DNA of 64,000 bases, taken from Terriglobia bacterium. Its GTDB lineage: Bacteria; Acidobacteriota; Terriglobia; Acidiferrales; UBA7541. The translations under genes and the position numbers were made by a program. Positions 1-64,000 of the stretch are shown piece by piece (position 1 is the stretch's first letter; each line of letters begins with the position of its first letter). The notes under the pieces were generated by a model. It ran no database searches, was not told where the DNA came from, and saw only the letters and a program-made list of their open reading frames with translations. The stretch is from assembly GCA_023512135.1 (NCBI GenBank), contig JAIMAG010000003.1, positions 124,001-188,000 of the forward strand, read 5' to 3'.

Positions 1-759
1 GCCTTCCCGGTGCAGCGCCAGGGGGAGTTCGTAGATGGAGCTGACATCTTCGGCCGAGATCACACAGTGCTCCTGGACGTTGCAGAACAGTGCGATCTTG
101 GCTTTCAGCTCGCGGGGGATGGGGCGGTCGCTGCGGCAAAGCAGGATGTCCGGCTGGATGCCCAGGCTGAGCAGCTCCTTGACGCTGTGCTGGGTGGGCT
201 TGGTTTTCAGCTCTCCGGCCGTGGCAATGAAGGGCACCAGGGTGACGTGCACGAAGACCGTGTTTTCGGCTCCCAGCTCCAGCCGCATCTGACGGATCGC
301 TTCCAGAAACGGCAGCGATTCGATGTCGCCCACGGTGCCGCCGATCTCCACGATGACCACGTCGACGTCGTCGGCGACTTTGCGGAAGGCAGCTTTGATT
401 TCATCGGTGACGTGCGGGATGACCTGAACCGTCTTGCCCAGAAAATCGCCGCGGCGCTCACGAGCGAGGATGCGTTCATAGATGCGGCCGGTGGTCCAGT
501 TGTGATCGCGGGTCAGTCGGGCCGAGGTGAATCGCTCATAGTGACCCAGGTCGAGATCGGTTTCCGCGCCGTCTTCGGTGACGTAGACTTCCCCGTGCTG
601 ATACGGCGACATCGTGCCCGGGTCCACGTTCAGGTAGGGATCACATTTCTGCAGGGTGACGCGCAGCCCGCGCGCTTCCAGCAGGCAGCCCATCGAGGCT
701 GCCGAGAGTCCTTTGCCCAGCGAGGAGACCACGCCGCCGGTGACAAAAATGTATTTAGC
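1..759 (-). CDS. pyrG: CTP synthase, N-terminal part (cut by window edge; start unclear)
   Basis: CTP synthase makes CTP from UTP, ATP and glutamine. The visible part is the N-terminal synthetase (amidoligase) domain, about 253 of the usual ~540 residues; the glutaminase half lies beyond position 1. It opens with the family signature [17 protein letters not shown], followed by [19 protein letters not shown] and [14 protein letters not shown]. Odd point: the frame is open upstream only to an in-frame TAA at 844-846 and contains no ATG, GTG or TTG before the P-loop. Candidates are a CTG at 802-804, 11 nt after a GGAGGT, an ATT at 748-750, or a sequence indel. It lies directly downstream of kdsB, whose CMP-KDO reaction consumes CTP. 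Confidence 0.93.
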
Positions 760-896
760 GCGCGCTGGCGCAGGGCCCCGCCCCTTGGGTTCGGCGGCGT
801 GCAGGGTAGGAACAGACCTCCGATGAAGTGCGCGTACACGGCATTATCGTCGGAAGCGGTGCCCGTGTCAAATCGTGACCAGAGTTCGGTGCGAGG

Positions 897-1658
897 TCAG
901 CCGCGCGGCGCGAGTCGCGCTTCGACGCGGGCAACATCTTCAGGGACGTCTACGCTGATCGGGTCGTAGTCGGTTTCGGCGACGCGGATGCGGTACCCGT
1001 TTTCCAGCCAGCGCAACTGTTCCAGCTGTTCGACGCGTTCCAGTTCGCCCGGCGGCAGAGTCGGAAACTCCAGCAGGGCCTCGCGGCGGCAAACGTAGAT
1101 TCCGATGTGCTTCCAGTGCTGCACAGCCACCTGCTCGGCTCGCTCCCGCACCCAGGGAATCGGCGCACGGGAAAAATAGAGCGCATTGTCGTTGAAATCC
1201 CGCACGACTTTGACGACATTCGGGTTCATGATCTCCTCCGGTCGGCGGATGGGGGCGCAGAGGGTGGCCACGGCGATTTCGCTTTCGGCACGAAGCGCTT
1301 CCACAGCAGCATCGACCGCCGCCGGTTCGAGCAGCGGCTCGTCGCCCTGAACGTTGACATAGAGATCGGCTGGGATACGCAGGGCCACCTCGGCCACCCG
1401 CTCGGTGCCACAGCCGTGGTCTGGCCGGGTCAGTTCCACTTCGCCACCCCAGGCACGCACAGCCTGGGCGATGCGTTCGTCATCGGTGGCCACCAGCACC
1501 CGGGCAACCGTGGCGGCACGGCAAACGCGCTCCCAGACGTGCTCCAGCATGGGTCGGCCGGCAATCGGCGCCAGGGGCTTGCCGGGAAACCGCGTGGAAT
1601 GATATCGGGCAGGAATGACCGCCAGGACAGCGACAGCCTCACTTTTTTGCTTGACCAT
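897..1658 (-). CDS. kdsB: 3-deoxy-manno-octulosonate cytidylyltransferase (CMP-KDO synthetase)
   Basis: Activates KDO with CTP for lipopolysaccharide inner-core synthesis in the cytoplasm. The 253-residue product has the N-terminal nucleotide-binding motif ARYHSTRFPGKPL (about residues 17-29), then VLVATDD, the NVQGDEPLL metal/substrate loop and YFSRAPIPWVRE, all typical of KdsB and of normal length. I chose the ATG at 1656-1658; an upstream in-frame ATG at 1703 would add 15 residues not typical of the family. It precedes pyrG on the same strand, a common pairing because pyrG supplies CTP. Its presence implies an LPS-bearing outer membrane. Confidence 0.96.
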   Translation of the reverse strand: MVKQKSEAVAVLAVIPARYHSTRFPGKPLAPIAGRPMLEHVWERVCRAATVARVLVATDDERIAQAVRAWGGEVELTRPDHGCGTERVAEVALRIPADLYVNVQGDEPLLEPAAVDAAVEALRAESEIAVATLCAPIRRPEEIMNPNVVKVVRDFNDNALYFSRAPIPWVRERAEQVAVQHWKHIGIYVCRREALLEFPTLPPGELERVEQLEQLRWLENGYRIRVAETDYDPISVDVPEDVARVEARLAPRG

Positions 1659-1694
1659 AGCGAAACTGATGTTAGCATGCCGACACGTAAAGGG

Positions 1695-1722
1695 TTGCAA
1701 CACCAGCCAAGCGTGCTAGAAT
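1695..1722 (+). promoter_or_regulatory. Likely sigma70 promoter for the first VWA gene
   Basis: TTGCAA (1695-1700), a 16-nt spacer and TAGAAT (1717-1722), about 70 nt upstream of the ATG at 1792. The same TAGAAT hexamer recurs before several other genes in the window. Predicted by eye only. Confidence 0.45.
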
Positions 1723-1791
1723 GACGTTGCGGCTCAGGCTGCGCCCGGTGGTTGACTTCCTGCGGAACCGACTGGCGCGGCCGAGGGGGAA

Positions 1792-2769
1792 ATGGTGAGA
1801 CCGCGAAGCAGCCAGCTCACCCGCCTCTCCACCCTGCTGGTTGCGTGCGTCCTGTTCGCCACTCTCGCTTTTGCACAAAAACCCAAAGACCTGACCACCA
1901 CTCCACCACCCCCAGGTCCATCGAAAGACGATCGCACGATTCGCGTGGATGTGGACCTGGTTCTGGTGAACGTCACCGTGACCGACCCGTATTACCGGCT
2001 GGTCACCGGGCTGGAGCGGGAGCACTTCCGCGTGTTCGAGGACAAAGTCGAACAGGAGATCATTCACTTTTCCAGCGAAGACGTGCCCATTTCGATCGGC
2101 GTCATTTTCGATATGAGCGGCAGCATGTCGAACAAGGTGGACAAAGCCCGGCTGGCCGCGGTGCAGTTCTTCAAAACCGCCAATCCGCAGGACGAGTTCT
2201 TCCTGGTCAGCTTCAACGATCGTGCCGAATTAGTTAGCCCCTTCACCTCCAGCGTAGAGGAGCTGCAGACGCGGTTGATGTACACTGGAGCTTCCGGGCG
2301 AACAGCCCTGCTGGATGGAATCTATCTGGGCCTGAGCCAGATGAAGGGGGCGCGCAACGCCAAGCGAGCTTTGCTCATCATATCCGATGGTGGCGACAAC
2401 CACAGCCGGTTCAATGAGCGCGATATTCGCAACTTCGTGCGCGAATCCGATGTGCAGCTCTACGCCATCGGAATCTACGATCCGCTCAGCTACCGGACGC
2501 AACCGGAAATTCGCCAGGGGCCGGCCCTGCTGGCCGAGCTGACGGAGATGACCGGCGGGCGGGTGTTCGAGGTGCAGAACCCCAACGACCTGCCCGACAT
2601 CGCCACGAAAATCAGCATGGAGTTGCGCAACCAATATGTTCTGGGATATCGACCGAGCAATCGTGAACGCAACGGGGAGTGGCGCAAGATCCGCGTCAAA
2701 CTGGAGCCCCCGCGAGGACTGCCCCCCTTGCAGGCCTACTACAAGACCGGCTACTTTGGCCCCAAATAA
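1792..2769 (+). CDS. Secreted VWA-domain protein (VWFA-related, Acidobacteria type)
   Basis: 325 residues. An N-terminal signal peptide (hydrophobic to about residue 28, ending TLAFAQ) is followed by a von Willebrand A domain. The MIDAS metal site DMSGS begins at residue 107. Further family patterns are DVDLVLVNVTVTD before the A domain, ISDGGDNHSR inside it and the C-terminal NQYVLGYRPSNRERNGEWRKIRVKL segment. This arrangement matches the acidobacterial VWFA-related family known mostly by name; its substrate is unknown, with protein-protein or matrix adhesion in the periplasm or at the surface inferred. The next gene is a paralogue whose frame overlaps the 3' end, so the two are probably co-transcribed. 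Confidence 0.88.
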   Translation: MVRPRSSQLTRLSTLLVACVLFATLAFAQKPKDLTTTPPPPGPSKDDRTIRVDVDLVLVNVTVTDPYYRLVTGLEREHFRVFEDKVEQEIIHFSSEDVPISIGVIFDMSGSMSNKVDKARLAAVQFFKTANPQDEFFLVSFNDRAELVSPFTSSVEELQTRLMYTGASGRTALLDGIYLGLSQMKGARNAKRALLIISDGGDNHSRFNERDIRNFVRESDVQLYAIGIYDPLSYRTQPEIRQGPALLAELTEMTGGRVFEVQNPNDLPDIATKISMELRNQYVLGYRPSNRERNGEWRKIRVKLEPPRGLPPLQAYYKTGYFGPK

Positions 2770-3742
2770 GAGACCCCACCGGCTGCGCGGTGCCCTGTTT
2801 CTCCTTGCCGTTGCATTGCTGAGCGCTGCCTACCCGCTCGTCACTGCTGCGCCCCAGCAGCCGTCCCAGCGAGCGGATGAGTACCGCATCCGGACCGATG
2901 TGAACCTGGTGGTCCTGCACGCCACCGTGCTGAACGAGCGCGGCCACTTCGTCGACAACCTGAAGCCGGAACACTTCCGCATCCTGGAAAACGGCGTGGA
3001 GCAGAAGCTGGAAATCTTTCGCCGGGAAGACATCCCGGTGACGGTCGGTCTGGTGATCGACAACAGCGGGAGCATGCGCGCCAAACGCGAACGGGTCCGG
3101 TCGGCCGCACTGGCCTTCATCGAAGCCAGCAATCCGAACGACGAAATGTTCGTCGTGAACTTCAACGACGACTACTACCTGGACCTCGAAAAGGATTTCA
3201 CCAACAACATCGAAGATCTGCGCGAGGCGCTCGAGCGGGTGGATTCGCGCGGCTCGACGGCCCTGTACGACGCACTGATCGGCTCGCTGGATCACCTGAA
3301 GAAAGGCACCCGCGATAAACGCGTCCTGCTGCTCATCAGTGACGGCGACGACAACGCCAGCCGGAACTCCCTGGAGCGCGTCATGCAGGAAGTCCAGCTT
3401 TCCGATGCCCTGATCTACAGCATCGGCTTGTTCGCTGACGAGTCTCGTCGCGAAATCCGCAAGCTCCGCAAAATTCTGACGGAGATTGCCATGATGAGCG
3501 GCGGGCTGGCGTTCTTCCCGGAAGGGCTGCACGACGTCGAAGCCATCTGCCTGCAGATTGCCCGCGACATCCGCAACCAGTATACGCTGGCGTACTACCC
3601 GACCAACCGGGCCCGGGACGGCACCTTCCGCCGCGTCAAAGTCGAACTGCGCACGCCGCGCAGCTACGGCAAACTGAACGTGCGCACCCGCACCGGCTAC
3701 TTCGCCCCGAAAGCCGAACCCGCGGTCGGCACCGCGCAGTAG
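2756..3742 (+). CDS. Second secreted VWA-domain protein (VWFA-related)
   Basis: Paralogue of the preceding gene. The MIDAS site DNSGS is at about residue 102, with LISDGDDNASRNS and the C-terminal NQYTLAYYPTNRARDGTFRRVKVEL matching the neighbour almost motif for motif. The start is uncertain: no ATG or GTG precedes the signal peptide directly. A TTG at 2756 gives a good signal peptide (RLRGALFLLAVALLSA, then VTAAPQQ) and overlaps the upstream gene by 14 nt. An ATG at 2636 would overlap it by over 130 nt with unconvincing sequence. Tandem duplication followed by divergence is the simplest explanation. Function beyond Mg-dependent adhesion is unknown. Confidence 0.85.
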   Translation: MAPNKRPHRLRGALFLLAVALLSAAYPLVTAAPQQPSQRADEYRIRTDVNLVVLHATVLNERGHFVDNLKPEHFRILENGVEQKLEIFRREDIPVTVGLVIDNSGSMRAKRERVRSAALAFIEASNPNDEMFVVNFNDDYYLDLEKDFTNNIEDLREALERVDSRGSTALYDALIGSLDHLKKGTRDKRVLLLISDGDDNASRNSLERVMQEVQLSDALIYSIGLFADESRREIRKLRKILTEIAMMSGGLAFFPEGLHDVEAICLQIARDIRNQYTLAYYPTNRARDGTFRRVKVELRTPRSYGKLNVRTRTGYFAPKAEPAVGTAQ

Positions 3743-3751
3743 TCCCTCCGC

Positions 3752-4954
3752 CTATCCCGGCTTCAGTGCAGCCAGGAAACTGGTGCCGCGCGGCAGGCGG
3801 GTGCCGAAATTGTCTGCGACGGTCTGGCCCATGTCGGCCAAGGTCCTGCGCTCACCCAGTGCTACGCCGCGACGCCCACCCGGGCTGTACGCCAGAATAG
3901 GCACGTATTCGCGCGAGTGGTCGGTCGAAGGCGAGCACGGACAGGGGTCGCAGCCGTGGTCGGCGGTGACCAGCAGCAGGTCCGTGTTGCGGAGCTGCTC
4001 AAGCAGCGAACCGAGCCGGGCATCGAATTCCTCGAGCGCTCGCGCAAAGCCTTCCACGTCTTTCCGGTGACCGTAGAGCTGATCGAAATCCACCAAATTG
4101 GCGAACAGCAGCCCCTGCGGGCGGGCAGCGACGGCCGCGGCGAGCCGGGCCATGCCATCGGCGTTGTTCTTCGTAGTGACGTAATCAGCCACGCCGCGGC
4201 CATTGTAGATGTCGTGGATTTTGCCTATGCCAAAGACCGGCACGCCGCGCTCCGCCAGCAGGTCCAGCAGCATCGGCCGCGGCGGCTCCACGGCATAGTC
4301 ATGCCGGCGCTCGGTACGGCGGAAATTCCCGGGCGTCCCTGTAAACGGGCGGGCAATCACACGCCCGACACGATGTGGCCCGTCCAGAATCTGCCGCGCA
4401 ATTTCACACATGCGATACAGCTCCGGCACCGGAATGACCTCTTCGTGCGCGGCTATCTGGAACACGCTGTCGGCCGAGGTGTACACAATCGGCCGGCCGG
4501 TGCGCAGATGTTCTTCGCCGAGTTCCTCGATGATTTCAGTTCCTGAGGCCGGCTTGTTGCCCAGCACCTTGCGGCCGATGGCGCGCTCGAACGGCTCGAT
4601 GACCTCGGGCGGAAAGCCGTTCGGGTATGTGGGAAACGCACGGTCCAGAAAAATGCCCGCCATCTCCCAGTGTCCGGTGGTGGTGTCTTTGCCCGGAGAC
4701 ACCGTCGCGCCCATCCCGTAGGCGCCGAGCGGTTCGTTCTGTGCAGGCAGACCGGCCAGCGGCCGGATGTTGGCCAGCCCCAGCCGCACCAGATTCGGCA
4801 GGTGCAGTGGACGGCCCTGCGCGTTGCGCTGCGCGGCAATATGGCCGAGCGTGTCACGGCCGGCATCGCCGTAGTCAGCAGCGTCGGGCAGCGGCCCGAT
4901 GCCGACACTGTCCAGCACAATCCAGATCACCCGCGCGAACACCGTTGCCTCCAT
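3752..4954 (-). CDS. deoB: Phosphopentomutase
   Basis: Interconverts ribose/deoxyribose 1-phosphate and 5-phosphate in nucleoside salvage, using two Mn ions. The 400-residue product starts with [20 protein letters not shown] (first metal Asp), contains [12 protein letters not shown] with the phosphate-accepting Thr, and ends with the second metal cluster LLVTADHG and [10 protein letters not shown]. The length is normal for DeoB. ATG 4952-4954 was chosen over an in-frame ATG 13 codons upstream. The insert CDPCPCSP just after TADHG is Cys-rich, where many homologues have a plain NDPT-like stretch. It converges with the VWA pair, leaving 9 nt between stop codons. Confidence 0.95.
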
Positions 4955-5279
4955 GCCTGCACTCGGCCTGCGTTCAGCATGGTCATACCACAAGATGGCA
5001 TCCCGCGCAGACCGGAAAAGACAACCCGGACGTCACAGCCGGAGAATGCGAAACATGAAACGCTGCTCCGGCGAACGCAGCGGGCTGTCTGCCAGATCGA
5101 CCAAAAGGTTCGTTCTCGGGAACAAACTTCTCGACAGCAACACTCAGGCACCTCAAAACCCGCACCCACCGCCCCGATGGGGCAACGCGAAAGCCACCAC
5201 GCGGCGGGCAGTAGCTTCGCGGGAACCGGCTCGGGCAGAGTGGTTGCTGCGCGGAAATTCATTCTGCGATACTGAGTTC
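4955..5279. other. Intergenic region, no gene seen
   Basis: 325 nt between the divergent deoB and the secreted-protein gene. Open frames here are short, lack family motifs and are read in several directions at once. The only signal is a possible promoter at its right end (listed separately). Confidence 0.5.
5244..5273 (+). promoter_or_regulatory. Possible promoter of the 5280 gene
   Basis: TTGCTG (5244-5249), 18-nt spacer, GATACT (5268-5273). The ATG follows at 5280, so the message would have almost no leader. Weak, by-eye call. Confidence 0.3.
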
Positions 5280-6224
5280 ATGAACCGAGCATGCCTTTGC
5301 CTCGTTGCGGTCTGGTTGGCGGCGTCCGGAGCGGCGGGCGATGAGCTGCGCCTGCGGGACGGCACCATCCTGGTGGGCACGATTGTCGGTTTCGAAGACA
5401 ACTCTTTCCGCGTGCGCACCAGTTACGGCTACGCCCTGGTGCGGAAAGAGATGGTCGTGGAGATCATTATCCGCGAAGAACCGACGACGGAACTGCCGCA
5501 GACCGGCGCCGCACAGGCTCCATCCTCGCCGTCTTCGCGCGCCGAGCCGGCACCTGCGCCGCAGCCCGCTACACCCGATCCAGCCCCGAAGGAGGAAAAT
5601 CTGTCACCACCAGCACCACCGGCAAAGCCCAGTCCGGCGCCCACTGCGTCCTCACTGCCGACTCCCTCGCGACAAACGGAAAATCCGCCAACGACAACAC
5701 CACCGGCAAAGCCAAATCCAGAACCGACTCTGTCCACCCCACCCGCACCGGAGCCGGTGCGGTTCGAAGTGGACGGCAACCGCTACCGGAACCTCACCTT
5801 CGGCTTCCAGCTCTACAAACCGCCCGGATGGCGCATCGTGGAAGATGCGCACGAACTGCTGCCGAATGCTGTTGCCGCGATGGCCACGCCCGATGAGCGC
5901 ACGTTTCTGGTAATCGGTCGTGAGCCGCTCCGAGGACGCCTGGAGGAGCACGCCGACCGCGCCTGGCGCGCCCTGCAGCGGCGTTATGAACAGTTTCGCG
6001 CGCTCGGCGCGACGCGCACCGCACTCGAGGGCACGCCGGCGATTTCGCGGCGGTTCCGCGCCGAAGCGGAAGGGCACGACTGGTCGGCCGAGGTCCTCTG
6101 GATTGCGCACGGCGACCAGGTGTTCACCCTGTTCGGGATGACCCGCGCCGATAGCGAGCTGGTGCAAATCCAGGAAAACATCATCGCGCGCGTGCTCGCC
6201 AGCCTGGAATTCACGATACCCTGA
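5280..6224 (+). CDS. Secreted protein: small beta domain, Pro-rich linker, PsbP/DUF1795-like C-terminus
   Basis: 314 residues, not a recognised gene. Signal peptide to about residue 20 (CLVAVWLAASGAAG), then a ~45-residue beta-rich segment (LRLRDGTILVGTIVGFEDNSFRVRT) resembling SH3- or LSM-like folds. A ~95-residue Pro/Ala/Thr linker with two copies of PPAKPxPxPT comes next. The C-terminal ~155 residues contain FGFQLYKPPGWRI and end with IIARVLASLEF, the layout of PsbP/DcrB-like (DUF1795) domains. ATG 5280 was chosen because it begins the signal peptide; an open frame continues upstream to 4899 without support. Probably periplasmic or lipid-face; function unknown. Confidence 0.7.
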   Translation: MNRACLCLVAVWLAASGAAGDELRLRDGTILVGTIVGFEDNSFRVRTSYGYALVRKEMVVEIIIREEPTTELPQTGAAQAPSSPSSRAEPAPAPQPATPDPAPKEENLSPPAPPAKPSPAPTASSLPTPSRQTENPPTTTPPAKPNPEPTLSTPPAPEPVRFEVDGNRYRNLTFGFQLYKPPGWRIVEDAHELLPNAVAAMATPDERTFLVIGREPLRGRLEEHADRAWRALQRRYEQFRALGATRTALEGTPAISRRFRAEAEGHDWSAEVLWIAHGDQVFTLFGMTRADSELVQIQENIIARVLASLEFTIP

Positions 6225-6287
6225 GCCGTGGAGCAGCAGGCGCCGCCGGGGCCAGGGCGCATGGCCTCACGACAGCGTCCCGGTCCG

Positions 6288-7706
6288 CTAAAACTTGGTC
6301 ACCTCGGTGAAATGGAAGTTGGCCACCTTCATCGCCGGCACGACCATTTCAAACGACTCTTCCCCCGCTGCGCGCACGGCAGGGCCGAGCTGTTCGACGT
6401 TGGCGAGCATTTCGATCAGGCTCTGGTTGAACCGGAAATTGCGGATGCCGCAGACGAGCCGGCCATTTTCGATCAGAAAAGTGCCGTCGCGGGTCATACC
6501 GGTGAGGATTTTTTCGTACGGGTCCACCTCGCGGATGTACCACAAACGCGTGACCAGAATGCCCCGTTCGGTGGAAGCGATCATCGCCTCCAAGGAGGTA
6601 TCGCCGCCGGCCCAGACCAAATTCACAGGTGCTTCGCCGAGCTCGCTGGGCAGGGGCAGGGCGTGTCCGGTCGGGCGCGCATTCATTTTCCGAGCGGTGT
6701 GCCGCGCATAGACCAGATTGCACGGCACGCCCCGGTCCACGAGCAAAACTTTCTGCCGGGGAATGCCTTCGCCGTCGAAGGGTGCGCCCGTTTGCAGCGG
6801 GTGATAGACGTCGTCCCAGAGCGAGATGTTGCGACCGAAGATGGGCTTGCCGAGCCGCTCGTTCAGGCACGAGCGCTGGTCGAGCACGGCGGTGCCGGCG
6901 AAGTCGTAGAAGAGAAAACCGAGCAGGTCGAGCGCCGCGCTCGGTTCCAGCACCACCGTGTAGCGGCCGGGCTCGAGCTCGCGCGGGGCGCGCGCGGCAG
7001 CAGCTTTCTGCGAAGCGCGCTCGGCCAGTGCCAGCGGGTCGAGGGCAGCCAGATCGGGCGTGTTCGCTTTCTGCCAGCCCGAGGAATCCGGCTCCAGCAC
7101 CGTGATGGAAAATTCAGCGCGGGTCTGCTGATGGCTGGCAAACAGACCGCGCGAATTCGCCAGCGCCATCTGCGAGCAACCGGTGGCCAGAATGCCTGCC
7201 GCAGTCTGCCGGTGGCGCTCGATCATCCGGAGCACCTGCAGCACGGCGCGGGCGCGATCTTCGGGCGTGGCCGCAGCCGTTGCCGGAAAAAAGCGCTGAA
7301 CCGTGCGGTAGCGCTGCGGCCCGGGCATCGGCAGCAGGTCGGGATGCTTCGGCTGGACGCGGGCCAGTGCGCTCGAGGCGGCCGCCACGCGACGGAGCGA
7401 TTCCGCATCGGTGCGATTCGTTGCCGCCCGCGCGGTGCGACCGTCGTAGACGGTGCGCACGCTGACGTGCACGGCCTGCTCGGCCACATTCTGATGAATC
7501 GTGTTGTTGGCGAAGCGAGTGAGCGCGTCGGTGACGGCTTCGATCAGGACTTCGGTCTCATCGGCGTCGCTGGCGCGGAACACCTGTTCGGCAATCCGTT
7601 CCAGTTCGGCCTGCGGGAGCAGGTGCGCGGCGGCCACGGCCGGCCCGGCACGACGGCGGCGTGCTCGCCGGCTGGCCTGGGAACGTCGTTGTCGGCGTAT
7701 GGTCAT
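6288..7706 (-). CDS. pmbA: TldE/PmbA-type subunit of a TldD/TldE metalloprotease
   Basis: 472 residues of the TldD/PmbA (U62) family. It has the N-terminal RFANNTIHQNVAE segment and the C-terminal LIENGRLVCGIRNFRFNQSLIEML typical of the family, but no HExxxH motif, which marks it as the TldE-like partner rather than the catalytic TldD. In enterobacteria TldD/TldE matures microcin B17 and degrades CcdA; the native substrate here is unknown. ATG 7704-7706 was taken, since the open frame upstream overlaps tldD antiparallel to no family sequence. A basic stretch (RRQRRSQASRRARRRR) near the start is unusual, so a slightly later start is possible. Last gene of the metK-ahcY-tldD-tldE run. Confidence 0.88.
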   Translation of the reverse strand: MTIRRQRRSQASRRARRRRAGPAVAAAHLLPQAELERIAEQVFRASDADETEVLIEAVTDALTRFANNTIHQNVAEQAVHVSVRTVYDGRTARAATNRTDAESLRRVAAASSALARVQPKHPDLLPMPGPQRYRTVQRFFPATAAATPEDRARAVLQVLRMIERHRQTAAGILATGCSQMALANSRGLFASHQQTRAEFSITVLEPDSSGWQKANTPDLAALDPLALAERASQKAAAARAPRELEPGRYTVVLEPSAALDLLGFLFYDFAGTAVLDQRSCLNERLGKPIFGRNISLWDDVYHPLQTGAPFDGEGIPRQKVLLVDRGVPCNLVYARHTARKMNARPTGHALPLPSELGEAPVNLVWAGGDTSLEAMIASTERGILVTRLWYIREVDPYEKILTGMTRDGTFLIENGRLVCGIRNFRFNQSLIEMLANVEQLGPAVRAAGEESFEMVVPAMKVANFHFTEVTKF

Positions 7707-7768
7707 TTCCTCCGGGTGACTCGCGGACGGCAGCCTTCCGCCGCTCGGGGCACCGGGCAAGGCGTCTT

Positions 7769-9229
7769 CTATTTCGAAAAGGCGATGCCCACGCGCACGT
7801 TCCGGAAGCGTGCCGGCGCCGCACCGTGGCCGGTGCCCATGGTCTGCATCGGCTGGCCCTTGCCGCAATTCGGTGTGCCCCACAACGTCCAGTGCTCGCG
7901 CGCACAGATGGCATCGCAGGAATTCCAGAATTCGGTCGTGAGGCCACTGTAGCTGGGATTCTTCAACATGCGCACTTTGCGACCGCCCCGGATTTCCCAG
8001 GCGATTTCGGTGGAGAACTGAAAATGGTGGCGGCGGTCGTCGATGGACCAGGAATGATTCGTCTCCATCCAGATGCCGTCGTCGGTATCGGCGATCAGCT
8101 CGTCGAGCTTCCAGGTGCCGGGCAGCAGGCTGACATTCGTCATGCGGATGATGGGCAGTCGGTTCCAGGATTCGGCACGCATCGTGCCGCCGGAACGCGC
8201 TGCGCCGATGGCCGCGGCGGTTTCGCGGCTGGTCAGGTAGCCGGTGAACAGGCCGTTGCGGATGATTTCGGTGCACTGCGCGGGCACACCTTCATCGTCA
8301 TAGCCGAACGTGCCCAGGCCCTGACCGTGTACCAGGCGCGCGTCGGCAACCACGTTGACGATTTCCGAGCCGTACTGCAGCCGGTTCAACTGGTCGAGCG
8401 TGAGGAAGCTCATACCGGCAAAATTCGCTTCCTGGCCGAGCACGCGGTCCAGTTCGATCGGGTGTCCGATGGATTCGTGAATCTGCAGAGCGAGCTGCGA
8501 GCTGTCCAGCAGAATGGTCCGCACACCCTCGGGGCACGGCTCGGCTTTGTGCAGCGCGACCGCTTCTTCGGCGATCCGCGGGGCCTGGCCCACCAGGTCG
8601 AACGATTCCACCAGCTCGTAGCCCGCCAGCGCATGCTGGCCGCCGAAACTGTTCGGATAGGAGCGGCGCTGGATTTCCCCGTCGGCAAAGCTGGTGGCCA
8701 CAATCCCGGCGCCGGACTGCAGCTTCACCTGATGGATGCGCGAGCCGAGCGTGGAGGCGAAGAACTGTTCGATGCGGCGAAAGAGCATCGAGCCTTCGGC
8801 GAGCGTGACGCCCGGCACGCGACGCATTTCGGCATCGGCCGCCAGCAACAGCTCGATCTGACGCTCGACGGGGATGCGGAACGGGTCTTTGATGTACGGA
8901 TTCTGCCAGGTGTCCACGTAGGCCTGTTCCGGCGCCAGCACGACATCCTGCTTTTTGGCCAGGGCCGAGGCGCGGGCAATCGCCACGGCTTCGGCGGCGC
9001 AGGCTTCCACGGTTTTGCGCGCCAGCCGGTCGGTGGAAGCGAATCCCCAGGCGCCATCGGCAATCACGCGAATCCCAATGCCGAGCGATTCCGACTCCAG
9101 CAGCGTCCCCACCTGACCGTTCTTGGTGGAAAGCTCGCGCTGGCGCAGTTCGACCACCCGCGCGTCGGCGTAGCTGGCGCCGCGCGCCACGGCGGTGTCC
9201 AAAGCCCAGTTGGCAATCTGTTCCATCAA
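7769..9229 (-). CDS. tldD: TldD zinc metalloprotease
   Basis: 486 residues. The zinc motif HESIGH (HExxxH) is preceded by LLDSSQLALQI, and the C-terminal half carries IRMTNVSLLPG and the Gly/Arg-rich tail typical of TldD. The N-terminus GASYADARVVELRQRELSTKNGQV matches the family. Catalytic half of a TldD/TldE heterodimer; the non-catalytic partner follows 62 nt downstream. Upstream, ahcY ends 41 nt before its start, so the genes look co-transcribed. A second ATG immediately follows the first. Cytoplasmic; substrate cannot be read from the sequence. Confidence 0.94.
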   Translation of the reverse strand: MMEQIANWALDTAVARGASYADARVVELRQRELSTKNGQVGTLLESESLGIGIRVIADGAWGFASTDRLARKTVEACAAEAVAIARASALAKKQDVVLAPEQAYVDTWQNPYIKDPFRIPVERQIELLLAADAEMRRVPGVTLAEGSMLFRRIEQFFASTLGSRIHQVKLQSGAGIVATSFADGEIQRRSYPNSFGGQHALAGYELVESFDLVGQAPRIAEEAVALHKAEPCPEGVRTILLDSSQLALQIHESIGHPIELDRVLGQEANFAGMSFLTLDQLNRLQYGSEIVNVVADARLVHGQGLGTFGYDDEGVPAQCTEIIRNGLFTGYLTSRETAAAIGAARSGGTMRAESWNRLPIIRMTNVSLLPGTWKLDELIADTDDGIWMETNHSWSIDDRRHHFQFSTEIAWEIRGGRKVRMLKNPSYSGLTTEFWNSCDAICAREHWTLWGTPNCGKGQPMQTMGTGHGAAPARFRNVRVGIAFSK

Positions 9230-9270
9230 TCGCTGCGGAAACGGCAGCCGGAAGCCGACAGCGCAGCCGT

Positions 9271-11789
<2,519 letters not shown>

Positions 11790-11871
11790 AAAGACGAGAT
11801 CGGCTCCTCTGACGTTGTCCTGAGCAGATGAAGGGTCCGCCTGCTCGCGCTCACACTCATGCAGCCCACCG

Positions 11872-11900
11872 AAGCTAACACACGCCCCGAGGGGTGTCAA
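11872..11900 (-). promoter_or_regulatory. Promoter of metK operon
   Basis: On the minus strand, TTGACA (11895-11900), exactly 17 nt, then TAGCTT (11872-11877). The predicted leader is about 75 nt and holds one clear stem, GAGCAG/CTGCTC (11822-11827 with 11841-11846). I could not match the leader to a known SAM or SAH riboswitch consensus. Confidence 0.6.
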
Positions 11901-12153
11901 CGCATTGCAGCGGAAGGCGTTATTCCCAAGTTGAACGGAAACTTTCCAAGTTCCATCGGTTGTCGTGCCGTGAAGCGTCAGTCGCCGACTCGAACCCACC
12001 CGGAAGGAAACCGCACGGGAGCGTCCTCGTGCCGCGCGGGTGAACATTTCCTCGTCTGCCGCCTCTCCAATGTCTCCTTCCGAACACCGCTCCGTGCTTG
12101 CATCCTGTGAACGGAATCTTCCGACCCGCCGGAAGTATCAAGTTAAATATTAC
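11901..12153. other. Intergenic stretch between divergent transcripts
   Basis: Between the metK promoter and the next promoter on the plus strand. I see no gene with family motifs. Its last 30 nt become strongly AT-rich, unlike the rest of the window. Confidence 0.4.
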
Positions 12154-12181
12154 TTGACAATATAAAAAAAATTGCTACGGA
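12154..12181 (+). promoter_or_regulatory. Promoter of the Cys-rich peptide operon
   Basis: Perfect TTGACA (12154-12159) in an unusually AT-rich stretch. The -10 is less clear: TACGGA at 12176-12181 with a 16-nt spacer is the best placed. A strong GGAGG (12196-12200) stands 5 nt before the ATG at 12206. Confidence 0.5.
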
Positions 12182-12205
12182 TAAGAAAAAAGTCCGGAGG
12201 TCATC

Positions 12206-12469
12206 ATGGGGAGAATGATCTCTTGGCTGCCAGCAGGTTTGAGCATCGCCGGTCACCGCTGGAGAACGTCGATGCGTGTCTGGCTGGTGGTTCTGGTGTA
12301 CGCGCTGAGTCTCGCTTCCACGCCGGCAGCGGCTGAGGACTGCGCGCTCGTTTTTGTCACTTTTGGACCTGCATGCGGATGCAGTCAGGCCTGTGGCTGG
12401 ATTTTGTGTGACGACGGCAGTGCACTCTTTCTTGGGTGCTCCCAACCAATCTGTACAGTTTGCGTATAG
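12206..12469 (+). CDS. Small secreted cysteine-rich peptide
   Basis: Up to 87 residues, not recognised. A hydrophobic signal segment (MRVWLVVLVYALSLAS, then TPAAAE) precedes a ~43-residue mature part with eight cysteines in the pattern DC, PAC, GC, QAC, ILC, LGC, PIC, TVC, consistent with disulfides or metal binding. Two starts are credible: ATG 12206 with GGAGG at 5 nt, or ATG 12272 with GGAG at 7 nt, which gives a more normal signal peptide. A secreted protein gene follows after 12 nt with its own GGAGG, so the two form an operon. Hypothesis: an exported disulfide-rich peptide and partner. Confidence 0.6.
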   Translation: MGRMISWLPAGLSIAGHRWRTSMRVWLVVLVYALSLASTPAAAEDCALVFVTFGPACGCSQACGWILCDDGSALFLGCSQPICTVCV

Positions 12470-12481
12470 CCGGAGGTAGCC

Positions 12482-13117
12482 ATGAGCAAAGGTGCGATGG
12501 GGATTGCTCTTCTTACCCTGTTCCTGCTGGCCTGCGGGCTGCAGCCTGTTGCTGCACAGGAAACTGTGATGCGACTCGACTATGTCGTGATCCGCGAAAG
12601 CCCCGACGGGCAGGGACGGCCCTCACGGAGCGTGATTGCCCGCACCCGGTTCGTTGCGCCGGACGGACGGATGCGCACCGAAGACCGCGACGCCGCTGAC
12701 CCCAACCGTGTCCTTTCCATCTCCATTTCCGACGAAAACCGAGACGAGACCATTCTGCTCGACCCAAACACAAAAACCGCGGTCCGGCGCCGGAACGTCC
12801 GACAGCAGGCCGAACGAGGGATACCCGTGTTCGGCACTTTTGCTCCCGTTCGGGGTGAAAAGGAAAATCTTGGAGCGCGCACGATTCAGGGCTTCGAGTG
12901 CCAGGGCTATCGGAACACCTTCCCGCAGGGGCAGCAAACGGAACACTGGTTCTGCGTGGACCCGCAGTCAGGACGGAAATTCCTGGGCAGCATGAGAGCG
13001 CAACTGGCTGACGGGAGAGACTGGTGGCAGGAAGATCTTCAGAAAATCACCCGCAATGTTCCTGTGGAGCCCGGGTTCTTCGAAGTACCTCCCGATTTTC
13101 GCATCGAAGATAGATAA
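12482..13117 (+). CDS. Secreted protein of unknown function (DUF4412-like beta fold suspected)
   Basis: 211 residues. The signal peptide ends near residue 25 (ACGLQPVAAQ), and the mature part is beta-rich with charged loops. It contains paired segments resembling lipoprotein-carrier-like domains: MRLDYVVIRES, then ILLDPNTKTAVRRR, IQGFECQGYRNTFP and EHWFCVDPQSGRKFLG. The sequence 'extract a value, check that it was modified' is typical of DUF4412-type proteins, but I cannot assign a family firmly. GGAGG lies 6 nt before the ATG. Probably periplasmic and translated with the Cys-rich peptide. Confidence 0.7.
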   Translation: MSKGAMGIALLTLFLLACGLQPVAAQETVMRLDYVVIRESPDGQGRPSRSVIARTRFVAPDGRMRTEDRDAADPNRVLSISISDENRDETILLDPNTKTAVRRRNVRQQAERGIPVFGTFAPVRGEKENLGARTIQGFECQGYRNTFPQGQQTEHWFCVDPQSGRKFLGSMRAQLADGRDWWQEDLQKITRNVPVEPGFFEVPPDFRIEDR

Positions 13118-13220
13118 GCTGCACGCGCAACACGCAGGCGGCAACTGTGTGGCGCCAAGCCGCCGTGCGCACGGCACCGGCAGAGTTCGCGGCACGCGCG
13201 GTGCGGACCAAAACGTGCGG

Positions 13221-14373
13221 CTACTCCTCTGTTTCGGGTGCGGTAGAGGCGACGGCGGCGGGGTTGCGGCGCCAGAGCAGATAGCTGCGGATGAACGGCT
13301 CGAGATCGCCGTCGAGGACGCGATCGGTGTCGCCGGTCTGGTAGCGGGTGCGGTGATCCTTCACCATGCGGTAGGGGTGCAAGACGTAGCTGCGAATCTG
13401 ACTGCCGAAGCTGATCTCCGGCTTGGCGGCGTCGAGTTTGCGCTGCTCCTCGCGCCGCTTTTCGAGTTCGTGCTCGTAGAGCCGGGCGCGAAGCACCTTC
13501 ATGGCCATTTCGCGGTTCTTGTGCTGGCTGCGCTCGTTCTGACATTGAACGACGATGCCGGTGGGCAGGTGCGTGATGCGCACCGCGGAATCGGTGACGT
13601 TGACGTGCTGGCCGCCGTGGCCACCCGCACGGAACGTGTCGATGCGGAGATCTTCCGGCCGGATGACGATTTCGATGCGGTCGTCAATTTCCGGGATGAC
13701 GAACACCGAGGCAAACGAGGTGTGCCGCCGCGCGGCCTGGTCGAACGGAGAGATGCGCACCAGCCGGTGCACACCGCTTTCGCCCTGGAGCAGGCCGTAG
13801 GCATTTTCGCCTTCGATGCGAACGGTGGCGGATTTGAGGCCCGCCTCGTCGCCCGGCGTCAAGTCGAGTACGGTGGCGCGGAAGCCTTCCCGTTCGGCCC
13901 AGCGGAGATACATGCGCAGCAACATTTCGGCCCAGTCCTGCGATTCGGTGCCGCCGGCGCCGGGCTTGATGGTCAGGATGGCGTTCAGCGCATCGTTTTC
14001 GCCGGCGAGCAGCGTGCGAGTTTCCAGTTGCGCGACGTACTGCTCGGCTGCGGCCAGCTCGGCCGCCGCTTCCCGGAGCAGATGCTCCCGCTGTGCAGGA
14101 TCATGTTCCTCACGCGCCAGTTCCAGATAGGTTTCCAAATCGCTCTGCAGACGCGCGAGCCGGTCCTGCGCCGCCAGCAGGCCTTCCAGTTGTTTGCGTT
14201 CCTGCAGGATTCGCTGCGCCTGTTCCGGGTTCTGCCAGAAATCGGGCTGGCCGATGCGGCGTTCCAGTTCCGTCAGCCGTGCGCGGTGGCTTTCGGCGTC
14301 AAAGGTAGCTCCGCACCAGCTCGATGCGGCGCAGGAGCTCTTCGTAGCGGTGTTGCAGGTCTTCGAGAATCAT
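13221..14373 (-). CDS. prfB: Peptide chain release factor 2, with programmed +1 frameshift
   Basis: RF2 recognises UAA and UGA. The first frame starts at ATG 14371-14373 and reads 24 codons to an in-frame UGA at 14299-14301. Shifting +1 after CTT gives a continuous product of about 383 residues. Motifs in the second frame are SPF in VRISPFDQ (the stop-codon selector of RF2) and GGQ in GGHGGQHVN (peptidyl hydrolysis). The shift site is the classic CTT TGA C with an SD-like GGAG a few nt upstream, so free RF2 would autoregulate its own synthesis. An ORF scan alone finds only the part from 14138. The gene follows lnt by 28 nt. Confidence 0.96.
14298..14311 (-). promoter_or_regulatory. RF2 autoregulatory frameshift site
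   Basis: Minus strand reads GGAG, four nt, then CTT TGA C. Low RF2 makes the ribosome pause at UGA and slip +1 into GAC. Same heptamer and spacing principle as the established E. coli prfB element. Confidence 0.93.
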
Positions 14374-14401
14374 GGTGCAGGTTGCAGTGCTGTGCCGGAC
14401 G

Positions 14402-15934
14402 TTAGTTTCGGCGCTGGCCGCTTCGCAGCGGCCGGGGCCAGACGAACAGGAGCAGCCCCGCCGCCAGGCTCAGCCAAGCCACCCAATCCCCGAAGCGGGC
14501 ATAGAGCGTCGAATCGCTGCGAAACGAAAAGGGCGCGCTCAGCGTGCCGCGCACGTCGGTGCCCAGTCGCGCGCGGATGCGTCCGTAGGGATCGATGACC
14601 ACGGTGTGCCCGTTGTTCGTCGCTCGCAGCAGCCAGCGGCGGTTTTCAATCGCCCGGAAGCGCGCCATGGCCAGATGTTGATCGGGTGCCGCCGAGCGGC
14701 CAAACCAGCCGTCGTTCGAAAGATTGATCAGCAACTCGGCGCCGCCGGTCACGAAGCGACGCACCTCGTTCGGGAAAATCGCCTCGTAACAGATGAAGAC
14801 GCCGAAGCGACCGCCGGGCAGCCTTCCGACGGCATAGTCGCTGCCCCGCGCGAAATCGCCGATGCCGCCGACGATCGGCCCGGCAAAGCCGAGCCAGTTG
14901 CGCTTCGGCACATACTCGCCGAAGGGCACCAGGTGAATCTTATCATACGTGAAGACGCGCTGCCCGGTCGGGTCGAGCAACACGGCACTGTTGAACGCGG
15001 CCATTTCGCCACTGGCCGTCGGCCGCCACTCGATGACTCCGATCAGAAAAAAGCTGCGGCTGTCGCGCGCAATCGTTTGTGCCGGCCCGACAAAGCGCGC
15101 ATCCTGCAGAGAAAACGGAGCGGGCACTTCCGGCCACACAATCAGCCCGGGCGAAGCGCCGGCCACGGTGATGCTCAACCGAACGAGCTCTGCCAGGTCG
15201 GCAGCGTGGCGGGTGTACCAATCGGCGGCGCCGGTGGTGGACTGGGGCAGATTGGGCTGCACCAGATGTGCCAGCGCGCGCGGCGACTCGGTGGGCACCC
15301 AGGCGCGCCCGAATTGCGCGATGAACAGGAACAACACCAGCACCGCAACCGCGACCACCCGCACGCGGCGCTGGCGCCATTCCACGACCAGCCAGACCAG
15401 CAGCGCATTGGTCGCGGCTACCAGAAGGGAGACTCCGTAGATGCCTGTCCACGCCGCCAACTGGCGGAGCACCGGTTCGTCTTCCAGGGCGTAGCCGAGC
15501 AGGTTCCAGGGAAAGCCGATATGCGGCATGTGTGTGCGCGCAAATTCCAGCGCGACCCACAACAGCGGCGCCCCGAGCAGCGCACGCCACCGATGACGCC
15601 GATCGAGCCAAGCTACACCCCAGGCCAACGCTGCCGGAAACAGCGCCAGTACGGCGACCATCAGTCCGAGCAGCGCTGCTGCGTGGGCAGCCGCAAGCTC
15701 GCCGTGGACGCGCAGCACAGTGTAGATCCAGGGAAGGGTCAGCAGATAAAAAGCGATACCGTGCAGGAAGCCGGCAAGCCAGGCGGTGGCCCCGCGCGCT
15801 CCGAGCACTGAGAGGATGAGCGCTGCCGGCGCAACCCAGACCAGCAGCGGAATTCGATGGGGCGCAAACGCACCCGCCAGTCCGGCGCCCGAGGCGAGCG
15901 CGAGCAACAGTCGCAGCCGTTCCAGACGCGCCAC
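14402..15934 (-). CDS. lnt: Apolipoprotein N-acyltransferase
   Basis: Adds the third acyl chain to lipoproteins on the periplasmic side of the inner membrane. The 510 residues begin with several membrane helices (LLLALASGAGLAGAFAP to about residue 200) followed by a nitrilase-fold domain. The expected Glu-Lys-Cys triad is visible in WPEVPAP, TYDKIHLVPFGEYVP and VFICYEAIFPNEVR. A final helix (WLSLAAGLLLFVWP) closes the protein. Usual length. It supports a diderm cell with triacylated lipoproteins. prfB is downstream in the same direction; a SPOR protein is upstream. Confidence 0.96.
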   Translation of the reverse strand: MARLERLRLLLALASGAGLAGAFAPHRIPLLVWVAPAALILSVLGARGATAWLAGFLHGIAFYLLTLPWIYTVLRVHGELAAAHAAALLGLMVAVLALFPAALAWGVAWLDRRHRWRALLGAPLLWVALEFARTHMPHIGFPWNLLGYALEDEPVLRQLAAWTGIYGVSLLVAATNALLVWLVVEWRQRRVRVVAVAVLVLFLFIAQFGRAWVPTESPRALAHLVQPNLPQSTTGAADWYTRHAADLAELVRLSITVAGASPGLIVWPEVPAPFSLQDARFVGPAQTIARDSRSFFLIGVIEWRPTASGEMAAFNSAVLLDPTGQRVFTYDKIHLVPFGEYVPKRNWLGFAGPIVGGIGDFARGSDYAVGRLPGGRFGVFICYEAIFPNEVRRFVTGGAELLINLSNDGWFGRSAAPDQHLAMARFRAIENRRWLLRATNNGHTVVIDPYGRIRARLGTDVRGTLSAPFSFRSDSTLYARFGDWVAWLSLAAGLLLFVWPRPLRSGQRRN

Positions 15935-15958
15935 GTCCAGGGCCGGTGGGCAGCGCAG

Positions 15959-16537
15959 TTAGCGCCGAACCATTGTCTTGAATCCCTCTTTGGCCAGTGC
16001 CTGGCGGGCCCGTTCCGCCGACTGCACATCGCCATACGGGCCGACCTGCACGCGGTAGTATTTATCGCCGGAGGGTGTCAGCACGAAGGCCGGGAAACGT
16101 TTCTCTTGCAGCGCCTGCGCCAGGGCGAGCGCGTCGGATTCCTTGGTCAGCGCCGCGACCTGGAGGACGATGGCGCCCTGGGCAAACAGGGGCGGCTTCA
16201 GCACGGAGCGAGCCGGCGCAGTCGCCCGGGGTCGGGTCGGCGAGCTGAGCCGCTCCTCCGCGGCGGGCTCGGCGGCTTTGTAGAAGTTCCACTCGGTGGG
16301 CGCGGGTGATTCCGCAGGTTTGCTTTCTTCGGCGGACTTGGCCGCCGGAGCAACTTCGGCGGGAGCGGCCGAAGGAAGCGCGTCGGCGCTGACGCTGGGG
16401 GCGTGCTGCGAGCGGCCCATCACATAGCCCAGCGTGAAAAAGACGCCGCACAAAATCACCACGGTAAAAAACAGGCCGAGCACGTGCCGGCCTTCGAGCA
16501 CCAGGTCGCGGCCGCTCCGTCGGGTGGCTTCCGCCAT
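15959..16537 (-). CDS. Membrane-anchored SPOR-domain protein
   Basis: 192 residues. One N-terminal membrane helix (HVLGLFFTVVILCGVFFTLGYVMG, about residues 18-42), an Ala/Pro/Glu-rich periplasmic linker, and a C-terminal SPOR domain of about 75 residues (IVLQVAALTKESDALALAQAL to YYRVQVGPYGDVQSAERARQAL). SPOR domains bind denuded glycan strands at division sites, so a DedD/FtsN-like role is likely, although no FtsN-specific motif is visible. It lies between the slipin gene and lnt on one strand. Confidence 0.88.
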   Translation of the reverse strand: MAEATRRSGRDLVLEGRHVLGLFFTVVILCGVFFTLGYVMGRSQHAPSVSADALPSAAPAEVAPAAKSAEESKPAESPAPTEWNFYKAAEPAAEERLSSPTRPRATAPARSVLKPPLFAQGAIVLQVAALTKESDALALAQALQEKRFPAFVLTPSGDKYYRVQVGPYGDVQSAERARQALAKEGFKTMVRR

Positions 16538-16559
16538 GGCTTTCCTCGCTTTTCCGCCG

Positions 16560-17339
16560 CTACTTCCCGCTCGCTGCTTTCATCCACATGCTGAGGAGAT
16601 CGATCGGCAGCGGGAAGATGACGGTGGTGTTTCTCTCCATGCCAATTTCGGTCAGCGTCTGCAGGTAGCGGAGCTGGATGGCCGCCGGCTGCGTCGTCAA
16701 CACCGAAGCGGCCTCGGCAAGTTTCGCAGCGGCCTGATATTCGCCGTCGGCGTGAATGATTTTGGCGCGCCGTTCGCGCTCGGCTTCGGCCTGGCGCGCA
16801 ATCGCGCGACGCATCTCCTCCGGGATATCCACCTGCTTGACTTCGACCTTCGTCACCTTGATACCCCAGGGCTCGGTATCCTGGTCAAGGATTGCTTGCA
16901 GGCGGGCGTTTACCTTTTCGCGCTCGGCCAGGATTTCGTCGAGCTCGAACTGGCCGACGATCGAGCGCAGGGTGGTCTGGGCGAGTTGCGAAGTCGCGAA
17001 GAGATAATTCTGCACCTGGCCGAGAGCCAGCTTGGCATCCACGACGCGGAAGTAGCAAACCGCGTTGACTTTCACGGAAACGTTGTCGCGCGTGATGATA
17101 TCCTGTGGCGGCACATCGAGCGTTTCGATGCGCATGGGGATGCGGTAGAGCGTTTCGATCGGCCAGATGACCAGGATCAGGCCGGGGCCTTTGACCGACG
17201 GCAGCATCCGCCCGAGCCGCAGCACCACGCCGCGTTCCCATTCCTTGACCACGTGGAGCGAATTCCAGACCCAGACAAACAGCACAAAGAACAGGAACAA
17301 CGCGAACGTATTGAACGGACTGAATTGAGCGAGATCCAT
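16560..17339 (-). CDS. Slipin / SPFH-band-7 protein (NfeD partner)
   Basis: 259 residues. A single N-terminal membrane helix (FALFLFFVLFVWVW) is followed by an SPFH domain (VVKEWERGVVLRLGRMLPSVKGPGLILVIWPIE, DVPPQDIITRDNVSVKVNAV) and a C-terminal coiled coil (RAIARQAEAERERRAKIIHADGEYQAA). The ATG at 17337-17339 follows a strong GGAGGAGG. Bacterial slipins of this type are genetically coupled to NfeD serine proteases, and the NfeD gene is directly upstream here. They form large ring or cage assemblies on membranes; the client proteins cannot be read from the sequence. Confidence 0.92.
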   Translation of the reverse strand: MDLAQFSPFNTFALFLFFVLFVWVWNSLHVVKEWERGVVLRLGRMLPSVKGPGLILVIWPIETLYRIPMRIETLDVPPQDIITRDNVSVKVNAVCYFRVVDAKLALGQVQNYLFATSQLAQTTLRSIVGQFELDEILAEREKVNARLQAILDQDTEPWGIKVTKVEVKQVDIPEEMRRAIARQAEAERERRAKIIHADGEYQAAAKLAEAASVLTTQPAAIQLRYLQTLTEIGMERNTTVIFPLPIDLLSMWMKAASGK

Positions 17340-17364
17340 CACCGCCTCCTCCAAAAGGAATGCG

Positions 17365-18708
17365 CTACGTGTTTCGACCCGATTCAGCCGGCGCCTCGAC
17401 GGGTTCGACATGCACCGTCAGCCCTTCGACGCGAACGACGCGAACACGCCGGCCGGCCTCGATCTTCTGCGGGGCGGCGGCCCGCCAGAGTTCGCCGGCA
17501 ACGAACACCTGGCCGGTGCCGTCGATCGCCGTGGTCACCGAACCAATCTGGCCGATCAGCGCTTCGGTGCCGACGGCCGGCTTCCAGCGATAGGAGCGCA
17601 GGATCAGGGTCATCAGAAAAATCGCCAGCAGGGCAAACGGGATGGTGGCGCCCAGCGCCGTGCCCAGGCTCACCCCCATGCCGGTAATCGGCGAATCGAT
17701 CAGCATCAGCGCACCGGCGACCATGGCCACGGCTCCGGCCAGGCCCAGCAGACCGTAACTGGTCAGCTTGGCTTCGGCAATGAACAACCCCACCGCGAGC
17801 AGAATGAGCAGGATGCCAATCACGTTGATGGGCAGCACCTGAATGGCCACCAGCGCCAGGATCAGCGAAAGCGCGCCGACGACACCCGGCAGGATCAGCC
17901 CCGGATTGCTGAATTCCGCGTAGATGCCCAGGATGCCGATCAGCATCAGGATGAACAGCACGTCGGGCCGGGCGATGTAGGAGAGAATCTTCTGCTTCCG
18001 GTTCATTTCCAGCGCTTCGCGCACCGGATTGCTCAGGGCGAGCGTTTGCACGGAACCGTCGAAGCGCTTGATGCTGCGCCCGTGCAGCTTGGCGAGCAGC
18101 TCTTCGACCGTCGGAACAATCAGATCGATCAGTCCGCCTCGCAGGGCTTCGTCGGCGCTGAAGGCTTTGGCTTCAGTGACCGCCTGCTCGGCAAGCTGGG
18201 CGTTGCGACCGCGCTGGCCGGCAATGCTGCGCATATAGGCGGCGGCGTCGTTGGTGGCTTTGCGCCGCAGCAGCTCATCCACCTGCTGACCGGTCAGTGG
18301 TACCGGCGAGGAAGCTCCGGTGTTCGTTCCCGGAGCCATGGCCGCCACGTCCGCTGCCAGCAGAATGAAGAATCCAGCGGAAGCCGCCCGCGCACCGGAG
18401 GGAGAAACGTACACCGTCACCGGCACTTTCGAATCGAGGATGTGGGAGATGATTTCGCGCATGGAGCTGTCCAGTCCGCCGGGCGTATCCATGGTGATCA
18501 GCACCAGGGCTGCGCCGGTTCGATTGGCATGCTGGATGCCGCCGACCACGTACTCCGCCATCATGGGCATGACGGCATCGGCAATGCGTAGCTCCACGAC
18601 GCGGGCCCCGCTCGAGGGCTGTGCCGGCGCCTCCGGCGTCCCGAACCAGGCCAACGGAGCGAACACAGCCAGCGTGCTGGCCAGCCGGAGTCTCCTGCGT
18701 CGAATCAT
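17365..18708 (-). CDS. NfeD-family membrane serine protease (ClpP-like domain plus NfeD OB fold)
   Basis: 447 residues. A signal peptide, then a ClpP/crotonase-fold protease domain (LITMDTPGGLDSSMREI, with the likely nucleophile Ser in SPSGARAASAGFFI and the general-base Lys in RKATNDAAAYMRSIA). Four to five membrane helices follow at about residues 255-370, then the C-terminal OB-fold NfeD domain (IGQIGSVTTAI to VRVVRVEGLTVHV). This long form is the protease partner of slipins, next in the operon. Its first codon overlaps the stop of the upstream TPR gene. Confidence 0.93.
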   Translation of the reverse strand: MIRRRRLRLASTLAVFAPLAWFGTPEAPAQPSSGARVVELRIADAVMPMMAEYVVGGIQHANRTGAALVLITMDTPGGLDSSMREIISHILDSKVPVTVYVSPSGARAASAGFFILLAADVAAMAPGTNTGASSPVPLTGQQVDELLRRKATNDAAAYMRSIAGQRGRNAQLAEQAVTEAKAFSADEALRGGLIDLIVPTVEELLAKLHGRSIKRFDGSVQTLALSNPVREALEMNRKQKILSYIARPDVLFILMLIGILGIYAEFSNPGLILPGVVGALSLILALVAIQVLPINVIGILLILLAVGLFIAEAKLTSYGLLGLAGAVAMVAGALMLIDSPITGMGVSLGTALGATIPFALLAIFLMTLILRSYRWKPAVGTEALIGQIGSVTTAIDGTGQVFVAGELWRAAAPQKIEAGRRVRVVRVEGLTVHVEPVEAPAESGRNT

Positions 18709-20054
18709 GGTCGAACTCCTGTTGCGGGCGCAGCTCGCTCTGCTCGCGCACCGTCCTGCGGAGCGGGTGTACTGGGCAGCATGGGCGGCAGAAAACTCTG
18801 CCGCGGGGAATGCAGCTCCGCCTGAATGCGGAGCAGGGCCGCGGGCCGGGGATCCATCTGCGGCAGATCGAATTCTACGGCTTCGCGCTCGGCGCGGGCT
18901 TCTTCGTTCTGGCCGTCCAGCTCGAGGGCACGCACGAGCAGCGCACGCGCCTGTGCGTCTTCCGGATTGCGCAGGAGCACTTCGCGGAACATCGCTGCTG
19001 CCTCCGGGAACCGCTCGGCGGCCAGCTCGGCCACACCCAGATTGTACCAGTAGACGGGCTGGCGGGCGGCCATCTGGCTGGCCTGGTGGAAGTACGGAGC
19101 GGCCTGCTCCCAGTGCTGCTGCCGGGCCAGAACTACGCCGAGATTGTTCAGCACCTCGGGCAGGGGCACGCGTTCCCGGGCCTGCGCCGCAGCCGCCAAC
19201 GTGGTAAACGTGGTGTGTGCACGCACCAGGTCGTCCCGCAGCAGATGACAGACGCCGGAATAAAATGCGGCTTCAAAACCGCGCGGGTGAGCCGGGGGCA
19301 CGCGGGAGAGCCAGATCAGCGCCGTGGCCAGGTCGCGACGCGCCAGATAAGTCTGTCCCAGTGCATAGGCCGGTTCAGGCCAGCCCGGCTCCAGCCGCGT
19401 GGCATCCCGCAGCCTGCGCAGGCGTTGTTCATCGTCGGCCGTGAGCAGTCCGCGCACGTAGCTCTCAAAGGCATCCAGACGGAACCGCGGAAACCGCTGC
19501 GGCAACGCGGCAGAGTCGGCGGCGGCCGGCTCGCGCATCGTCGCCAGCAGGTCGACCAGCAGCCGGGCGTGCAGTTCCATCAGTTCGTCCAGCCGCCCGG
19601 AGACCTCCTGCGGATCCAGCAATGCGGGCGGTTCCGTCTGCAGCGCCTGTGCGCGGATGCGCAGCGAGCCGTCGGCGGCGGCGAATTCGCCAAAAATCAC
19701 AAAATCGGCACGAACGTGCTGGGCCAGCCGGAACATTGTGGCGCGGCTGTAGCCAGCAAACAGCGGCGCGGGCGGCAGGCCTAACTGTTCGACCGCGACC
19801 AGCCAGTCATCGCGGGTAAGCACCAGTCGCCGGGGGCCGGCGTGCAGCGCCGGGGCCGGCACGGCCGGTGAGTCATCGGTATCTGCCGCCAAACGCAGGA
19901 TCGTCAGCTCGGCCAACCCTTCCTCGAGCCAGCTCAACCGGCTGTCCGCACCCGCGTTTTCGAATGGGAAAACGACAATCGTCTGCGCACGTGTCGGCAG
20001 GACAGGCCAGACAAGCAGCATCAGGAAGGCTACCAACCGGGACATGCTTTGCAT
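18705..20054 (-). CDS. Secreted TPR-repeat protein
   Basis: 449 residues. The signal peptide ends at about residue 23 (PVLPTRAQ), followed by TIVVFPFENAGADSRLSWLEEGLAE and VRADFVIFGEF. That pattern is seen in periplasmic proteins with a TolB/FlgO-like N-terminal domain. From about residue 200 there are TPR-like helices, including LNNLGVVLARQQHWEQAAPYFHQAS and YWYNLGVAELAAERFPEAAAMFREVLLRNPEDA. Exact function unknown; protein-protein scaffolding is inferred. It overlaps nfeD by 4 nt. Confidence 0.78.
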   Translation of the reverse strand: MQSMSRLVAFLMLLVWPVLPTRAQTIVVFPFENAGADSRLSWLEEGLAELTILRLAADTDDSPAVPAPALHAGPRRLVLTRDDWLVAVEQLGLPPAPLFAGYSRATMFRLAQHVRADFVIFGEFAAADGSLRIRAQALQTEPPALLDPQEVSGRLDELMELHARLLVDLLATMREPAAADSAALPQRFPRFRLDAFESYVRGLLTADDEQRLRRLRDATRLEPGWPEPAYALGQTYLARRDLATALIWLSRVPPAHPRGFEAAFYSGVCHLLRDDLVRAHTTFTTLAAAAQARERVPLPEVLNNLGVVLARQQHWEQAAPYFHQASQMAARQPVYWYNLGVAELAAERFPEAAAMFREVLLRNPEDAQARALLVRALELDGQNEEARAEREAVEFDLPQMDPRPAALLRIQAELHSPRQSFLPPMLPSTPAPQDGARAERAAPATGVRP

Positions 20055-20132
20055 TATAGACCAGTTCCCGGAAGGTTTCGGCGCCGCGCGTTGCCTTCCA
20101 CACCCATCGCGCAGGGCTGCCGGCCGTCCGCT

Positions 20133-20996
20133 TCACCGCTGCGGTGGAGGCAACGAGACGGCGGCTGTGCGCTCGGGATGGAGAATCTGCTGAATCAGTG
20201 GTTCCTGCAGCAGAGGAGCAAAGTCCGGATCTTTGGCGATGTCCGCCAGATGGGCGTAGCCTTCGTCTTGCGCTTTGCGCAGGTAGTAAGCGCACCGCTC
20301 GACATCCCCCATGCGCGCGTAGGACTTGGCCAGGAAGAAAAAGAACAACGCCCGCTCACCGGGCAGCCCGTGCTGGACCAGCGAACCGCCCCGGCCGTGG
20401 CGTTCGAACAATTGCGGATCGAGCCGCAGCGCCTGAACGAACGCTGCCAGCGATTCCTCGTACTTTTTCCGCGCAAAATAAGCATGACCCAGATTGCTGT
20501 AGACGGTCGCCACGTTCGGATCCAGGCTGATCGCCTTTTTGTAATACCGGATGGCGTCGTCGTACTCTTCTTCGTGATAGTAGACGGTGCCCAGGTTGTT
20601 CACCGGGTTGTAGAAGGTGTCGTCCTGACGCATCGCACGCTTGTAGTACTTGCGCGCGTTGCGGAAGTCGTTCAGTTGCTGGTAACAGATGCCGATTTTG
20701 TTCAGCACCGCTGCGGAGCGCCGGTCTCTGGGGCTGCCGCCGCCGAACAACCGACGCCAGAAGCCCGGCTCGCGGTAGCCCAGACGCTGCAGCAGCTCCT
20801 GATAGGCATCGATCGCTTCGCTGTACTGCTTGCGCGCCATCAACACGTCGCCGCGCAGCTCGATCTGCTCTTCCGGTGTGCGTTGCTGTTCCGCAGTCTG
20901 CTCGGACACCAGGGCCTGCGCCTGCATGGGGTGTGATGTCCACAACCCCCACAAACCCACCCATACAACGAACAGGCCCAGGCTGAGCAGTTTCAT
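20133..20996 (-). CDS. Secreted TPR-repeat protein
   Basis: 287 residues with a signal peptide (LGLFVVWVGLWGLWTSHPMQAQA). At least three clear TPR units follow: AAVLNKIGICYQQLNDFRNARKYYKRAM, FYNPVNNLGTVYYHEEEYDDAIRYYKKAISLDP and TVYSNLGHAYFARKKYEESLAAFVQALRLDP. Its start overlaps the stop of the PBP1B-like gene by 4 nt, so it is translationally coupled to peptidoglycan synthesis. A PBP-cofactor or envelope-scaffold role is plausible but inferred. Confidence 0.85.
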   Translation of the reverse strand: MKLLSLGLFVVWVGLWGLWTSHPMQAQALVSEQTAEQQRTPEEQIELRGDVLMARKQYSEAIDAYQELLQRLGYREPGFWRRLFGGGSPRDRRSAAVLNKIGICYQQLNDFRNARKYYKRAMRQDDTFYNPVNNLGTVYYHEEEYDDAIRYYKKAISLDPNVATVYSNLGHAYFARKKYEESLAAFVQALRLDPQLFERHGRGGSLVQHGLPGERALFFFFLAKSYARMGDVERCAYYLRKAQDEGYAHLADIAKDPDFAPLLQEPLIQQILHPERTAAVSLPPPQR

Positions 20997-23623
20997 TGCG
21001 GACCTCCCGGCGCCGGGCGCGTTTTCGGAGGACTGTCCGGTTTTGGCGGTTCCGGTTTTTTCTCTTCTTTCTGCTCAGTTCCAAAGATACCAAAAATGCG
21101 CTGCCAGAAGCCCTTTTTTTCTTCCTTTCGCGGCTGCGAAGCCGTTGCCGGCACGGGCGACGCAGGCTGCGGCTTGGTCGGCGCCGGCGCAGAGCGAGAA
21201 GTGCCCGAGGCGGCCGCAGCGGAGGAATCCGCTTCGCTGGCGTTGGCGCCACTGGCCGGCTGACGCCGTGGCCCGAACAGACGCGACAGCCACGAAGGAG
21301 GACGGTCCGCACCGGCGGCATAGAACACCTCGGGCGGCTCGGCTCCTGCGATGAAGACTTCTTCCTGTGCGCCCGGCATTCCGGGCGGGGCCAGTTGCAA
21401 CGTCAACGGATCCAGCAGCGCGAAGGTCAACCCCGGCGGAGGCTCGAACGGCTGAGGGTTCTGATAACCCGGCAGGGTGATGGCACGTTTCATGAATTCG
21501 GCCCAAATCGGCGCCGCCGAAACGGCTCCGGAAAGACCCAGCTCACGATAGTCGTCAAAGCCCACCCAAACCACACAGAGCAAATTGTCGGTGAAGCCGG
21601 CAAACCAGCCGTCATGCGACGTGCCCGTTTTGCCTGCCGCCGGCGCCGTGAAACCCCGCGCGCGAACGCCGGCGCCGGTGCCGCGCTGGAGAACGTCCTG
21701 CAGCATGTGATTCACGATGTAGGCGACGCGGGGATCGAGCACCTGGCGGGGCGGCTGTTGCCGCGGGTCTTTCGGCTCGACCACCGTCCCGTCGGAAGCG
21801 ACCACGGTGCGCAAAAAATAAGGTTCAACGCGACGGCCATCGCGCACGAAGGGCGTGTAGGCAGCGGCCACTTCGAGTGGGGTCATCTCATAGGCGCCCA
21901 GAGCCATCGCCGGAGTCGGCCGGATGCGCGCACCCAGACCCATCTGGCGAACCACCTCGACCACACGGTTGTAGCCGACCAGTTCCGCTACCTTGACGGT
22001 GGCCACGTTCAACGAACGCACCAGGGCCTCGCGCAGGGTCACGGTGCCGTAGTAGGTCTGTCCGTAGTTGTCCGGGGCATATTCCTGGCCGTCAAAGAAG
22101 AACGTGGTGGGCTCATCCACGACGGTCGTGGTGGTGTGCAAGACTGGCTCGTAGCCATCGACTGCGTTGGACAGCGCCGCAGCATAGACGAAAGGTTTGA
22201 ACACCGAGCCGGGGGGACGGCGCGCGAGTACGCGGTTCAACTGGCTCTGACCGTAATGCCGGCCGCCGATCAGGGCTTTGATTTCTCCGGTGGTCGGGTC
22301 GAGCGCCACCAGAGCCACCTGCACCAGCGGCACCGCTTCCCCCCGCCGGCGCCAGCTCTGGTAGCGACGCGCCAGCAGGCTATCCAGATGCTTCAATCCC
22401 TGTTCGACCGCTTCGGCGGCGGCCCGCTGCAGGGCGGCATCCAGCGTGGTGTAGATGCGGTAGCTGCGCGAAGCCAGTTCCGTCTCCGGGTAGCGTTCGA
22501 GCAGATCGTCTTTCACCATGTCCACGAAATACGGGGCCGAACTGTATTCGATCGCGGCGCTGGTCAGTCGCAACGGCGCCTTTCGTGCCGCGGCAGCCGC
22601 TTCCACATGGATCATGCGATTTTCGACCATCAGATCGAGCACGCGATCGCGCGCTTCGGCGGCTCGTTCCGGGCGGCGATCGGCCGAGGAGTAACGGTTA
22701 GGCGCCCGGATGATCCCGGCCAGGAAGGCCGCTTCCGCCAGCGTCAGTTCCCGTACATCCTTGCCGAAGTAGGCCTGGGCAGCTTCGCCAAAACCGTGAA
22801 TCGCAAAACTGCCCCGGTTGCCGAGGTAGATCTGATTGGCGTAGAGCTCGAAAATCTGTTCCTTCGAGAACCGCTGCTCCAGTTGCAGCGCCACCATGGT
22901 TTCCGCCAGCTTGCGCTGCCAGGTGCGCTCCGTGGAGAAAAAGAAACTGCGCGCCACCTGCATGGTGATGGTGCTGGCTCCCTGCGCCTTCTCCCCGCGC
23001 CGCAAGTCCACCCAGGCAGCGCCCAGCACGCGAACGGGATCAAACCCGGGATGTTCAAAGAAACGCTTGTCTTCGGCGGCGAGCACGGCATCCACGAGCA
23101 CTTTCGGCAGGTCGGCAAAACGGACCAGCCGGCGGCGTGCGCGGGTGGCATCGAACAGGTTGGTCAGCAACTCCGGCTCGATCTCGGCCGCTTCGAGCGC
23201 GCCGCCGCGCTCCAGGGCGCGGATGCGGGCCACGCGGCGGTCGGCAAACTCGACGCGCAGCGCATTCCGACCGCGAAAGTACGAATCCGCCGAAGGCCAG
23301 ATTTGCACGGCCGCATCTTCGACGGCAAAGCGGCCGCGCGCACCCGGAATTTCCGATTCCGCATAGCCGACGCGCCGCAGGTACGCCACCAGCTCGTCGG
23401 GGGTGAGCGGCTGGCCCACGACAATTTTCCGCGGCGCGGTGAAAACGCTCGAGCTGTTCTGGTAGATGCGGCCGTGGGCCAGCCGCTGCTCGATCATTTC
23501 TGCGTAGCGGATGTAGTAGTAGGTGAAGACACTGGCGCCCACCAGCAGCGCCAGCACGACACTGCCCAGTAGGGCCAGTCCGAAGCGCGAGCCCCAGAAT
23601 CCGCGATGAACTTTGATCCGCAC
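20993..23623 (-). CDS. Bifunctional penicillin-binding protein, PBP1B-like
   Basis: 876 residues; peptidoglycan glycosyltransferase plus transpeptidase. An N-terminal membrane helix (residues 14-40) is followed by a UB2H-like segment (SSSVFTAPRKIVVGQPLTPDELVAYLRRVGY), which favours PBP1B over PBP1A. The GT51 domain shows the catalytic Glu at about 184 (AAEDKRFFEHPGFDP) and QGASTITMQ. The transpeptidase motifs are SVFK in PPGSVFKPF, SLN in VRSLNVATVKV and KTG in AGKTGTSHDGWFAG. A C-terminal ~100-residue Pro/Ser/Lys tail is low complexity. The start is GTG (23621-23623). Confidence 0.93.
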   Translation of the reverse strand: MRIKVHRGFWGSRFGLALLGSVVLALLVGASVFTYYYIRYAEMIEQRLAHGRIYQNSSSVFTAPRKIVVGQPLTPDELVAYLRRVGYAESEIPGARGRFAVEDAAVQIWPSADSYFRGRNALRVEFADRRVARIRALERGGALEAAEIEPELLTNLFDATRARRRLVRFADLPKVLVDAVLAAEDKRFFEHPGFDPVRVLGAAWVDLRRGEKAQGASTITMQVARSFFFSTERTWQRKLAETMVALQLEQRFSKEQIFELYANQIYLGNRGSFAIHGFGEAAQAYFGKDVRELTLAEAAFLAGIIRAPNRYSSADRRPERAAEARDRVLDLMVENRMIHVEAAAAARKAPLRLTSAAIEYSSAPYFVDMVKDDLLERYPETELASRSYRIYTTLDAALQRAAAEAVEQGLKHLDSLLARRYQSWRRRGEAVPLVQVALVALDPTTGEIKALIGGRHYGQSQLNRVLARRPPGSVFKPFVYAAALSNAVDGYEPVLHTTTTVVDEPTTFFFDGQEYAPDNYGQTYYGTVTLREALVRSLNVATVKVAELVGYNRVVEVVRQMGLGARIRPTPAMALGAYEMTPLEVAAAYTPFVRDGRRVEPYFLRTVVASDGTVVEPKDPRQQPPRQVLDPRVAYIVNHMLQDVLQRGTGAGVRARGFTAPAAGKTGTSHDGWFAGFTDNLLCVVWVGFDDYRELGLSGAVSAAPIWAEFMKRAITLPGYQNPQPFEPPPGLTFALLDPLTLQLAPPGMPGAQEEVFIAGAEPPEVFYAAGADRPPSWLSRLFGPRRQPASGANASEADSSAAAASGTSRSAPAPTKPQPASPVPATASQPRKEEKKGFWQRIFGIFGTEQKEEKKPEPPKPDSPPKTRPAPGGPQ

Positions 23624-23836
23624 GTCGGTTCACAGGGTGAGGCACCAGCGAACTCACCGCTCCGCTGCCGCGACCTGCTTCCCTGCCTCGGCTCCCCATC
23701 ATACTGACACAGATGAGGGCCTGGCGGGTTGCCGAAAAATGATTCTCCGTGGGCCGGGCAAAACGTCCCGGGGGGTACGCCGGGGTGCCCGCGCGTCGGC
23801 GCGGGCGACTGGCTGCCCCTGCGAAACGACAGCCGG

Positions 23837-24202
23837 CTAGATGCTGCGGTTGTTCGCCGTGGGCTGGAAATTCAACGTGAGCTGGTAGCCGAGCAGATCC
23901 ACCACAACGGTGTAGCGAACCGTGATGGTCACATTGCCGCGTGCGGTGGTGACCTGGATGCTCTCCCGCGTGGCGGGGATCTCCAGCTCCTGAATTTTCT
24001 CCCAGACGTTCTGCCGAATTTCTTCCGGCGTGCGCCGGTTCACGGCGGCGAACCGGGCCTCGGTTTTCATGTAATCTTCGAGCTCGTAGTTGTTCACGTA
24101 GTGGGGAACGATCTGAATGCACCCATAGACGAACGCGGCCAGCAGGAGCAGCCAGAACACGGCCTTCCACAAGCCGCGTCCACTTTCTTTTCTGCGGCCC
24201 AT
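23837..24202 (-). CDS. Small single-pass membrane protein, unknown (DUF4845-like)
   Basis: 121 residues. One N-terminal membrane helix (LWKAVFWLLLLAAFVYGCIQIV), then a soluble domain with an alpha-beta pattern (RTPEEIRQNVWEKIQELEIPATRESIQVTTARGNVTITVRYTVVVDLLGYQLTLNF). The arrangement resembles DUF4845-type proteins, but I am not certain. It lies 42 nt upstream of nothing on its strand except proS, which ends at 24245. Function unknown. Confidence 0.65.
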   Translation of the reverse strand: MGRRKESGRGLWKAVFWLLLLAAFVYGCIQIVPHYVNNYELEDYMKTEARFAAVNRRTPEEIRQNVWEKIQELEIPATRESIQVTTARGNVTITVRYTVVVDLLGYQLTLNFQPTANNRSI

Positions 24203-24244
24203 TGCTACCCTCGCTCTGACTCCATTCCGGTGCAGGGGCTGAGC

Positions 24245-25939
24245 TTAGCCGAGCAGTTTGCGGAGCTCTGGCACCACCTGGCTGATGCTAGCATCGCGGC
24301 TGGAGCGTGTCGAGCGGGTCAGCAATTCAACGTTCCCATCCTGCACCTTCCGGCCGACGGTGATCCGGTAGGGGATGCCGATCAGGTCGGCGTCTTTGAA
24401 CTTGACTCCGGGGCGCTCATCGCGGTCGTCGTAGAGCACTTCGATGCCCGCGGCCTGCAGCTCGGCGTAGAGCCGCTCGGCCACTTCCCGGATCGGGGTT
24501 TCGTTCAGGTTCGTCGGAGTAAGCAGCACCTGGAAGGGGGCGATGGAAACCGGCAGGAACATGCCATCGGCATCGTGGTTCTGCTCGATGGCCGCCGTCA
24601 GAATGCGTTCCACACCGATGCCGTAGGAGCCCATGATCAGCGTGACTTCGCGGCCCTGCGCATCCAGCACGCGCGCGCCCAGCGCCTCGGCATACCGCCG
24701 ACCGAGTTTGAAGATGTGGCCGATCTCGATGGCCTTGGAAACGATCAGCTCCCCCTCGCAGGCCGGACAGCCTTCACCGGTGCGCACGGTGCGCAAATCG
24801 GCATACTCGGCCTGGAAATCGCGATCCGGGGTGACGTTGCGGAGATGGCGATCGTCCTGGTTGGCGCCGGTGATCAGGTTCCGTCGGCCTCGCAAGGCTT
24901 CGTCGGCCAGCAGCCGCACGCCCCGCACGCCAACCGGACCGATGAAGCCGGCCTGCGCTCCCAGCTGCTGGCGAATTTCGTCGGGATGTGCTGGACGGAA
25001 CGGCCTGCCGCCGAGCGCATCGGCGAACTTCGTCTCGTTCAGTTCATGGTCGCCGCGCAGCAGGGCCAGCACCAACTGACCTTCGACCACATACGCCAGC
25101 GTCTTGATGAAGTAGGCCGCACCGATGCCGGTGAAGCGCATCAGTTCTTCGATGGTGCGCACGCCGGGCGTATCGAACGGCTCCGGGCTGCGGTCGTCCG
25201 CAGCGTCGGGCACCGGCGCGGGGCGGGAACGCGCTTTTTCCAGGTTCGCGGCATAGCCGCACCGGGAGCAGGTGGCCACCTGGTCTTCTCCGGCTTCGCT
25301 GAGCACCATGAATTCGTGCGATTGCGAACCGCCCATGGCGCCGGAGTGGGCTTCGACGATGACGTACTTCAACCCGCAGCGATCGAAGATTCGACAGTAG
25401 GCGCGGTGATGCTTCATGTAGCTTTCATGCAGACCGGCTTCGTCCAGGTCAAACGAATAGGAGTCTTTCATGAGGAACTGGCGCAGGCGCATCAGGCCGC
25501 TCTTGGGGCGGGCTTCGTCACGGAACTTGGTCTGGATCTGATACCAGATCTGGGGCAATTGCTTGTAGCTGCGCAGCTCGCCCCGGGCAATTTCGGTCAT
25601 GACCTCTTCGTGCGTGGGTGCCAGGCAAACGTCGCGACCGGAATGATCTTTGAATTCGAAGATGATGTCCGCCATCTGCTGCCAGCGGCCGGTCTGCTGC
25701 CAGAGCTCTCCCGGGTTCAGTGCGGGCAGAAAGAATTCCTGCGCGCCGATGGCGTTCATCTCTTCACGGATGATCTGCTGGATTTTCAGCGCGCTGCGCT
25801 GACCGAGGTAAAGATAAGAATAGATGCCCGCGGCGAGCTGACGGATGTAGCCCGCGCGGAGCAACAGGCGATGGCTGGCGACTTCGGCATCGGCCGGGTC
25901 TTCGCGCAGGGTAGGAATAAACAGTTGCGACCAGCGCAT
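24245..25939 (-). CDS. proS: Prolyl-tRNA synthetase (bacterial type with editing insert)
   Basis: Charges tRNA-Pro. The 564 residues carry the class II motifs: motif 1 around [21 protein letters not shown], motif 2 [26 protein letters not shown] and motif 3 [11 protein letters not shown]. The central insertion with [25 protein letters not shown] is the INS domain that clears misacylated Ala-tRNA. The C-terminal anticodon-binding domain includes [26 protein letters not shown]. Length and order are normal. Confidence 0.97.
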
Positions 25940-26044
25940 CGGAAACTCGCCACCGGCAGGGACGCTGCCTGAAACGTGAGGCAGAACGCGCGTAAACGAA
26001 GCAGACTAGCGAAAGGCCCCTGCCCTGTCAATGGCGCTGCGGCG

Positions 26045-26074
26045 TTGAAAAACCCCGGACAACTCCGCTAGAAT
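26045..26074 (+). promoter_or_regulatory. Promoter of rpiB-glyA
   Basis: TTGAAA (26045-26050), 18 nt, TAGAAT (26069-26074); the rpiB ATG is only 15 nt further on, giving a very short leader. Confidence 0.6.
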
Positions 26075-26089
26075 CGCAGGTGAGCACAC

Positions 26090-26592
26090 ATGCCCGACCC
26101 CACACAGAAGCCCCGCATCGCCATCGGCGCCGATCACGCCGGATTTCATCTGAAAGAAGCGGTGAAGCGGTTCCTGCGCGAGCAGGGCTATGAGGTCCAG
26201 GATGTGGGCACCGATTCGGAAGCTTCGGTGGATTATCCGGACTTTGCCCGGCTGGTGGCGGAAAAGGTGGCCCGCGGCGAAGCCGACCTGGGTCTGCTGG
26301 CCTGCGGCACCGGCATTGGCATGGCCATGACCGCGAACAAAGTGCCCGGCATTCGCGCTGCGGTGGCACACGATGCCTTCACCGCACGCCTGGCGCGCCA
26401 GCATAACAACGCCAATGTGCTCGCCTTGGGTGGCCGCGTCCTGGATGAGCCGACAGCGCTCGCCATCGTTCGCGAATTTCTGAATGCCCAGTTCGAAGGC
26501 GGGCGCCACCAGCGCCGCCTGGAAAAAATCGCGGCTCTGGAAAACACCCTGCAGGAAACGGAGCAGGCCGCTCGCAGCGGCAATCACGGAGC

Positions 26593-26596
<4 letters not shown>
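26090..26596 (+). CDS. rpiB: Ribose-5-phosphate isomerase B
   Basis: Interconverts ribulose 5-phosphate and ribose 5-phosphate. The first 145 residues show the RpiB pattern: [11 protein letters not shown] (sugar-binding Asp-His), [14 protein letters not shown] with the base Cys, [25 protein letters not shown] and a C-terminal helix. About 20 extra residues (coiled, [14 protein letters not shown]) extend the end. Its stop overlaps the glyA start by 4 nt (ATGA), so the two are coupled, a pairing found in several phyla. Confidence 0.95.
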
Positions 26597-27921
<1,325 letters not shown>

Positions 27922-27943
27922 CCGGCAGACCGGGGACGGCACG

Positions 27944-29101
27944 ATGCGCATTGCGATCGACATCCGCCGCGCCGGTGATTTCGGGATCGGCACCTACCTG
28001 CGCAACGTCATCAACCATCTGGCCCGCCAGGACCGCACCAACGAATACCTGTTGATCGGCCGCCCCGAACACCTAGCGGAGTTCGATCCGCTGCCAGCCA
28101 CCTTCCAGTTGATCGACTACCGCTATTCGCCGGCCAGCTTGCACACGCACTTCCACTTGCCGCTGGTCCTGCAGGAACAGCGCGCCGATCTGCTGCACAT
28201 GCCCTGGTTCTATGCACCGGTCTGGGTGCCCTGCCCGATGGTGATCACCGTGCACGACCTGACCGATTTGCTGACGCTTCCCGACGGCACACGTCTGATC
28301 CAGACGGGGCGGCTGTTCTTCGCGCGGCGGGCCCTGGAGAAAGCGCGTCGCATCATGACGGTTTCTCAGGCCGGGCGGCGAGAGCTGGCGCGCGTGTTCG
28401 GCATCGCCGAGACCAAGATCGAGGTGATCTACAACGCGCTGGACGAGCGACTGGTGCGCGAGCCGTTCCCCGCCGATGCCGACCGCATTCTGGAACGCCA
28501 CGCCGTGCACTTCCCTTTTCTGCTCTATGCGGGCAACATCAAGCCGCACAAAAATCTGGTGCGGCTGATCGAGGCCTTTGCGGTGGTCAAGGCCGAGCTC
28601 GGCAACCATCCGGAACTGCACCAGCTCAAGCTGCTCGTCATCGGCGACGAACTGGCCAAACATCCCGACCTGCGCCGCGCGGTGGTGCGCAGCCGTGTCC
28701 GCGAAGATGTGCGTTTCATGGGCTTCGTGCCGTACCAGACTCTGCGCGTTTTCTACGCCCGCGCGCGCGCCTTCGTTTTTCCCTCGCTCTACGAGGGCTT
28801 CGGCCTGCCGCCGCTGGAAGCCATGGCGCACGGCACGCCGGTGGTCACCTCCAACATTTCCTCGCTGCCGGAGGTAGTGGGCGATGCCGCGGTGCTGGTG
28901 AATCCGGAAAACGTATTCGACATTGTTCGCGGCATCCGCCTGGTGCTGACCGATGCCCGGTTGCGGGAAGAGCTGATCCGGCGCGGCTACCAGCAGGTGC
29001 AGCGGTATTCCTGGGAGCGCTCGACGGAACGAATCCGCGCCGTCTACCAGGCTGCGCTGGGCGGCAGCGCGGAGGCACCGCCGGCGGCGGCCGCATCGTG
29101 A
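27944..29101 (+). CDS. Glycosyltransferase, GT4 family (GT-B fold)
   Basis: 385 residues. N-terminal Rossmann-like half begins MRIAIDIRRAGDFGIGTYLRNVINHLA; the C-terminal half has FLLYAGNIKPHKNLVRLIEAF, the YEGFGLPPLEAMAHGTPVVTSNISSLPEVVGDAAVLVNP block with the EX7E donor-sugar motif, and RELIRRGYQQVQRYSWERST. This fits retaining sugar transferases of GT4 (mannosyl- or glucosyltransferase like). The acceptor is unknown; LPS or exopolysaccharide synthesis is inferred. ATG 27944 was used because it begins the Rossmann core; the frame is open further upstream into glyA. Confidence 0.9.
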   Translation: MRIAIDIRRAGDFGIGTYLRNVINHLARQDRTNEYLLIGRPEHLAEFDPLPATFQLIDYRYSPASLHTHFHLPLVLQEQRADLLHMPWFYAPVWVPCPMVITVHDLTDLLTLPDGTRLIQTGRLFFARRALEKARRIMTVSQAGRRELARVFGIAETKIEVIYNALDERLVREPFPADADRILERHAVHFPFLLYAGNIKPHKNLVRLIEAFAVVKAELGNHPELHQLKLLVIGDELAKHPDLRRAVVRSRVREDVRFMGFVPYQTLRVFYARARAFVFPSLYEGFGLPPLEAMAHGTPVVTSNISSLPEVVGDAAVLVNPENVFDIVRGIRLVLTDARLREELIRRGYQQVQRYSWERSTERIRAVYQAALGGSAEAPPAAAAS

Positions 29102-29106
29102 GCCGC

Positions 29107-29514
29107 CTACACGGCTGCGATGCTCAGCTCCTGCACCTGCCCGTCGCGGATGCGGAAGGCGCGCACGGGCCGGGCTGCTTCGGGCGCCGGGGAAAGAATG
29201 AAATAAGCGGCGTCGGGATAGTAGGCGCGCTCGATGTCCAGCGCCGAGGGAAAATTCTCTCCCGAGGGATGGGAGTGATAGATGCCGAGCAGCTCGAGGC
29301 CTTCCGCGCGTATCTGGCGAAACAGGCGAAACAGCTCCTCGGGGGCAATCTCGTAGCGCGTGGCGCTGGCCAGCGCATTCTCGGCCGGATAGAGCGCGGT
29401 GATCACGCCGTCGCGGCCCGCCAGCAACCCGCAGCATTCCACCGCCGGATGGCGCTGTGCTTCGGCCTGCAACCGCTCCAGAATCTCGCGCCGGATGCGG
29501 ACGGTATTCTCCAC
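29107..29514 (-). CDS. JAMM/MPN-family metallopeptidase
   Basis: 135 residues. The zinc-binding JAMM motif is complete: Glu in HPAVECCGLLAG and HSHPSGENFPSALD (HxHPSx7SxxD). It resembles bacterial Mec+/CysM-linked peptidases that release a thiocarboxylated sulfur carrier or a ubiquitin-like protein, but no ThiS/MoaD-like or cysM gene is nearby. The GTG at 29512-29514 is the likely start; the open frame goes on to 29751 without family sequence. Convergent with the glycosyltransferase gene, leaving 5 nt between stops. Confidence 0.85.
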   Translation of the reverse strand: MENTVRIRREILERLQAEAQRHPAVECCGLLAGRDGVITALYPAENALASATRYEIAPEELFRLFRQIRAEGLELLGIYHSHPSGENFPSALDIERAYYPDAAYFILSPAPEAARPVRAFRIRDGQVQELSIAAV

Positions 29515-29635
29515 GGCTCCTTCTATACCGCAGGGACCAGCGGGGACGGGAAAATTTCTTCGGCTTCCCTGAAACCGCTGTCTCCGGCGATGCGTCGAAA
29601 TTGCCCGGCGCCGCTTCGGACCGCACATCGCTGAA

Positions 29636-31849
29636 ATGATGCACCGCTGTGCTCCACTCCTGTACGCCCTGATGGCCTCCGTCCTGCTGGCGGAAGCGAC
29701 GGCAGGCGATCCCCCACCGCAAGACCTGCTGGCCCCGCGCACGCTGCGCATCGAACGGATTCCGGCTGCGGTGCGCGTGGACGGCCGGCTCGACGAACCT
29801 GTCTGGAGCCAGCTCGCCCCTGCCGAGGGATTCCTGCAGAGCGAACCGGACGAAGGCGCTCCGGTCAGCGAGCCTACCCGGGCCTACCTGTTCTATGACG
29901 ACGAATACCTCTACATCGGCTTCCTCTGCTACGATTCCGAACCGGAGAAAATCATCGTCCGGTACGACGCGCGCGACGCCCGCACCAACTCCGACAGCGT
30001 AAATGTCTTCCTGGACCCGTTCGGAGACCGCCGCAACGGCTACTACTTCAGCGTGAACGCGGCCAACGGCCAGTTCGATGCACTGGTTTCGGCCGATGGC
30101 AGTTTCGATTCGACCTGGGACGGCATCTGGTACAGCGGTGTGCACCGGGACGAACAGGGTTGGTCGGTGGAAATCGCCATCCCTTTCCGCTCGATTCGTT
30201 TTCGCACCGGCCAGCCGTGGGGTCTGAACCTGAGCCGCGACATTGCCCGCAAGAACGAAAATGCCGCCTGGCAGTTCATCGCCCGTTTCGAAGGCCGTCC
30301 GCGACCTTCCCGCGCCGGCTATCTGGAGGGCATCGCCGGGGTGGAGCCCGGCCTGAATCTCGAACTCATTCCCTATCTGGCCGGCCGGTGGCGCCGCGGG
30401 GCCGGCAATCCGCTCGACGACGAAAACCGCTACGAAGGCGGCTTGGACGTGCGCTGGGGCTTGCTGCCCAATCTGACCGCCAATCTCACGCTGAATCCGG
30501 ACTTTGCGGAAACCGAAGCGGACGAGATCAACATCTCCATCTCCCGCTTCGAACTGTTCTTTCCTGAAAAGCGCGCCTTTTTCAACGAAGGCTCGACGTT
30601 TTTCACCACGCCGCTGAACCTGTTTTTCACCCGCCGCGTCGGCGCCCGGCTGCCCGACGGGCGTCCGCAGCGCATCCTGCTGGGCGCAAAACTGACGGGG
30701 CGTGTGGGGCCGTGGACGCTCGGCCTGCTCGAATCGCGCACCCTGCGGACGGAATTCACCGACCCGAGAACGCGCGAGGTGCGCGTCGCTCCGGCAGCAA
30801 ATTTTTTTGTGTTGCGCGTGCGGCGCGACATCCTGGCAAACTCCTCGATCGGCTTCCTGACGGTGAACCGCGACCAGGCTGCGGGCGACATCGGCTCGAC
30901 CCAGCGCGCCCATGCCGTGGACCTGAGCATCGTGCGCGGTTCCAGCATCCTGTGGACCACGCAGGCCGCCTACAATCAAAACCAGACCGCCCCGGAAGGT
31001 GGCCTGCAGCGCGCGGCCTTCCGCTCCCACTTCAATTTCGACTCCGATGAACTGGAGTTCCGGCTGCGCTACAAGTTCGTCGGGCGCGCCTTCGACGTGA
31101 GCGCGATCGGATTCGAGCCGGAAACCGACCGGCACCAGACCCACGCGGCCGTCGAATGGAAACCGTTTCTCGACCGGGGCGGCATCCGCCAGATCTTCCT
31201 GGAACTGTCTCACGACGGCAACCGCAACACCGCCGGCGCCGTCGAAGACGACAGCCACGGCGCCGAACTCGGCTTCGAGTTCCAGAATTTCTGGTTCGCG
31301 GAGGTCAGCTACGAGTACGAGCGCGTCCGTTTCTTCGAATTCACAGACGACTTCCGGCGCCTGCCCGCCACCCGGCTGTACGCCACGCCGAACGTGGGTT
31401 TTTTCGTGCGAACGAACGAATCTCGTCCGGTGCTGCTGGACTACAGTTTCCAGTGGCGCCGCATCGTACAATTTCGCGAAAACTTTGCCGGTCGCGCGCA
31501 GGAACACAATCTGGCGCTGACGGCGCGATTGCTGCGGCGCATCAAGCTGCAGGCCAGCGGACGGTTGGTGCGCGAATTTCTCGACGATGGCACTCCGTTT
31601 CAGGTGCGGCGCCTGTTCCTGACACGCTTGAACTATCAGTTTACGCCCCGGCTGCGGTACCGCATTCTCGCTCAGGTGGCCAACGACCGCCGCGGACAGG
31701 AATTCAACATCAATTCGGTGATCGTCTACGATTTCACCGCGCGGTCGAACTTCGTGCTGGGCTACAACTATCAGCGCCGCTCACCCGGCACACCGGCGGA
31801 TCTGGGCAACGAATTCTTCCTGAAGTTTTCCTACCTGTTCCAGTTCTGA
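29636..31849 (+). CDS. Outer-membrane protein with CBM9-like domain and DUF5916 beta-barrel
   Basis: 737 residues. After a signal peptide (LYALMASVLLAEATAG) comes a carbohydrate-binding family 9-like domain (IPAAVRVDGRLDEPVWSQLAPAEGFLQSEP, RAYLFYDDEYLYIGFLCYDSEP, DSVNVFLDPFGDRRNGYYFSVNAANGQFD). From about residue 240 a long alternation of aromatic beta strands follows, ending in FFLKFSYLFQF with a terminal Phe, as in outer-membrane barrels. This is the DUF5916 architecture common in Acidobacteriota and Bacteroidota. Ligand unknown. It sits alone on the plus strand. Confidence 0.9.
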   Translation: MMHRCAPLLYALMASVLLAEATAGDPPPQDLLAPRTLRIERIPAAVRVDGRLDEPVWSQLAPAEGFLQSEPDEGAPVSEPTRAYLFYDDEYLYIGFLCYDSEPEKIIVRYDARDARTNSDSVNVFLDPFGDRRNGYYFSVNAANGQFDALVSADGSFDSTWDGIWYSGVHRDEQGWSVEIAIPFRSIRFRTGQPWGLNLSRDIARKNENAAWQFIARFEGRPRPSRAGYLEGIAGVEPGLNLELIPYLAGRWRRGAGNPLDDENRYEGGLDVRWGLLPNLTANLTLNPDFAETEADEINISISRFELFFPEKRAFFNEGSTFFTTPLNLFFTRRVGARLPDGRPQRILLGAKLTGRVGPWTLGLLESRTLRTEFTDPRTREVRVAPAANFFVLRVRRDILANSSIGFLTVNRDQAAGDIGSTQRAHAVDLSIVRGSSILWTTQAAYNQNQTAPEGGLQRAAFRSHFNFDSDELEFRLRYKFVGRAFDVSAIGFEPETDRHQTHAAVEWKPFLDRGGIRQIFLELSHDGNRNTAGAVEDDSHGAELGFEFQNFWFAEVSYEYERVRFFEFTDDFRRLPATRLYATPNVGFFVRTNESRPVLLDYSFQWRRIVQFRENFAGRAQEHNLALTARLLRRIKLQASGRLVREFLDDGTPFQVRRLFLTRLNYQFTPRLRYRILAQVANDRRGQEFNINSVIVYDFTARSNFVLGYNYQRRSPGTPADLGNEFFLKFSYLFQF

Positions 31850-31905
31850 CGTCGGTCCTGCTCGTTTCCCGTACCGGGGAAAGGCTGCGGGGGTAGAATG
31901 GTGGC

Positions 31906-32415
31906 ATGATCAAACGGCACAAGTCGCTCTATCCGCTCAGCCATCATCACCATCACGCGCTGGTGCGCGCGCTGGAAATCCGTCGCGCTGCCGAACAGCC
32001 CGAGCCGGAACGCACAGCGGCGCTGCATCGGGCCGGCCGGGCGCTGGTCGAGTTCTGGAAGCACAACGGCAGCGTCCACTTCCGCGAAGAGGAAGAAGTG
32101 CTGCTGCCCGCCTGCGCCCGTCATGTGAACATCGCGGAGGAGCCGGCCTTCGTCCGCATGCTGGCCGAGCACGCCGCCATCCGCGCCGGCTTGCAGGACC
32201 TGGAACAGGCCCTCGCTGATCATCAGCCGGCGCAGGAGCTGATCATCGAGCTGGGCCGGATGCTGCACGACCACGTCCGGCTGGAAGAAGAGCAGGTCTT
32301 CCCTCGCGCAGAAGCCCTGCTCGGCGAAGCGGGTCTGCAGGCGATTGCGCCGCGGTTGACACAGCTACACCCGAAAGCCTGCGAAGCCAACCCGGCGGAG
32401 CACCGCGAGAACTAG
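31906..32415 (+). CDS. Hemerythrin-like (HHE) metal-binding protein
   Basis: 169 residues, all-helical. Metal ligands typical of hemerythrin HHE domains are visible: LSHHHHHALVRA near residue 12, SVHFREEEEVLLPAC, MLAEHAAIRAGL and LHDHVRLEEEQVFP. These could bind a di-iron centre for O2, NO or redox sensing. No extra domain. A TAGAAT hexamer (31894-31899) ends 6 nt before the ATG, so transcription would start at or next to the start codon, suggesting a leaderless message; no ribosome binding site is visible. Confidence 0.87.
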   Translation: MIKRHKSLYPLSHHHHHALVRALEIRRAAEQPEPERTAALHRAGRALVEFWKHNGSVHFREEEEVLLPACARHVNIAEEPAFVRMLAEHAAIRAGLQDLEQALADHQPAQELIIELGRMLHDHVRLEEEQVFPRAEALLGEAGLQAIAPRLTQLHPKACEANPAEHREN

Positions 32416-32599
32416 CCTGCCGCGCAGGGCGCGGCAACCGGAGCAGACGGCTGCGCGGGATAACGACACGACTGTGCGTTATTCCGCCTGCAGTCAGGTT
32501 TCGCCCGGCCCGTCCCATGCAAATACCAGTTCTTCAAGGAAATGCGGGCGGCACATGACCACTTCGATGGCGCACGAATTGCTTTGACTGCAGGCGGGG

Positions 32600-32605
32600 T
32601 AGAAT
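32600..32605 (+). promoter_or_regulatory. Possible -10 box of the 32623 aminotransferase gene
   Basis: TAGAAT, 17 nt before the ATG, with a possible GAGG ribosome site between them. No good -35 at normal spacing. Confidence 0.35.
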
Positions 32606-32622
32606 ACACATCTGAGGCAGAC

Positions 32623-33849
32623 ATGCAGAAATCATCCATTCCGCGACTCTCCAGCTCGGCCGAGGAGCTCATTCATCTGGCGGAAACCTACGGCGCGCAC
32701 AACTATCACCCGCTACCGGTCGTCATCGAACGCGGCAGCGGGGTGTGGGTGTGGGACGTCGAGGGCCGCCGATACCTGGACTGCCTTTCCTGCTACTCCG
32801 CGCTCAACCAGGGACACTGCCATCCGAGGATTGCCGAGGCGGCGCGGCGGCAAATGGAAAAAGTCACGCTGACCTCGCGCGCATTTCACAACACCGAGCT
32901 GGGCCCGCTGCTGCAGCAGTTGGCGGAACTGTGCGGGATGGAAATGGTGCTGCCGATGAACTCCGGCGCCGAAGCGGTGGAAACCGCCATCAAGGCCGCG
33001 CGAAAGTGGGGCTACCGGAGCAAAGGCGTGGAAGAAGACCGCGCGGAGATCATCGTTTTCGAAAACAATTTTCACGGACGAACCGTCACCATCATCAGTT
33101 TTTCGACCGAGCCGCAGTACCGGCGCGGCTTCGGCCCGTTCACACCCGGCTTTCGCATCGTGCCGTACGGCGATGCGGCAGCGGCACGGCGTGCCGTGCA
33201 CCGCAACACCGTGGCCATCCTGGTCGAACCGATTCAGGGCGAAGCGGGTGTGATTGTGCCGCCCGAGGGTTTCCTGCGCGAACTGCGCGAGCTCTGTACT
33301 GCGGAAAATCTCCTGCTGATCGCCGACGAAATCCAGACTGGATTGGGCCGCACGGGGAAACTGTTCGCCTGCGAGCATGAAGGCATACAGCCGGACGTCT
33401 ATGTGCTGGGCAAGGCGCTGGGCGGCGGATTCTATCCGGTCTCGGCGGTGGTGGCGTCGCGTGCGGTGCTCGGGGTGTTCGAGCCGGGCGACCACGGCTC
33501 GACCTTCGGTGGCAATCCACTGGCCTGTGCCATTGCGCGGGAAGCACTGCGCGTGCTGGTCGAAGAAAAACTGCCCGAGCGGGCCGCGGAGATGGGCGCC
33601 TATTTTCTGGACGGCCTGCGCAAGCTTTCCTCACCGCACGTGAAGGAAATCCGCGGGCGCGGGCTGCTGATTGGCCTGGAAATCAAGGCCGAGTCCGGCC
33701 CAGCCCGACCGTTCTGCGAGCGGCTGATGGAACAGGGCGTGCTCTGCAAGGAAACGCATCAGCAGGTCATACGACTGGCGCCGCCACTGGTTATCCGCCG
33801 CGAAGAAATCGACTGGGCGCTCGAACGCATCGCCCGTGTGCTCGTCTGA
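32623..33849 (+). CDS. rocD: Class III aminotransferase, ornithine aminotransferase type
   Basis: 408 residues; moves the delta-amino group of ornithine to 2-oxoglutarate, giving glutamate semialdehyde. Motifs: [84 protein letters not shown] with the PLP Asp, and the PLP lysine in [12 protein letters not shown]. The YHPLPV opening and [14 protein letters not shown] favour ornithine aminotransferase over ArgD or GabT, but sequence alone does not exclude related specificities. ATG 32623 begins the family sequence. Confidence 0.88.
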
Positions 33850-33908
33850 GCGCAGCCGTGACTTGCTGGTGCAGGCGTCCCGAGCCGCGCATCCCCGGCC
33901 CTTGCAGC

Positions 33909-35138
33909 TCACGCGCCGGCCTTCTGCGCCTGGCGGCGGAGAAAGGTGGGCACGTCCAGGTCGTCCAGCGCACCCTCCTGGACGATTTCGTTGACACTGC
34001 GCACCACATCGGGAGCAACCCCGTCTGTGCGCTCGGCGCGGGCTGCCTTCCAGCTCTTCGGCAGATAGCTGGGACGCTGGTGGGAACGCCGCGCCGCCGC
34101 TTCTTTGAATCCGGTGGCGATGACGGTGATTTTCACCTGCTCCTTCATCGCTTCGTCCTGGACGGCACCGAAGATGATGTTGGCATTTTCGTGGGCCGCT
34201 TTCTGAATGATGGACGAGGCTTCATGCACTTCATGCAGGGTGAGCGAAGAGGATCCAGTGACGTTGATCAGGATCGCCTGGGCGCCGTTGATCGAGTTGT
34301 CTTCGAGCAGCGGGCTGCTGATGGCGCGATTGGCGGCGTCCACGGCGCGGTTCGGGCCCGAAGCCACCGCCGTGCCCATCACCGCGTAGCCCATGCCGTG
34401 CATGATCGTGCGCACGTCGGCGAAGTCGCGGTTGATGATGCCGGGGATGGTGATGATGTCGCTGATGCCCTGGACGCCCTGGCGCAGGATGTCGTCGGCG
34501 ATGCGAAAAGCTTCGAAGAAACTGGTGCCGCGCTCGACCGTATCCATCAGGCGCTCGTTGGGAATGACGATCACGGTGTCCACGCAGCCGACCAGTTCGC
34601 TGAGCGCCTGCTCGGCCTGCGCCATGCGCCGCTTGCCTTCGAAGGCAAACGGTTTGGTGACCACGGCCACGGTCAGTGCGCCGAGCTCGCTGGCCAGACT
34701 GGCCACGACCGGCGCCGCGCCGCTGCCGGTGCCGCCGCCCAGGCCCGCGGTGATGAACACCATGTCGGCCCCTTCCAGCGCCTCGATGATTTTTTCGGTG
34801 TCCTCGAGCGCCGCTTTGCGGCCGATCTCCGGATTGGCGCCGGCGCCGAGTCCTTTGGTGAGCTTGGCGCCCAGTTGCAATTTCACCGGCGCCTGGGACA
34901 TTTTCAGCGCCTGCATGTCGGTATTCGCGGCGATGAATTCGACCCCTTCGACCCGGGCGCGAATCATGCGGTTGACCGCGTTGGTGCCCCCACCGCCGAC
35001 TCCAATGACCTTGATGCGAGCACCCTGCTGGAGCTCTTCGTTCAGGGCAAACCGGATAGCCGGTTCTTTCTGCGTCATCGTGCGTTCTCCCGTTTCTTCT
35101 GCCGCGATCTTGCGACCACGGAGCATGAATTTTGGCAT
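33909..35138 (-). CDS. ftsZ: Cell division protein FtsZ
   Basis: Tubulin-like GTPase that forms the division ring. The 409 residues include [18 protein letters not shown], the tubulin signature [11 protein letters not shown], NADxxx-type loop SNEx as [11 protein letters not shown], and the C-terminal conserved peptide [10 protein letters not shown] that binds FtsA. Two starts are possible. ATG 35136-35138 has GAGGTG 6 nt upstream and begins 4 nt past the ftsA stop, while ATG 35076-35078 gives a more usual N-terminus. I prefer the first because of its ribosome site. Last gene of the dcw cluster. Confidence 0.97.
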
Positions 35139-35142
35139 GAAT

Positions 35143-36360
35143 TCACCTCGCCGACCCTGCGAACAGGGCCTTGAGTTTGGCGGCCAGTCCCGTGGGACGC
35201 TGCGCGGCCAGGCGACGCGCGCGAATCCCGTAGAGCAGCAGCCCGATGGCGGTAGCGTATTCGGGCTGGGTGACTTCCTCGGTCATGCCCTCCAACCCGC
35301 GCGGCACCGCCACACGCGCAGGCAGTTCGAAGAAATTTTCCGCCAGCTCGGCCAGGCCGGCGAGCTTTGCGGCACCGCCGGTGAGCACCAACCCGGCCGG
35401 AATTTGCGATTCCAGTCCGGCTCGTTGCAGCTCTTCCCGAACCAGCGCGAGCAGTTCCTGGGCGCGCGGCTCGACGATTTCGCACAGCATGCGCGCAAAG
35501 ATCGTGCGCGGGGGACGATCGCCGACCGTGGCAATCTCGATGGCCACGTCTTCCCGCAGCAGCGGCCGCCAGGCCACCGCGCACTCGCGCTTGACGCGTT
35601 CTGCTTCCGGCAGGGGCGTGCGCAGGCCGACCGCCAGGTCGTTCGTGAAGTGGTCGCCGCCGACCGGGATCGCCGCCGTGTACCGCACCACACCGCCGGT
35701 GAAGACCACCAGGTCGGTGGTGCCACCCCCGATGTCGAGCAGGCAGCAGCCGAGCTCGCGCTCATCGTCGGTCAGGCAGGCATCGGCTGAAGCCAGCGGC
35801 TCGAGCACCGTGTCGGTGACGTGCACGCCGGCACGGTTCACCGCGGTGACGATGTTCTGCGTGGCCGAAATCGAGGCCGTGACCAGGTGCACATCGGCTT
35901 CCAGCTTCTGCCCGACCATCCCGATGGGGTCGCGGATGTTGTCCTGGCCGTCGAGGAAGAACTGCTGCGGCAGCACGTGCAGAATCTCGCGGTCTTCGGG
36001 CAGGCTGACACTGCGCGCGGCTTCGACGGCCCGGCGGACATCTTCCTTCTGCACTTCCCGCGGGCGGCTGCCCAGGGAAATCCCGCCCCGACTGTTCACT
36101 CCGCGCACATGCCCGCCGGAAACACCGATCCAGGCCGATTCGACCGGCACGCCGGCGGCCGATTCAGCCGCTTCGAGCGCGCGGTGGATCGAGCCGACGG
36201 CCGCATCCAGATTGACGATGACGCCGCGGCGCAGGCCACGCGATTCCGCGGCGCCCATGCCGAGGAATCGGACGTGTTCGTCCTGCGGCTCGCAAATCAG
36301 CACGCAGGTTTTCGTGCTGCCCACGTCCAGCGCGACGATGTGACGACTTTCTTTCCTCAT
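35143..36360 (-). CDS. ftsA: Cell division protein FtsA
   Basis: Actin-fold ATPase that tethers FtsZ to the membrane. The 405 residues begin [18 protein letters not shown] (phosphate-1), followed by SHA-type 1C domain sequence ([23 protein letters not shown]), [17 protein letters not shown] (phosphate-2) and [22 protein letters not shown] (adenosine). A C-terminal amphipathic helix ([12 protein letters not shown]) provides the membrane anchor. Overlaps ftsQ by 4 nt. Confidence 0.96.
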
Positions 36361-37265
36361 GGCCGTTCTTCCGGATTGACGACCACCTGCCGCTCAAACC
36401 GCAAATCGACCGCTTCGACGTGACCGGCCGTGGCCCGCCACTGGCCTATGTTCTCCAGAAACAGAGAGAAGCGGCGCGCAAAGTCGCGGTCGCCGAAATG
36501 GACCAGCACGGAGGCCGACTGGCCAGCGCCACGGCCGAGCTCGGGCAGCTCGACGAGCACGGCCTTCAGGTTGCTGGCCTCGGCGAGGTCCACCTCGCTG
36601 ACGTACTGCGAGGCGCCCGCGCGCACCGCTTCGATCTGCGCCAGAAACTGCACGTAGAGCTGCATGCGTCGCTGCCGCTCGCTGGCAACCATGCCTGCAT
36701 GCAAACCGCTGACCACCGGAAAACGGAAGTCGGCACCGCCTTCCACCGGCGGGTCGAGAATCACGCCGTGGGCATCGACCAGGGCCAGCGTCGGACCAAG
36801 CCGCAGAAACGCCACCGGCGTGCGCTCGACCAGTTCCACCTCGATCCGATTCGGGAGCACCCGGCGTACGGTGGCGCGTTCGACCCAGGGAATCGCTTCC
36901 ACAGCGGCACGACGCTCGGCCAGCGGCACCTGCAGAACACTGCGATAGCGGTCCGGATAGAACTTCTCCAGGATCGTGGCGCGGCTCACATAGCGGTTGC
37001 CTGTGACCACGACCTGTGCCGGCGAGGCCAGCGCCATTTGCGGGGCGTGGAGCAGAAACTCCACACCCAGGTAGCCCGCCCCGGTCGCCGCCACCCCCGC
37101 CAAGGCGAGCAGGGTCCGGCGCAGATAGACGCGGCGCGCTTCGCGGCTGAAGCGGCGCCGGCGAATTTCCACCGGCCGCTGTCGCCGCAGATAGCGCGGC
37201 TCCTCGCGTTCGGGCGCGAGGACCGCGTCGGAGGGATAGAGCTGCTCGTCCACCATATCCTTCAC
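36357..37265 (-). CDS. ftsQ: Cell division protein FtsQ
   Basis: 302 residues. Basic cytoplasmic N-terminus, one membrane helix at about residues 50-70 (TLLALAGVAATGAGYLGVEFLL), then the POTRA domain (VVVTGNRYVSRATILEKFYP, LAERRAAVEAIPWVERATVRRVLPNRIEVELVERTPVAF) and the FtsQ beta domain. Links early divisome to FtsL/FtsB/FtsWI. Position between murB and ftsA is standard. Starts within the stop of murB. Confidence 0.93.
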   Translation of the reverse strand: MKDMVDEQLYPSDAVLAPEREEPRYLRRQRPVEIRRRRFSREARRVYLRRTLLALAGVAATGAGYLGVEFLLHAPQMALASPAQVVVTGNRYVSRATILEKFYPDRYRSVLQVPLAERRAAVEAIPWVERATVRRVLPNRIEVELVERTPVAFLRLGPTLALVDAHGVILDPPVEGGADFRFPVVSGLHAGMVASERQRRMQLYVQFLAQIEAVRAGASQYVSEVDLAEASNLKAVLVELPELGRGAGQSASVLVHFGDRDFARRFSLFLENIGQWRATAGHVEAVDLRFERQVVVNPEERP

Positions 37266-38170
37266 GCCCTCCAGATGATGACCTCCTCTTCGAGCTCGAC
37301 TCCATAGGCGCGGCGCACTCGTTCCCGCACCAGGTCAATCAGCCGCAGCATATCGGCGCAGGTGGCCGCTCCGGCGTTAATGAAAAAATTGGCGTGCCGG
37401 TCGCTGACCATGGCGTCCCCCACGCGAAAACCTTTCAATCCCAGCTCGTCGATCAACCGCCCAGCGGAAGCGCCCGGAGGATTCTTGAAGATGCACCCGG
37501 CCGACTTCTGGTTCAAAGGTTGACTGGCACGGCGCTTTTCATTGCAGATGCGGATCGTTTGCAGGATTTCCGCGAACGGCTTGGAGACAAGTTCCAGCTT
37601 CACTGCCAGCATCATATCATCGGCGTCAAATGAAGTGTGCCGGTATTCGAACCGGATCTGCTCGCCGCGCAGCGTTTCGATGGCGCCGCCGGCGGCACGG
37701 TAGACGACGACTTCGCGGACGAAACTGCCGATCTGGGTTCCATAGGCGCCCGCGTTCATGCGCAGCGCTCCGCCGACCGACCCGGGCACGCCGATCAATC
37801 CTTCCATACCACCCAGGTCGGCGCGTGCACACTGGGTGACGGTGGCGCCCAGGTCCGCGGCAGCGTCTACCCAGGCCGTCCGACCTTCGATCCGCACCGC
37901 CGGCTCGAGCGGAGCCAGTTGCAGCACCACCCAGGGCAGCTCGCCATCGGCGACCAGCAGGTTGCTGCCCCCGCCGAGCAGCCGGAACGGAATGTCGTGG
38001 TCGCGCAGCAGCCGCACCAGTTCCGGCAGCGCCTGGCGGTCGCCGATGCGCAGCAGGTCTGTGGTGCCGCCGATGCCGAAGTAGGTGCGCTCGGCCAGAG
38101 CGGCACCGGGCAGCCGTTGCACGCCGAGCCGCGGCAGGGCGGCCAGCAGTTCCGGGTTCTCAATCCGCAT
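37262..38170 (-). CDS. murB: UDP-N-acetylenolpyruvoylglucosamine reductase
   Basis: FAD enzyme that makes UDP-MurNAc. The 302 residues show the FAD site [46 protein letters not shown], the catalytic Ser in [14 protein letters not shown] and the terminal Glu in LEEEVIIW. The gene starts inside the 3' end of murC (11-nt overlap), so it is translationally coupled. Placed between murC and ftsQ, as in many diderm and Gram-positive clusters. Confidence 0.95.
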
Positions 38171-39566
38171 CGCGAGTTGTCACCTTTGCACCGAGCAGCA
38201 TCGCCAGCTCTTCGACAGCTCGGCCGACGCTGCCGGCACCAATCGTCATGATGGCATCGCCCGGCCGGGCTTCTGCCAGCAGCACTTCGATACCTTCCTG
38301 CAACGTGCTGCGATAGAGCACCCGCTTGTGCCCGGCGGCCCGGATGGCTTCGGCCAGCGCTTCGCCGGTGACGCCGGCAATCGGGTCTTCGCTGGCCGCA
38401 TAGATATCGGTCAGCACGAGCAGATCCGCCTGATGGAACGCACCCAGGAATTCGTCCCACAGATGCTTGGTGCGCGTGTAGCGGTGCGGCTGGAACAGCA
38501 CCAGGATGCGTTCGAAACCGCAGAGCCGTGCCGCGTCCAGCGTGGCGCGGATTTCGGCTGGATGATGTCCGTAGTCATCAATCAACGTGACGCCGTTGGC
38601 AGTGCCGCGAATCTCAAAGCGGCGACCTACGCCGGTGAACGAGCCCAGCCCGGTGCGGATCTGCTCCGGCGTCAGGCCCAGATACAAGCCAACAGCCGCG
38701 GCCGCGGCCGCGTTGCGCACATTGTGCAGCCCGGGTGGATGCGGCAGAAAGAACCGGCCGAGCTCGGCCCCGCGATAGACGAGATCGAACTCGCTTTCCA
38801 ATCCCAGCAGCTTCACGTTGCGGATCTGCAGGTCCGCCTGCTGCGAGGTGCCGTAGCTGATCACGGGCCGCTTCACCTGAGGCAGGATGGCCTGCACGTT
38901 GGTGTCGTCCAGGCAGAGCACCGCTGCGCCGTAAAAGGGCACACGGTTAACAAACTGCAAGAAGGCCGACTGGATGTCTTCGAGCGAGTCGTATTGATCC
39001 AGATGTTCGCGGTCAATGTTGGTCACCACGGCCACGACCGGAGCCAGCAGCAGAAAGGTGCGATCGCTTTCATCGGCTTCGACCACCATGTATTCGCCCT
39101 TGCCGAGCCGCGCCGTTGTGCCCGCCTGATTGACGCGGCCGCCGACGACGAACGTGGGGTCCAGGCCTGCAGCGGCAAGCACCGCGGCGACCATCGACGT
39201 CGTCGTTGTTTTGCCATGCGCGCCGGCCACCGCGATGCCGTATTTCAGCCGCATCAGCTCCGCCAGCATTTCCGCGCGCGGGATGACCGGAATTTTCTGT
39301 CGCCGCGCTTCGACGACTTCCGGGTTGTCCGGCCGCACCGCCGAGGAGACCACCACAACGTGTGCGCCGGCCACATGTTCGGCACGGTGCCCTTCGCAGA
39401 TGGTGGCGCCCAGCTTCCGCAGTCGCTCGGTGATGGCCGAGGCTTTCAGGTCGGAACCGGAGACCGAATAGCCGAGCGTCAGCAGCACTTCTGCAATCCC
39501 GCTCATGCCGATGCCGCCGATGCCCACCAGGTGAATGCGTTGAAAATTGCGGAAGCGAACCATCAT
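38160..39566 (-). CDS. murC: UDP-N-acetylmuramate--L-alanine ligase
   Basis: Adds the first amino acid of the stem peptide. The 468 residues have [18 protein letters not shown], the ATP-binding [44 protein letters not shown] and [14 protein letters not shown], all diagnostic of MurC. Two consecutive ATG codons (39561-39566) form the start; the first overlaps the murG stop. A longer open frame upstream to 39758 lies inside murG. Confidence 0.96.
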
Positions 39567-40630
39567 CGGCGCACCTTCTCTTCCAGGAAGTCCACGATCG
39601 CCTCGGCAGCGTGCGGACGCGCCAGCGCGCGCACCCGCTGCTCGATCGCGGCAATCTGCTGGGGCTGGGTAAGCAGAGCGGCAATCGCGTCGGCCAGCCG
39701 TCCGGCGGTGAGCTCCTCCTGAGGAATCATGCGGGCGGCGCCCGCGGCAGCGAACCACTGGGCGTTGTGCAATTGATGTCCTTCGGCTGCCGCACCGAAG
39801 GGAACGAGAATAGCGGCGCGCCCGGCAGCAGCAATCTCAGCCAGGGTCACCGCGCCCGCGCGCGAGACGAGCACGTCGGCGCGGGCCATGCACTGCGCCA
39901 TGTCCTCGATGAAGGGCACCACCTCCGCTGCCAGCTTCCGCGCGGCATAGGCCTCGCGCACCGCATTATAGTCGCGTTCTCCGGTCTGGTGAATGAAGAA
40001 GAGCTGCTGCCGAAAGCGCTCGAGCAGCGGGAGCGCTTCGACCACGGTGCGATTCAGAACCTGCGCTCCTTGACTGCCGCCGGTGATCAGCACCGTGAAC
40101 GGTTCGCGATGCTGGCGCGGCGGGACGCGGAAGAACTCCTCGCGCACCGGGCAGCCGGTCTGGCGGGCACGCGCGCCCCAGTAGTCGCCCTGCGGGAATG
40201 CGGTGGCTACGCCGTCGGCCAGCGGGCCGAGCAGCCGGTTGGTGAAGCCCGGCTTCGCGTTGGGCTCAAAAATCACGGTCGGGATGCCCAGCATCCGCGC
40301 CTGCAACAGCACCGGCCCGGAGGCGTAGCCACCCACGCCCAGGGCCGCCGCAGGACGATGGCGGCGCAGCACGCGCGCAGCATCCGCCAGAGCCACGGGG
40401 AGCAGCGCCAGGTTGCGCAGCAGACGAATTCCGCCGATACCCTTTAGTCCGGCGACCCGAATCGTCTCCAGGGGCAGGCCGGCTGCGGGCACCAGCTTCG
40501 TTTCCAGGCCGCGTTCGGTTCCGACCATGACCACCTCGCGATCTCGGCCGCGCTTCAACCACTCCCGGGCGACCGCGAGCGCCGGGAAGATATGGCCCCC
40601 GGTTCCCCCGCCAGCGATTGCGAGCTTCAT
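39563..40630 (-). CDS. murG: Lipid II synthase (UDP-GlcNAc transferase MurG)
   Basis: Adds GlcNAc to lipid I on the inner face of the inner membrane. The 355 residues have the first glycine loop [16 protein letters not shown], the second [29 protein letters not shown] and [24 protein letters not shown] (donor binding). Normal length. Follows ftsW by 27 nt and overlaps murC. Confidence 0.96.
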
Positions 40631-40657
40631 AGCACCATCGGCACTGTGCGTCTCGCT

Positions 40658-41761
40658 TCAGTCGGCATGCTGAGCGATGTTCAACAGCACGCCGGTGGCC
40701 AGCAGCATCACCAGCAGGCTGGAACCGCCATAGCTGATAAACGGCAGCGGGATTCCCTTGGTGGGCATCAGACCCAGCACGACGCTCAGATTGATCAGGG
40801 CCTGCCCGAGAACCATCACCGTGATGCCCACAGCGGCCAGCCGCCCGAACGCATCCGGTGCCGCCAGCGCCGCACGAAAACCTCGCCAGCCATAGATTCC
40901 AAACAGGGCCATCACCGCCAGCGCGCCGAGAAATCCCAGCTCTTCGCAAAGCACGGCGAAGATGAAGTCCGTGTGCGCTTCCGGCAGATAGAACAGCTTC
41001 TGGCGCGACTCCATCAGTCCCACACCGGTCAGCCCTCCGCTGCCTACCGCAATCAGCGACTGGAGCAACTGGAAGCCACTGCCCTGCGGATCCGCTTCCG
41101 GATTCAGGAACACCAGCACACGCCTCAGCCGGTAGGGTTCGGCGAGGATCAGAGCAGCCAGAGCGGGCACCGTTACGCCGGCGGCGCCGACCAGATAGCG
41201 CCAGTCCAAGCCGGCAACAAACAGCATGGCCAGGGCAATCAGAAAAATCTCGAAAGCGGTGCCCAGGTCCGGCTCCAGCACCACCAGGGCGACCACAATC
41301 AGCACCGGACCCAGGGCCGGCAGCAGCGTGCGGCGAAAGTCGTTGACGCCGAAGCTCTGCGGACGCAGCCGCGCTTCCAGCAGCGCCGCCAGATAGAAAA
41401 TCACGACCAGTTTGGCAAGCTCGGAAGGCTGCAGCCGCAGCGGGCCAAAATGTATCCAGCGGTGTGCGGCGTTGATGGGAGGAAAGAAAAACACGGCGGT
41501 GAGCAGCAGCAGGATGCCGCACAGGCTCGTATAGATCACCACAGGCTGGCGAAGCCTGCGGTAGTCGACCTGCATGAGCGCAAACATGCCGCCCAGCCCC
41601 AACAGCAGCCAGAGGGCCTGCCGCCCGATGAAGCCGTAGGGGCTGCCCAGCTCTTCCTCGGCGGTCACCGCCGAGGCACTGAACACCATGACCGCACCCA
41701 CCAGACACAGCGCCAGCGTGGCCCCGTACAGCCAGCGATCGAACTGCACCGCGCGGGGCAT
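40658..41761 (-). CDS. ftsW: Lipid II polymerase FtsW (SEDS family)
   Basis: 367 residues with about ten membrane helices. SEDS features are FSASAVTAEEELG, RWIHFGPLRLQPSELAKL, the catalytic-region Asp in VVLEPDLGTAFEI, LLQSLIAVGSGGLTGVGLMESRQKLFYLPEAHTDFIFAVLCEELGF, and LPFISYGGSSLLVML near the end. Works with the ftsI product encoded in the same cluster. The start codon overlaps the stop of murD. Confidence 0.95.
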   Translation of the reverse strand: MPRAVQFDRWLYGATLALCLVGAVMVFSASAVTAEEELGSPYGFIGRQALWLLLGLGGMFALMQVDYRRLRQPVVIYTSLCGILLLLTAVFFFPPINAAHRWIHFGPLRLQPSELAKLVVIFYLAALLEARLRPQSFGVNDFRRTLLPALGPVLIVVALVVLEPDLGTAFEIFLIALAMLFVAGLDWRYLVGAAGVTVPALAALILAEPYRLRRVLVFLNPEADPQGSGFQLLQSLIAVGSGGLTGVGLMESRQKLFYLPEAHTDFIFAVLCEELGFLGALAVMALFGIYGWRGFRAALAAPDAFGRLAAVGITVMVLGQALINLSVVLGLMPTKGIPLPFISYGGSSLLVMLLATGVLLNIAQHAD

Positions 41762-43176
41762 CAGCGCACCTCCGCCGCGTGTTGCTGGACGAGCTGGCGC
41801 ACGAGCTGTTTGAAGACGCGGCCGCGGTGTTCGAAGTTTTCGAACTGGTCGAAGCTGGCACAGGCCGGGGCGAGCAGCACGGTGTCGCCCGGCTGAGCGT
41901 TCGCGTACGCCAGATGCACAGCACGATCGAGCGTGCCGGCCTGTTCCACCGGCACGACACCCTGCAACTGCGCGGCAATTTTTTCCGCGGCCGAGCCGAT
42001 CAGCAGAACGAGCCTAGCGCGACGTTTCAGGGCGGGCGCAAGCAAAGTGAAATCGCCGCCTTTGTCCTTGCCGCCCAGAATCACCAGCAGCGAGCCCGAG
42101 AAGGCGTCGAGGGCCTTCAAGGTGGCGTCGACATTGGTGGCTTTCGAATCGTTGTAAAAACTCACCCCGCCCAGCTCGGCGACAAACTCCAGCCGGTGTT
42201 CGACACCGGCAAAACTGCGCACCCCGGCCGCAATCGCCGCCGGCGAGGCGCCCGCCAGATAAGCCGCCGCGGCCGCCGCAAGCACATTTTCTACGTTGTG
42301 GGCGCCGCGCAAGCCGATTTCGCTGCAATGGAGCAGGACCGTTTCGCGGCCGTCCTCCCGGAAAACGATCTCCTCGCCGTTGTCTGAAAGCGTCGCCGAG
42401 GCACGCAGACAGGTGCCGGCGGCCACCCGCCGGGTGCGACTGAACCAGTAGACACGGGGCCGCACCGGCATCTGTTCGGTGACGTGCGGGTCGTCCGCAT
42501 TCAGCACGGCAGCATCGCGCTCGGTCTGGTTTTCGAACATCCGCGCCTTAGCAGCCGCATAGGCGGCAAAAGACGGATGGCGGTCCAGATGATCCGGGGT
42601 CAGGTTCAGCAGCACGCCGACGTCGGGACGAAACGCGTGGATCGTTTCCAGTTGAAAACTGCTCACCTCGGCGACCGTGACGGTGGCCTCGCTGGAGGTT
42701 TCGACGCGCGAGATCAGGGGAATGCCGATGTTGCCGCCGACCAGCGTCGGGATGCCGGCTGCTTCCAGAATGTGGCCCGTCAGCGCGGTCGTGGTGGTTT
42801 TGCCGTTCGATCCGGTGATGGCAATCAGGCGCCCGCGCAGGAACCGCCAGGCCAGCTCGATTTCGCTCCACACCGGGATGCCGGCGGCCCGCGCGGCATT
42901 CAGGTACGGCGCATCGGCCGGCACGCCCGGGCTGGGGACGATCAGGTCCTGGTTCAGAAAAGTTTCCCGGCGATGGCCGCCGAGCTCGAGCGCAACGCCG
43001 GCAGCATGCAGCTTGGCGGCGGCTTCCGCCACCTGCTCTGCGCTGCGCTCTTCGCTGGCGGTAACCTGTGCGCCGCGGGCTGCGCAGAACAGCGCGGTGG
43101 CAATGCCGGTGCGGGCCAGTCCGACGACCAGCACGCGCTTGCCGCTCAGTTCCACGGTAGGTTTCATAGCCTGCAT
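41761..43176 (-). CDS. murD: UDP-N-acetylmuramoylalanine--D-glutamate ligase
   Basis: 471 residues. The N-terminal UDP-MurNAc domain (RVLVVGLARTGIATALF), the central ATP-binding motif LIAITGSNGKTTTTALTGHIL, AEVSSFQLETI, LNLTPDHLDRHPSFAAYAAAK and the C-terminal YNDSKATNVDATLKAL with LVILGGKDKGGDF identify MurD. A second ATG lies three codons in and may be the real start. Confidence 0.96.
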   Translation of the reverse strand: MQAMKPTVELSGKRVLVVGLARTGIATALFCAARGAQVTASEERSAEQVAEAAAKLHAAGVALELGGHRRETFLNQDLIVPSPGVPADAPYLNAARAAGIPVWSEIELAWRFLRGRLIAITGSNGKTTTTALTGHILEAAGIPTLVGGNIGIPLISRVETSSEATVTVAEVSSFQLETIHAFRPDVGVLLNLTPDHLDRHPSFAAYAAAKARMFENQTERDAAVLNADDPHVTEQMPVRPRVYWFSRTRRVAAGTCLRASATLSDNGEEIVFREDGRETVLLHCSEIGLRGAHNVENVLAAAAAAYLAGASPAAIAAGVRSFAGVEHRLEFVAELGGVSFYNDSKATNVDATLKALDAFSGSLLVILGGKDKGGDFTLLAPALKRRARLVLLIGSAAEKIAAQLQGVVPVEQAGTLDRAVHLAYANAQPGDTVLLAPACASFDQFENFEHRGRVFKQLVRQLVQQHAAEVR

Positions 43177-43183
43177 CCCTGCC

Positions 43184-44317
43184 TCAGCGCAGCTTCAGCG
43201 TGGTCAACGAAAACAGCGCGAAGACCAGGGCGGCGATCCAGAAGCGCACGATAATCTTCGATTCGCTCCACCCCATCAGCTCGAAGTGATGGTGCAGCGG
43301 GGCCATGCGGAAGATACGCCGACCGGTCAGCCGGTAGTAGCCCACCTGCAAAATCACCGAGAGCGCTTCGATCACAAACACACCGCCCACGAAGAACAGC
43401 AGAATCTCTTGCTTGATTATCACCGCGACGGTGCCGATCGCCCCGCCCAGCGCCAGGGAACCTACATCGCCCATGAAAATTTCGGCCGGATGGGCGTTGT
43501 ACCAGAGGAAGCCCAGGGCCGCACCCGTGATCGCTCCGCAGAAAATCGTCAGCTCGCCTACCTGCGGCATCTTGGCCAGGTCGAGGTACTCGGCAAAGCG
43601 GGAATGGCTGGAGACGTAGGTGAGCGCCGTCCAGGCCGCCGCGGCAATCATCACACAGCCAATCGCCAACCCGTCCAGTCCGTCGGTCAGATTCACGGCG
43701 TTCGACGAACCCACAATCACCAGGATCAGAAAGACCAGAAACGGCAGATAGGCCAGCGGCCACCAGTAGGGATTGGCGAGCAGCGCGTCGATCACCAGGT
43801 CGGGGCGCACGTTTTTGAAGAACGGCATCAGCAACTCGGTGGAGTAGAGGCCCAGGGCTTTGTAGGCCACCAGGGTGACCCCGATCGCCAGCGCGACCGT
43901 AATCTGCAGAAACAGCTTGGTGCGCGCCGTCAGACCCAGATTGTGCCGGCGTACGACCTTGCGGTAATCATCGGCAAAGCCAATCGCGGAAAACGCCACG
44001 GTGGCAAACAGCGCCAGCAACACGAACGGATTGCGCAGATCAGCCCAGAGCAGCGTGGGCAGCACAATCGCCAGCACGATCAGGATCCCGCCCATCGTCG
44101 GTGTGCCGGCTTTTTTCAGGTGATTCCGCGGGCCTTCTTCGCGGATGAACTGACCGATTTGCAGCGCGCGCAGCCGACGAATCATCCAGGGACCGAGCAG
44201 CAAGCACAGCAGCAGCGCGGTCAGGCTGGCCATCGCCGTCCGCACGGTGATGTACCGGAAGACGTTCAGCGGACTGAAGTACGGCTCCAGCACATGGTAG
44301 AGCAAATAGTAGAGCAT
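43184..44317 (-). CDS. mraY: Phospho-N-acetylmuramoyl-pentapeptide transferase
   Basis: Makes lipid I at the inner membrane. The 377 residues have ten predicted helices and the MraY signatures KKAGTPTMGGILIVL, FADDYRKVVRRHNLGL (catalytic Asp-Asp), GSSNAVNLTDGLDGLAIG, FLWYNAHPAEIFMGDVGSLALGG and RIFRMAPLHHHFELMGWSESKI. ATG 44315-44317 gives the standard N-terminus; the frame is open upstream into murF. Confidence 0.96.
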   Translation of the reverse strand: MLYYLLYHVLEPYFSPLNVFRYITVRTAMASLTALLLCLLLGPWMIRRLRALQIGQFIREEGPRNHLKKAGTPTMGGILIVLAIVLPTLLWADLRNPFVLLALFATVAFSAIGFADDYRKVVRRHNLGLTARTKLFLQITVALAIGVTLVAYKALGLYSTELLMPFFKNVRPDLVIDALLANPYWWPLAYLPFLVFLILVIVGSSNAVNLTDGLDGLAIGCVMIAAAAWTALTYVSSHSRFAEYLDLAKMPQVGELTIFCGAITGAALGFLWYNAHPAEIFMGDVGSLALGGAIGTVAVIIKQEILLFFVGGVFVIEALSVILQVGYYRLTGRRIFRMAPLHHHFELMGWSESKIIVRFWIAALVFALFSLTTLKLR

Positions 44318-44366
44318 CGTCTGTTCCGTTGCCGCGGCCCTGTGCGGCGCAGTTTCCCCGGCACCG

Positions 44367-45851
44367 TTACGGATGGGTCCCGGGTGCCTTCGCGTTCGAC
44401 GCCGGCGCGGAATCCTCCTCGGCGCGGGCGTAGCGACCGGCCAGCCGCTCGACAATCCGTTCCATGTGCACCCCGCGCGAACCTTTCACCAGCAGCAGGT
44501 CGCCCCGGCCGAGAAACTCGACCAGAAACCGAGCGGCCTGCTCGGCATCTTCGAAAAACTGCGTGCGGGCTTCGCTGAAGCCGGCTTCGACCGCGCCGCG
44601 GGGAATTTCAGCGGCATTGCCCTGCACACCAAAAATCCAGTCTATGCCGCGCAGCCTGGCGAGCTGACGACCCGCTTCGCGATGCAGTTCTGCCGAAGCA
44701 GGACCCAGCTCCAGCATTTCGCCGGCGGCGAGAATCCGGCGCCGGTAGCCGGGCGTGGTGGCCAGCAGTTCGGCGGCCGCGGTCAGCGCCACGGGATTGG
44801 AGTTGTAGCTGTCGTTGATCACCGCAAAGCCATCCGCAAAACGCACGAGCTCGCCGCGCATCGCCGGCGGCTTCAGTGCGCGCAGCACCGGCCGGGCCTC
44901 TTCGGCCCCGACGCCAAACTCCGCTGCTGCCGCCAGCGCGGCCAGCGCGTTGGCCAGGTTGTGCCGCCCGCTCAGCGAGAGCGCCAGCCGCGCCTCTCCC
45001 TGCGGCGAGACAAGCGTGAAGGCGATGCCTTCGGCGCCGCGGTTCTCCACACCCCGCGCGCGATACTGCGCCGCGGGACCGAAGCCGAAGGTGACCACCC
45101 GTCCGCGGAAAACTTCCGCGAAACGGGAGACGCGTGAATCGTCGGCATTCAGCACGGCGACGGGTTCACCGGAAGCCAAACCTTCGATCAGCTCCCGCTT
45201 GGCCAGCGCGATTTCGTCCACCGAGGAAAAAAACTCCAGATGCACCGGTCCGACGTTGGTCACCACGCCGATTTCCGGCTCGGCGATGGCGGCCAGTCGG
45301 GCCAACTCCCCGCGGCGCGACATGCCCACCTCGACCACAACGGCTTCGTGGTCGGGCTCCAGCCGACACAGCGTCAGGGGCAGGCCGTAGGCGTTGTTCA
45401 GGTTTCCCTCCGACTTCAGCACGCGGCGCCGCGTGGCCACCAGTGCCGCCAAGATTTCCTTTGTGGTGGTCTTGCCCGTCGAACCTGTAATCGCGGCCAC
45501 GCGGCGGCCGCGTCCGGCCTGCGCCCAGCTCCGGCGGACTTCCCGCGCCAGATGCTGCAGGGCGTCCAGCGTGTCCTCCACGACCAGCAACCGTCCGCGG
45601 AGCTCCGCCGGGAATGCCCCCAGACGAGCGTGCGCGACAACGGCGGCCACCGCACCGGCCGCCAGGGCCGCAGCCACATAGTCGTGTCCGTCGTGCCGTG
45701 GCCCGCGGATGGCAAAAAACAGTTCGCCGGCACGCACCGTTCGAGAATCAATCGAAACGCCCGCGCAGACTGCGTCGGCGGCCAGCGCAGCGGGGCCGGT
45801 CGGGAGCGTGCTGCCCAGAGCAGCAGCGATTTGTGCCAGGGTCCAGTGCAT
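44367..45851 (-). CDS. murF: UDP-MurNAc-tripeptide--D-Ala-D-Ala ligase
   Basis: 494 residues. It carries the N-terminal substrate domain (VSIDSRTVRAGELFFAIRGPRHDGHDYVAAAL), the ATP site RVAAITGSTGKTTTKEILAAL, VEVGMSRRGELARLAAIAEPEIGVVTNVGPVHLEFF and the C-terminal INDSYNSNPVALTAA motif. The start at ATG 45849-45851 is preceded by a 14-codon open stretch of no family character. A ~110-nt gap separates it from murE, more than elsewhere in the cluster. Confidence 0.95.
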   Translation of the reverse strand: MHWTLAQIAAALGSTLPTGPAALAADAVCAGVSIDSRTVRAGELFFAIRGPRHDGHDYVAAALAAGAVAAVVAHARLGAFPAELRGRLLVVEDTLDALQHLAREVRRSWAQAGRGRRVAAITGSTGKTTTKEILAALVATRRRVLKSEGNLNNAYGLPLTLCRLEPDHEAVVVEVGMSRRGELARLAAIAEPEIGVVTNVGPVHLEFFSSVDEIALAKRELIEGLASGEPVAVLNADDSRVSRFAEVFRGRVVTFGFGPAAQYRARGVENRGAEGIAFTLVSPQGEARLALSLSGRHNLANALAALAAAAEFGVGAEEARPVLRALKPPAMRGELVRFADGFAVINDSYNSNPVALTAAAELLATTPGYRRRILAAGEMLELGPASAELHREAGRQLARLRGIDWIFGVQGNAAEIPRGAVEAGFSEARTQFFEDAEQAARFLVEFLGRGDLLLVKGSRGVHMERIVERLAGRYARAEEDSAPASNAKAPGTHP

Positions 45852-45965
45852 GCAGCGTTCGGCGGATCGGGTTTCACCGGTCTCCGCCAGCAATCCGTTG
45901 TTTTCGACCGCGGCGGCCCTTCGCGTCGCGCGCGAATCTGTCTGCGCCGTCCACGGGCAGCTCCT

Positions 45966-47474
45966 TCAGAAGGGCACACCGGTGGCCTCGCTCGAGGGCT
46001 TCTGGTAGCCGAGCTCGGCGAGCTTTTCTCGCGCCACATCGATTTCATTCCACGGCAGTTTCTGATCTCCCAGGATCTGGTAGCGTTCGTGCCCCTTGCC
46101 GAGCAGCAGCACGATGTCGCCTGCCCGCGCCGCGTCGAACGCAAGACCGATCGCCCGGGCACGATCCGGTTCGACCAGGTACTGGCCTTCGGCGCGCCGC
46201 AGGCCGACGAGAACGTCGTTGATGATCAGCCGCGGGTCTTCGCCGCGCGGGTTGTCATTGGTGAGCACGACCAGGTCCGCGCTGCGGCCGGCGACTTCGC
46301 CCATCAAAGGGCGCTTGGTGCGGTCGCGTTCACCCCCGCAGCCGAACACAACAATCACGCGGCCCTGCGGGTTCAGCTCGCGCGCCGTGGCGATGACGTT
46401 TCGAATCGCGTCGTGTGTGTGCGCGTAGTCCACCACGACCAGAAACGGCTGGCCCGCATCCACCCGCTCGAAGCGGCCCGGCACGCGCTCCAGCCGAGCG
46501 ATGCCCTCGGCGATGGCTTCGCGGTCCAGCTCCAGTGCCAGGCCCACCCCGATCGCCGCCAGCAGATTGTAGAGATTGATGCGGGCCACCAGCGGGGAGT
46601 GCACGGCAAAGCTGCCTGCCGGCGTCTCGGCGATGAATCGGATGCCGGAAAAACTCAGTGTTGGTTTCCGGGCAGTGATATCGGCCTTTTTCTCGAGCCC
46701 GTAGGTGAGCACCCGCGCGGGCAGCGCGACCAGCTCCCGGCTGCGCGGATCATCAGCGTTCAGCACGCCAACGGCGGGCGCGCCGGCCCCGGTGCCTTCG
46801 AACAAGCGGCGTTTGGCGGCAAAGTAGTCGTCGATGGTGCCGTGGTAATCGAGGTGATCCTGCGTCAGATTGGTGAAGACGGCAGCGGCAAACCGACAGC
46901 CCCAGACACGATCCTGGGCCAGCGCGTGGGAGCTGACCTCAAAGACCGCGTGCGTGCCGCCAGCCGCACACACACGGGCCAGAAAGCGCTGCAGGTCGAG
47001 CGATTCCGGCGTGGTGTGCGTGGCCAGCTCGACGCCGTCGGGCAGCCGGTATTCAATCGTGCCCATCATGCCGGCAGGAAGGCCAGCGGCGCGAAAGATG
47101 GAGTCCACCAGATAGGTGGTCGTGGTTTTCCCGTTCGTGCCGGTGATGCCAACCAGTTTCAGCCGCTCTGCCGGTCGGCCGTAGAAATTCGCCGCCACGG
47201 TAGCCAGAGCCCGTCGGGCCTGGGGCACCTGCACCCAGACCACCGAAGCCGGCCAGTCAGCCGGTACGGGCAGCTCGCTCAGAATGACCGTGGCGCCGGC
47301 CCGCGTGGCTTCGCGGACGAACTGGTTGCCATCGGCGCGGACCCCGCGCAGCGCAGCGAACAGTGCTCCGGGCTTCACCTGACGGCTGTCACAGACAACG
47401 GAAGCAACCTGAACCGTGCCGTCCCCCGACACGGTGCAAGCGTCCACACCGCGAAGCAGGTCGTTCAGCTTCAT
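45966..47474 (-). CDS. murE: UDP-MurNAc-L-Ala-D-Glu--meso-diaminopimelate ligase
   Basis: 502 residues. DSRQVKPGALFAALRG, the ATP site LVGITGTNGKTTTTYLVDSIF, NLTQDHLDYHGTIDDYFAAK and VVDYAHTHDAIRN are MurE hallmarks. The motif DNPRGEDP is the one associated with meso-diaminopimelate rather than lysine, in keeping with a Gram-negative wall. ATG 47472-47474 (MKLNDLLRGV) is chosen; a longer frame runs upstream into ftsI. Confidence 0.96.
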   Translation of the reverse strand: MKLNDLLRGVDACTVSGDGTVQVASVVCDSRQVKPGALFAALRGVRADGNQFVREATRAGATVILSELPVPADWPASVVWVQVPQARRALATVAANFYGRPAERLKLVGITGTNGKTTTTYLVDSIFRAAGLPAGMMGTIEYRLPDGVELATHTTPESLDLQRFLARVCAAGGTHAVFEVSSHALAQDRVWGCRFAAAVFTNLTQDHLDYHGTIDDYFAAKRRLFEGTGAGAPAVGVLNADDPRSRELVALPARVLTYGLEKKADITARKPTLSFSGIRFIAETPAGSFAVHSPLVARINLYNLLAAIGVGLALELDREAIAEGIARLERVPGRFERVDAGQPFLVVVDYAHTHDAIRNVIATARELNPQGRVIVVFGCGGERDRTKRPLMGEVAGRSADLVVLTNDNPRGEDPRLIINDVLVGLRRAEGQYLVEPDRARAIGLAFDAARAGDIVLLLGKGHERYQILGDQKLPWNEIDVAREKLAELGYQKPSSEATGVPF

Positions 47475-47547
47475 TCCCTTTCTCACCAGTATAGGCTGGC
47501 TGTATTCGGCCCTCAAACTTCCCGTCATCCGGCCGCTTCCAGCCACG

Positions 47548-49626
47548 TCAATCTCTTCCTCGCGGCTCCGCCTCGGTCGCCGGAGTCGACTCTGCGGCCG
47601 CCCGGAGGAACCGCACCGTGACCCGGCTGCCGCGCGGCACGCGCTGGCCTGCTGCCGGGACCTGGTCCCAGGCAACACCGGTGCCGATCAGCACCGGCTG
47701 CAGACCGATTTGCAGACACTGTTCGGTAACGGCACGCACGGATTTGCCCCGCAGCGCGGGCACCTCTACGGATTCGGTGCTGGCCAGGGCCAGCGTTGGG
47801 GTGTGGCCGGCGTCGGACGCAGCCGACCCAGCGGCTTCGGCCGCAGCCGCAGAAATCCGCTGCGATGGGTGAAAATCGCTCAGCTCGGTGGCCTCGGGCT
47901 GGCTGCGGCGAGCGCGCAGCCGCGGCGCCGGCGGCACGACGTCGTGAGGCACACCCAGATAGGTCAGCACCTGCTCAGCCACTTTTTTGAAAACCGGCGC
48001 AGCCACGCGTCCGCCGTGGTAGTTCTCCGGTGGCGAGTCCAGTGTGACCAGCACGGTGATGGCCGGTTCGTTCAGCGGGGCGAAGCCGACAAAACTGGCG
48101 ATGTGATCGGTGAGCGAGTAACGGCCCGTGAGCGGGTCAATTTTCTGTGCCGTGCCTGTTTTTCCGGCAGCGGTCCAACCGTCCAGTTGCGCCGCTTTTC
48201 CGGTGCCTTCGAGCACCACTCCCTCCAGCAGCCGGCGCAGCGTAGCGGCGGTGGTCGCGCTGATCACCCGCACCGGCGCAGGACGTTCCGGGGCGACGCG
48301 CTGGCCGTTCTGGTGCAGCTCGCGCACCAGCCGGGGGGCGACCAGCAGTCCGCCATTGGCGATGGACGACATGGCTGTGACCATCTGCACGGAAGTGACG
48401 CCGATCTCCTGCCCCATGGAGATCGAGCCGACCGAAACCGGCGTCCAATTCTCAGCCGCACGCAGCAGTCCGCGGCTCTCGCCGGACAGCTCGATGCCGG
48501 TCAGCTCGCCGAAGCCGAAAGCGCGGATGTAGCGGTAGAGCGTGCGCGGGCCCAGCCGCAGGCCCAGCTTGATCGTGCCGACGTCGCTCGACTGGGCCAG
48601 CACCTGGGCCACGTTCAGCAGGCCGAACGGTTTGTGGTCGCGGATGCGATGGCCGGCGATGTAGATGGCTCCGTTCTGGCAGTCAATGACCTCGCCGGGA
48701 TGGGTCCGCTTTTCTTCCAGCGCCGCCGCGAGCGTGACGATCTTGAAGATCGAGCCGGGCTCATACACCGCGGAAACCGCGCGATTCATCCGCGCTGCTT
48801 CGCGGGCTTCCTGAGGTGTGTTCGGGTTGAACGAAGGCCAGTTGGCCAGCGCGAGGATTTCGCCACTGACCGGGTTTTGCACCAGGATGGTGCCGGCCTG
48901 GGCCCGGGTCGCTCGAATGGCTTCGCGCAGCTCTTTTTCCGCGATGTACTGGATGCGGTCGTCGAGCGTGAGCACGAGATGGGAGCCGCGCTGGGGTTCA
49001 CGGCCATCGCGGTCATACCAGCGGCGGCGCGCGTCGGCCAGCACGAGCATGCGCACGGGCTGTCCGCGGAGCTGTCGATCGAGCGAGTACTCCACGCCAG
49101 CCAATCCCCTCTCGTCCACATCCACGAAACCGAGCACGTGGGCGGCCAGCTCGCGATTCGGGTAGAAACGGCGATGCTCCTTCTGGAAATAGATGCCGGC
49201 CAAGTTCAACGCCTTGATCTGTTCGACCGCGGCCGCATCGAGTTTCCGCTTCAACCAGACAAAGCTGCGAGACCGGCTGAGCCGGGTTTCGATTTCTTCC
49301 GGCGCAAGCCCGAGGATCGGCGCCAGCAGCCGGGCGGCGATGTGCGGGTTGGGAATTTCCGCGGGCACCGCAAAGGCGGAATCCACCTGGATGCTGACGG
49401 CCAGCTCGCGGCCGTTGCGATCGTAGATAATCCCGCGCGGCGGACTGACTTCCACGATGCGCTGCTGCTGACGCCGGGCGCGCTCCAGGTAGGTGCGGTA
49501 TTCGAACAGTTGCAGCCGCGCCAACTGGCCCGCCACCACCAGCATCCAGACGAGCGCCAGCACCGCCACCGACGCAATCCGGAGATGCGACCGAACACGC
49601 TCTGCAGAGCCAGCGTCGTACTTCAT
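47548..49626 (-). CDS. ftsI: Division transpeptidase FtsI/PBP3 with C-terminal PASTA domain
   Basis: 692 residues. N-terminal membrane helix (about 18-38), a dimerisation/pedestal domain with PPRGIIYDRNGRELAVS, and a transpeptidase with SIFK in YEPGSIFKIV, SSD in LAQSSDVGTIKLG and KTG in AAGKTGTAQKID. The last ~70 residues form one PASTA domain (SVEVPALRGKSVRAVTEQCLQIGLQPVLIGTGVAWDQVPAAGQRVPRGSRVTVRF). A PASTA domain on FtsI is typical of Firmicutes SpoVD/PBP2x but is also seen outside them. An intrinsic terminator separates it from ftsL. Confidence 0.95.
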   Translation of the reverse strand: MKYDAGSAERVRSHLRIASVAVLALVWMLVVAGQLARLQLFEYRTYLERARRQQQRIVEVSPPRGIIYDRNGRELAVSIQVDSAFAVPAEIPNPHIAARLLAPILGLAPEEIETRLSRSRSFVWLKRKLDAAAVEQIKALNLAGIYFQKEHRRFYPNRELAAHVLGFVDVDERGLAGVEYSLDRQLRGQPVRMLVLADARRRWYDRDGREPQRGSHLVLTLDDRIQYIAEKELREAIRATRAQAGTILVQNPVSGEILALANWPSFNPNTPQEAREAARMNRAVSAVYEPGSIFKIVTLAAALEEKRTHPGEVIDCQNGAIYIAGHRIRDHKPFGLLNVAQVLAQSSDVGTIKLGLRLGPRTLYRYIRAFGFGELTGIELSGESRGLLRAAENWTPVSVGSISMGQEIGVTSVQMVTAMSSIANGGLLVAPRLVRELHQNGQRVAPERPAPVRVISATTAATLRRLLEGVVLEGTGKAAQLDGWTAAGKTGTAQKIDPLTGRYSLTDHIASFVGFAPLNEPAITVLVTLDSPPENYHGGRVAAPVFKKVAEQVLTYLGVPHDVVPPAPRLRARRSQPEATELSDFHPSQRISAAAAEAAGSAASDAGHTPTLALASTESVEVPALRGKSVRAVTEQCLQIGLQPVLIGTGVAWDQVPAAGQRVPRGSRVTVRFLRAAAESTPATEAEPRGRD

Positions 49627-49668
49627 GCCCTCAGACCCTCACCCGCGGCCTGTCCCGGCGGGACGAAC

Positions 49669-49694
49669 AAAAAAGCCCCCGAGACATCGGGGGC
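49669..49694 (-). terminator. Intrinsic terminator between ftsL and ftsI
   Basis: On the minus strand, an 8-bp stem GCCCCCGA/TCGGGGGC with a 4-nt loop (49675-49694), followed at once by six T (49669-49674). It lies 34 nt past the ftsL stop and 43 nt before the ftsI start, inside the otherwise compact dcw cluster. Confidence 0.85.
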
Positions 49695-49728
49695 CAGGTC
49701 ATGCCCGGGACGCCGCCCGCCGGCGATC

Positions 49729-50148
49729 TCATTGTGGCTGCCCGGCACCCTCCGCCCGTGGAGGCGCTCCGGCCGCGGTGCGAGCTTGTGCCAGCTCCGC
49801 ACCGGCGGGCACGGCCACCGGTGCGACCTGGCCCGGCAAAGGTACCGTCAGTCCCAGCTCGCGCCGGGCAATTGCATCAATGCGCATCGGGGAGCGCAGC
49901 GCGGCGGCCTCCAATTTCAATTGCAGATTCAACTGCGCGGCCTGCTCCCGTTCGGACTTCAGTTCTTCGATGCGATAGCCGAGCTGGAGGCAGCGGAAGT
50001 GCTGCCAGGTGTAGAGAAACACGCCCGCCGCCAGCAACAACGAAAGCCCGGCCCAGCGCAGGCAGTGACGCAACCGTTCGGGATCGGCCGGACGGACCAG
50101 CCGCGAATTGTCAATCCGTTTGACCGTATGGAACTCGGCTAGAGCCAT
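49729..50148 (-). CDS. ftsL: FtsL-like cell division protein
   Basis: 139 residues. One membrane helix at about residues 32-50 (WAGLSLLLAAGVFLYTWQ), then a short coiled coil (LQLGYRIEELKSEREQAAQLNLQLKLEAAAL) and PMRIDAIARRELGLTVP, the FtsL arrangement; the Ala/Pro-rich tail is extra. Identification rests on this layout plus its place between rsmH and ftsI, as FtsL sequences are poorly conserved. It overlaps rsmH by 10 nt. Confidence 0.85.
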   Translation of the reverse strand: MALAEFHTVKRIDNSRLVRPADPERLRHCLRWAGLSLLLAAGVFLYTWQHFRCLQLGYRIEELKSEREQAAQLNLQLKLEAAALRSPMRIDAIARRELGLTVPLPGQVAPVAVPAGAELAQARTAAGAPPRAEGAGQPQ

Positions 50149-51062
50149 GGCGCAGCCGCCACCGATTCCTGCTCGACGGGTTTGGGCGGTTTTCGCTCGG
50201 CCGCACGCAGCTTGGCACTGCGTGCGCGCGGATTCGCCCGCACTTCCTGTGCCGTCGGCCGCACAACTTTTTTCGTCAACAGTTTCAGCGTACTTTCCCG
50301 GGCCAGACGCTGGAACGCCTGCTTGACCAGACGGTCTTCCAGCGAGTGATAGCTGAGAATCACCCACCGGCCCCCAGAAGCCAAAGTGGCAGGGGTCCGC
50401 GCTAGAAACTGCTCGAGTTCCTCCAACTCTCGATTCACCGCAATCCGCAGCGCCAGAAACGTTTTTGTCGCGGGATGCAGTTTCTGCCTTCCCCTGGATT
50501 TACGGGCCCCTGCCACAACCGTTGCCAGGTGTTCGGTATCCCGGATGGGACGCGCCCGAACAATGGCCCTGGCGATCTTGCGTGCCGCCCGCTCCTCGCC
50601 GTAGCGAAAGAGCAGGTCAGCCAGATCCCGTTCCGACCAGTAATTGACAATCTCCGCCGCCGTGCGCAGCTCATCCGGATCCATGCGCATGTCCAGCGGC
50701 CCCGGCCAGCGGAACGAAAAGCCGCGCTCGGGACTTTCCAGCTGCAGCGTGGAAACCCCCAGGTCGGCCAGCACACCGTCGGCCGGCGGGAGTTTCAGGC
50801 CGCGCGCGATCTCTTCGATCCGTGAGAAATTCGAATGCACCAGAATCACCTGCCTCTCGTAGTCCCGCAGTCGCTCGCGGGCAATGTCGAGCGCCCGTGA
50901 GTCGCGGTCAATGCCCACCAGCCTGCCCGTCGTCAACCGCCGCGCAATCTCGACGGCGTGTCCCCCGGTGCCCACGGTGGCATCAATGTAGGTGCCCTCG
51001 GGGCGAATCCGCAGCCACCGCAACACCTGCTCGACCAGGACGGGCGTATGCAGCGCCTTCAA
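50139..51062 (-). CDS. rsmH: 16S rRNA (cytosine-1402-N4)-methyltransferase
   Basis: 307 residues. HTPVLVEQVLRWLRIRPEGTYIDATVGTGGHAVEIARRL contains the SAM-binding loop; GVLADLGVSTLQLESPERGFSFRWPGPLDMRMDP and VILSYHSLEDRLVKQAF are diagnostic of RsmH (MraW). Normal length with a Lys/Pro-rich end. It starts right at the mraZ stop, so the two are coupled. Confidence 0.97.
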   Translation of the reverse strand: MKALHTPVLVEQVLRWLRIRPEGTYIDATVGTGGHAVEIARRLTTGRLVGIDRDSRALDIARERLRDYERQVILVHSNFSRIEEIARGLKLPPADGVLADLGVSTLQLESPERGFSFRWPGPLDMRMDPDELRTAAEIVNYWSERDLADLLFRYGEERAARKIARAIVRARPIRDTEHLATVVAGARKSRGRQKLHPATKTFLALRIAVNRELEELEQFLARTPATLASGGRWVILSYHSLEDRLVKQAFQRLARESTLKLLTKKVVRPTAQEVRANPRARSAKLRAAERKPPKPVEQESVAAAPWL

Positions 51063-51500
51063 CTAAATTCCCAGCTCTTCCAGAATCTTTCGGTCTTCCC
51101 CGGTGATCGGCGCAGACTGCATCTGGTCCTGCAGCCGGCCGTGATTCCAAACGCGCAGATGATTCTGGTAGCCGAGCACCACCACCTCACCCTTCATCTG
51201 GGCCGCTTCGCGCAACAGCGCCGGAATCAAAACCCGGCCCTGCCGATCGATCGTGACCACCTGGCCGTAGTAGTTCGTGCGAGTCAGAAATTTCTGGCGC
51301 GCAGGATTGTTTGAGGGAATCCGCGCCAGCCGCTCTTCGATCTCACTCCAGGCCTTCATGGGATAGATCCACACATGGTCTCCCGTGTCGCTGGTCACAT
51401 AAAACTCATCGCCCGAGCTCCGCAGCTCGGCCAGAAAAGCAGCCGGAATCTTCAGACGCCCCTTCTCGTCCACCGTCGCTGGGTGACTGCCGCGAAGCAT
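51063..51500 (-). CDS. mraZ: Transcriptional regulator MraZ
   Basis: 145 residues from ATG 51498-51500, or 150 from a GTG at 51513-51515. Two SpoVT/AbrB-like halves are visible: MLRGSHPATVDEKGRLKIPAAF and VVTIDRQGRVLIPALLREAA. MraZ forms ring oligomers and represses its own dcw operon by binding repeated GTGG-type boxes just upstream, and four such boxes are seen here (51541-51580). The ATG is preferred because family members begin MFRG. The GTG overlaps a fifth GTGG. Confidence 0.96.
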   Translation of the reverse strand: MLRGSHPATVDEKGRLKIPAAFLAELRSSGDEFYVTSDTGDHVWIYPMKAWSEIEERLARIPSNNPARQKFLTRTNYYGQVVTIDRQGRVLIPALLREAAQMKGEVVVLGYQNHLRVWNHGRLQDQMQSAPITGEDRKILEELGI

Positions 51501-51540
51501 TTTGCTTTGTGCCACTCAAAGCCAAATTTCGTATCTCGAT

Positions 51541-51580
51541 CACCACTTTCTAACACTGACTACCACTTTCACCCACTTTG
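51541..51580 (-). promoter_or_regulatory. MraZ operator: four 10-bp direct repeats
   Basis: On the minus strand, four consecutive 10-mers: CAAAGTGGGT, GAAAGTGGTA, GTCAGTGTTA, GAAAGTGGTG. Three share AAAGTGG; the third is degenerate. A helical-turn period and position just downstream of the promoter fit autorepression by a MraZ ring. Confidence 0.85.
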
Positions 51581-51587
51581 GCCCCCG

Positions 51588-51615
51588 ATTCTAGGCGTGA
51601 CGGGATTGTTGTCAA
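51588..51615 (-). promoter_or_regulatory. dcw cluster promoter
   Basis: Minus strand TTGACA (51610-51615), 16-nt spacer, TAGAAT (51588-51593). The MraZ boxes begin 8 nt downstream, overlapping the predicted transcription start. Confidence 0.75.
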
Positions 51616-52070
51616 GCGGTTTTCAACTCGGGAAAGAAAATTATTGTGGAAAACCGTGCATGGCACACTTTCGCCGGCGAAACCACTACAGGTTGCGTTG
51701 TTCCTTTCATGCTTGCTTATTTGTTGACAGGTGCTGGACGAATAGAGGCTGTCCGAGAGTGTTGCCAAAGAGTTAACTCGCAGGACCAAATCGGCACAGC
51801 GAGCCGGTTCGAGACGATTGTGTGCGGACCAATCTCATGAAGTTGGAGGCTGATAGTTTGCGGGCGGGGATGTGCAACGCGCCTGCACGAAAAAAACAGT
51901 CGAGGACCAGGCAGAAAGAAGTCACGCCGAACTATGGACCGTTGTGCCTGCTGGTTTGAAAAAATCTCTGGAAAAAATCTCATGCGCACCAGGCAACTGT
52001 CCACGACAACCAGCATGTTGGGGACGCACGGCCGCCGGCAGAGGCACAGAGCCGTCGAGTGAGAACGGCT
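51616..52070. other. Intergenic region, no gene recognised
   Basis: About 455 nt between the dcw promoter and the DUF3106 gene, less GC-rich than the surroundings. It has short open frames without motifs and a few A-runs, including a repeated GAAAAAATCTC near 51960-51980. A small RNA cannot be excluded, but I see no known fold. Confidence 0.4.
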
Positions 52071-52712
52071 TCAGGGGACGGGTTCGGGCGGTGGGATGCG
52101 GAGCCGGGCCAGCTCCAGCAACAGGTTGCGCTCCGTTTCGGACAAATCGCCGAGGAATTCCTTGCTGGTCAGCAACTGTGCCCGCTCTTGTTCCTGCAGG
52201 GCTCGCAGTGCGCGCAGCCGGCGCAGCAGAGCCTGCCGGCGTTCCGGGGCAAGCTGCTGCCAGCGCGGCAGGATAGATTCGCGCACATGCCGGCGCTGTT
52301 CGGGCGTCAACTGTCGCCAGACCCTTTCCCGGTGGCGGATTTCTTCACGTTCTTCGGGGCTCAGGCTGTTCCAGTGCCGCAGGTTCGCGCGCACGCGTTC
52401 CTGGACGTCCGGCGGGAGGTTGCGAAAGCGCCAGTTATTTTGCAGGAAGTGCTCCTGCTGGGCCGGGGGCAGCTCGCGCAACCGCTCCAGCCACCGGGGC
52501 GGCAGCTCAGGCAAGGCTTGCGGACCGCGCGCCGGATGTTTCCCGGGCTGCTGCGCCTGCGGCCCTTTCCGCGCCGGTCCTTTGCCGCGCTGCTGGGGTT
52601 GCTGGTGCTCCGCGGCTGATCCGAACTGCTCCGGCAGAGAGGAGGCCGCCGGAGTGGCCAGCAGGGCCAGTGCGAGAATCGTTGCGAGTTGGATCGTCCG
52701 GTTGCGCATCAC
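52071..52712 (-). CDS. Secreted DUF3106-type protein
   Basis: 213 residues. Signal peptide (IQLATILALALLATPAASS), a Gln/Pro/Lys-rich linker, then a helical Arg/Glu-rich region with repeating LPPxxxxRxRxLPPxxQ and LSPEEREEIRHRERVWRQLTPEQRRHVRE units, as in DUF3106 proteins. The LTxEQR pattern is reminiscent of LTxxQ periplasmic stress proteins such as CpxP. Its start overlaps the anti-sigma stop by 4 nt, so it is the third gene of a sigma/anti-sigma operon. A periplasmic sensor role is inferred. Confidence 0.83.
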   Translation of the reverse strand: MMRNRTIQLATILALALLATPAASSLPEQFGSAAEHQQPQQRGKGPARKGPQAQQPGKHPARGPQALPELPPRWLERLRELPPAQQEHFLQNNWRFRNLPPDVQERVRANLRHWNSLSPEEREEIRHRERVWRQLTPEQRRHVRESILPRWQQLAPERRQALLRRLRALRALQEQERAQLLTSKEFLGDLSETERNLLLELARLRIPPPEPVP

Positions 52713-53194
52713 ATTCTACGCTCGTCGGGTTCGGTGGCCACGGGCAGGGCCTCGAGTGCTTCGAAGTTGGCCAGCACATCGTAATCTTCGAGCACCTGCA
52801 GGTCGCGGATCATGGTGAATTCCAGTTCGCTGCGGCCCGGCTCGAGGCTGCGTGTCTCCGGTGCCGGCGCGGGCGATTGCCAGGAAAGCCACACGGCCAC
52901 CAGCAACATTGCCGCAAATGCCGCGAGCACGCGCGGCGCCGGAGCCAGCCAGCTCCAGGGAGACGGTTGCGGCGCAGCCGCGATACGCTCGCGCAGACGC
53001 GCATCGAAAGCCGGCGAAGGTTCGATGGCCGGCAGCTCGTCGAGCACAGACCACAGCCGGCGGAACTCTTCCACGCGGGCGCGGCAGTCGGCACAGTGGT
53101 GCAGATGCGCTTCGAGTTCGCGGCGCTCAGCGGCCGAAGCCCGCCCGTCCAGATACGCCAGGATCGAGTCTGCCGTGTATTTGCAGCCCATCAT
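52709..53194 (-). CDS. Zinc-finger anti-sigma factor
   Basis: 161 residues. The N-terminal ZAS zinc motif is present: Cys in MGCKYTADSILAYLDG and HLHHCADC (HxxxCxxC). A membrane helix (VLAAFAAMLLVAVWLSW, about residues 88-105) leads to a periplasmic tail. It would hold the ECF sigma factor encoded just upstream; genes overlap by 4 nt on both sides. Confidence 0.9.
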   Translation of the reverse strand: MMGCKYTADSILAYLDGRASAAERRELEAHLHHCADCRARVEEFRRLWSVLDELPAIEPSPAFDARLRERIAAAPQPSPWSWLAPAPRVLAAFAAMLLVAVWLSWQSPAPAPETRSLEPGRSELEFTMIRDLQVLEDYDVLANFEALEALPVATEPDERRM

Positions 53195-53820
53195 GCTTTC
53201 CTCCCCTCACCCGCAGCCGCTGGTGCCCTGCCCTGCTCTGCTTCCGCAGCCAGCCCCACCAATGGAGCCAGCTCGACGCGCAGCGCCTCGTAGGCACGGA
53301 ACAGCAGCGATTTCAGCGCGCTTTCCGAGCAGCCCAGGATTTTGGCAATCTGATCGTAGTCCATCTCCTGATATTTGTGCAGAAGCACCGCGGCACGCTG
53401 CTTTTCCGGCAACCGGAAGATGGCGCGCCGGATCACCGCCTGGCGGTGCTGCTCGAGCAGTTGCTGTTCGGCGGTCGGGTGGCCGTCGGGCAGTTCCAGG
53501 GCGCGTTCGCTGTCTTCGGCCGGCTCATCCAGCGAGAGCTCTGCTTTGCGGTGGCGTCCATCCCGAATCGCGTTCAACGCCAGGTTCGTCGCGATGCGGA
53601 ACAGCCAAGTGGTGAACTTGGCTCCCGGTTCATACCGCCTACGCGCGCAATAGACCCGAAGAAAAACCTCCTGCGCCAGATCTTCGGCCAAAGCCGCGTC
53701 GCGCACCATCCGGTGGAGAAAATTGACCAGGGGAGTCCGGTAACGCTGGAGCAGCAGCTCGAAGGACGCCTCGTCCCCGGCCTTCACGTCCAGCATGAGT
53801 TGGACGTCGGACCTGGCCAT
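53191..53820 (-). CDS. ECF-family RNA polymerase sigma factor (RpoE-like)
   Basis: 209 residues. Region 2 (FELLLQRYRTPLVNFLHRMVRDAALAEDLAQEVFLRVYCARRRYEPGAKFTTWLFRIATNLALNAIRD) and region 4 (IFRLPEKQRAAVLLHKYQEMDYDQIAKILGCSESALKSLLFRAYEALR) are complete; no region 1.1 or 3, as in ECF sigmas. ATG 53818-53820 is used; an in-frame GTG lies three codons upstream. TAGAAT (53830-53835, minus strand) is 9 nt upstream, so the leader would be very short. Partner anti-sigma is the next gene. Confidence 0.92.
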   Translation of the reverse strand: MARSDVQLMLDVKAGDEASFELLLQRYRTPLVNFLHRMVRDAALAEDLAQEVFLRVYCARRRYEPGAKFTTWLFRIATNLALNAIRDGRHRKAELSLDEPAEDSERALELPDGHPTAEQQLLEQHRQAVIRRAIFRLPEKQRAAVLLHKYQEMDYDQIAKILGCSESALKSLLFRAYEALRVELAPLVGLAAEAEQGRAPAAAGEGRKA

Positions 53821-54020
53821 TGCTTCCACATTCTATCCAACCCCAACCAGAGCCGAAAGTTGCGCACCCGCGCAGCCTGCGAAACGGTCAACGGAAACTC
53901 TTCGCCCGGAAAAGAAAACACCCCGGCCAAACCCGCGCACGGGGAAAATCACGGGAAGTTCAAGATGTCACGCATGTGCATCCTGCGGATGCCGCGGCAC
54001 GCTCAGACAGGGGACTACGA

Positions 54021-54608
54021 CTATTCACGCACGGGTGGGCCCGGAAATTCGACTTCGGGTGGCTGGCGGGCCGGCTCGGCGGCTTCGAAATAGGCGTCGT
54101 CGCGCGAAAAACCAGCCAGCGAAGCAATCAGGTTGTTGGGAAACAGGGCGATGTAGGTGTTGTAGTCGCGCAGCACCTCGTTGTAGCGGCGGCGCTCGAC
54201 GGCGATGCGGTTTTCGGTGCCGGCCAGCTCATCCTGCAGTCGGAGAAAATTTTCGCTGGAGCGCAACTGGGGATAGTTTTCGACCAGGGCGAGCAGGCGG
54301 CCCAGGGCCGAGTCGAGCTGCTGATTGGCGGCGATGCGCTCGGCGGGCGAACGCGCGGCGAGCAGCGCAGCACGAGCGCGGGCGATTTCGCCAAAGACGG
54401 CCTGTTCCTGCGCCACGATGCCCTTCACCGTTTCCACTAAATTAGGAATCAGGTCGGCGCGGCGCTGCAGCACCACATCCACCTGCGACCATGCCGCGCG
54501 CACCGCTTCCTGTTTGCGCACCATTTCATTGCGCCGGCTGATGAACAGGCCGCCCAAGGTCAGCGCCAGCACAACCAGAAGCACCAGAACCAGTCCCAGT
54601 TTTTTCAT
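54021..54608 (-). CDS. LemA family protein
   Basis: 195 residues. N-terminal membrane helix (LGLVLVLLVVLALTLGGLFI), then the LemA helical bundle: AWSQVDVVLQRRADLIPNLVETVKGIVAQEQAVFGEIARARAAL, ENFLRLQDELAGTENRIAVERRRYNEVLRDYNTYIALFPNNLIASLAGF. LemA is often encoded with TPM-domain proteins, and one is found here two genes upstream. Function at membranes remains poorly defined in general. Confidence 0.93.
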   Translation of the reverse strand: MKKLGLVLVLLVVLALTLGGLFISRRNEMVRKQEAVRAAWSQVDVVLQRRADLIPNLVETVKGIVAQEQAVFGEIARARAALLAARSPAERIAANQQLDSALGRLLALVENYPQLRSSENFLRLQDELAGTENRIAVERRRYNEVLRDYNTYIALFPNNLIASLAGFSRDDAYFEAAEPARQPPEVEFPGPPVRE

Positions 54609-54724
54609 ACTTCGCCTCCCGAGGTGGATCGATTGCGCTGGAAAAGTTTACCCGCACGGATGCCGACACGTCCAAATGATCCTGTGCTGCTAGCCGCCCA
54701 AGCTGCGCTGCTTCCGCGAGCCGT

Positions 54725-55435
54725 TCAGCCCAGCCGGCGATCCACTTCGTCAGCCACGCGCGCCAGGCCGCCCAGGTAACCACGCAGCAGCGCCACCGGA
54801 TCGAGTTCCGCCACGCGTCGCTTGCCCTCGCGCAAATCGAGCAGCGCATGAAATGCAGCGGGATCAAACCCCAGCAGGCGGGAAAGCTGCTCGAGCGCTG
54901 CGCGGCGACTCGCGGCTGACGGCTCACCGAGCGCCAGCAGCGCATGACGGAACAGTGTCAGCGTGCTGGAGATGGATGCCGCCAACAGATCGAGCAGAGC
55001 TTTTTTGTTCTGCGGGGTGGCCAGATAGCGCTGGCGCAGCCGCAGCAGTTGCAGCCGGAGTTCGCGTTCGACTTCGATGCGATGCAGATGCATCGGAACC
55101 TGCAGTGTGGCGAAAAGGTTTTCGCCGTGCAGCACGCGATGCGCAGCGCGGATATCGAGCATCTCGATGGCAAACACGTCGGCCGAGCGCAGCAGCTCCT
55201 CGCGCGGGAACACCAGCGGTGCCGGCTGGCCCGTCTTCGTCCACCAGGCTATGACCGGGCTGAGCTGCTCCAGTGCTTCCAAGTCCAGGTTTTCGACCAC
55301 GCACAGAATGTTCAGATCGGAAAATCCGGGCTGATACTCGCCCGCAGCGGCCGAGCCGTACAGGATGACCGACTGCAGGTTGGGCCCGACCGCCTGCTGC
55401 AATCGTTCCACCAGTTCGCGCAGTAGTTTTTCCAT
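54725..55435 (-). CDS. Nucleotidyltransferase-domain protein (adenylyltransferase fold)
   Basis: 236 residues. The N-terminal pol-beta-like core has SVILYGSAAAGEYQPGFSDLNILCVV, the GSx9-10DxN pattern of nucleotidyltransferases, although the usual second Asp is Asn-flanked (SDLN). The rest is helical (LRLQLLRLRQRYLATPQNKKALLDLLAASISSTLTLFRHALLALG), like the KNTase C-terminal domains of MNT-type proteins. No HEPN toxin partner is adjacent; it sits between lemA and the TPM gene. ATG 55433-55435 follows AGGA by 9 nt. Confidence 0.8.
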   Translation of the reverse strand: MEKLLRELVERLQQAVGPNLQSVILYGSAAAGEYQPGFSDLNILCVVENLDLEALEQLSPVIAWWTKTGQPAPLVFPREELLRSADVFAIEMLDIRAAHRVLHGENLFATLQVPMHLHRIEVERELRLQLLRLRQRYLATPQNKKALLDLLAASISSTLTLFRHALLALGEPSAASRRAALEQLSRLLGFDPAAFHALLDLREGKRRVAELDPVALLRGYLGGLARVADEVDRRLG

Positions 55436-55450
55436 GGCCTTCACTCCTGC

Positions 55451-56302
55451 TCACCAACCACCGCTGGCGCCACCGCCGCCCGAAATGCCTCCGCCGAAGC
55501 CCCCGAACCCGCCCGAGCCGCCAAAACCGCCCCCGCCACCCCAGCCAGCCGGGCCCACGTACCAGCCACCCCACCCACGACGGCCGCGCGTGTGGTACTG
55601 ACGACCTCGAAAACGACCGCGACGACTGCGAGCTAGCATCCAGATCCAGAATCCACTGATTCCGAAGAAAAACAGCAAAGGCAGCAGAAGAGAAATTCCG
55701 TTGAGCGGCTGTGGAGCTACACGGTCACCGCTGAGTGGCGCTTGAGCCAGCGTCTCGAGCGTGAGGCCGCGGTCCGCGGCAATCACTTCGGCGATGCTTG
55801 CGGCTACTTGCCAGATAGCGCCATCGTAGTCCCCTGCGCGCAGCCGCGGTACCGCCTGACGCGCCAGACTGCCCACACGGCCATCGGGGAGAATCGGCTC
55901 CAGACCGTAGCCGACTTCGATGCGGTACTGGCGGTCCTCGATGGCATACAGCAGCAACACGCCGCGGTTTTCCGGCGGCTTGCCGACGCCCCAGCGTTCA
56001 TAAAGACGATTGGCGAATTCTTCGACCGGAACGCCTTCGAGCGTGCGCACGGTGACCAGCACCAGGGCGGCTTCCGTGCGGCTCCACACCTCCTGGCAGA
56101 GCGCAGCCAAGCGCTGCTCCGACTCCGGGGAGAGGACCCCCGCGAAGTCATTAACGCAGCCGCCCCGCGGCAGATCTTGCCAGCGTTCGGCGTGTGCAGC
56201 AGGTGCAAGCACGCACAGGAAGAACGCAACGGCGAGGAATCCACGTCCGCCGAACCGGTGCAGCGCAAATCCCGCCTTCGCTCGCGGCCGATTAGTGCAC
56301 AT
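55451..56302 (-). CDS. TPM-domain membrane protein (YgcG-like) with Gly-rich tail
   Basis: 283 residues. Signal peptide (GFLAVAFFLCVLAPAAHA), TPM domain (VNDFAGVLSPESEQRLAALCQEV, LVLVTVRTLEGVPVEEFANRLYERWGVGKPPENRGVLLLYAIEDRQYRIEVGYGLEPILPDGRVG), a membrane helix (ISLLLPLLFFFGISGFWIWML), then a basic segment and a tail of glycine repeats. This is the usual LemA-associated TPM/YgcG architecture. ATG 56300-56302 overlaps the stop of the ZIP gene. Confidence 0.9.
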   Translation of the reverse strand: MCTNRPRAKAGFALHRFGGRGFLAVAFFLCVLAPAAHAERWQDLPRGGCVNDFAGVLSPESEQRLAALCQEVWSRTEAALVLVTVRTLEGVPVEEFANRLYERWGVGKPPENRGVLLLYAIEDRQYRIEVGYGLEPILPDGRVGSLARQAVPRLRAGDYDGAIWQVAASIAEVIAADRGLTLETLAQAPLSGDRVAPQPLNGISLLLPLLFFFGISGFWIWMLARSRRGRFRGRQYHTRGRRGWGGWYVGPAGWGGGGGFGGSGGFGGFGGGISGGGGASGGW

Positions 56303-57050
56303 GGGCGCGAAACAGAAAATGCAGTGCGGCCATGATGGCCACACCGAGAAACACCACCAGGGCCAGGCGCGTGCCCGGCTCGCGGTTGACTTCCGGCATC
56401 AGGTCCGAGGCGGCGACGTAGATCGTCACGCCGGCCGAAAGCGGCAGCGCGTATCGCACCTGCGAGGCCAGCACCGCAATGAGCAGCATGCCGACCAGCG
56501 TTGCCGCAGCCAGCACCAGGGACGCACTGAGCGCCGCGCGCCGGCTGCGGCCGCTGGCCAGCATCAGCGACGCCACCGTGAACCCTTCCGGCAGTTTGTG
56601 CAGAAATACAGCCAGAAACACGATGCTGCCCAGCCAGGCAGAGCGCACAAAGCCCGCGCCGATGGCCACGCCGTCAAAAAACGCGTGCACCGTCAGGCCC
56701 AGCAGCGCCGCATAGCTGGCATGCGCGGAGGCGAGCTCTTCGCGATGGGTCTCTTCGCCGAAATGGAAATGCGGCGCCAGCGTGTGCTCGAAGAAATGCA
56801 CGAACAGATAGCCCAGCAGAGCAAACGCGAGCGCCGGCTCCCCCAGCAGCGCCAGCGATTCCGGCAGCATCTCCAGAAACGCCACCGCAAGCATGAATCC
56901 GCTGGCCAGCGCGACGAAGTACTTCAGCCACTGCCCGGACCACTCCCGCCGAACGATCAGGTAGCCGCCGAGCACATTGGCACCGGCGGCGAACAGGCCC
57001 AGCACCGCCGCCAGGGGAACATCGGAAGCCGGGATGGATTCGACGGGCAT
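56292..57050 (-). CDS. ZIP-family metal ion transporter
   Basis: 252 residues, eight predicted helices. The metal-binding helices show HAFFDGVAIGAG (helix 4) and HKLPEGFTVASLML (helix 5), typical of ZIP permeases for Zn, Fe or Mn. A His-rich loop (HFFEHTLAPHFHFGEETHREE) lies between helices 3 and 4, as is common in the family. The stop overlaps the TPM gene start. Confidence 0.93.
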   Translation of the reverse strand: MPVESIPASDVPLAAVLGLFAAGANVLGGYLIVRREWSGQWLKYFVALASGFMLAVAFLEMLPESLALLGEPALAFALLGYLFVHFFEHTLAPHFHFGEETHREELASAHASYAALLGLTVHAFFDGVAIGAGFVRSAWLGSIVFLAVFLHKLPEGFTVASLMLASGRSRRAALSASLVLAAATLVGMLLIAVLASQVRYALPLSAGVTIYVAASDLMPEVNREPGTRLALVVFLGVAIMAALHFLFRAHVH

Positions 57051-57056
57051 CGTTCG

Positions 57057-58151
57057 TCAGCCGCTGTGGCGGATGTGCAGCACGTCGCCATCTTCGACGA
57101 CGTATTCTTTGCCTTCCAGCTTGACCTTTCCCTGCTCCCGTGCGCCGGCCCAGCCGCCGCCGGCCACCAGGTCGTTCCAGCGGGCCACTTCAGCGCGAAT
57201 AAATCCGCGCTCCAGGTCGCTGTGGACGATGCCGGCGGCCTGCAGGGCGGTGGTGCCGCGCCGGGCCGTCCAGGCGCGACACTCTACCTCACTCACCGTG
57301 AAAAAAGAAATCAGCCCGAGCAACGCGTAGGTGGCCCGAATCACACGCGTGCGCCCGGGCTCTTCCAGGCCGTAGGAACGCATCAGTTCGTCCGCGTCGG
57401 CACCTTCCAGCTCAGCCAATTCCGCTTCGATCCGCCCGGCGACCGGCACCACCGCGATACCGGGTTTCGTGGCCAGTGTCGCCAGCCCGCTTTGCGCCAC
57501 CGCGCGACCCAGCTCCGGCGCCTGCTCATCGCCGAGATTCAGCACGCAGAGCATCGGCTTGCGCGAAAGAAATTGAAAGCTGCTCAGCAGCTTCTCCTCC
57601 TCAGCGGTGAATTCCAGCTCGCGCAGCGGCCGCTCGGCTTCGAGCGCCTGCTGGCAACGCGCCAGCAGCGCCTGTTCGTGTTCGAGCGCCGGGTCTTTGC
57701 GTTTTTTCAGATCTTTTTCGAGGCGTTCGCGGCGGCGGAGAATCTGGTCGAGGTCGCTCACCATCAGTTCGAGTTCAATCTCCTGGACATCGCGCAGCAT
57801 ATCCAGCGAGCCGCGCGGATGCGGCAGGGTCGGGTCTTCGAAACCGCGCACCACATGCAGCAGGGCGTCCACCGTCCGCAGCTCGGCCAGGTAGGCGGCC
57901 TGCTTGCTGCGCTCGCTGGCCAGAGCGCCGGGGCCGGTCAGACCGGCCACGTCCACATATTCGACCTGCGCATGCGTGGTCTTCCGCGGACGAAAGATTT
58001 CCGCCAGCCGGTCCAGTCGCTCGTCCGGCACGGTGGCCACACCGATGTGCACCGGAGCGTGTGCGGCACGGGCATCCAGGTGGGCGCGCGTCAGGATGCG
58101 GAAAAGAGTCGTCTTGCCGCTACGGGGCAGGCCGATGATGGCGGTGCGCAT
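57057..58151 (-). CDS. ychF: YchF/OLA1-type P-loop ATPase
   Basis: 364 residues. Walker A GLPRSGKTTLF right at the N-terminus, VEYVDVAGLTGPG (switch II), a coiled coil (DLDQILRRRERLEKDLKKRKDPALEHEQALLARC), the altered G4 motif VLNLGDE in place of NKxD, and a C-terminal TGS-like domain (ISFFTVSEVECRAWTARRGTTALQAAGIVHSDLERGFIRAEV) identify YchF. It binds ribosomes and hydrolyses ATP rather than GTP. ATG 58149-58151 is chosen over an upstream ATG because the P-loop begins here. Confidence 0.93.
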   Translation of the reverse strand: MRTAIIGLPRSGKTTLFRILTRAHLDARAAHAPVHIGVATVPDERLDRLAEIFRPRKTTHAQVEYVDVAGLTGPGALASERSKQAAYLAELRTVDALLHVVRGFEDPTLPHPRGSLDMLRDVQEIELELMVSDLDQILRRRERLEKDLKKRKDPALEHEQALLARCQQALEAERPLRELEFTAEEEKLLSSFQFLSRKPMLCVLNLGDEQAPELGRAVAQSGLATLATKPGIAVVPVAGRIEAELAELEGADADELMRSYGLEEPGRTRVIRATYALLGLISFFTVSEVECRAWTARRGTTALQAAGIVHSDLERGFIRAEVARWNDLVAGGGWAGAREQGKVKLEGKEYVVEDGDVLHIRHSG

Positions 58152-58269
58152 CCCAGCGCAGTCTAGCACAGCCGCCCACCGCGACACCGCGGCGCTGCCT
58201 GATGGCCAGGGTCCTCCGCCGGCGCACGTTTACACCCAAGCGGAAACCCTCGTTCCCACCAACCACACA

Positions 58270-58758
58270 CTACGGAATTCTGTTTTGGTGAACGGTCAGA
58301 TAAAGTGCGGCTAAGCCAGCCAGCAACACGGCCGATTCCAGCCAGACCGAGACGCGGTGCAGACGGTTGAACTGGACGCGCAGGGCATCGTCTTCCGGTG
58401 CGGCGTCCAGCGAACCGTGCGCGGTGGCCATCTGTGCACGGAGCTCAGCCAGGTGCATCGAGATGCCGTATTGCGAAACCAGCGTGAGCACCAGCATGAA
58501 GAAAACCAGCAGCACCGGCGCGCGGAGCAGCGTGCCCGGCCGCGGCTCGAGTGCCAGGGTGGCCGCAACGTACAGCACCCCGGCCACCAAGCCCAGCAGG
58601 TGCAGCCGTCCGAGCGACATGCCGACCACGGCGCCGGCCTGTTCCCGCGTCGCCAGCACGGCAAACGCGCCCGGCGCCACCGCAAAACTCAGAAACAGCC
58701 CGGCGCCGACCCAGGTGCCTAGTGCGAAAACCTGCACGAAGCGAAGTATGGTGGCCAC
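58270..58758 (-). CDS. DUF4149 (TMEM205-like) membrane protein
   Basis: 162 residues with four predicted helices: FVQVFALGTWVGAGLFLSFAVAPGAFAVL, LLGLVAGVLYVAATLAL, VLLVFFMLVLTLVSQY and VWLESAVLLAGLAALYLTV. The GxxxS/P pattern in the first helix fits DUF4149. Function unknown. Confidence 0.8.
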   Translation of the reverse strand: MATILRFVQVFALGTWVGAGLFLSFAVAPGAFAVLATREQAGAVVGMSLGRLHLLGLVAGVLYVAATLALEPRPGTLLRAPVLLVFFMLVLTLVSQYGISMHLAELRAQMATAHGSLDAAPEDDALRVQFNRLHRVSVWLESAVLLAGLAALYLTVHQNRIP

Positions 58759-58864
58759 AGCAGGAGTCCGCTACACTGACTTTTCCGGCCCGGCGTCACC
58801 TCTGACCGGCGCAGGGTGCCGGGCGGGAGTCCTCCGGCGGCAGTGCCGCCAGGGCAGAAAAAAA

Positions 58865-58940
58865 TGGTGGGCGATCAAGGACTTGAACCTTGGACCTCTC
58901 CCGTGTGAGGGGAGCGCTCTAACCACTGAGCTAATCGCCC
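58865..58940 (-). tRNA. tRNA-Val (anticodon CAC)
   Basis: 76 nt including an encoded CCA. Acceptor stem GGGCGAT/ATCGCCC, D-arm GCTC...GAGC, anticodon stem CTCCC/GGGAG with loop CTCACAC (anticodon CAC, reads GTG), T-arm CAAGG-TTCAAGT-CCTTG. All stems pair fully. Confidence 0.98.
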
Positions 58941-58983
58941 ACGGCAAATCTTTTGTAGCAGAACGGGCCTGATTCCGCAACCG

Positions 58984-59931
58984 ATGGCAACTTCCACGGC
59001 CAGCCGACTCGCGCACCTGCAGCAGGCGATCGCCACTGTTGTACGCGGCAAAGACGAAGCCATCCAACTGGCGCTGGTGGCGCTGCTGGCCCGCGGGCAT
59101 CTGCTGATCGAAGACGTCCCGGGCGTGGGCAAAACTACGCTGGCGCAGGCGCTGGCGCGCTCGTTCCACTGCAGCTTCCACCGCATCCAGTTCACCTCCG
59201 ACCTGCTGCCGAGCGATGTGATCGGCACCAGCGTTTTCGACCAGACCACGCAACAGTTCGAGTTCAAACCCGGCCCGATCTTCGCCAACGTTGTGCTGGC
59301 CGACGAAATCAATCGCACCACACCGAAAACGCAGTCGGCCCTGCTCGAAGCGATGAACGAAGCTCAGGTGACCGTGGACAACCACACCTATCCGCTGCCG
59401 CAGCCTTTTCTGGTGCTGGCCACGCAAAATCCCATCGAGCACCACGGCACCTATCCGCTGCCGGAATCGCAGCTCGACCGCTTCCTGCTCCGCATCCGCA
59501 TGGGCTATCCGGCGCGCGAGAGCGAACGCGCCATCCTGCGCCAGCAGGCCGGCACATCGCCGCTCGAAGCCCTCGAGCCGGTGATGGATGCCGACGAGGT
59601 GCTGGCTTTGCAGGAGCAGGTCCGGCAGGTGGGCGTCGAGGACAGCCTGGTGGACTACGCGCTGGACATCGTCGAACGCACCCGGCAGCGCGAGCAGCTC
59701 TCGCTGGGGGTCAGCCCGCGCGGCTCGGTGATGCTCTACCGCGCCGCCCAGGCGCTGGCGTTTCTCGAAGGCCGCGACTACTGCATCCCGGACGATTTCA
59801 AACGCCTGGTGCTGCCCGTGTTCGCTCACCGCATCGTGGTGAATACCCGCTACGTTTCCACACAGAAAAAATCCGAACAGGCGGAAGCCATCCTGCGCGA
59901 AATTCTCGACTCCACCCCCGTGCCCCTGTAG
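58984..59931 (+). CDS. MoxR-family AAA+ ATPase
   Basis: 315 residues. Walker A in EDVPGVGKTTLAQALA, Walker B in VLADEINRTTPKTQSALLEAM, sensor 1 in LVLATQNPIEHHGTYPLPESQLDRF and the C-terminal lid domain (RGSVMLYRAAQALAFLEGRDYCIPDDFKRL). MoxR chaperones are almost always followed by a DUF58 gene with VWA proteins. Here the DUF58-like gene begins only at 63692, with a CRISPR-Cas12 locus between them. Confidence 0.94.
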   Translation: MATSTASRLAHLQQAIATVVRGKDEAIQLALVALLARGHLLIEDVPGVGKTTLAQALARSFHCSFHRIQFTSDLLPSDVIGTSVFDQTTQQFEFKPGPIFANVVLADEINRTTPKTQSALLEAMNEAQVTVDNHTYPLPQPFLVLATQNPIEHHGTYPLPESQLDRFLLRIRMGYPARESERAILRQQAGTSPLEALEPVMDADEVLALQEQVRQVGVEDSLVDYALDIVERTRQREQLSLGVSPRGSVMLYRAAQALAFLEGRDYCIPDDFKRLVLPVFAHRIVVNTRYVSTQKKSEQAEAILREILDSTPVPL

Positions 59932-59947
59932 GCCCTGAAGTCCTTTG

Positions 59948-59956
59948 TGGTATATT
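59948..59956 (+). promoter_or_regulatory. Extended -10 promoter of the Cas12 gene
   Basis: TGG followed by TATATT (59951-59956), an extended -10 shape; no -35 at the usual distance, where moxR ends. It would give a leader of about 13 nt to the ATG at 59976. No ribosome binding site is visible before that ATG. Confidence 0.4.
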
Positions 59957-59975
59957 GCTCACAACAGTAACAGTC

Positions 59976-62279
59976 ATGGCCCAGGCATCGTCCACACCTG
60001 CAGTTTCTCCCCGGCCACGGCCGCGCTACCGCGAGGAGCGCACCCTGGTCCGCAAGCTGCTGCCCCGCCCGGGCCAGTCGAAGCAGGAGTTCCGCGAAAA
60101 CGTAAAGAAGCTGCGCAAGGCATTTCTGCAGTTCAATGCCGATGTTTCCGGCGTCTGCCAGTGGGCCATACAGTTCCGCCCGCGATACGGAAAGCCGGCG
60201 GAGCCAACCGAAACATTCTGGAAATTTTTCCTCGAACCAGAAACTTCCCTGCCCCCGAACGACTCTCGCTCACCCGAATTTCGCCGCCTGCAGGCTTTCG
60301 AGGCCGCCGCGGGCATCAATGGCGCCGCTGCGCTGGATGATCCGGCGTTTACCAACGAGCTGCGCGACTCCATCCTTGCTGTTGCCAGCAGGCCGAAAAC
60401 CAAGGAAGCGCAAAGGCTCTTCTCGCGGTTGAAAGACTATCAGCCGGCCCACCGCATGATCCTCGCGAAAGTCGCGGCCGAATGGATCGAGTCCCGCTAC
60501 CGCCGCGCCCATCAAAACTGGGAACGAAATTACGAAGAATGGAAAAAAGAAAAACAGGAATGGGAGCAAAATCATCCCGAACTCACCCCGGAAATCCGCG
60601 AAGCCTTCAACCAAATCTTCCAGCAGCTGGAAGTGAAAGAAAAACGCGTACGCATCTGCCCGGCCGCGCGTTTGCTTCAGAACAAAGACAACTGCCAATA
60701 CGCCGGCAAGAACAAACACTCCGTACTGTGCAACCAATTTAACGAATTCAAGAAAAACCATCTCCAGGGGAAAGCAATAAAATTTTTCTACAAAGACGCT
60801 GAGAAGTACCTTCGTTGCGGATTGCAATCGCTGAAGCCGAACGTACAAGGGCCGTTTCGGGAAGACTGGAACAAGTACCTGAGGTACATGAACCTCAAGG
60901 AAGAGACTCTTCGCGGAAAAAACGGCGGTCGGCTTCCCCACTGCAAAAATCTCGGGCAGGAGTGCGAGTTCAATCCCCACACCGCACTGTGCAAACAATA
61001 CCAACAGCAGCTCAGCAGCAGGCCGGACCTGGTGCAGCACGATGAGCTCTACCGGAAATGGCGCCGCGAATACTGGCGCGAGCCGCGCAAACCCGTCTTC
61101 CGCTATCCTTCGGTAAAGCGGCACTCGATAGCGAAAATTTTCGGCGAGAACTATTTCCAGGCAGATTTCAAAAACTCCGTCGTTGGTCTGCGGCTGGACA
61201 GCATGCCCGCAGGCCAGTACCTGGAATTCGCTTTCGCCCCCTGGCCGCGGAACTACCGGCCCCAGCCGGGGGAAACCGAAATCTCCAGCGTGCACCTGCA
61301 TTTCGTGGGCACCCGCCCGCGCATCGGTTTCCGTTTCCGCGTCCCCCACAAACGCTCGAGATTCGACTGCACACAGGAAGAACTCGACGAGCTGCGCAGC
61401 CGTACATTCCCGCGCAAGGCCCAGGATCAGAAGTTCCTTGAGGCAGCACGCAAGCGGCTCCTCGAAACGTTCCCGGGCAACGCCGAGCAGGAGCTGCGGC
61501 TGCTGGCCGTGGACCTCGGCACCGATTCGGCCCGGGCGGCGTTCTTCATCGGCAAAACATTTCAGCAGGCCTTTCCGCTGAAAATTGTGAAAATCGAAAA
61601 GCTCTACGAGCAGTGGCCCAACCAGAAACAGGCTGGGGACAGGCGCGATGCCTCCAGCAAACAACCCCGACCCGGGCTCTCCAGGGATCACGTTGGGCGC
61701 CACCTGCAGAAAATGCGCGCGCAAGCCTCAGAAATCGCACAGAAGCGGCAAGAACTGACCGGCACACCGGCTCCGGAAACCACAACCGACCAGGCAGCAA
61801 AGAAAGCTACCCTGCAGCCGTTTGACCTCCGGGGACTGACGGTGCACACGGCGCGGATGATTCGGGACTGGGCACGGCTGAACGCGCGACAAATCATCCA
61901 ACTGGCGGAAGAAAACCAGGTAGACCTGATCGTGCTGGAAAGCCTGCGGGGCTTCAGACCACCCGGCTACGAAAATCTGGATCAGGAGAAGAAGCGCCGC
62001 GTCGCCTTCTTCGCCCACGGACGCATCCGGCGAAAAGTTACCGAAAAAGCCGTCGAACGCGGCATGCGCGTGGTCACCGTACCGTATCTAGCTTCCTCTA
62101 AAGTGTGTGCCGAGTGCCGGAAGAAACAGAAAGACAACAAACAATGGGAAAAGAATAAAAAAAGAGGTCTTTTCAAATGTGAGGGGTGTGGGTCCCAAGC
62201 CCAGGTAGATGAAAATGCGGCTCGCGTGCTCGGCCGGGTATTCTGGGGCGAAATCGAGCTGCCGACCGCAATCCCCTGA
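59976..62279 (+). CDS. cas12g: Type V CRISPR effector, Cas12g (RNA-guided RuvC nuclease)
   Basis: 767 residues from ATG 59976; an in-frame TTG at 59955 would add seven. The C-terminal RuvC nuclease is complete: RuvC-I LLAVDLGTDSA with Asp513, RuvC-II LIVLESLRG with Glu655, and RuvC-III VDENAARVL with Asp745. Between II and III a zinc ribbon (C711, C714, C735, C738) sits where TnpB and Cas12 proteins keep it. The N-terminal ~500 residues are helical and Lys/Glu-rich with two further Cys triplets (228/240/252 and 323/330/339). Length, Asp513 and the adjacent tracrRNA candidate match what I recall of Cas12g1 (type V-G), a tracrRNA-dependent RNase with collateral RNA and ssDNA cutting. Its Lys/Asn-rich central part is less GC-rich than its neighbours, suggesting transfer. 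Another compact type V subtype is the alternative. Confidence 0.9.
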   Translation: MAQASSTPAVSPRPRPRYREERTLVRKLLPRPGQSKQEFRENVKKLRKAFLQFNADVSGVCQWAIQFRPRYGKPAEPTETFWKFFLEPETSLPPNDSRSPEFRRLQAFEAAAGINGAAALDDPAFTNELRDSILAVASRPKTKEAQRLFSRLKDYQPAHRMILAKVAAEWIESRYRRAHQNWERNYEEWKKEKQEWEQNHPELTPEIREAFNQIFQQLEVKEKRVRICPAARLLQNKDNCQYAGKNKHSVLCNQFNEFKKNHLQGKAIKFFYKDAEKYLRCGLQSLKPNVQGPFREDWNKYLRYMNLKEETLRGKNGGRLPHCKNLGQECEFNPHTALCKQYQQQLSSRPDLVQHDELYRKWRREYWREPRKPVFRYPSVKRHSIAKIFGENYFQADFKNSVVGLRLDSMPAGQYLEFAFAPWPRNYRPQPGETEISSVHLHFVGTRPRIGFRFRVPHKRSRFDCTQEELDELRSRTFPRKAQDQKFLEAARKRLLETFPGNAEQELRLLAVDLGTDSARAAFFIGKTFQQAFPLKIVKIEKLYEQWPNQKQAGDRRDASSKQPRPGLSRDHVGRHLQKMRAQASEIAQKRQELTGTPAPETTTDQAAKKATLQPFDLRGLTVHTARMIRDWARLNARQIIQLAEENQVDLIVLESLRGFRPPGYENLDQEKKRRVAFFAHGRIRRKVTEKAVERGMRVVTVPYLASSKVCAECRKKQKDNKQWEKNKKRGLFKCEGCGSQAQVDENAARVLGRVFWGEIELPTAIP

Positions 62280-62285
62280 CGACCC

Positions 62286-62313
62286 TTGACGGAACTGGCC
62301 GATTTGCTAAAAT
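62286..62313 (+). promoter_or_regulatory. Promoter of the tracrRNA candidate
   Basis: TTGACG (62286-62291), 16 nt, TAAAAT (62308-62313), starting 6 nt after the effector stop. A start 7 nt past the -10 falls on 62320, exactly the first base of the RNA's closing stem. Confidence 0.7.
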
Positions 62314-62319
62314 ATTTTT

Positions 62320-62423
62320 GATGCTTACTTAGTCATCTGGTTGGCAAACCTCCGCGGACCTTCGGGACCAATGGAGAGGAACCCAGCCGAGAAGCATCGA
62401 GCCGGTAAATGCCGGAAATTTTT
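62320..62423 (+). ncRNA. Candidate tracrRNA for the Cas12g system
   Basis: About 104 nt between effector and array. Bases 62399-62410 (GAGCCGGTAAAT) are perfectly complementary to repeat positions 18-29, and CCGG at 62412-62415 pairs further with repeat positions 12-15. The 5' part folds as one nested rod: GATGCTT 62320-62326 with AAGCATC 62392-62398; CTGGTT 62337-62342 with AACCCAG 62380-62386 (one bulged C); CCTC 62349-62352 with GAGG 62376-62379; and a TTCG-capped hairpin 62356-62369. The anti-repeat follows directly after the closing stem. A CCGG/CCGG hairpin with a T-run (62419-62423) may end it. Confidence 0.82.
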
Positions 62424-62472
62424 GAGTCAGGAGAAGCTAACTTCTTCAAACTCAGGCCCTTGGAGCCGGTCA
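62424..62472 (+). promoter_or_regulatory. Array leader segment
   Basis: A hairpin from TGAGT/ACTCA (62423-62427 with 62450-62454) and AGAAG/CTTCT (62432-62436 with 62441-62445). GGCCCTT (62455-62461) and GAGCCGGT (62463-62470), each complementary to part of the repeat, lie just before the first repeat. Confidence 0.5.
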
Positions 62473-63298
62473 GGTGGAAAGGGCCGGAGATTTACCGGCT
62501 CTGACACCGAGTCGTATAATTGGCATGCCACGCATTCAGGTGGAAAGGGCCGGAGATTTACCGGCTCTGACACCCTGGCCACCTCGCCCGGTATCACCCT
62601 GTCGGGTGGAAAGGGCCGGAGATTTACCGGCTCTGACACCAACCAGTGCGGCCAGAGGTGCCTCTCATCGGGTGGAAAGGGCCGGAGATTTACCGGCTCT
62701 GACACCGCATCAGCCAGCGATTCCCGCAGCGCCTCGGGTGGAAAGGGCCGGAGATTTACCGGCTCTGACACCATTCGAGCCTGTCCCAGTTGCCAGCCAG
62801 CAGGTGGAAAGGGCCGGAGATTTACCGGCTCTGACACCTGAACTGCACCGCGAGCGAGAACGAGCGGAGGTGGAAAGGGCCGGAGATTTACCGGCTCTGA
62901 CACCCGGCTTGACCTGAGTCGCCACGCGACGCCTGGTGGAAAGGGCCGGAGATTTACCGGCTCTGACACCCATCTTCTGCGCGACCCACGTGACCCGCCC
63001 GGTGGAAAGGGCCGGAGATTTACCGGCTCTGACACCTCGCCATAGATCACCCCTTGGCCCCCTGGAGGTGGAAAGGGCCGGAGATTTACCGGCTCTGACA
63101 CCCGTGAGCGGTACCAGTCGGGAGCGTGGCAGGGTGGAAAGGGCCGGAGATTTACCGGCTCTGACACCTCAGGCTCGTCTTTCCGTGGCCGCGCGGAGGT
63201 GGAAAGGGCCGGAGATTTACCGGCTCTGACACCTCTTGCTCGATTACGACGTGGGAAGACGTGGTGGAAAGGGCCGGAGATTTACCGGCTCTGACACC
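62473..63298 (+). CRISPR. CRISPR array, 13 identical 36-bp repeats and 12 spacers
   Basis: Repeats start at 62473, 62539, 62605, 62671, 62737, 62803, 62869, 62935, 63001, 63067, 63133, 63198 and 63263. All 13 are identical; they begin GGTGGAAAGGGCC and end GGCTCTGACACC. Spacers 1-10 are 30 nt and spacers 11-12 are 29 nt. The repeat is a near-palindrome: AGGGCCGG (8-15) pairs with CCGGCTCT (23-30) around a 7-nt loop, and GGTG (1-4) pairs with CACC (33-36). The plus strand is the likely crRNA strand, because the anti-repeat RNA is upstream and the 3' end GACACC resembles type V repeats. Spacers look unrelated to each other and to this window by eye. Confidence 0.98.
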
Positions 63299-63691
63299 GA
63301 AACACGCGAGCAAAAGCCGGCCTCTCAGCTACGCACACCACGACGAACCAAACCTGCCGGGGCTACTCCAGGCCGTCCTTTCGCTGGCGGACGCAGCCGC
63401 ACTGACCACGGGCACACTCCCGCGAACAGGAGAAATTCGTCCCGGCAGAAAATGCAGGGGGATCGGCTCCCCAGAGGCTCGCGTGCAGCGCAGTGAAGAA
63501 GTTCATCCAGACGCAAAAAGCGGCGAGAAGCGCAAGCCGGGCGTGTGGATCCAGCCGGCCCGCGCATGAAGACTCCGCTGTGCGAGTCCAGTGTTCGGCT
63601 GGTGTGCAGGAAACAGAGTCAGCACAGATACGCCAACAGACAGCAACTGTGTGATTTTCGTCTCGGGGCCGGGCTGAGATAATCCTGGCCG
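63299..63691. other. Region after the array, no gene recognised
   Basis: 393 nt between the last repeat and the DUF58-like start. An open frame runs out of the last repeat to 63569 but has no recognisable motif, and the minus strand offers only frames without motifs. No further repeat remnant, cas gene fragment, transposase or tRNA is visible. It may be the distal flank of the inserted segment. Confidence 0.45.
63678..63683 (+). promoter_or_regulatory. Possible -10 box of the DUF58-like gene
   Basis: GATAAT, 8 nt before the ATG at 63692; no clear -35. If real, the gene has its own start of transcription, now that moxR is 3.7 kb away. Confidence 0.3.
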
Positions 63692-64000
63692 ATGAGGTCT
63701 GCTGTCCAGCAGTGGTGGGCAAGCGCGGATCGAGCGGGCTGGCGCAGTTTTGCGGGCGCGCTGGCGGCTCTGGGAGTGGCGCTGCTGCTGGCGCTGTATT
63801 CTTCCGCAGCGGCGGAGGGCGGGCAGAAGTGGCGGGCATGGGCTGCGGCGCTGGCCGCGCTGGGGCTGGCCGGCTGGGTGGCGGCACGCATTGTGCCGGG
63901 GCTGGCGCGACGCACGGCACTGCGCTGGCTGACGCTTCGGCTGCGGTATCGGCTGACGCGCGAAGGGACGCTCTATCTGGCGCTGCTCGTGGTGGTGCTG
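63692..64000 (+). CDS. DUF58-family membrane protein, N-terminal part (cut by window edge)
   Basis: 103 codons are open from ATG 63692 to the window end without a stop. Two hydrophobic helices are seen (FAGALAALGVALLLALYSSAA and WAAALAALGLAGWVAARIV), then RLRYRLTREGTLYLALLVVVL. The 'RLTREG...L' entry into a hydrophobic hairpin is the usual opening of DUF58 proteins, although here it is preceded by an extra helical pair. Position downstream of moxR on the same strand agrees. The VWA-like DUF58 core would lie beyond 64000, so the call is provisional. Confidence 0.6.
   Translation, partial: MRSAVQQWWASADRAGWRSFAGALAALGVALLLALYSSAAAEGGQKWRAWAAALAALGLAGWVAARIVPGLARRTALRWLTLRLRYRLTREGTLYLALLVVVL

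Follow-up and report, generated by a model that had tools for sequence, protein, structure and literature searches.

RseB and MucB are periplasmic proteins similar to LolA; they bind lipid and keep watch over an anti-sigma factor (PMC7400510). Defensin-like bacteriocins also exist in bacteria; according to PMC6989792, defensins hold three to six disulfides and actifensin has six cysteines. The locus described here, in a 64 000-nt stretch of Terriglobia DNA (the whole of which we call the window), encodes a Cys-rich peptide and a larger partner protein that can be set beside these systems. The peptide resembles the defensin-like bacteriocins (laterosporulins and actifensins) in being small, Cys-rich and beta-rich in its model, but differs from them in its eight cysteines, acidic composition, signal-peptide-like start and lack of a significant fold match. 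The partner can be likened to RseB and MucB in that its relatives sit third, after sigma and anti-sigma-like genes, and in that it is strand-rich at low confidence; unlike a member of that group, it has no sequence match to them, and the functional likeness is one that we infer. Its nearest kin are a secreted family, marked by the sequence TIPAGQIGN, that we take to be one of the Acidobacteriota. The partner matches the C-terminal half of that family and has a signal-peptide-like start, whereas it is shorter, has lost the family's loop, and is preceded by a Cys-rich peptide instead of an anti-sigma-like gene.

Both genes lie on the forward strand between metK and prfB, with 12 nt from the stop of one to the start of the other (Table 1). 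A preliminary description had placed this ORF pair correctly, including the spacing and the GGAGG ahead of each ATG, and its mature peptide of ~43 residues with eight cysteines agrees closely with the 44 residues and 8 Cys obtained from our cut by inspection. Three intrinsic terminators were found at 11780-13230, compared to 1.6 expected.

Table 1. Features of the peptide–partner locus and its flanks, in window positions
Feature	Position	Strand	Evidence
metK (S-adenosylmethionine synthetase), flank	10581..11789	-	Pfam S-AdoMet_synt N, M, C
AT-rich upstream region, putative promoter, TTGACA at 12154-12159	12132..12191	+	78% AT 60-mer
Inverted repeat TCAAGT-N8-ACTTGA overlapping TTGACA, putative operator	12138..12157	+	Sequence
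Ribosome-binding site of peptide gene	12196..12200	+	GGAGG, 5 nt before ATG
Orphan secreted-type Cys-rich peptide P0001, 87 aa	12206..12469	+	ORF ATG...TAG, translation, shuffles
Inferred mature peptide, 44 aa, 8 Cys	12335..12466	+	Cut after ...STPAAA by inspection
Ribosome-binding site of partner gene	12472..12476	+	GGAGG, 5 nt before ATG
Secreted-type partner P0002, 211 aa; belongs, in short and diverged form, to an uncharacterised secreted family	12482..13117	+	Profile match, third-position excess
prfB (peptide chain release factor), flank	13221..14138	-	Pfam PCRF and RF-1

Read from its first ATG, the peptide has a long n-region, while an alternative in-frame ATG at 12272 gives a 65-aa product with a classic 21-residue signal peptide, MRVWLVVLVYALSLASTPAAA (both by inspection). 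The mature form, given the cut in Table 1, begins with EDC; its cysteines are separated by gaps of 10, 1, 3, 4, 9, 4, and 2 residues and include CxC and CxxC motifs, and it carries a net charge of -4 without any Lys, Arg or His. From these features we infer that the peptide is exported and that its cysteines form disulfides. The ORF was compared with 5000 dinucleotide-preserving shuffles of 12150-12481. An ORF of at least 87 aa arose in 197 of them, and one of at least 60 aa ending no more than 40 nt from the partner arose in 536, a number that fell to 23 when a ribosome-binding site was added; all criteria together, including a hydrophobic start and 8 Cys (both chosen post hoc, with the ORF already seen), were satisfied by none of the 5000. 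Among the 259 window ORFs of 50-150 aa, two combine at least 7 Cys with a hydrophobic start, and the peptide ORF alone has a ribosome-binding site as well. Its codon usage is unlike that of host genes in every frame, just 0.12% of sampled 87-codon stretches from called genes scoring equally low. The peptide is probably a real gene, its ORF being more than chance would give. Neither product has any match in PHROGs or PADLOC, nor any Pfam or NCBIfam family above cut-off.

Two overlapping sets of related genomes, of 151 and 349, yielded no credible relative of the peptide. The full-length peptide gave matches at E ≤1 in 97 of the 151, the window's own scoring 1.5e-56; the best non-self match (E 0.007, at locus L003) covers the signal-peptide half, and among the matches listed most are partial. 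The mature peptide gave six matches at E ≤0.01 in the 349 genomes, the window's own and five others, and inspection of those five loci revealed a small secreted Cys-rich ORF in none; the one at L074, rejected as a candidate, is a 39-aa ORF with 5 Cys that lies out of frame within a 260-aa ORF. Of the 349 genomes, 83 matched a six-cysteine DNA pattern, but the reversed control matched as well and most of the matches listed are CTG/TTG-type repeats, which makes this pattern uninformative. Relatives of the peptide were likewise absent from plasmids and phages, and from GTDB contigs and viral contigs, where the searches, which are seeded by short exact peptide matches, extend no further than close relatives. 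A sequence search of the PDB returned nothing meaningful for the pair and no defensin matching the peptide. Among the papers listed on secreted Cys-rich small proteins, most concern plants, fungi and animals and one concerns E. coli T6SS; judged by title, none deals with a peptide of this kind. Of the two findings that the preliminary description had said would together count against it, one, the absence of a homologue whose cysteines are conserved, is what these searches show.

That the partner is a real gene is almost certain; profile comparison places it, as a short and diverged form, in a secreted family widespread in the phylum. Its N-terminus is a signal-peptide-like segment ending ...PVAAQE, in which LLAC might alternatively pass for a weak lipobox (by inspection). 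Searching with the partner sequence itself found matches in 3 of 151 and 7 of 349 genomes, each count including its own genome and that of a congener, G001. A relative in G070, 28% identical to the partner, served as a broader query and matched 58 of 101 genomes, at a cut-off where the partner's own genome gave no match. An HMM built from 31 relatives with the partner left out recovered it at 24.6 bits (E 7.4e-10, in a one-sequence search with filters off). Two profiles that include the partner were also applied: that of alignment A1 matched 40 of 61 genomes, and gave the partner as the only family match in its own genome; that of four short forms matched 59 of 386 genomes of the phylum, many of these matches being long forms. 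The fit is to the family's C-terminal half (LG-TI-G, E-W, P--F-VP-DF). The TIPAGQIGNxKPI loop typical of the family is deleted in the partner and altered in the short relatives L068, L069, and L071. In GTDB contigs, under short-exact-peptide seeding that reaches close relatives only, the partner had no match.

We found no Pfam model for the family, the nearest being DUF4412 (PF14371), to which the partner scores 13.6 bits (E 0.059), below the gathering cut-off of 21.6 bits; of the 14 members of alignment A1, three match it at E ≤0.1 (best 7.5e-05), and the partner is one of these. DUF4412 goes unmentioned in the text collection that we searched. It was the sole Pfam hit for the partner at E ≤10, with neither RseB/MucB nor LolA appearing in a search whose filters drop most weak matches, and the family profile found no fitting structure, and no RseB, among solved structures. 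The partner had been described as beta-rich: ten strands are predicted, and a short helix separates strand 6 from strand 7, but the model is of low confidence (pLDDT 42.9).

Across the family, 47 distinct loci of relatives were compared, and in 40 of them the ORF directly upstream of the family gene is anti-sigma-like, as counted with a profile grown from one anti-sigma-like protein and iterated on the same locus set; counting by eye gave 36 of 47, the profile count using a wider upstream limit. In twelve cases the upstream match and the family gene share 4 nt. Such a neighbour is thus usual, not universal, in the family. The seven loci without it are L033, L038, L040, L046, L068, L069, and L071, of which L033, L068, L069, and L071 were retrieved by the partner searches and L038 is the best match of L033. 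The window's partner also has no anti-sigma-like gene upstream, its flanks being metK and prfB. At the four loci that we opened up, sigma-70 regions 2 and 4 are present in the gene that precedes the anti-sigma-like one, and scanning of three anti-sigma candidates gave zf-HC2 in one and no match in two. Because of this sigma/anti-sigma-like operon context, the usual family members look like a counterpart of RseB/MucB by position, not by membership. Operons of the form sigma, anti-sigma-like, secreted member run at L156 2222-4479, L157 2405-4774, L158 1714-3951, and L159 2331-4517; they are a candidate counterpart of rpoE-rseA-rseB in the phylum, with a secreted member that has no Pfam name.

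The peptide does not travel with the family at the loci examined. A filter for upstream ORFs (at least 5 Cys, hydrophobic start, <200 aa, within 600 nt) was passed at one of 64 family ORFs (47 distinct), L033, by an overlapping out-of-frame ORF 480 nt away, and at 29 further family loci no such peptide lies upstream. With the hydrophobic requirement off, the upstream ORFs having at least 5 Cys are mostly Arg-rich and look, by eye, like wrong frames. Conservation of the pairing had been proposed as a check; the peptide–partner pair is absent from all the other family loci examined.

The interval that holds the pair is a small variable cargo site. We matched prfB in 57 of 61 genomes and retrieved loci for 30, the window's own and 29 others. 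The prfB–metK adjacency is found at 27 of the 29, and in the remaining two metK was not found within the retrieved stretch. Taken as the distance between where the prfB match ends and where metK is extrapolated to start, the gap spans 224-479 nt in 19 of the 27 relatives and 823-1230 nt, with other ORFs, in eight (L129, L130, L133, L137, L139, L143, L147, and L154). The cargo at L143 is toxin-antitoxin-like, a Phd/YefM antitoxin with a PIN-domain protein. Neither the peptide nor the partner was found at the 29 other prfB loci at tblastn E ≤1e-6. ORF fragments of the form CQR-IAA...NGE, similar to a block upstream of metK, occur in the gaps of L129, L130, and L133, and in a looser form in L146. 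That block is shared by the window (11790-11939) and the congener (L036 ~1089-1240), and is perhaps a conserved metK leader or promoter; an Rfam scan of the window at gathering score gave one tRNA as its sole match.

The congener G001, one same-genus genome among the 151 searched, has the end of prfB, the gap and metK contiguous on contig C117. Within its gap, one stretch is homologous to 12853-13117 (roughly the final 40% of the partner) and aligns with three frame-shifting gaps, whereas the AT-rich region, the peptide and the first part of the partner find no match there. Between the partner and this remnant, differences at codon positions 1, 2, and 3 number 9/88, 8/87, and 43/89, as compared to 9/364, 5/363, and 105/363 for metK and 4/158, 1/158, and 33/158 for prfB. 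This third-position excess means that the partner was once under purifying selection, as seen over its last ~88 codons; it was a selected protein through most of the period after the split and broke later in G001. The small alignment gaps in G001 could be assembly errors, which do not explain the missing first part. Recent foreign gain of the partner was ruled out because the congener keeps a decayed remnant at the same site. The separate origin proposed in the preliminary description is thus only partly borne out: the gap does hold other genes in relatives, and the partner's codon score (0.043) is the lowest of 41 genes >150 aa (mean 0.439, sd 0.118; genes called by script, unannotated), but the partner's arrival was not recent.

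The 60-mer at 12132 is the most AT-rich of the window, whose GC content is 64%. The second most AT-rich (72%, at 62121) is within a Cas12g gene, the remaining gaps between called genes in the window have at most 58% AT, and the prfB–metK gaps of the 27 relatives reach at most 70%. The Cas12g gene holds several other AT-rich 60-mers of the window. It encodes, to judge from sequence matches, what is apparently the known Cas12g, a type V-G effector (59955-62279, +; PADLOC Cas12g, 1189 bits), with ~1770 bits to solved structures 6xmf, 8i3q, and 8i16 across residues 8-774, and is followed by a CRISPR array at 62473-63319 with 13 repeats spaced 65-66 nt apart. We presume that its occurrence would fit a hot-spring origin. 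The AT-rich promoter claimed upstream of the peptide is borne out in its extreme AT-richness, but is only putative as a promoter: TTGACA is perfect, but hexamers 15-19 nt further on match TATAAT at no more than two of six positions, and a consensus promoter scan found none upstream of the peptide. The inverted repeat in Table 1 has exact 6-nt arms, which fall below the reach of our inverted-repeat search, set at length 8; it is the window's only match to its pattern at up to two mismatches, shuffles averaging 0.80. A regulator may possibly act there.

We favor, at a probability of about 0.4, the reading that the locus is a lineage-specific, dispensable two-gene envelope module in the prfB–metK cargo gap, comprising an exported disulfide peptide and a LolA/RseB-like binding protein. 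Gene 1 would export through Sec an orphan, acidic, disulfide-rich peptide of ~44 residues, and gene 2 would supply a periplasmic protein from a family usually found in ECF sigma/anti-sigma operons. Judging by its predicted run of strands, the partner would most likely work like a LolA/RseB-type half-barrel that binds a hydrophobic or peptide ligand. The two genes would be co-transcribed and their products would act jointly in the cell envelope, where the partner might bind or stabilize the folded peptide, or bind a lipid that the peptide acts on. Their adjacency is what suggests this cooperation, and the pair looks restricted to one lineage.

Two alternatives centre on the partner. The partner could be the sole functional gene, the peptide ORF upstream of it being short-lived or without meaning, and perhaps a fragment left by decay. 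The peptide's missing homologues, its host-unlike codon use in every frame, and its absence from the congener's gap and from other family loci are all consistent with this, yet a start codon, ribosome-binding site, hydrophobic segment and 8 Cys came together in none of the 5000 shuffles, and we regard this explanation as doubtful, if a serious contender. Alternatively, the locus might be the relic of an ECF sigma/anti-sigma envelope-stress operon, whose former third gene, the partner, now has its own promoter and still serves as a stress sensor or effector. The anti-sigma-like gene that precedes so many family members (with the sigma gene too at the four loci opened up) points this way, as does the partner's position as the only family match in its genome; moreover, an anti-sigma query that matched 9 of 21 genomes had no match in the window's genome or in G001. 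That was a single query, however, and it also missed the operon-bearing G008. Furthermore, L033, L038, L068, L069, and L071 lie outside such operons, so the short form may constitute a subfamily of its own, and since these loci have no anti-sigma-like neighbour the sigma link may not hold for the partner's branch. We consider such a relic unlikely. The envelope-stress role suggested in the preliminary description accordingly draws weak, indirect support from the 40 of 47 loci and the ECF-type sigma genes at four, and is set back by the partner's place outside such an operon in a genome with no match to the single anti-sigma query.

Other readings centre on the peptide. As a bacteriocin-like pair, the locus would encode a secreted disulfide-rich antibacterial peptide and an immunity or carrier partner, held as gap cargo and lost in the congener. 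The peptide is indeed small, secreted-type and Cys-rich with no relatives found, its upstream region is AT-rich, it sits at a cargo site with turnover in the congener, and bacteria are known to make defensin-like bacteriocins (PMC6989792). Of five models of the mature peptide, the best, with four strands, has a pLDDT of 88, and the others 68, 66, 64, and 43. In Foldseek, this model places laterosporulins at ranks 2-4, but with E 1.3-1.5 and no match at E ≤0.001; VIA gives them Z 3.7, but none of 998 chains reaches Z ≥5, the top being a cystatin-type inhibitor at 4.9, and we assign no fold on these grounds. Further points against are the net charge of -4 with Lys and Arg absent, eight cysteines compared to six in actifensin (PMC6989792), a metK–prfB interval without a maturation or export gene, and a partner without a PADLOC match. 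The bacteriocin idea of the preliminary description thus finds little in its favor, and we hold it to be distinctly unlikely. Improbable as well is that the peptide founds a new class of secreted acidic four-disulfide effectors, signal or weapon, with the LolA/RseB-like partner as its carrier, receptor or immunity protein; if true, a fold for sensing envelope stress would have been redeployed to look after a toxin or signal that arose within the lineage. The same description had also proposed metal binding, in which the cysteines would bind metal outside the cytoplasm and the partner would pass it on. The CxC and CxxC motifs and the accessory position fit this, although nothing apart from the cysteines is specific to it: the mature peptide has no His, the interval has no metal transporter, and the profile databases name no family above cut-off. 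Exported cysteines are normally oxidized to disulfides, which also counts against metal binding, and we deem it very improbable.

Taken alone, the pair is accessory cargo of a single lineage, and in the one congener searched it is either broken or absent. As a small orphan gene in an unusual layout, the peptide is a good candidate, and the partner ties it to a large secreted family, mostly found behind anti-sigma-like genes, for which we found no named function. Establishing the role of either gene would offer a first way into that family, possibly the phylum's counterpart of RseB.
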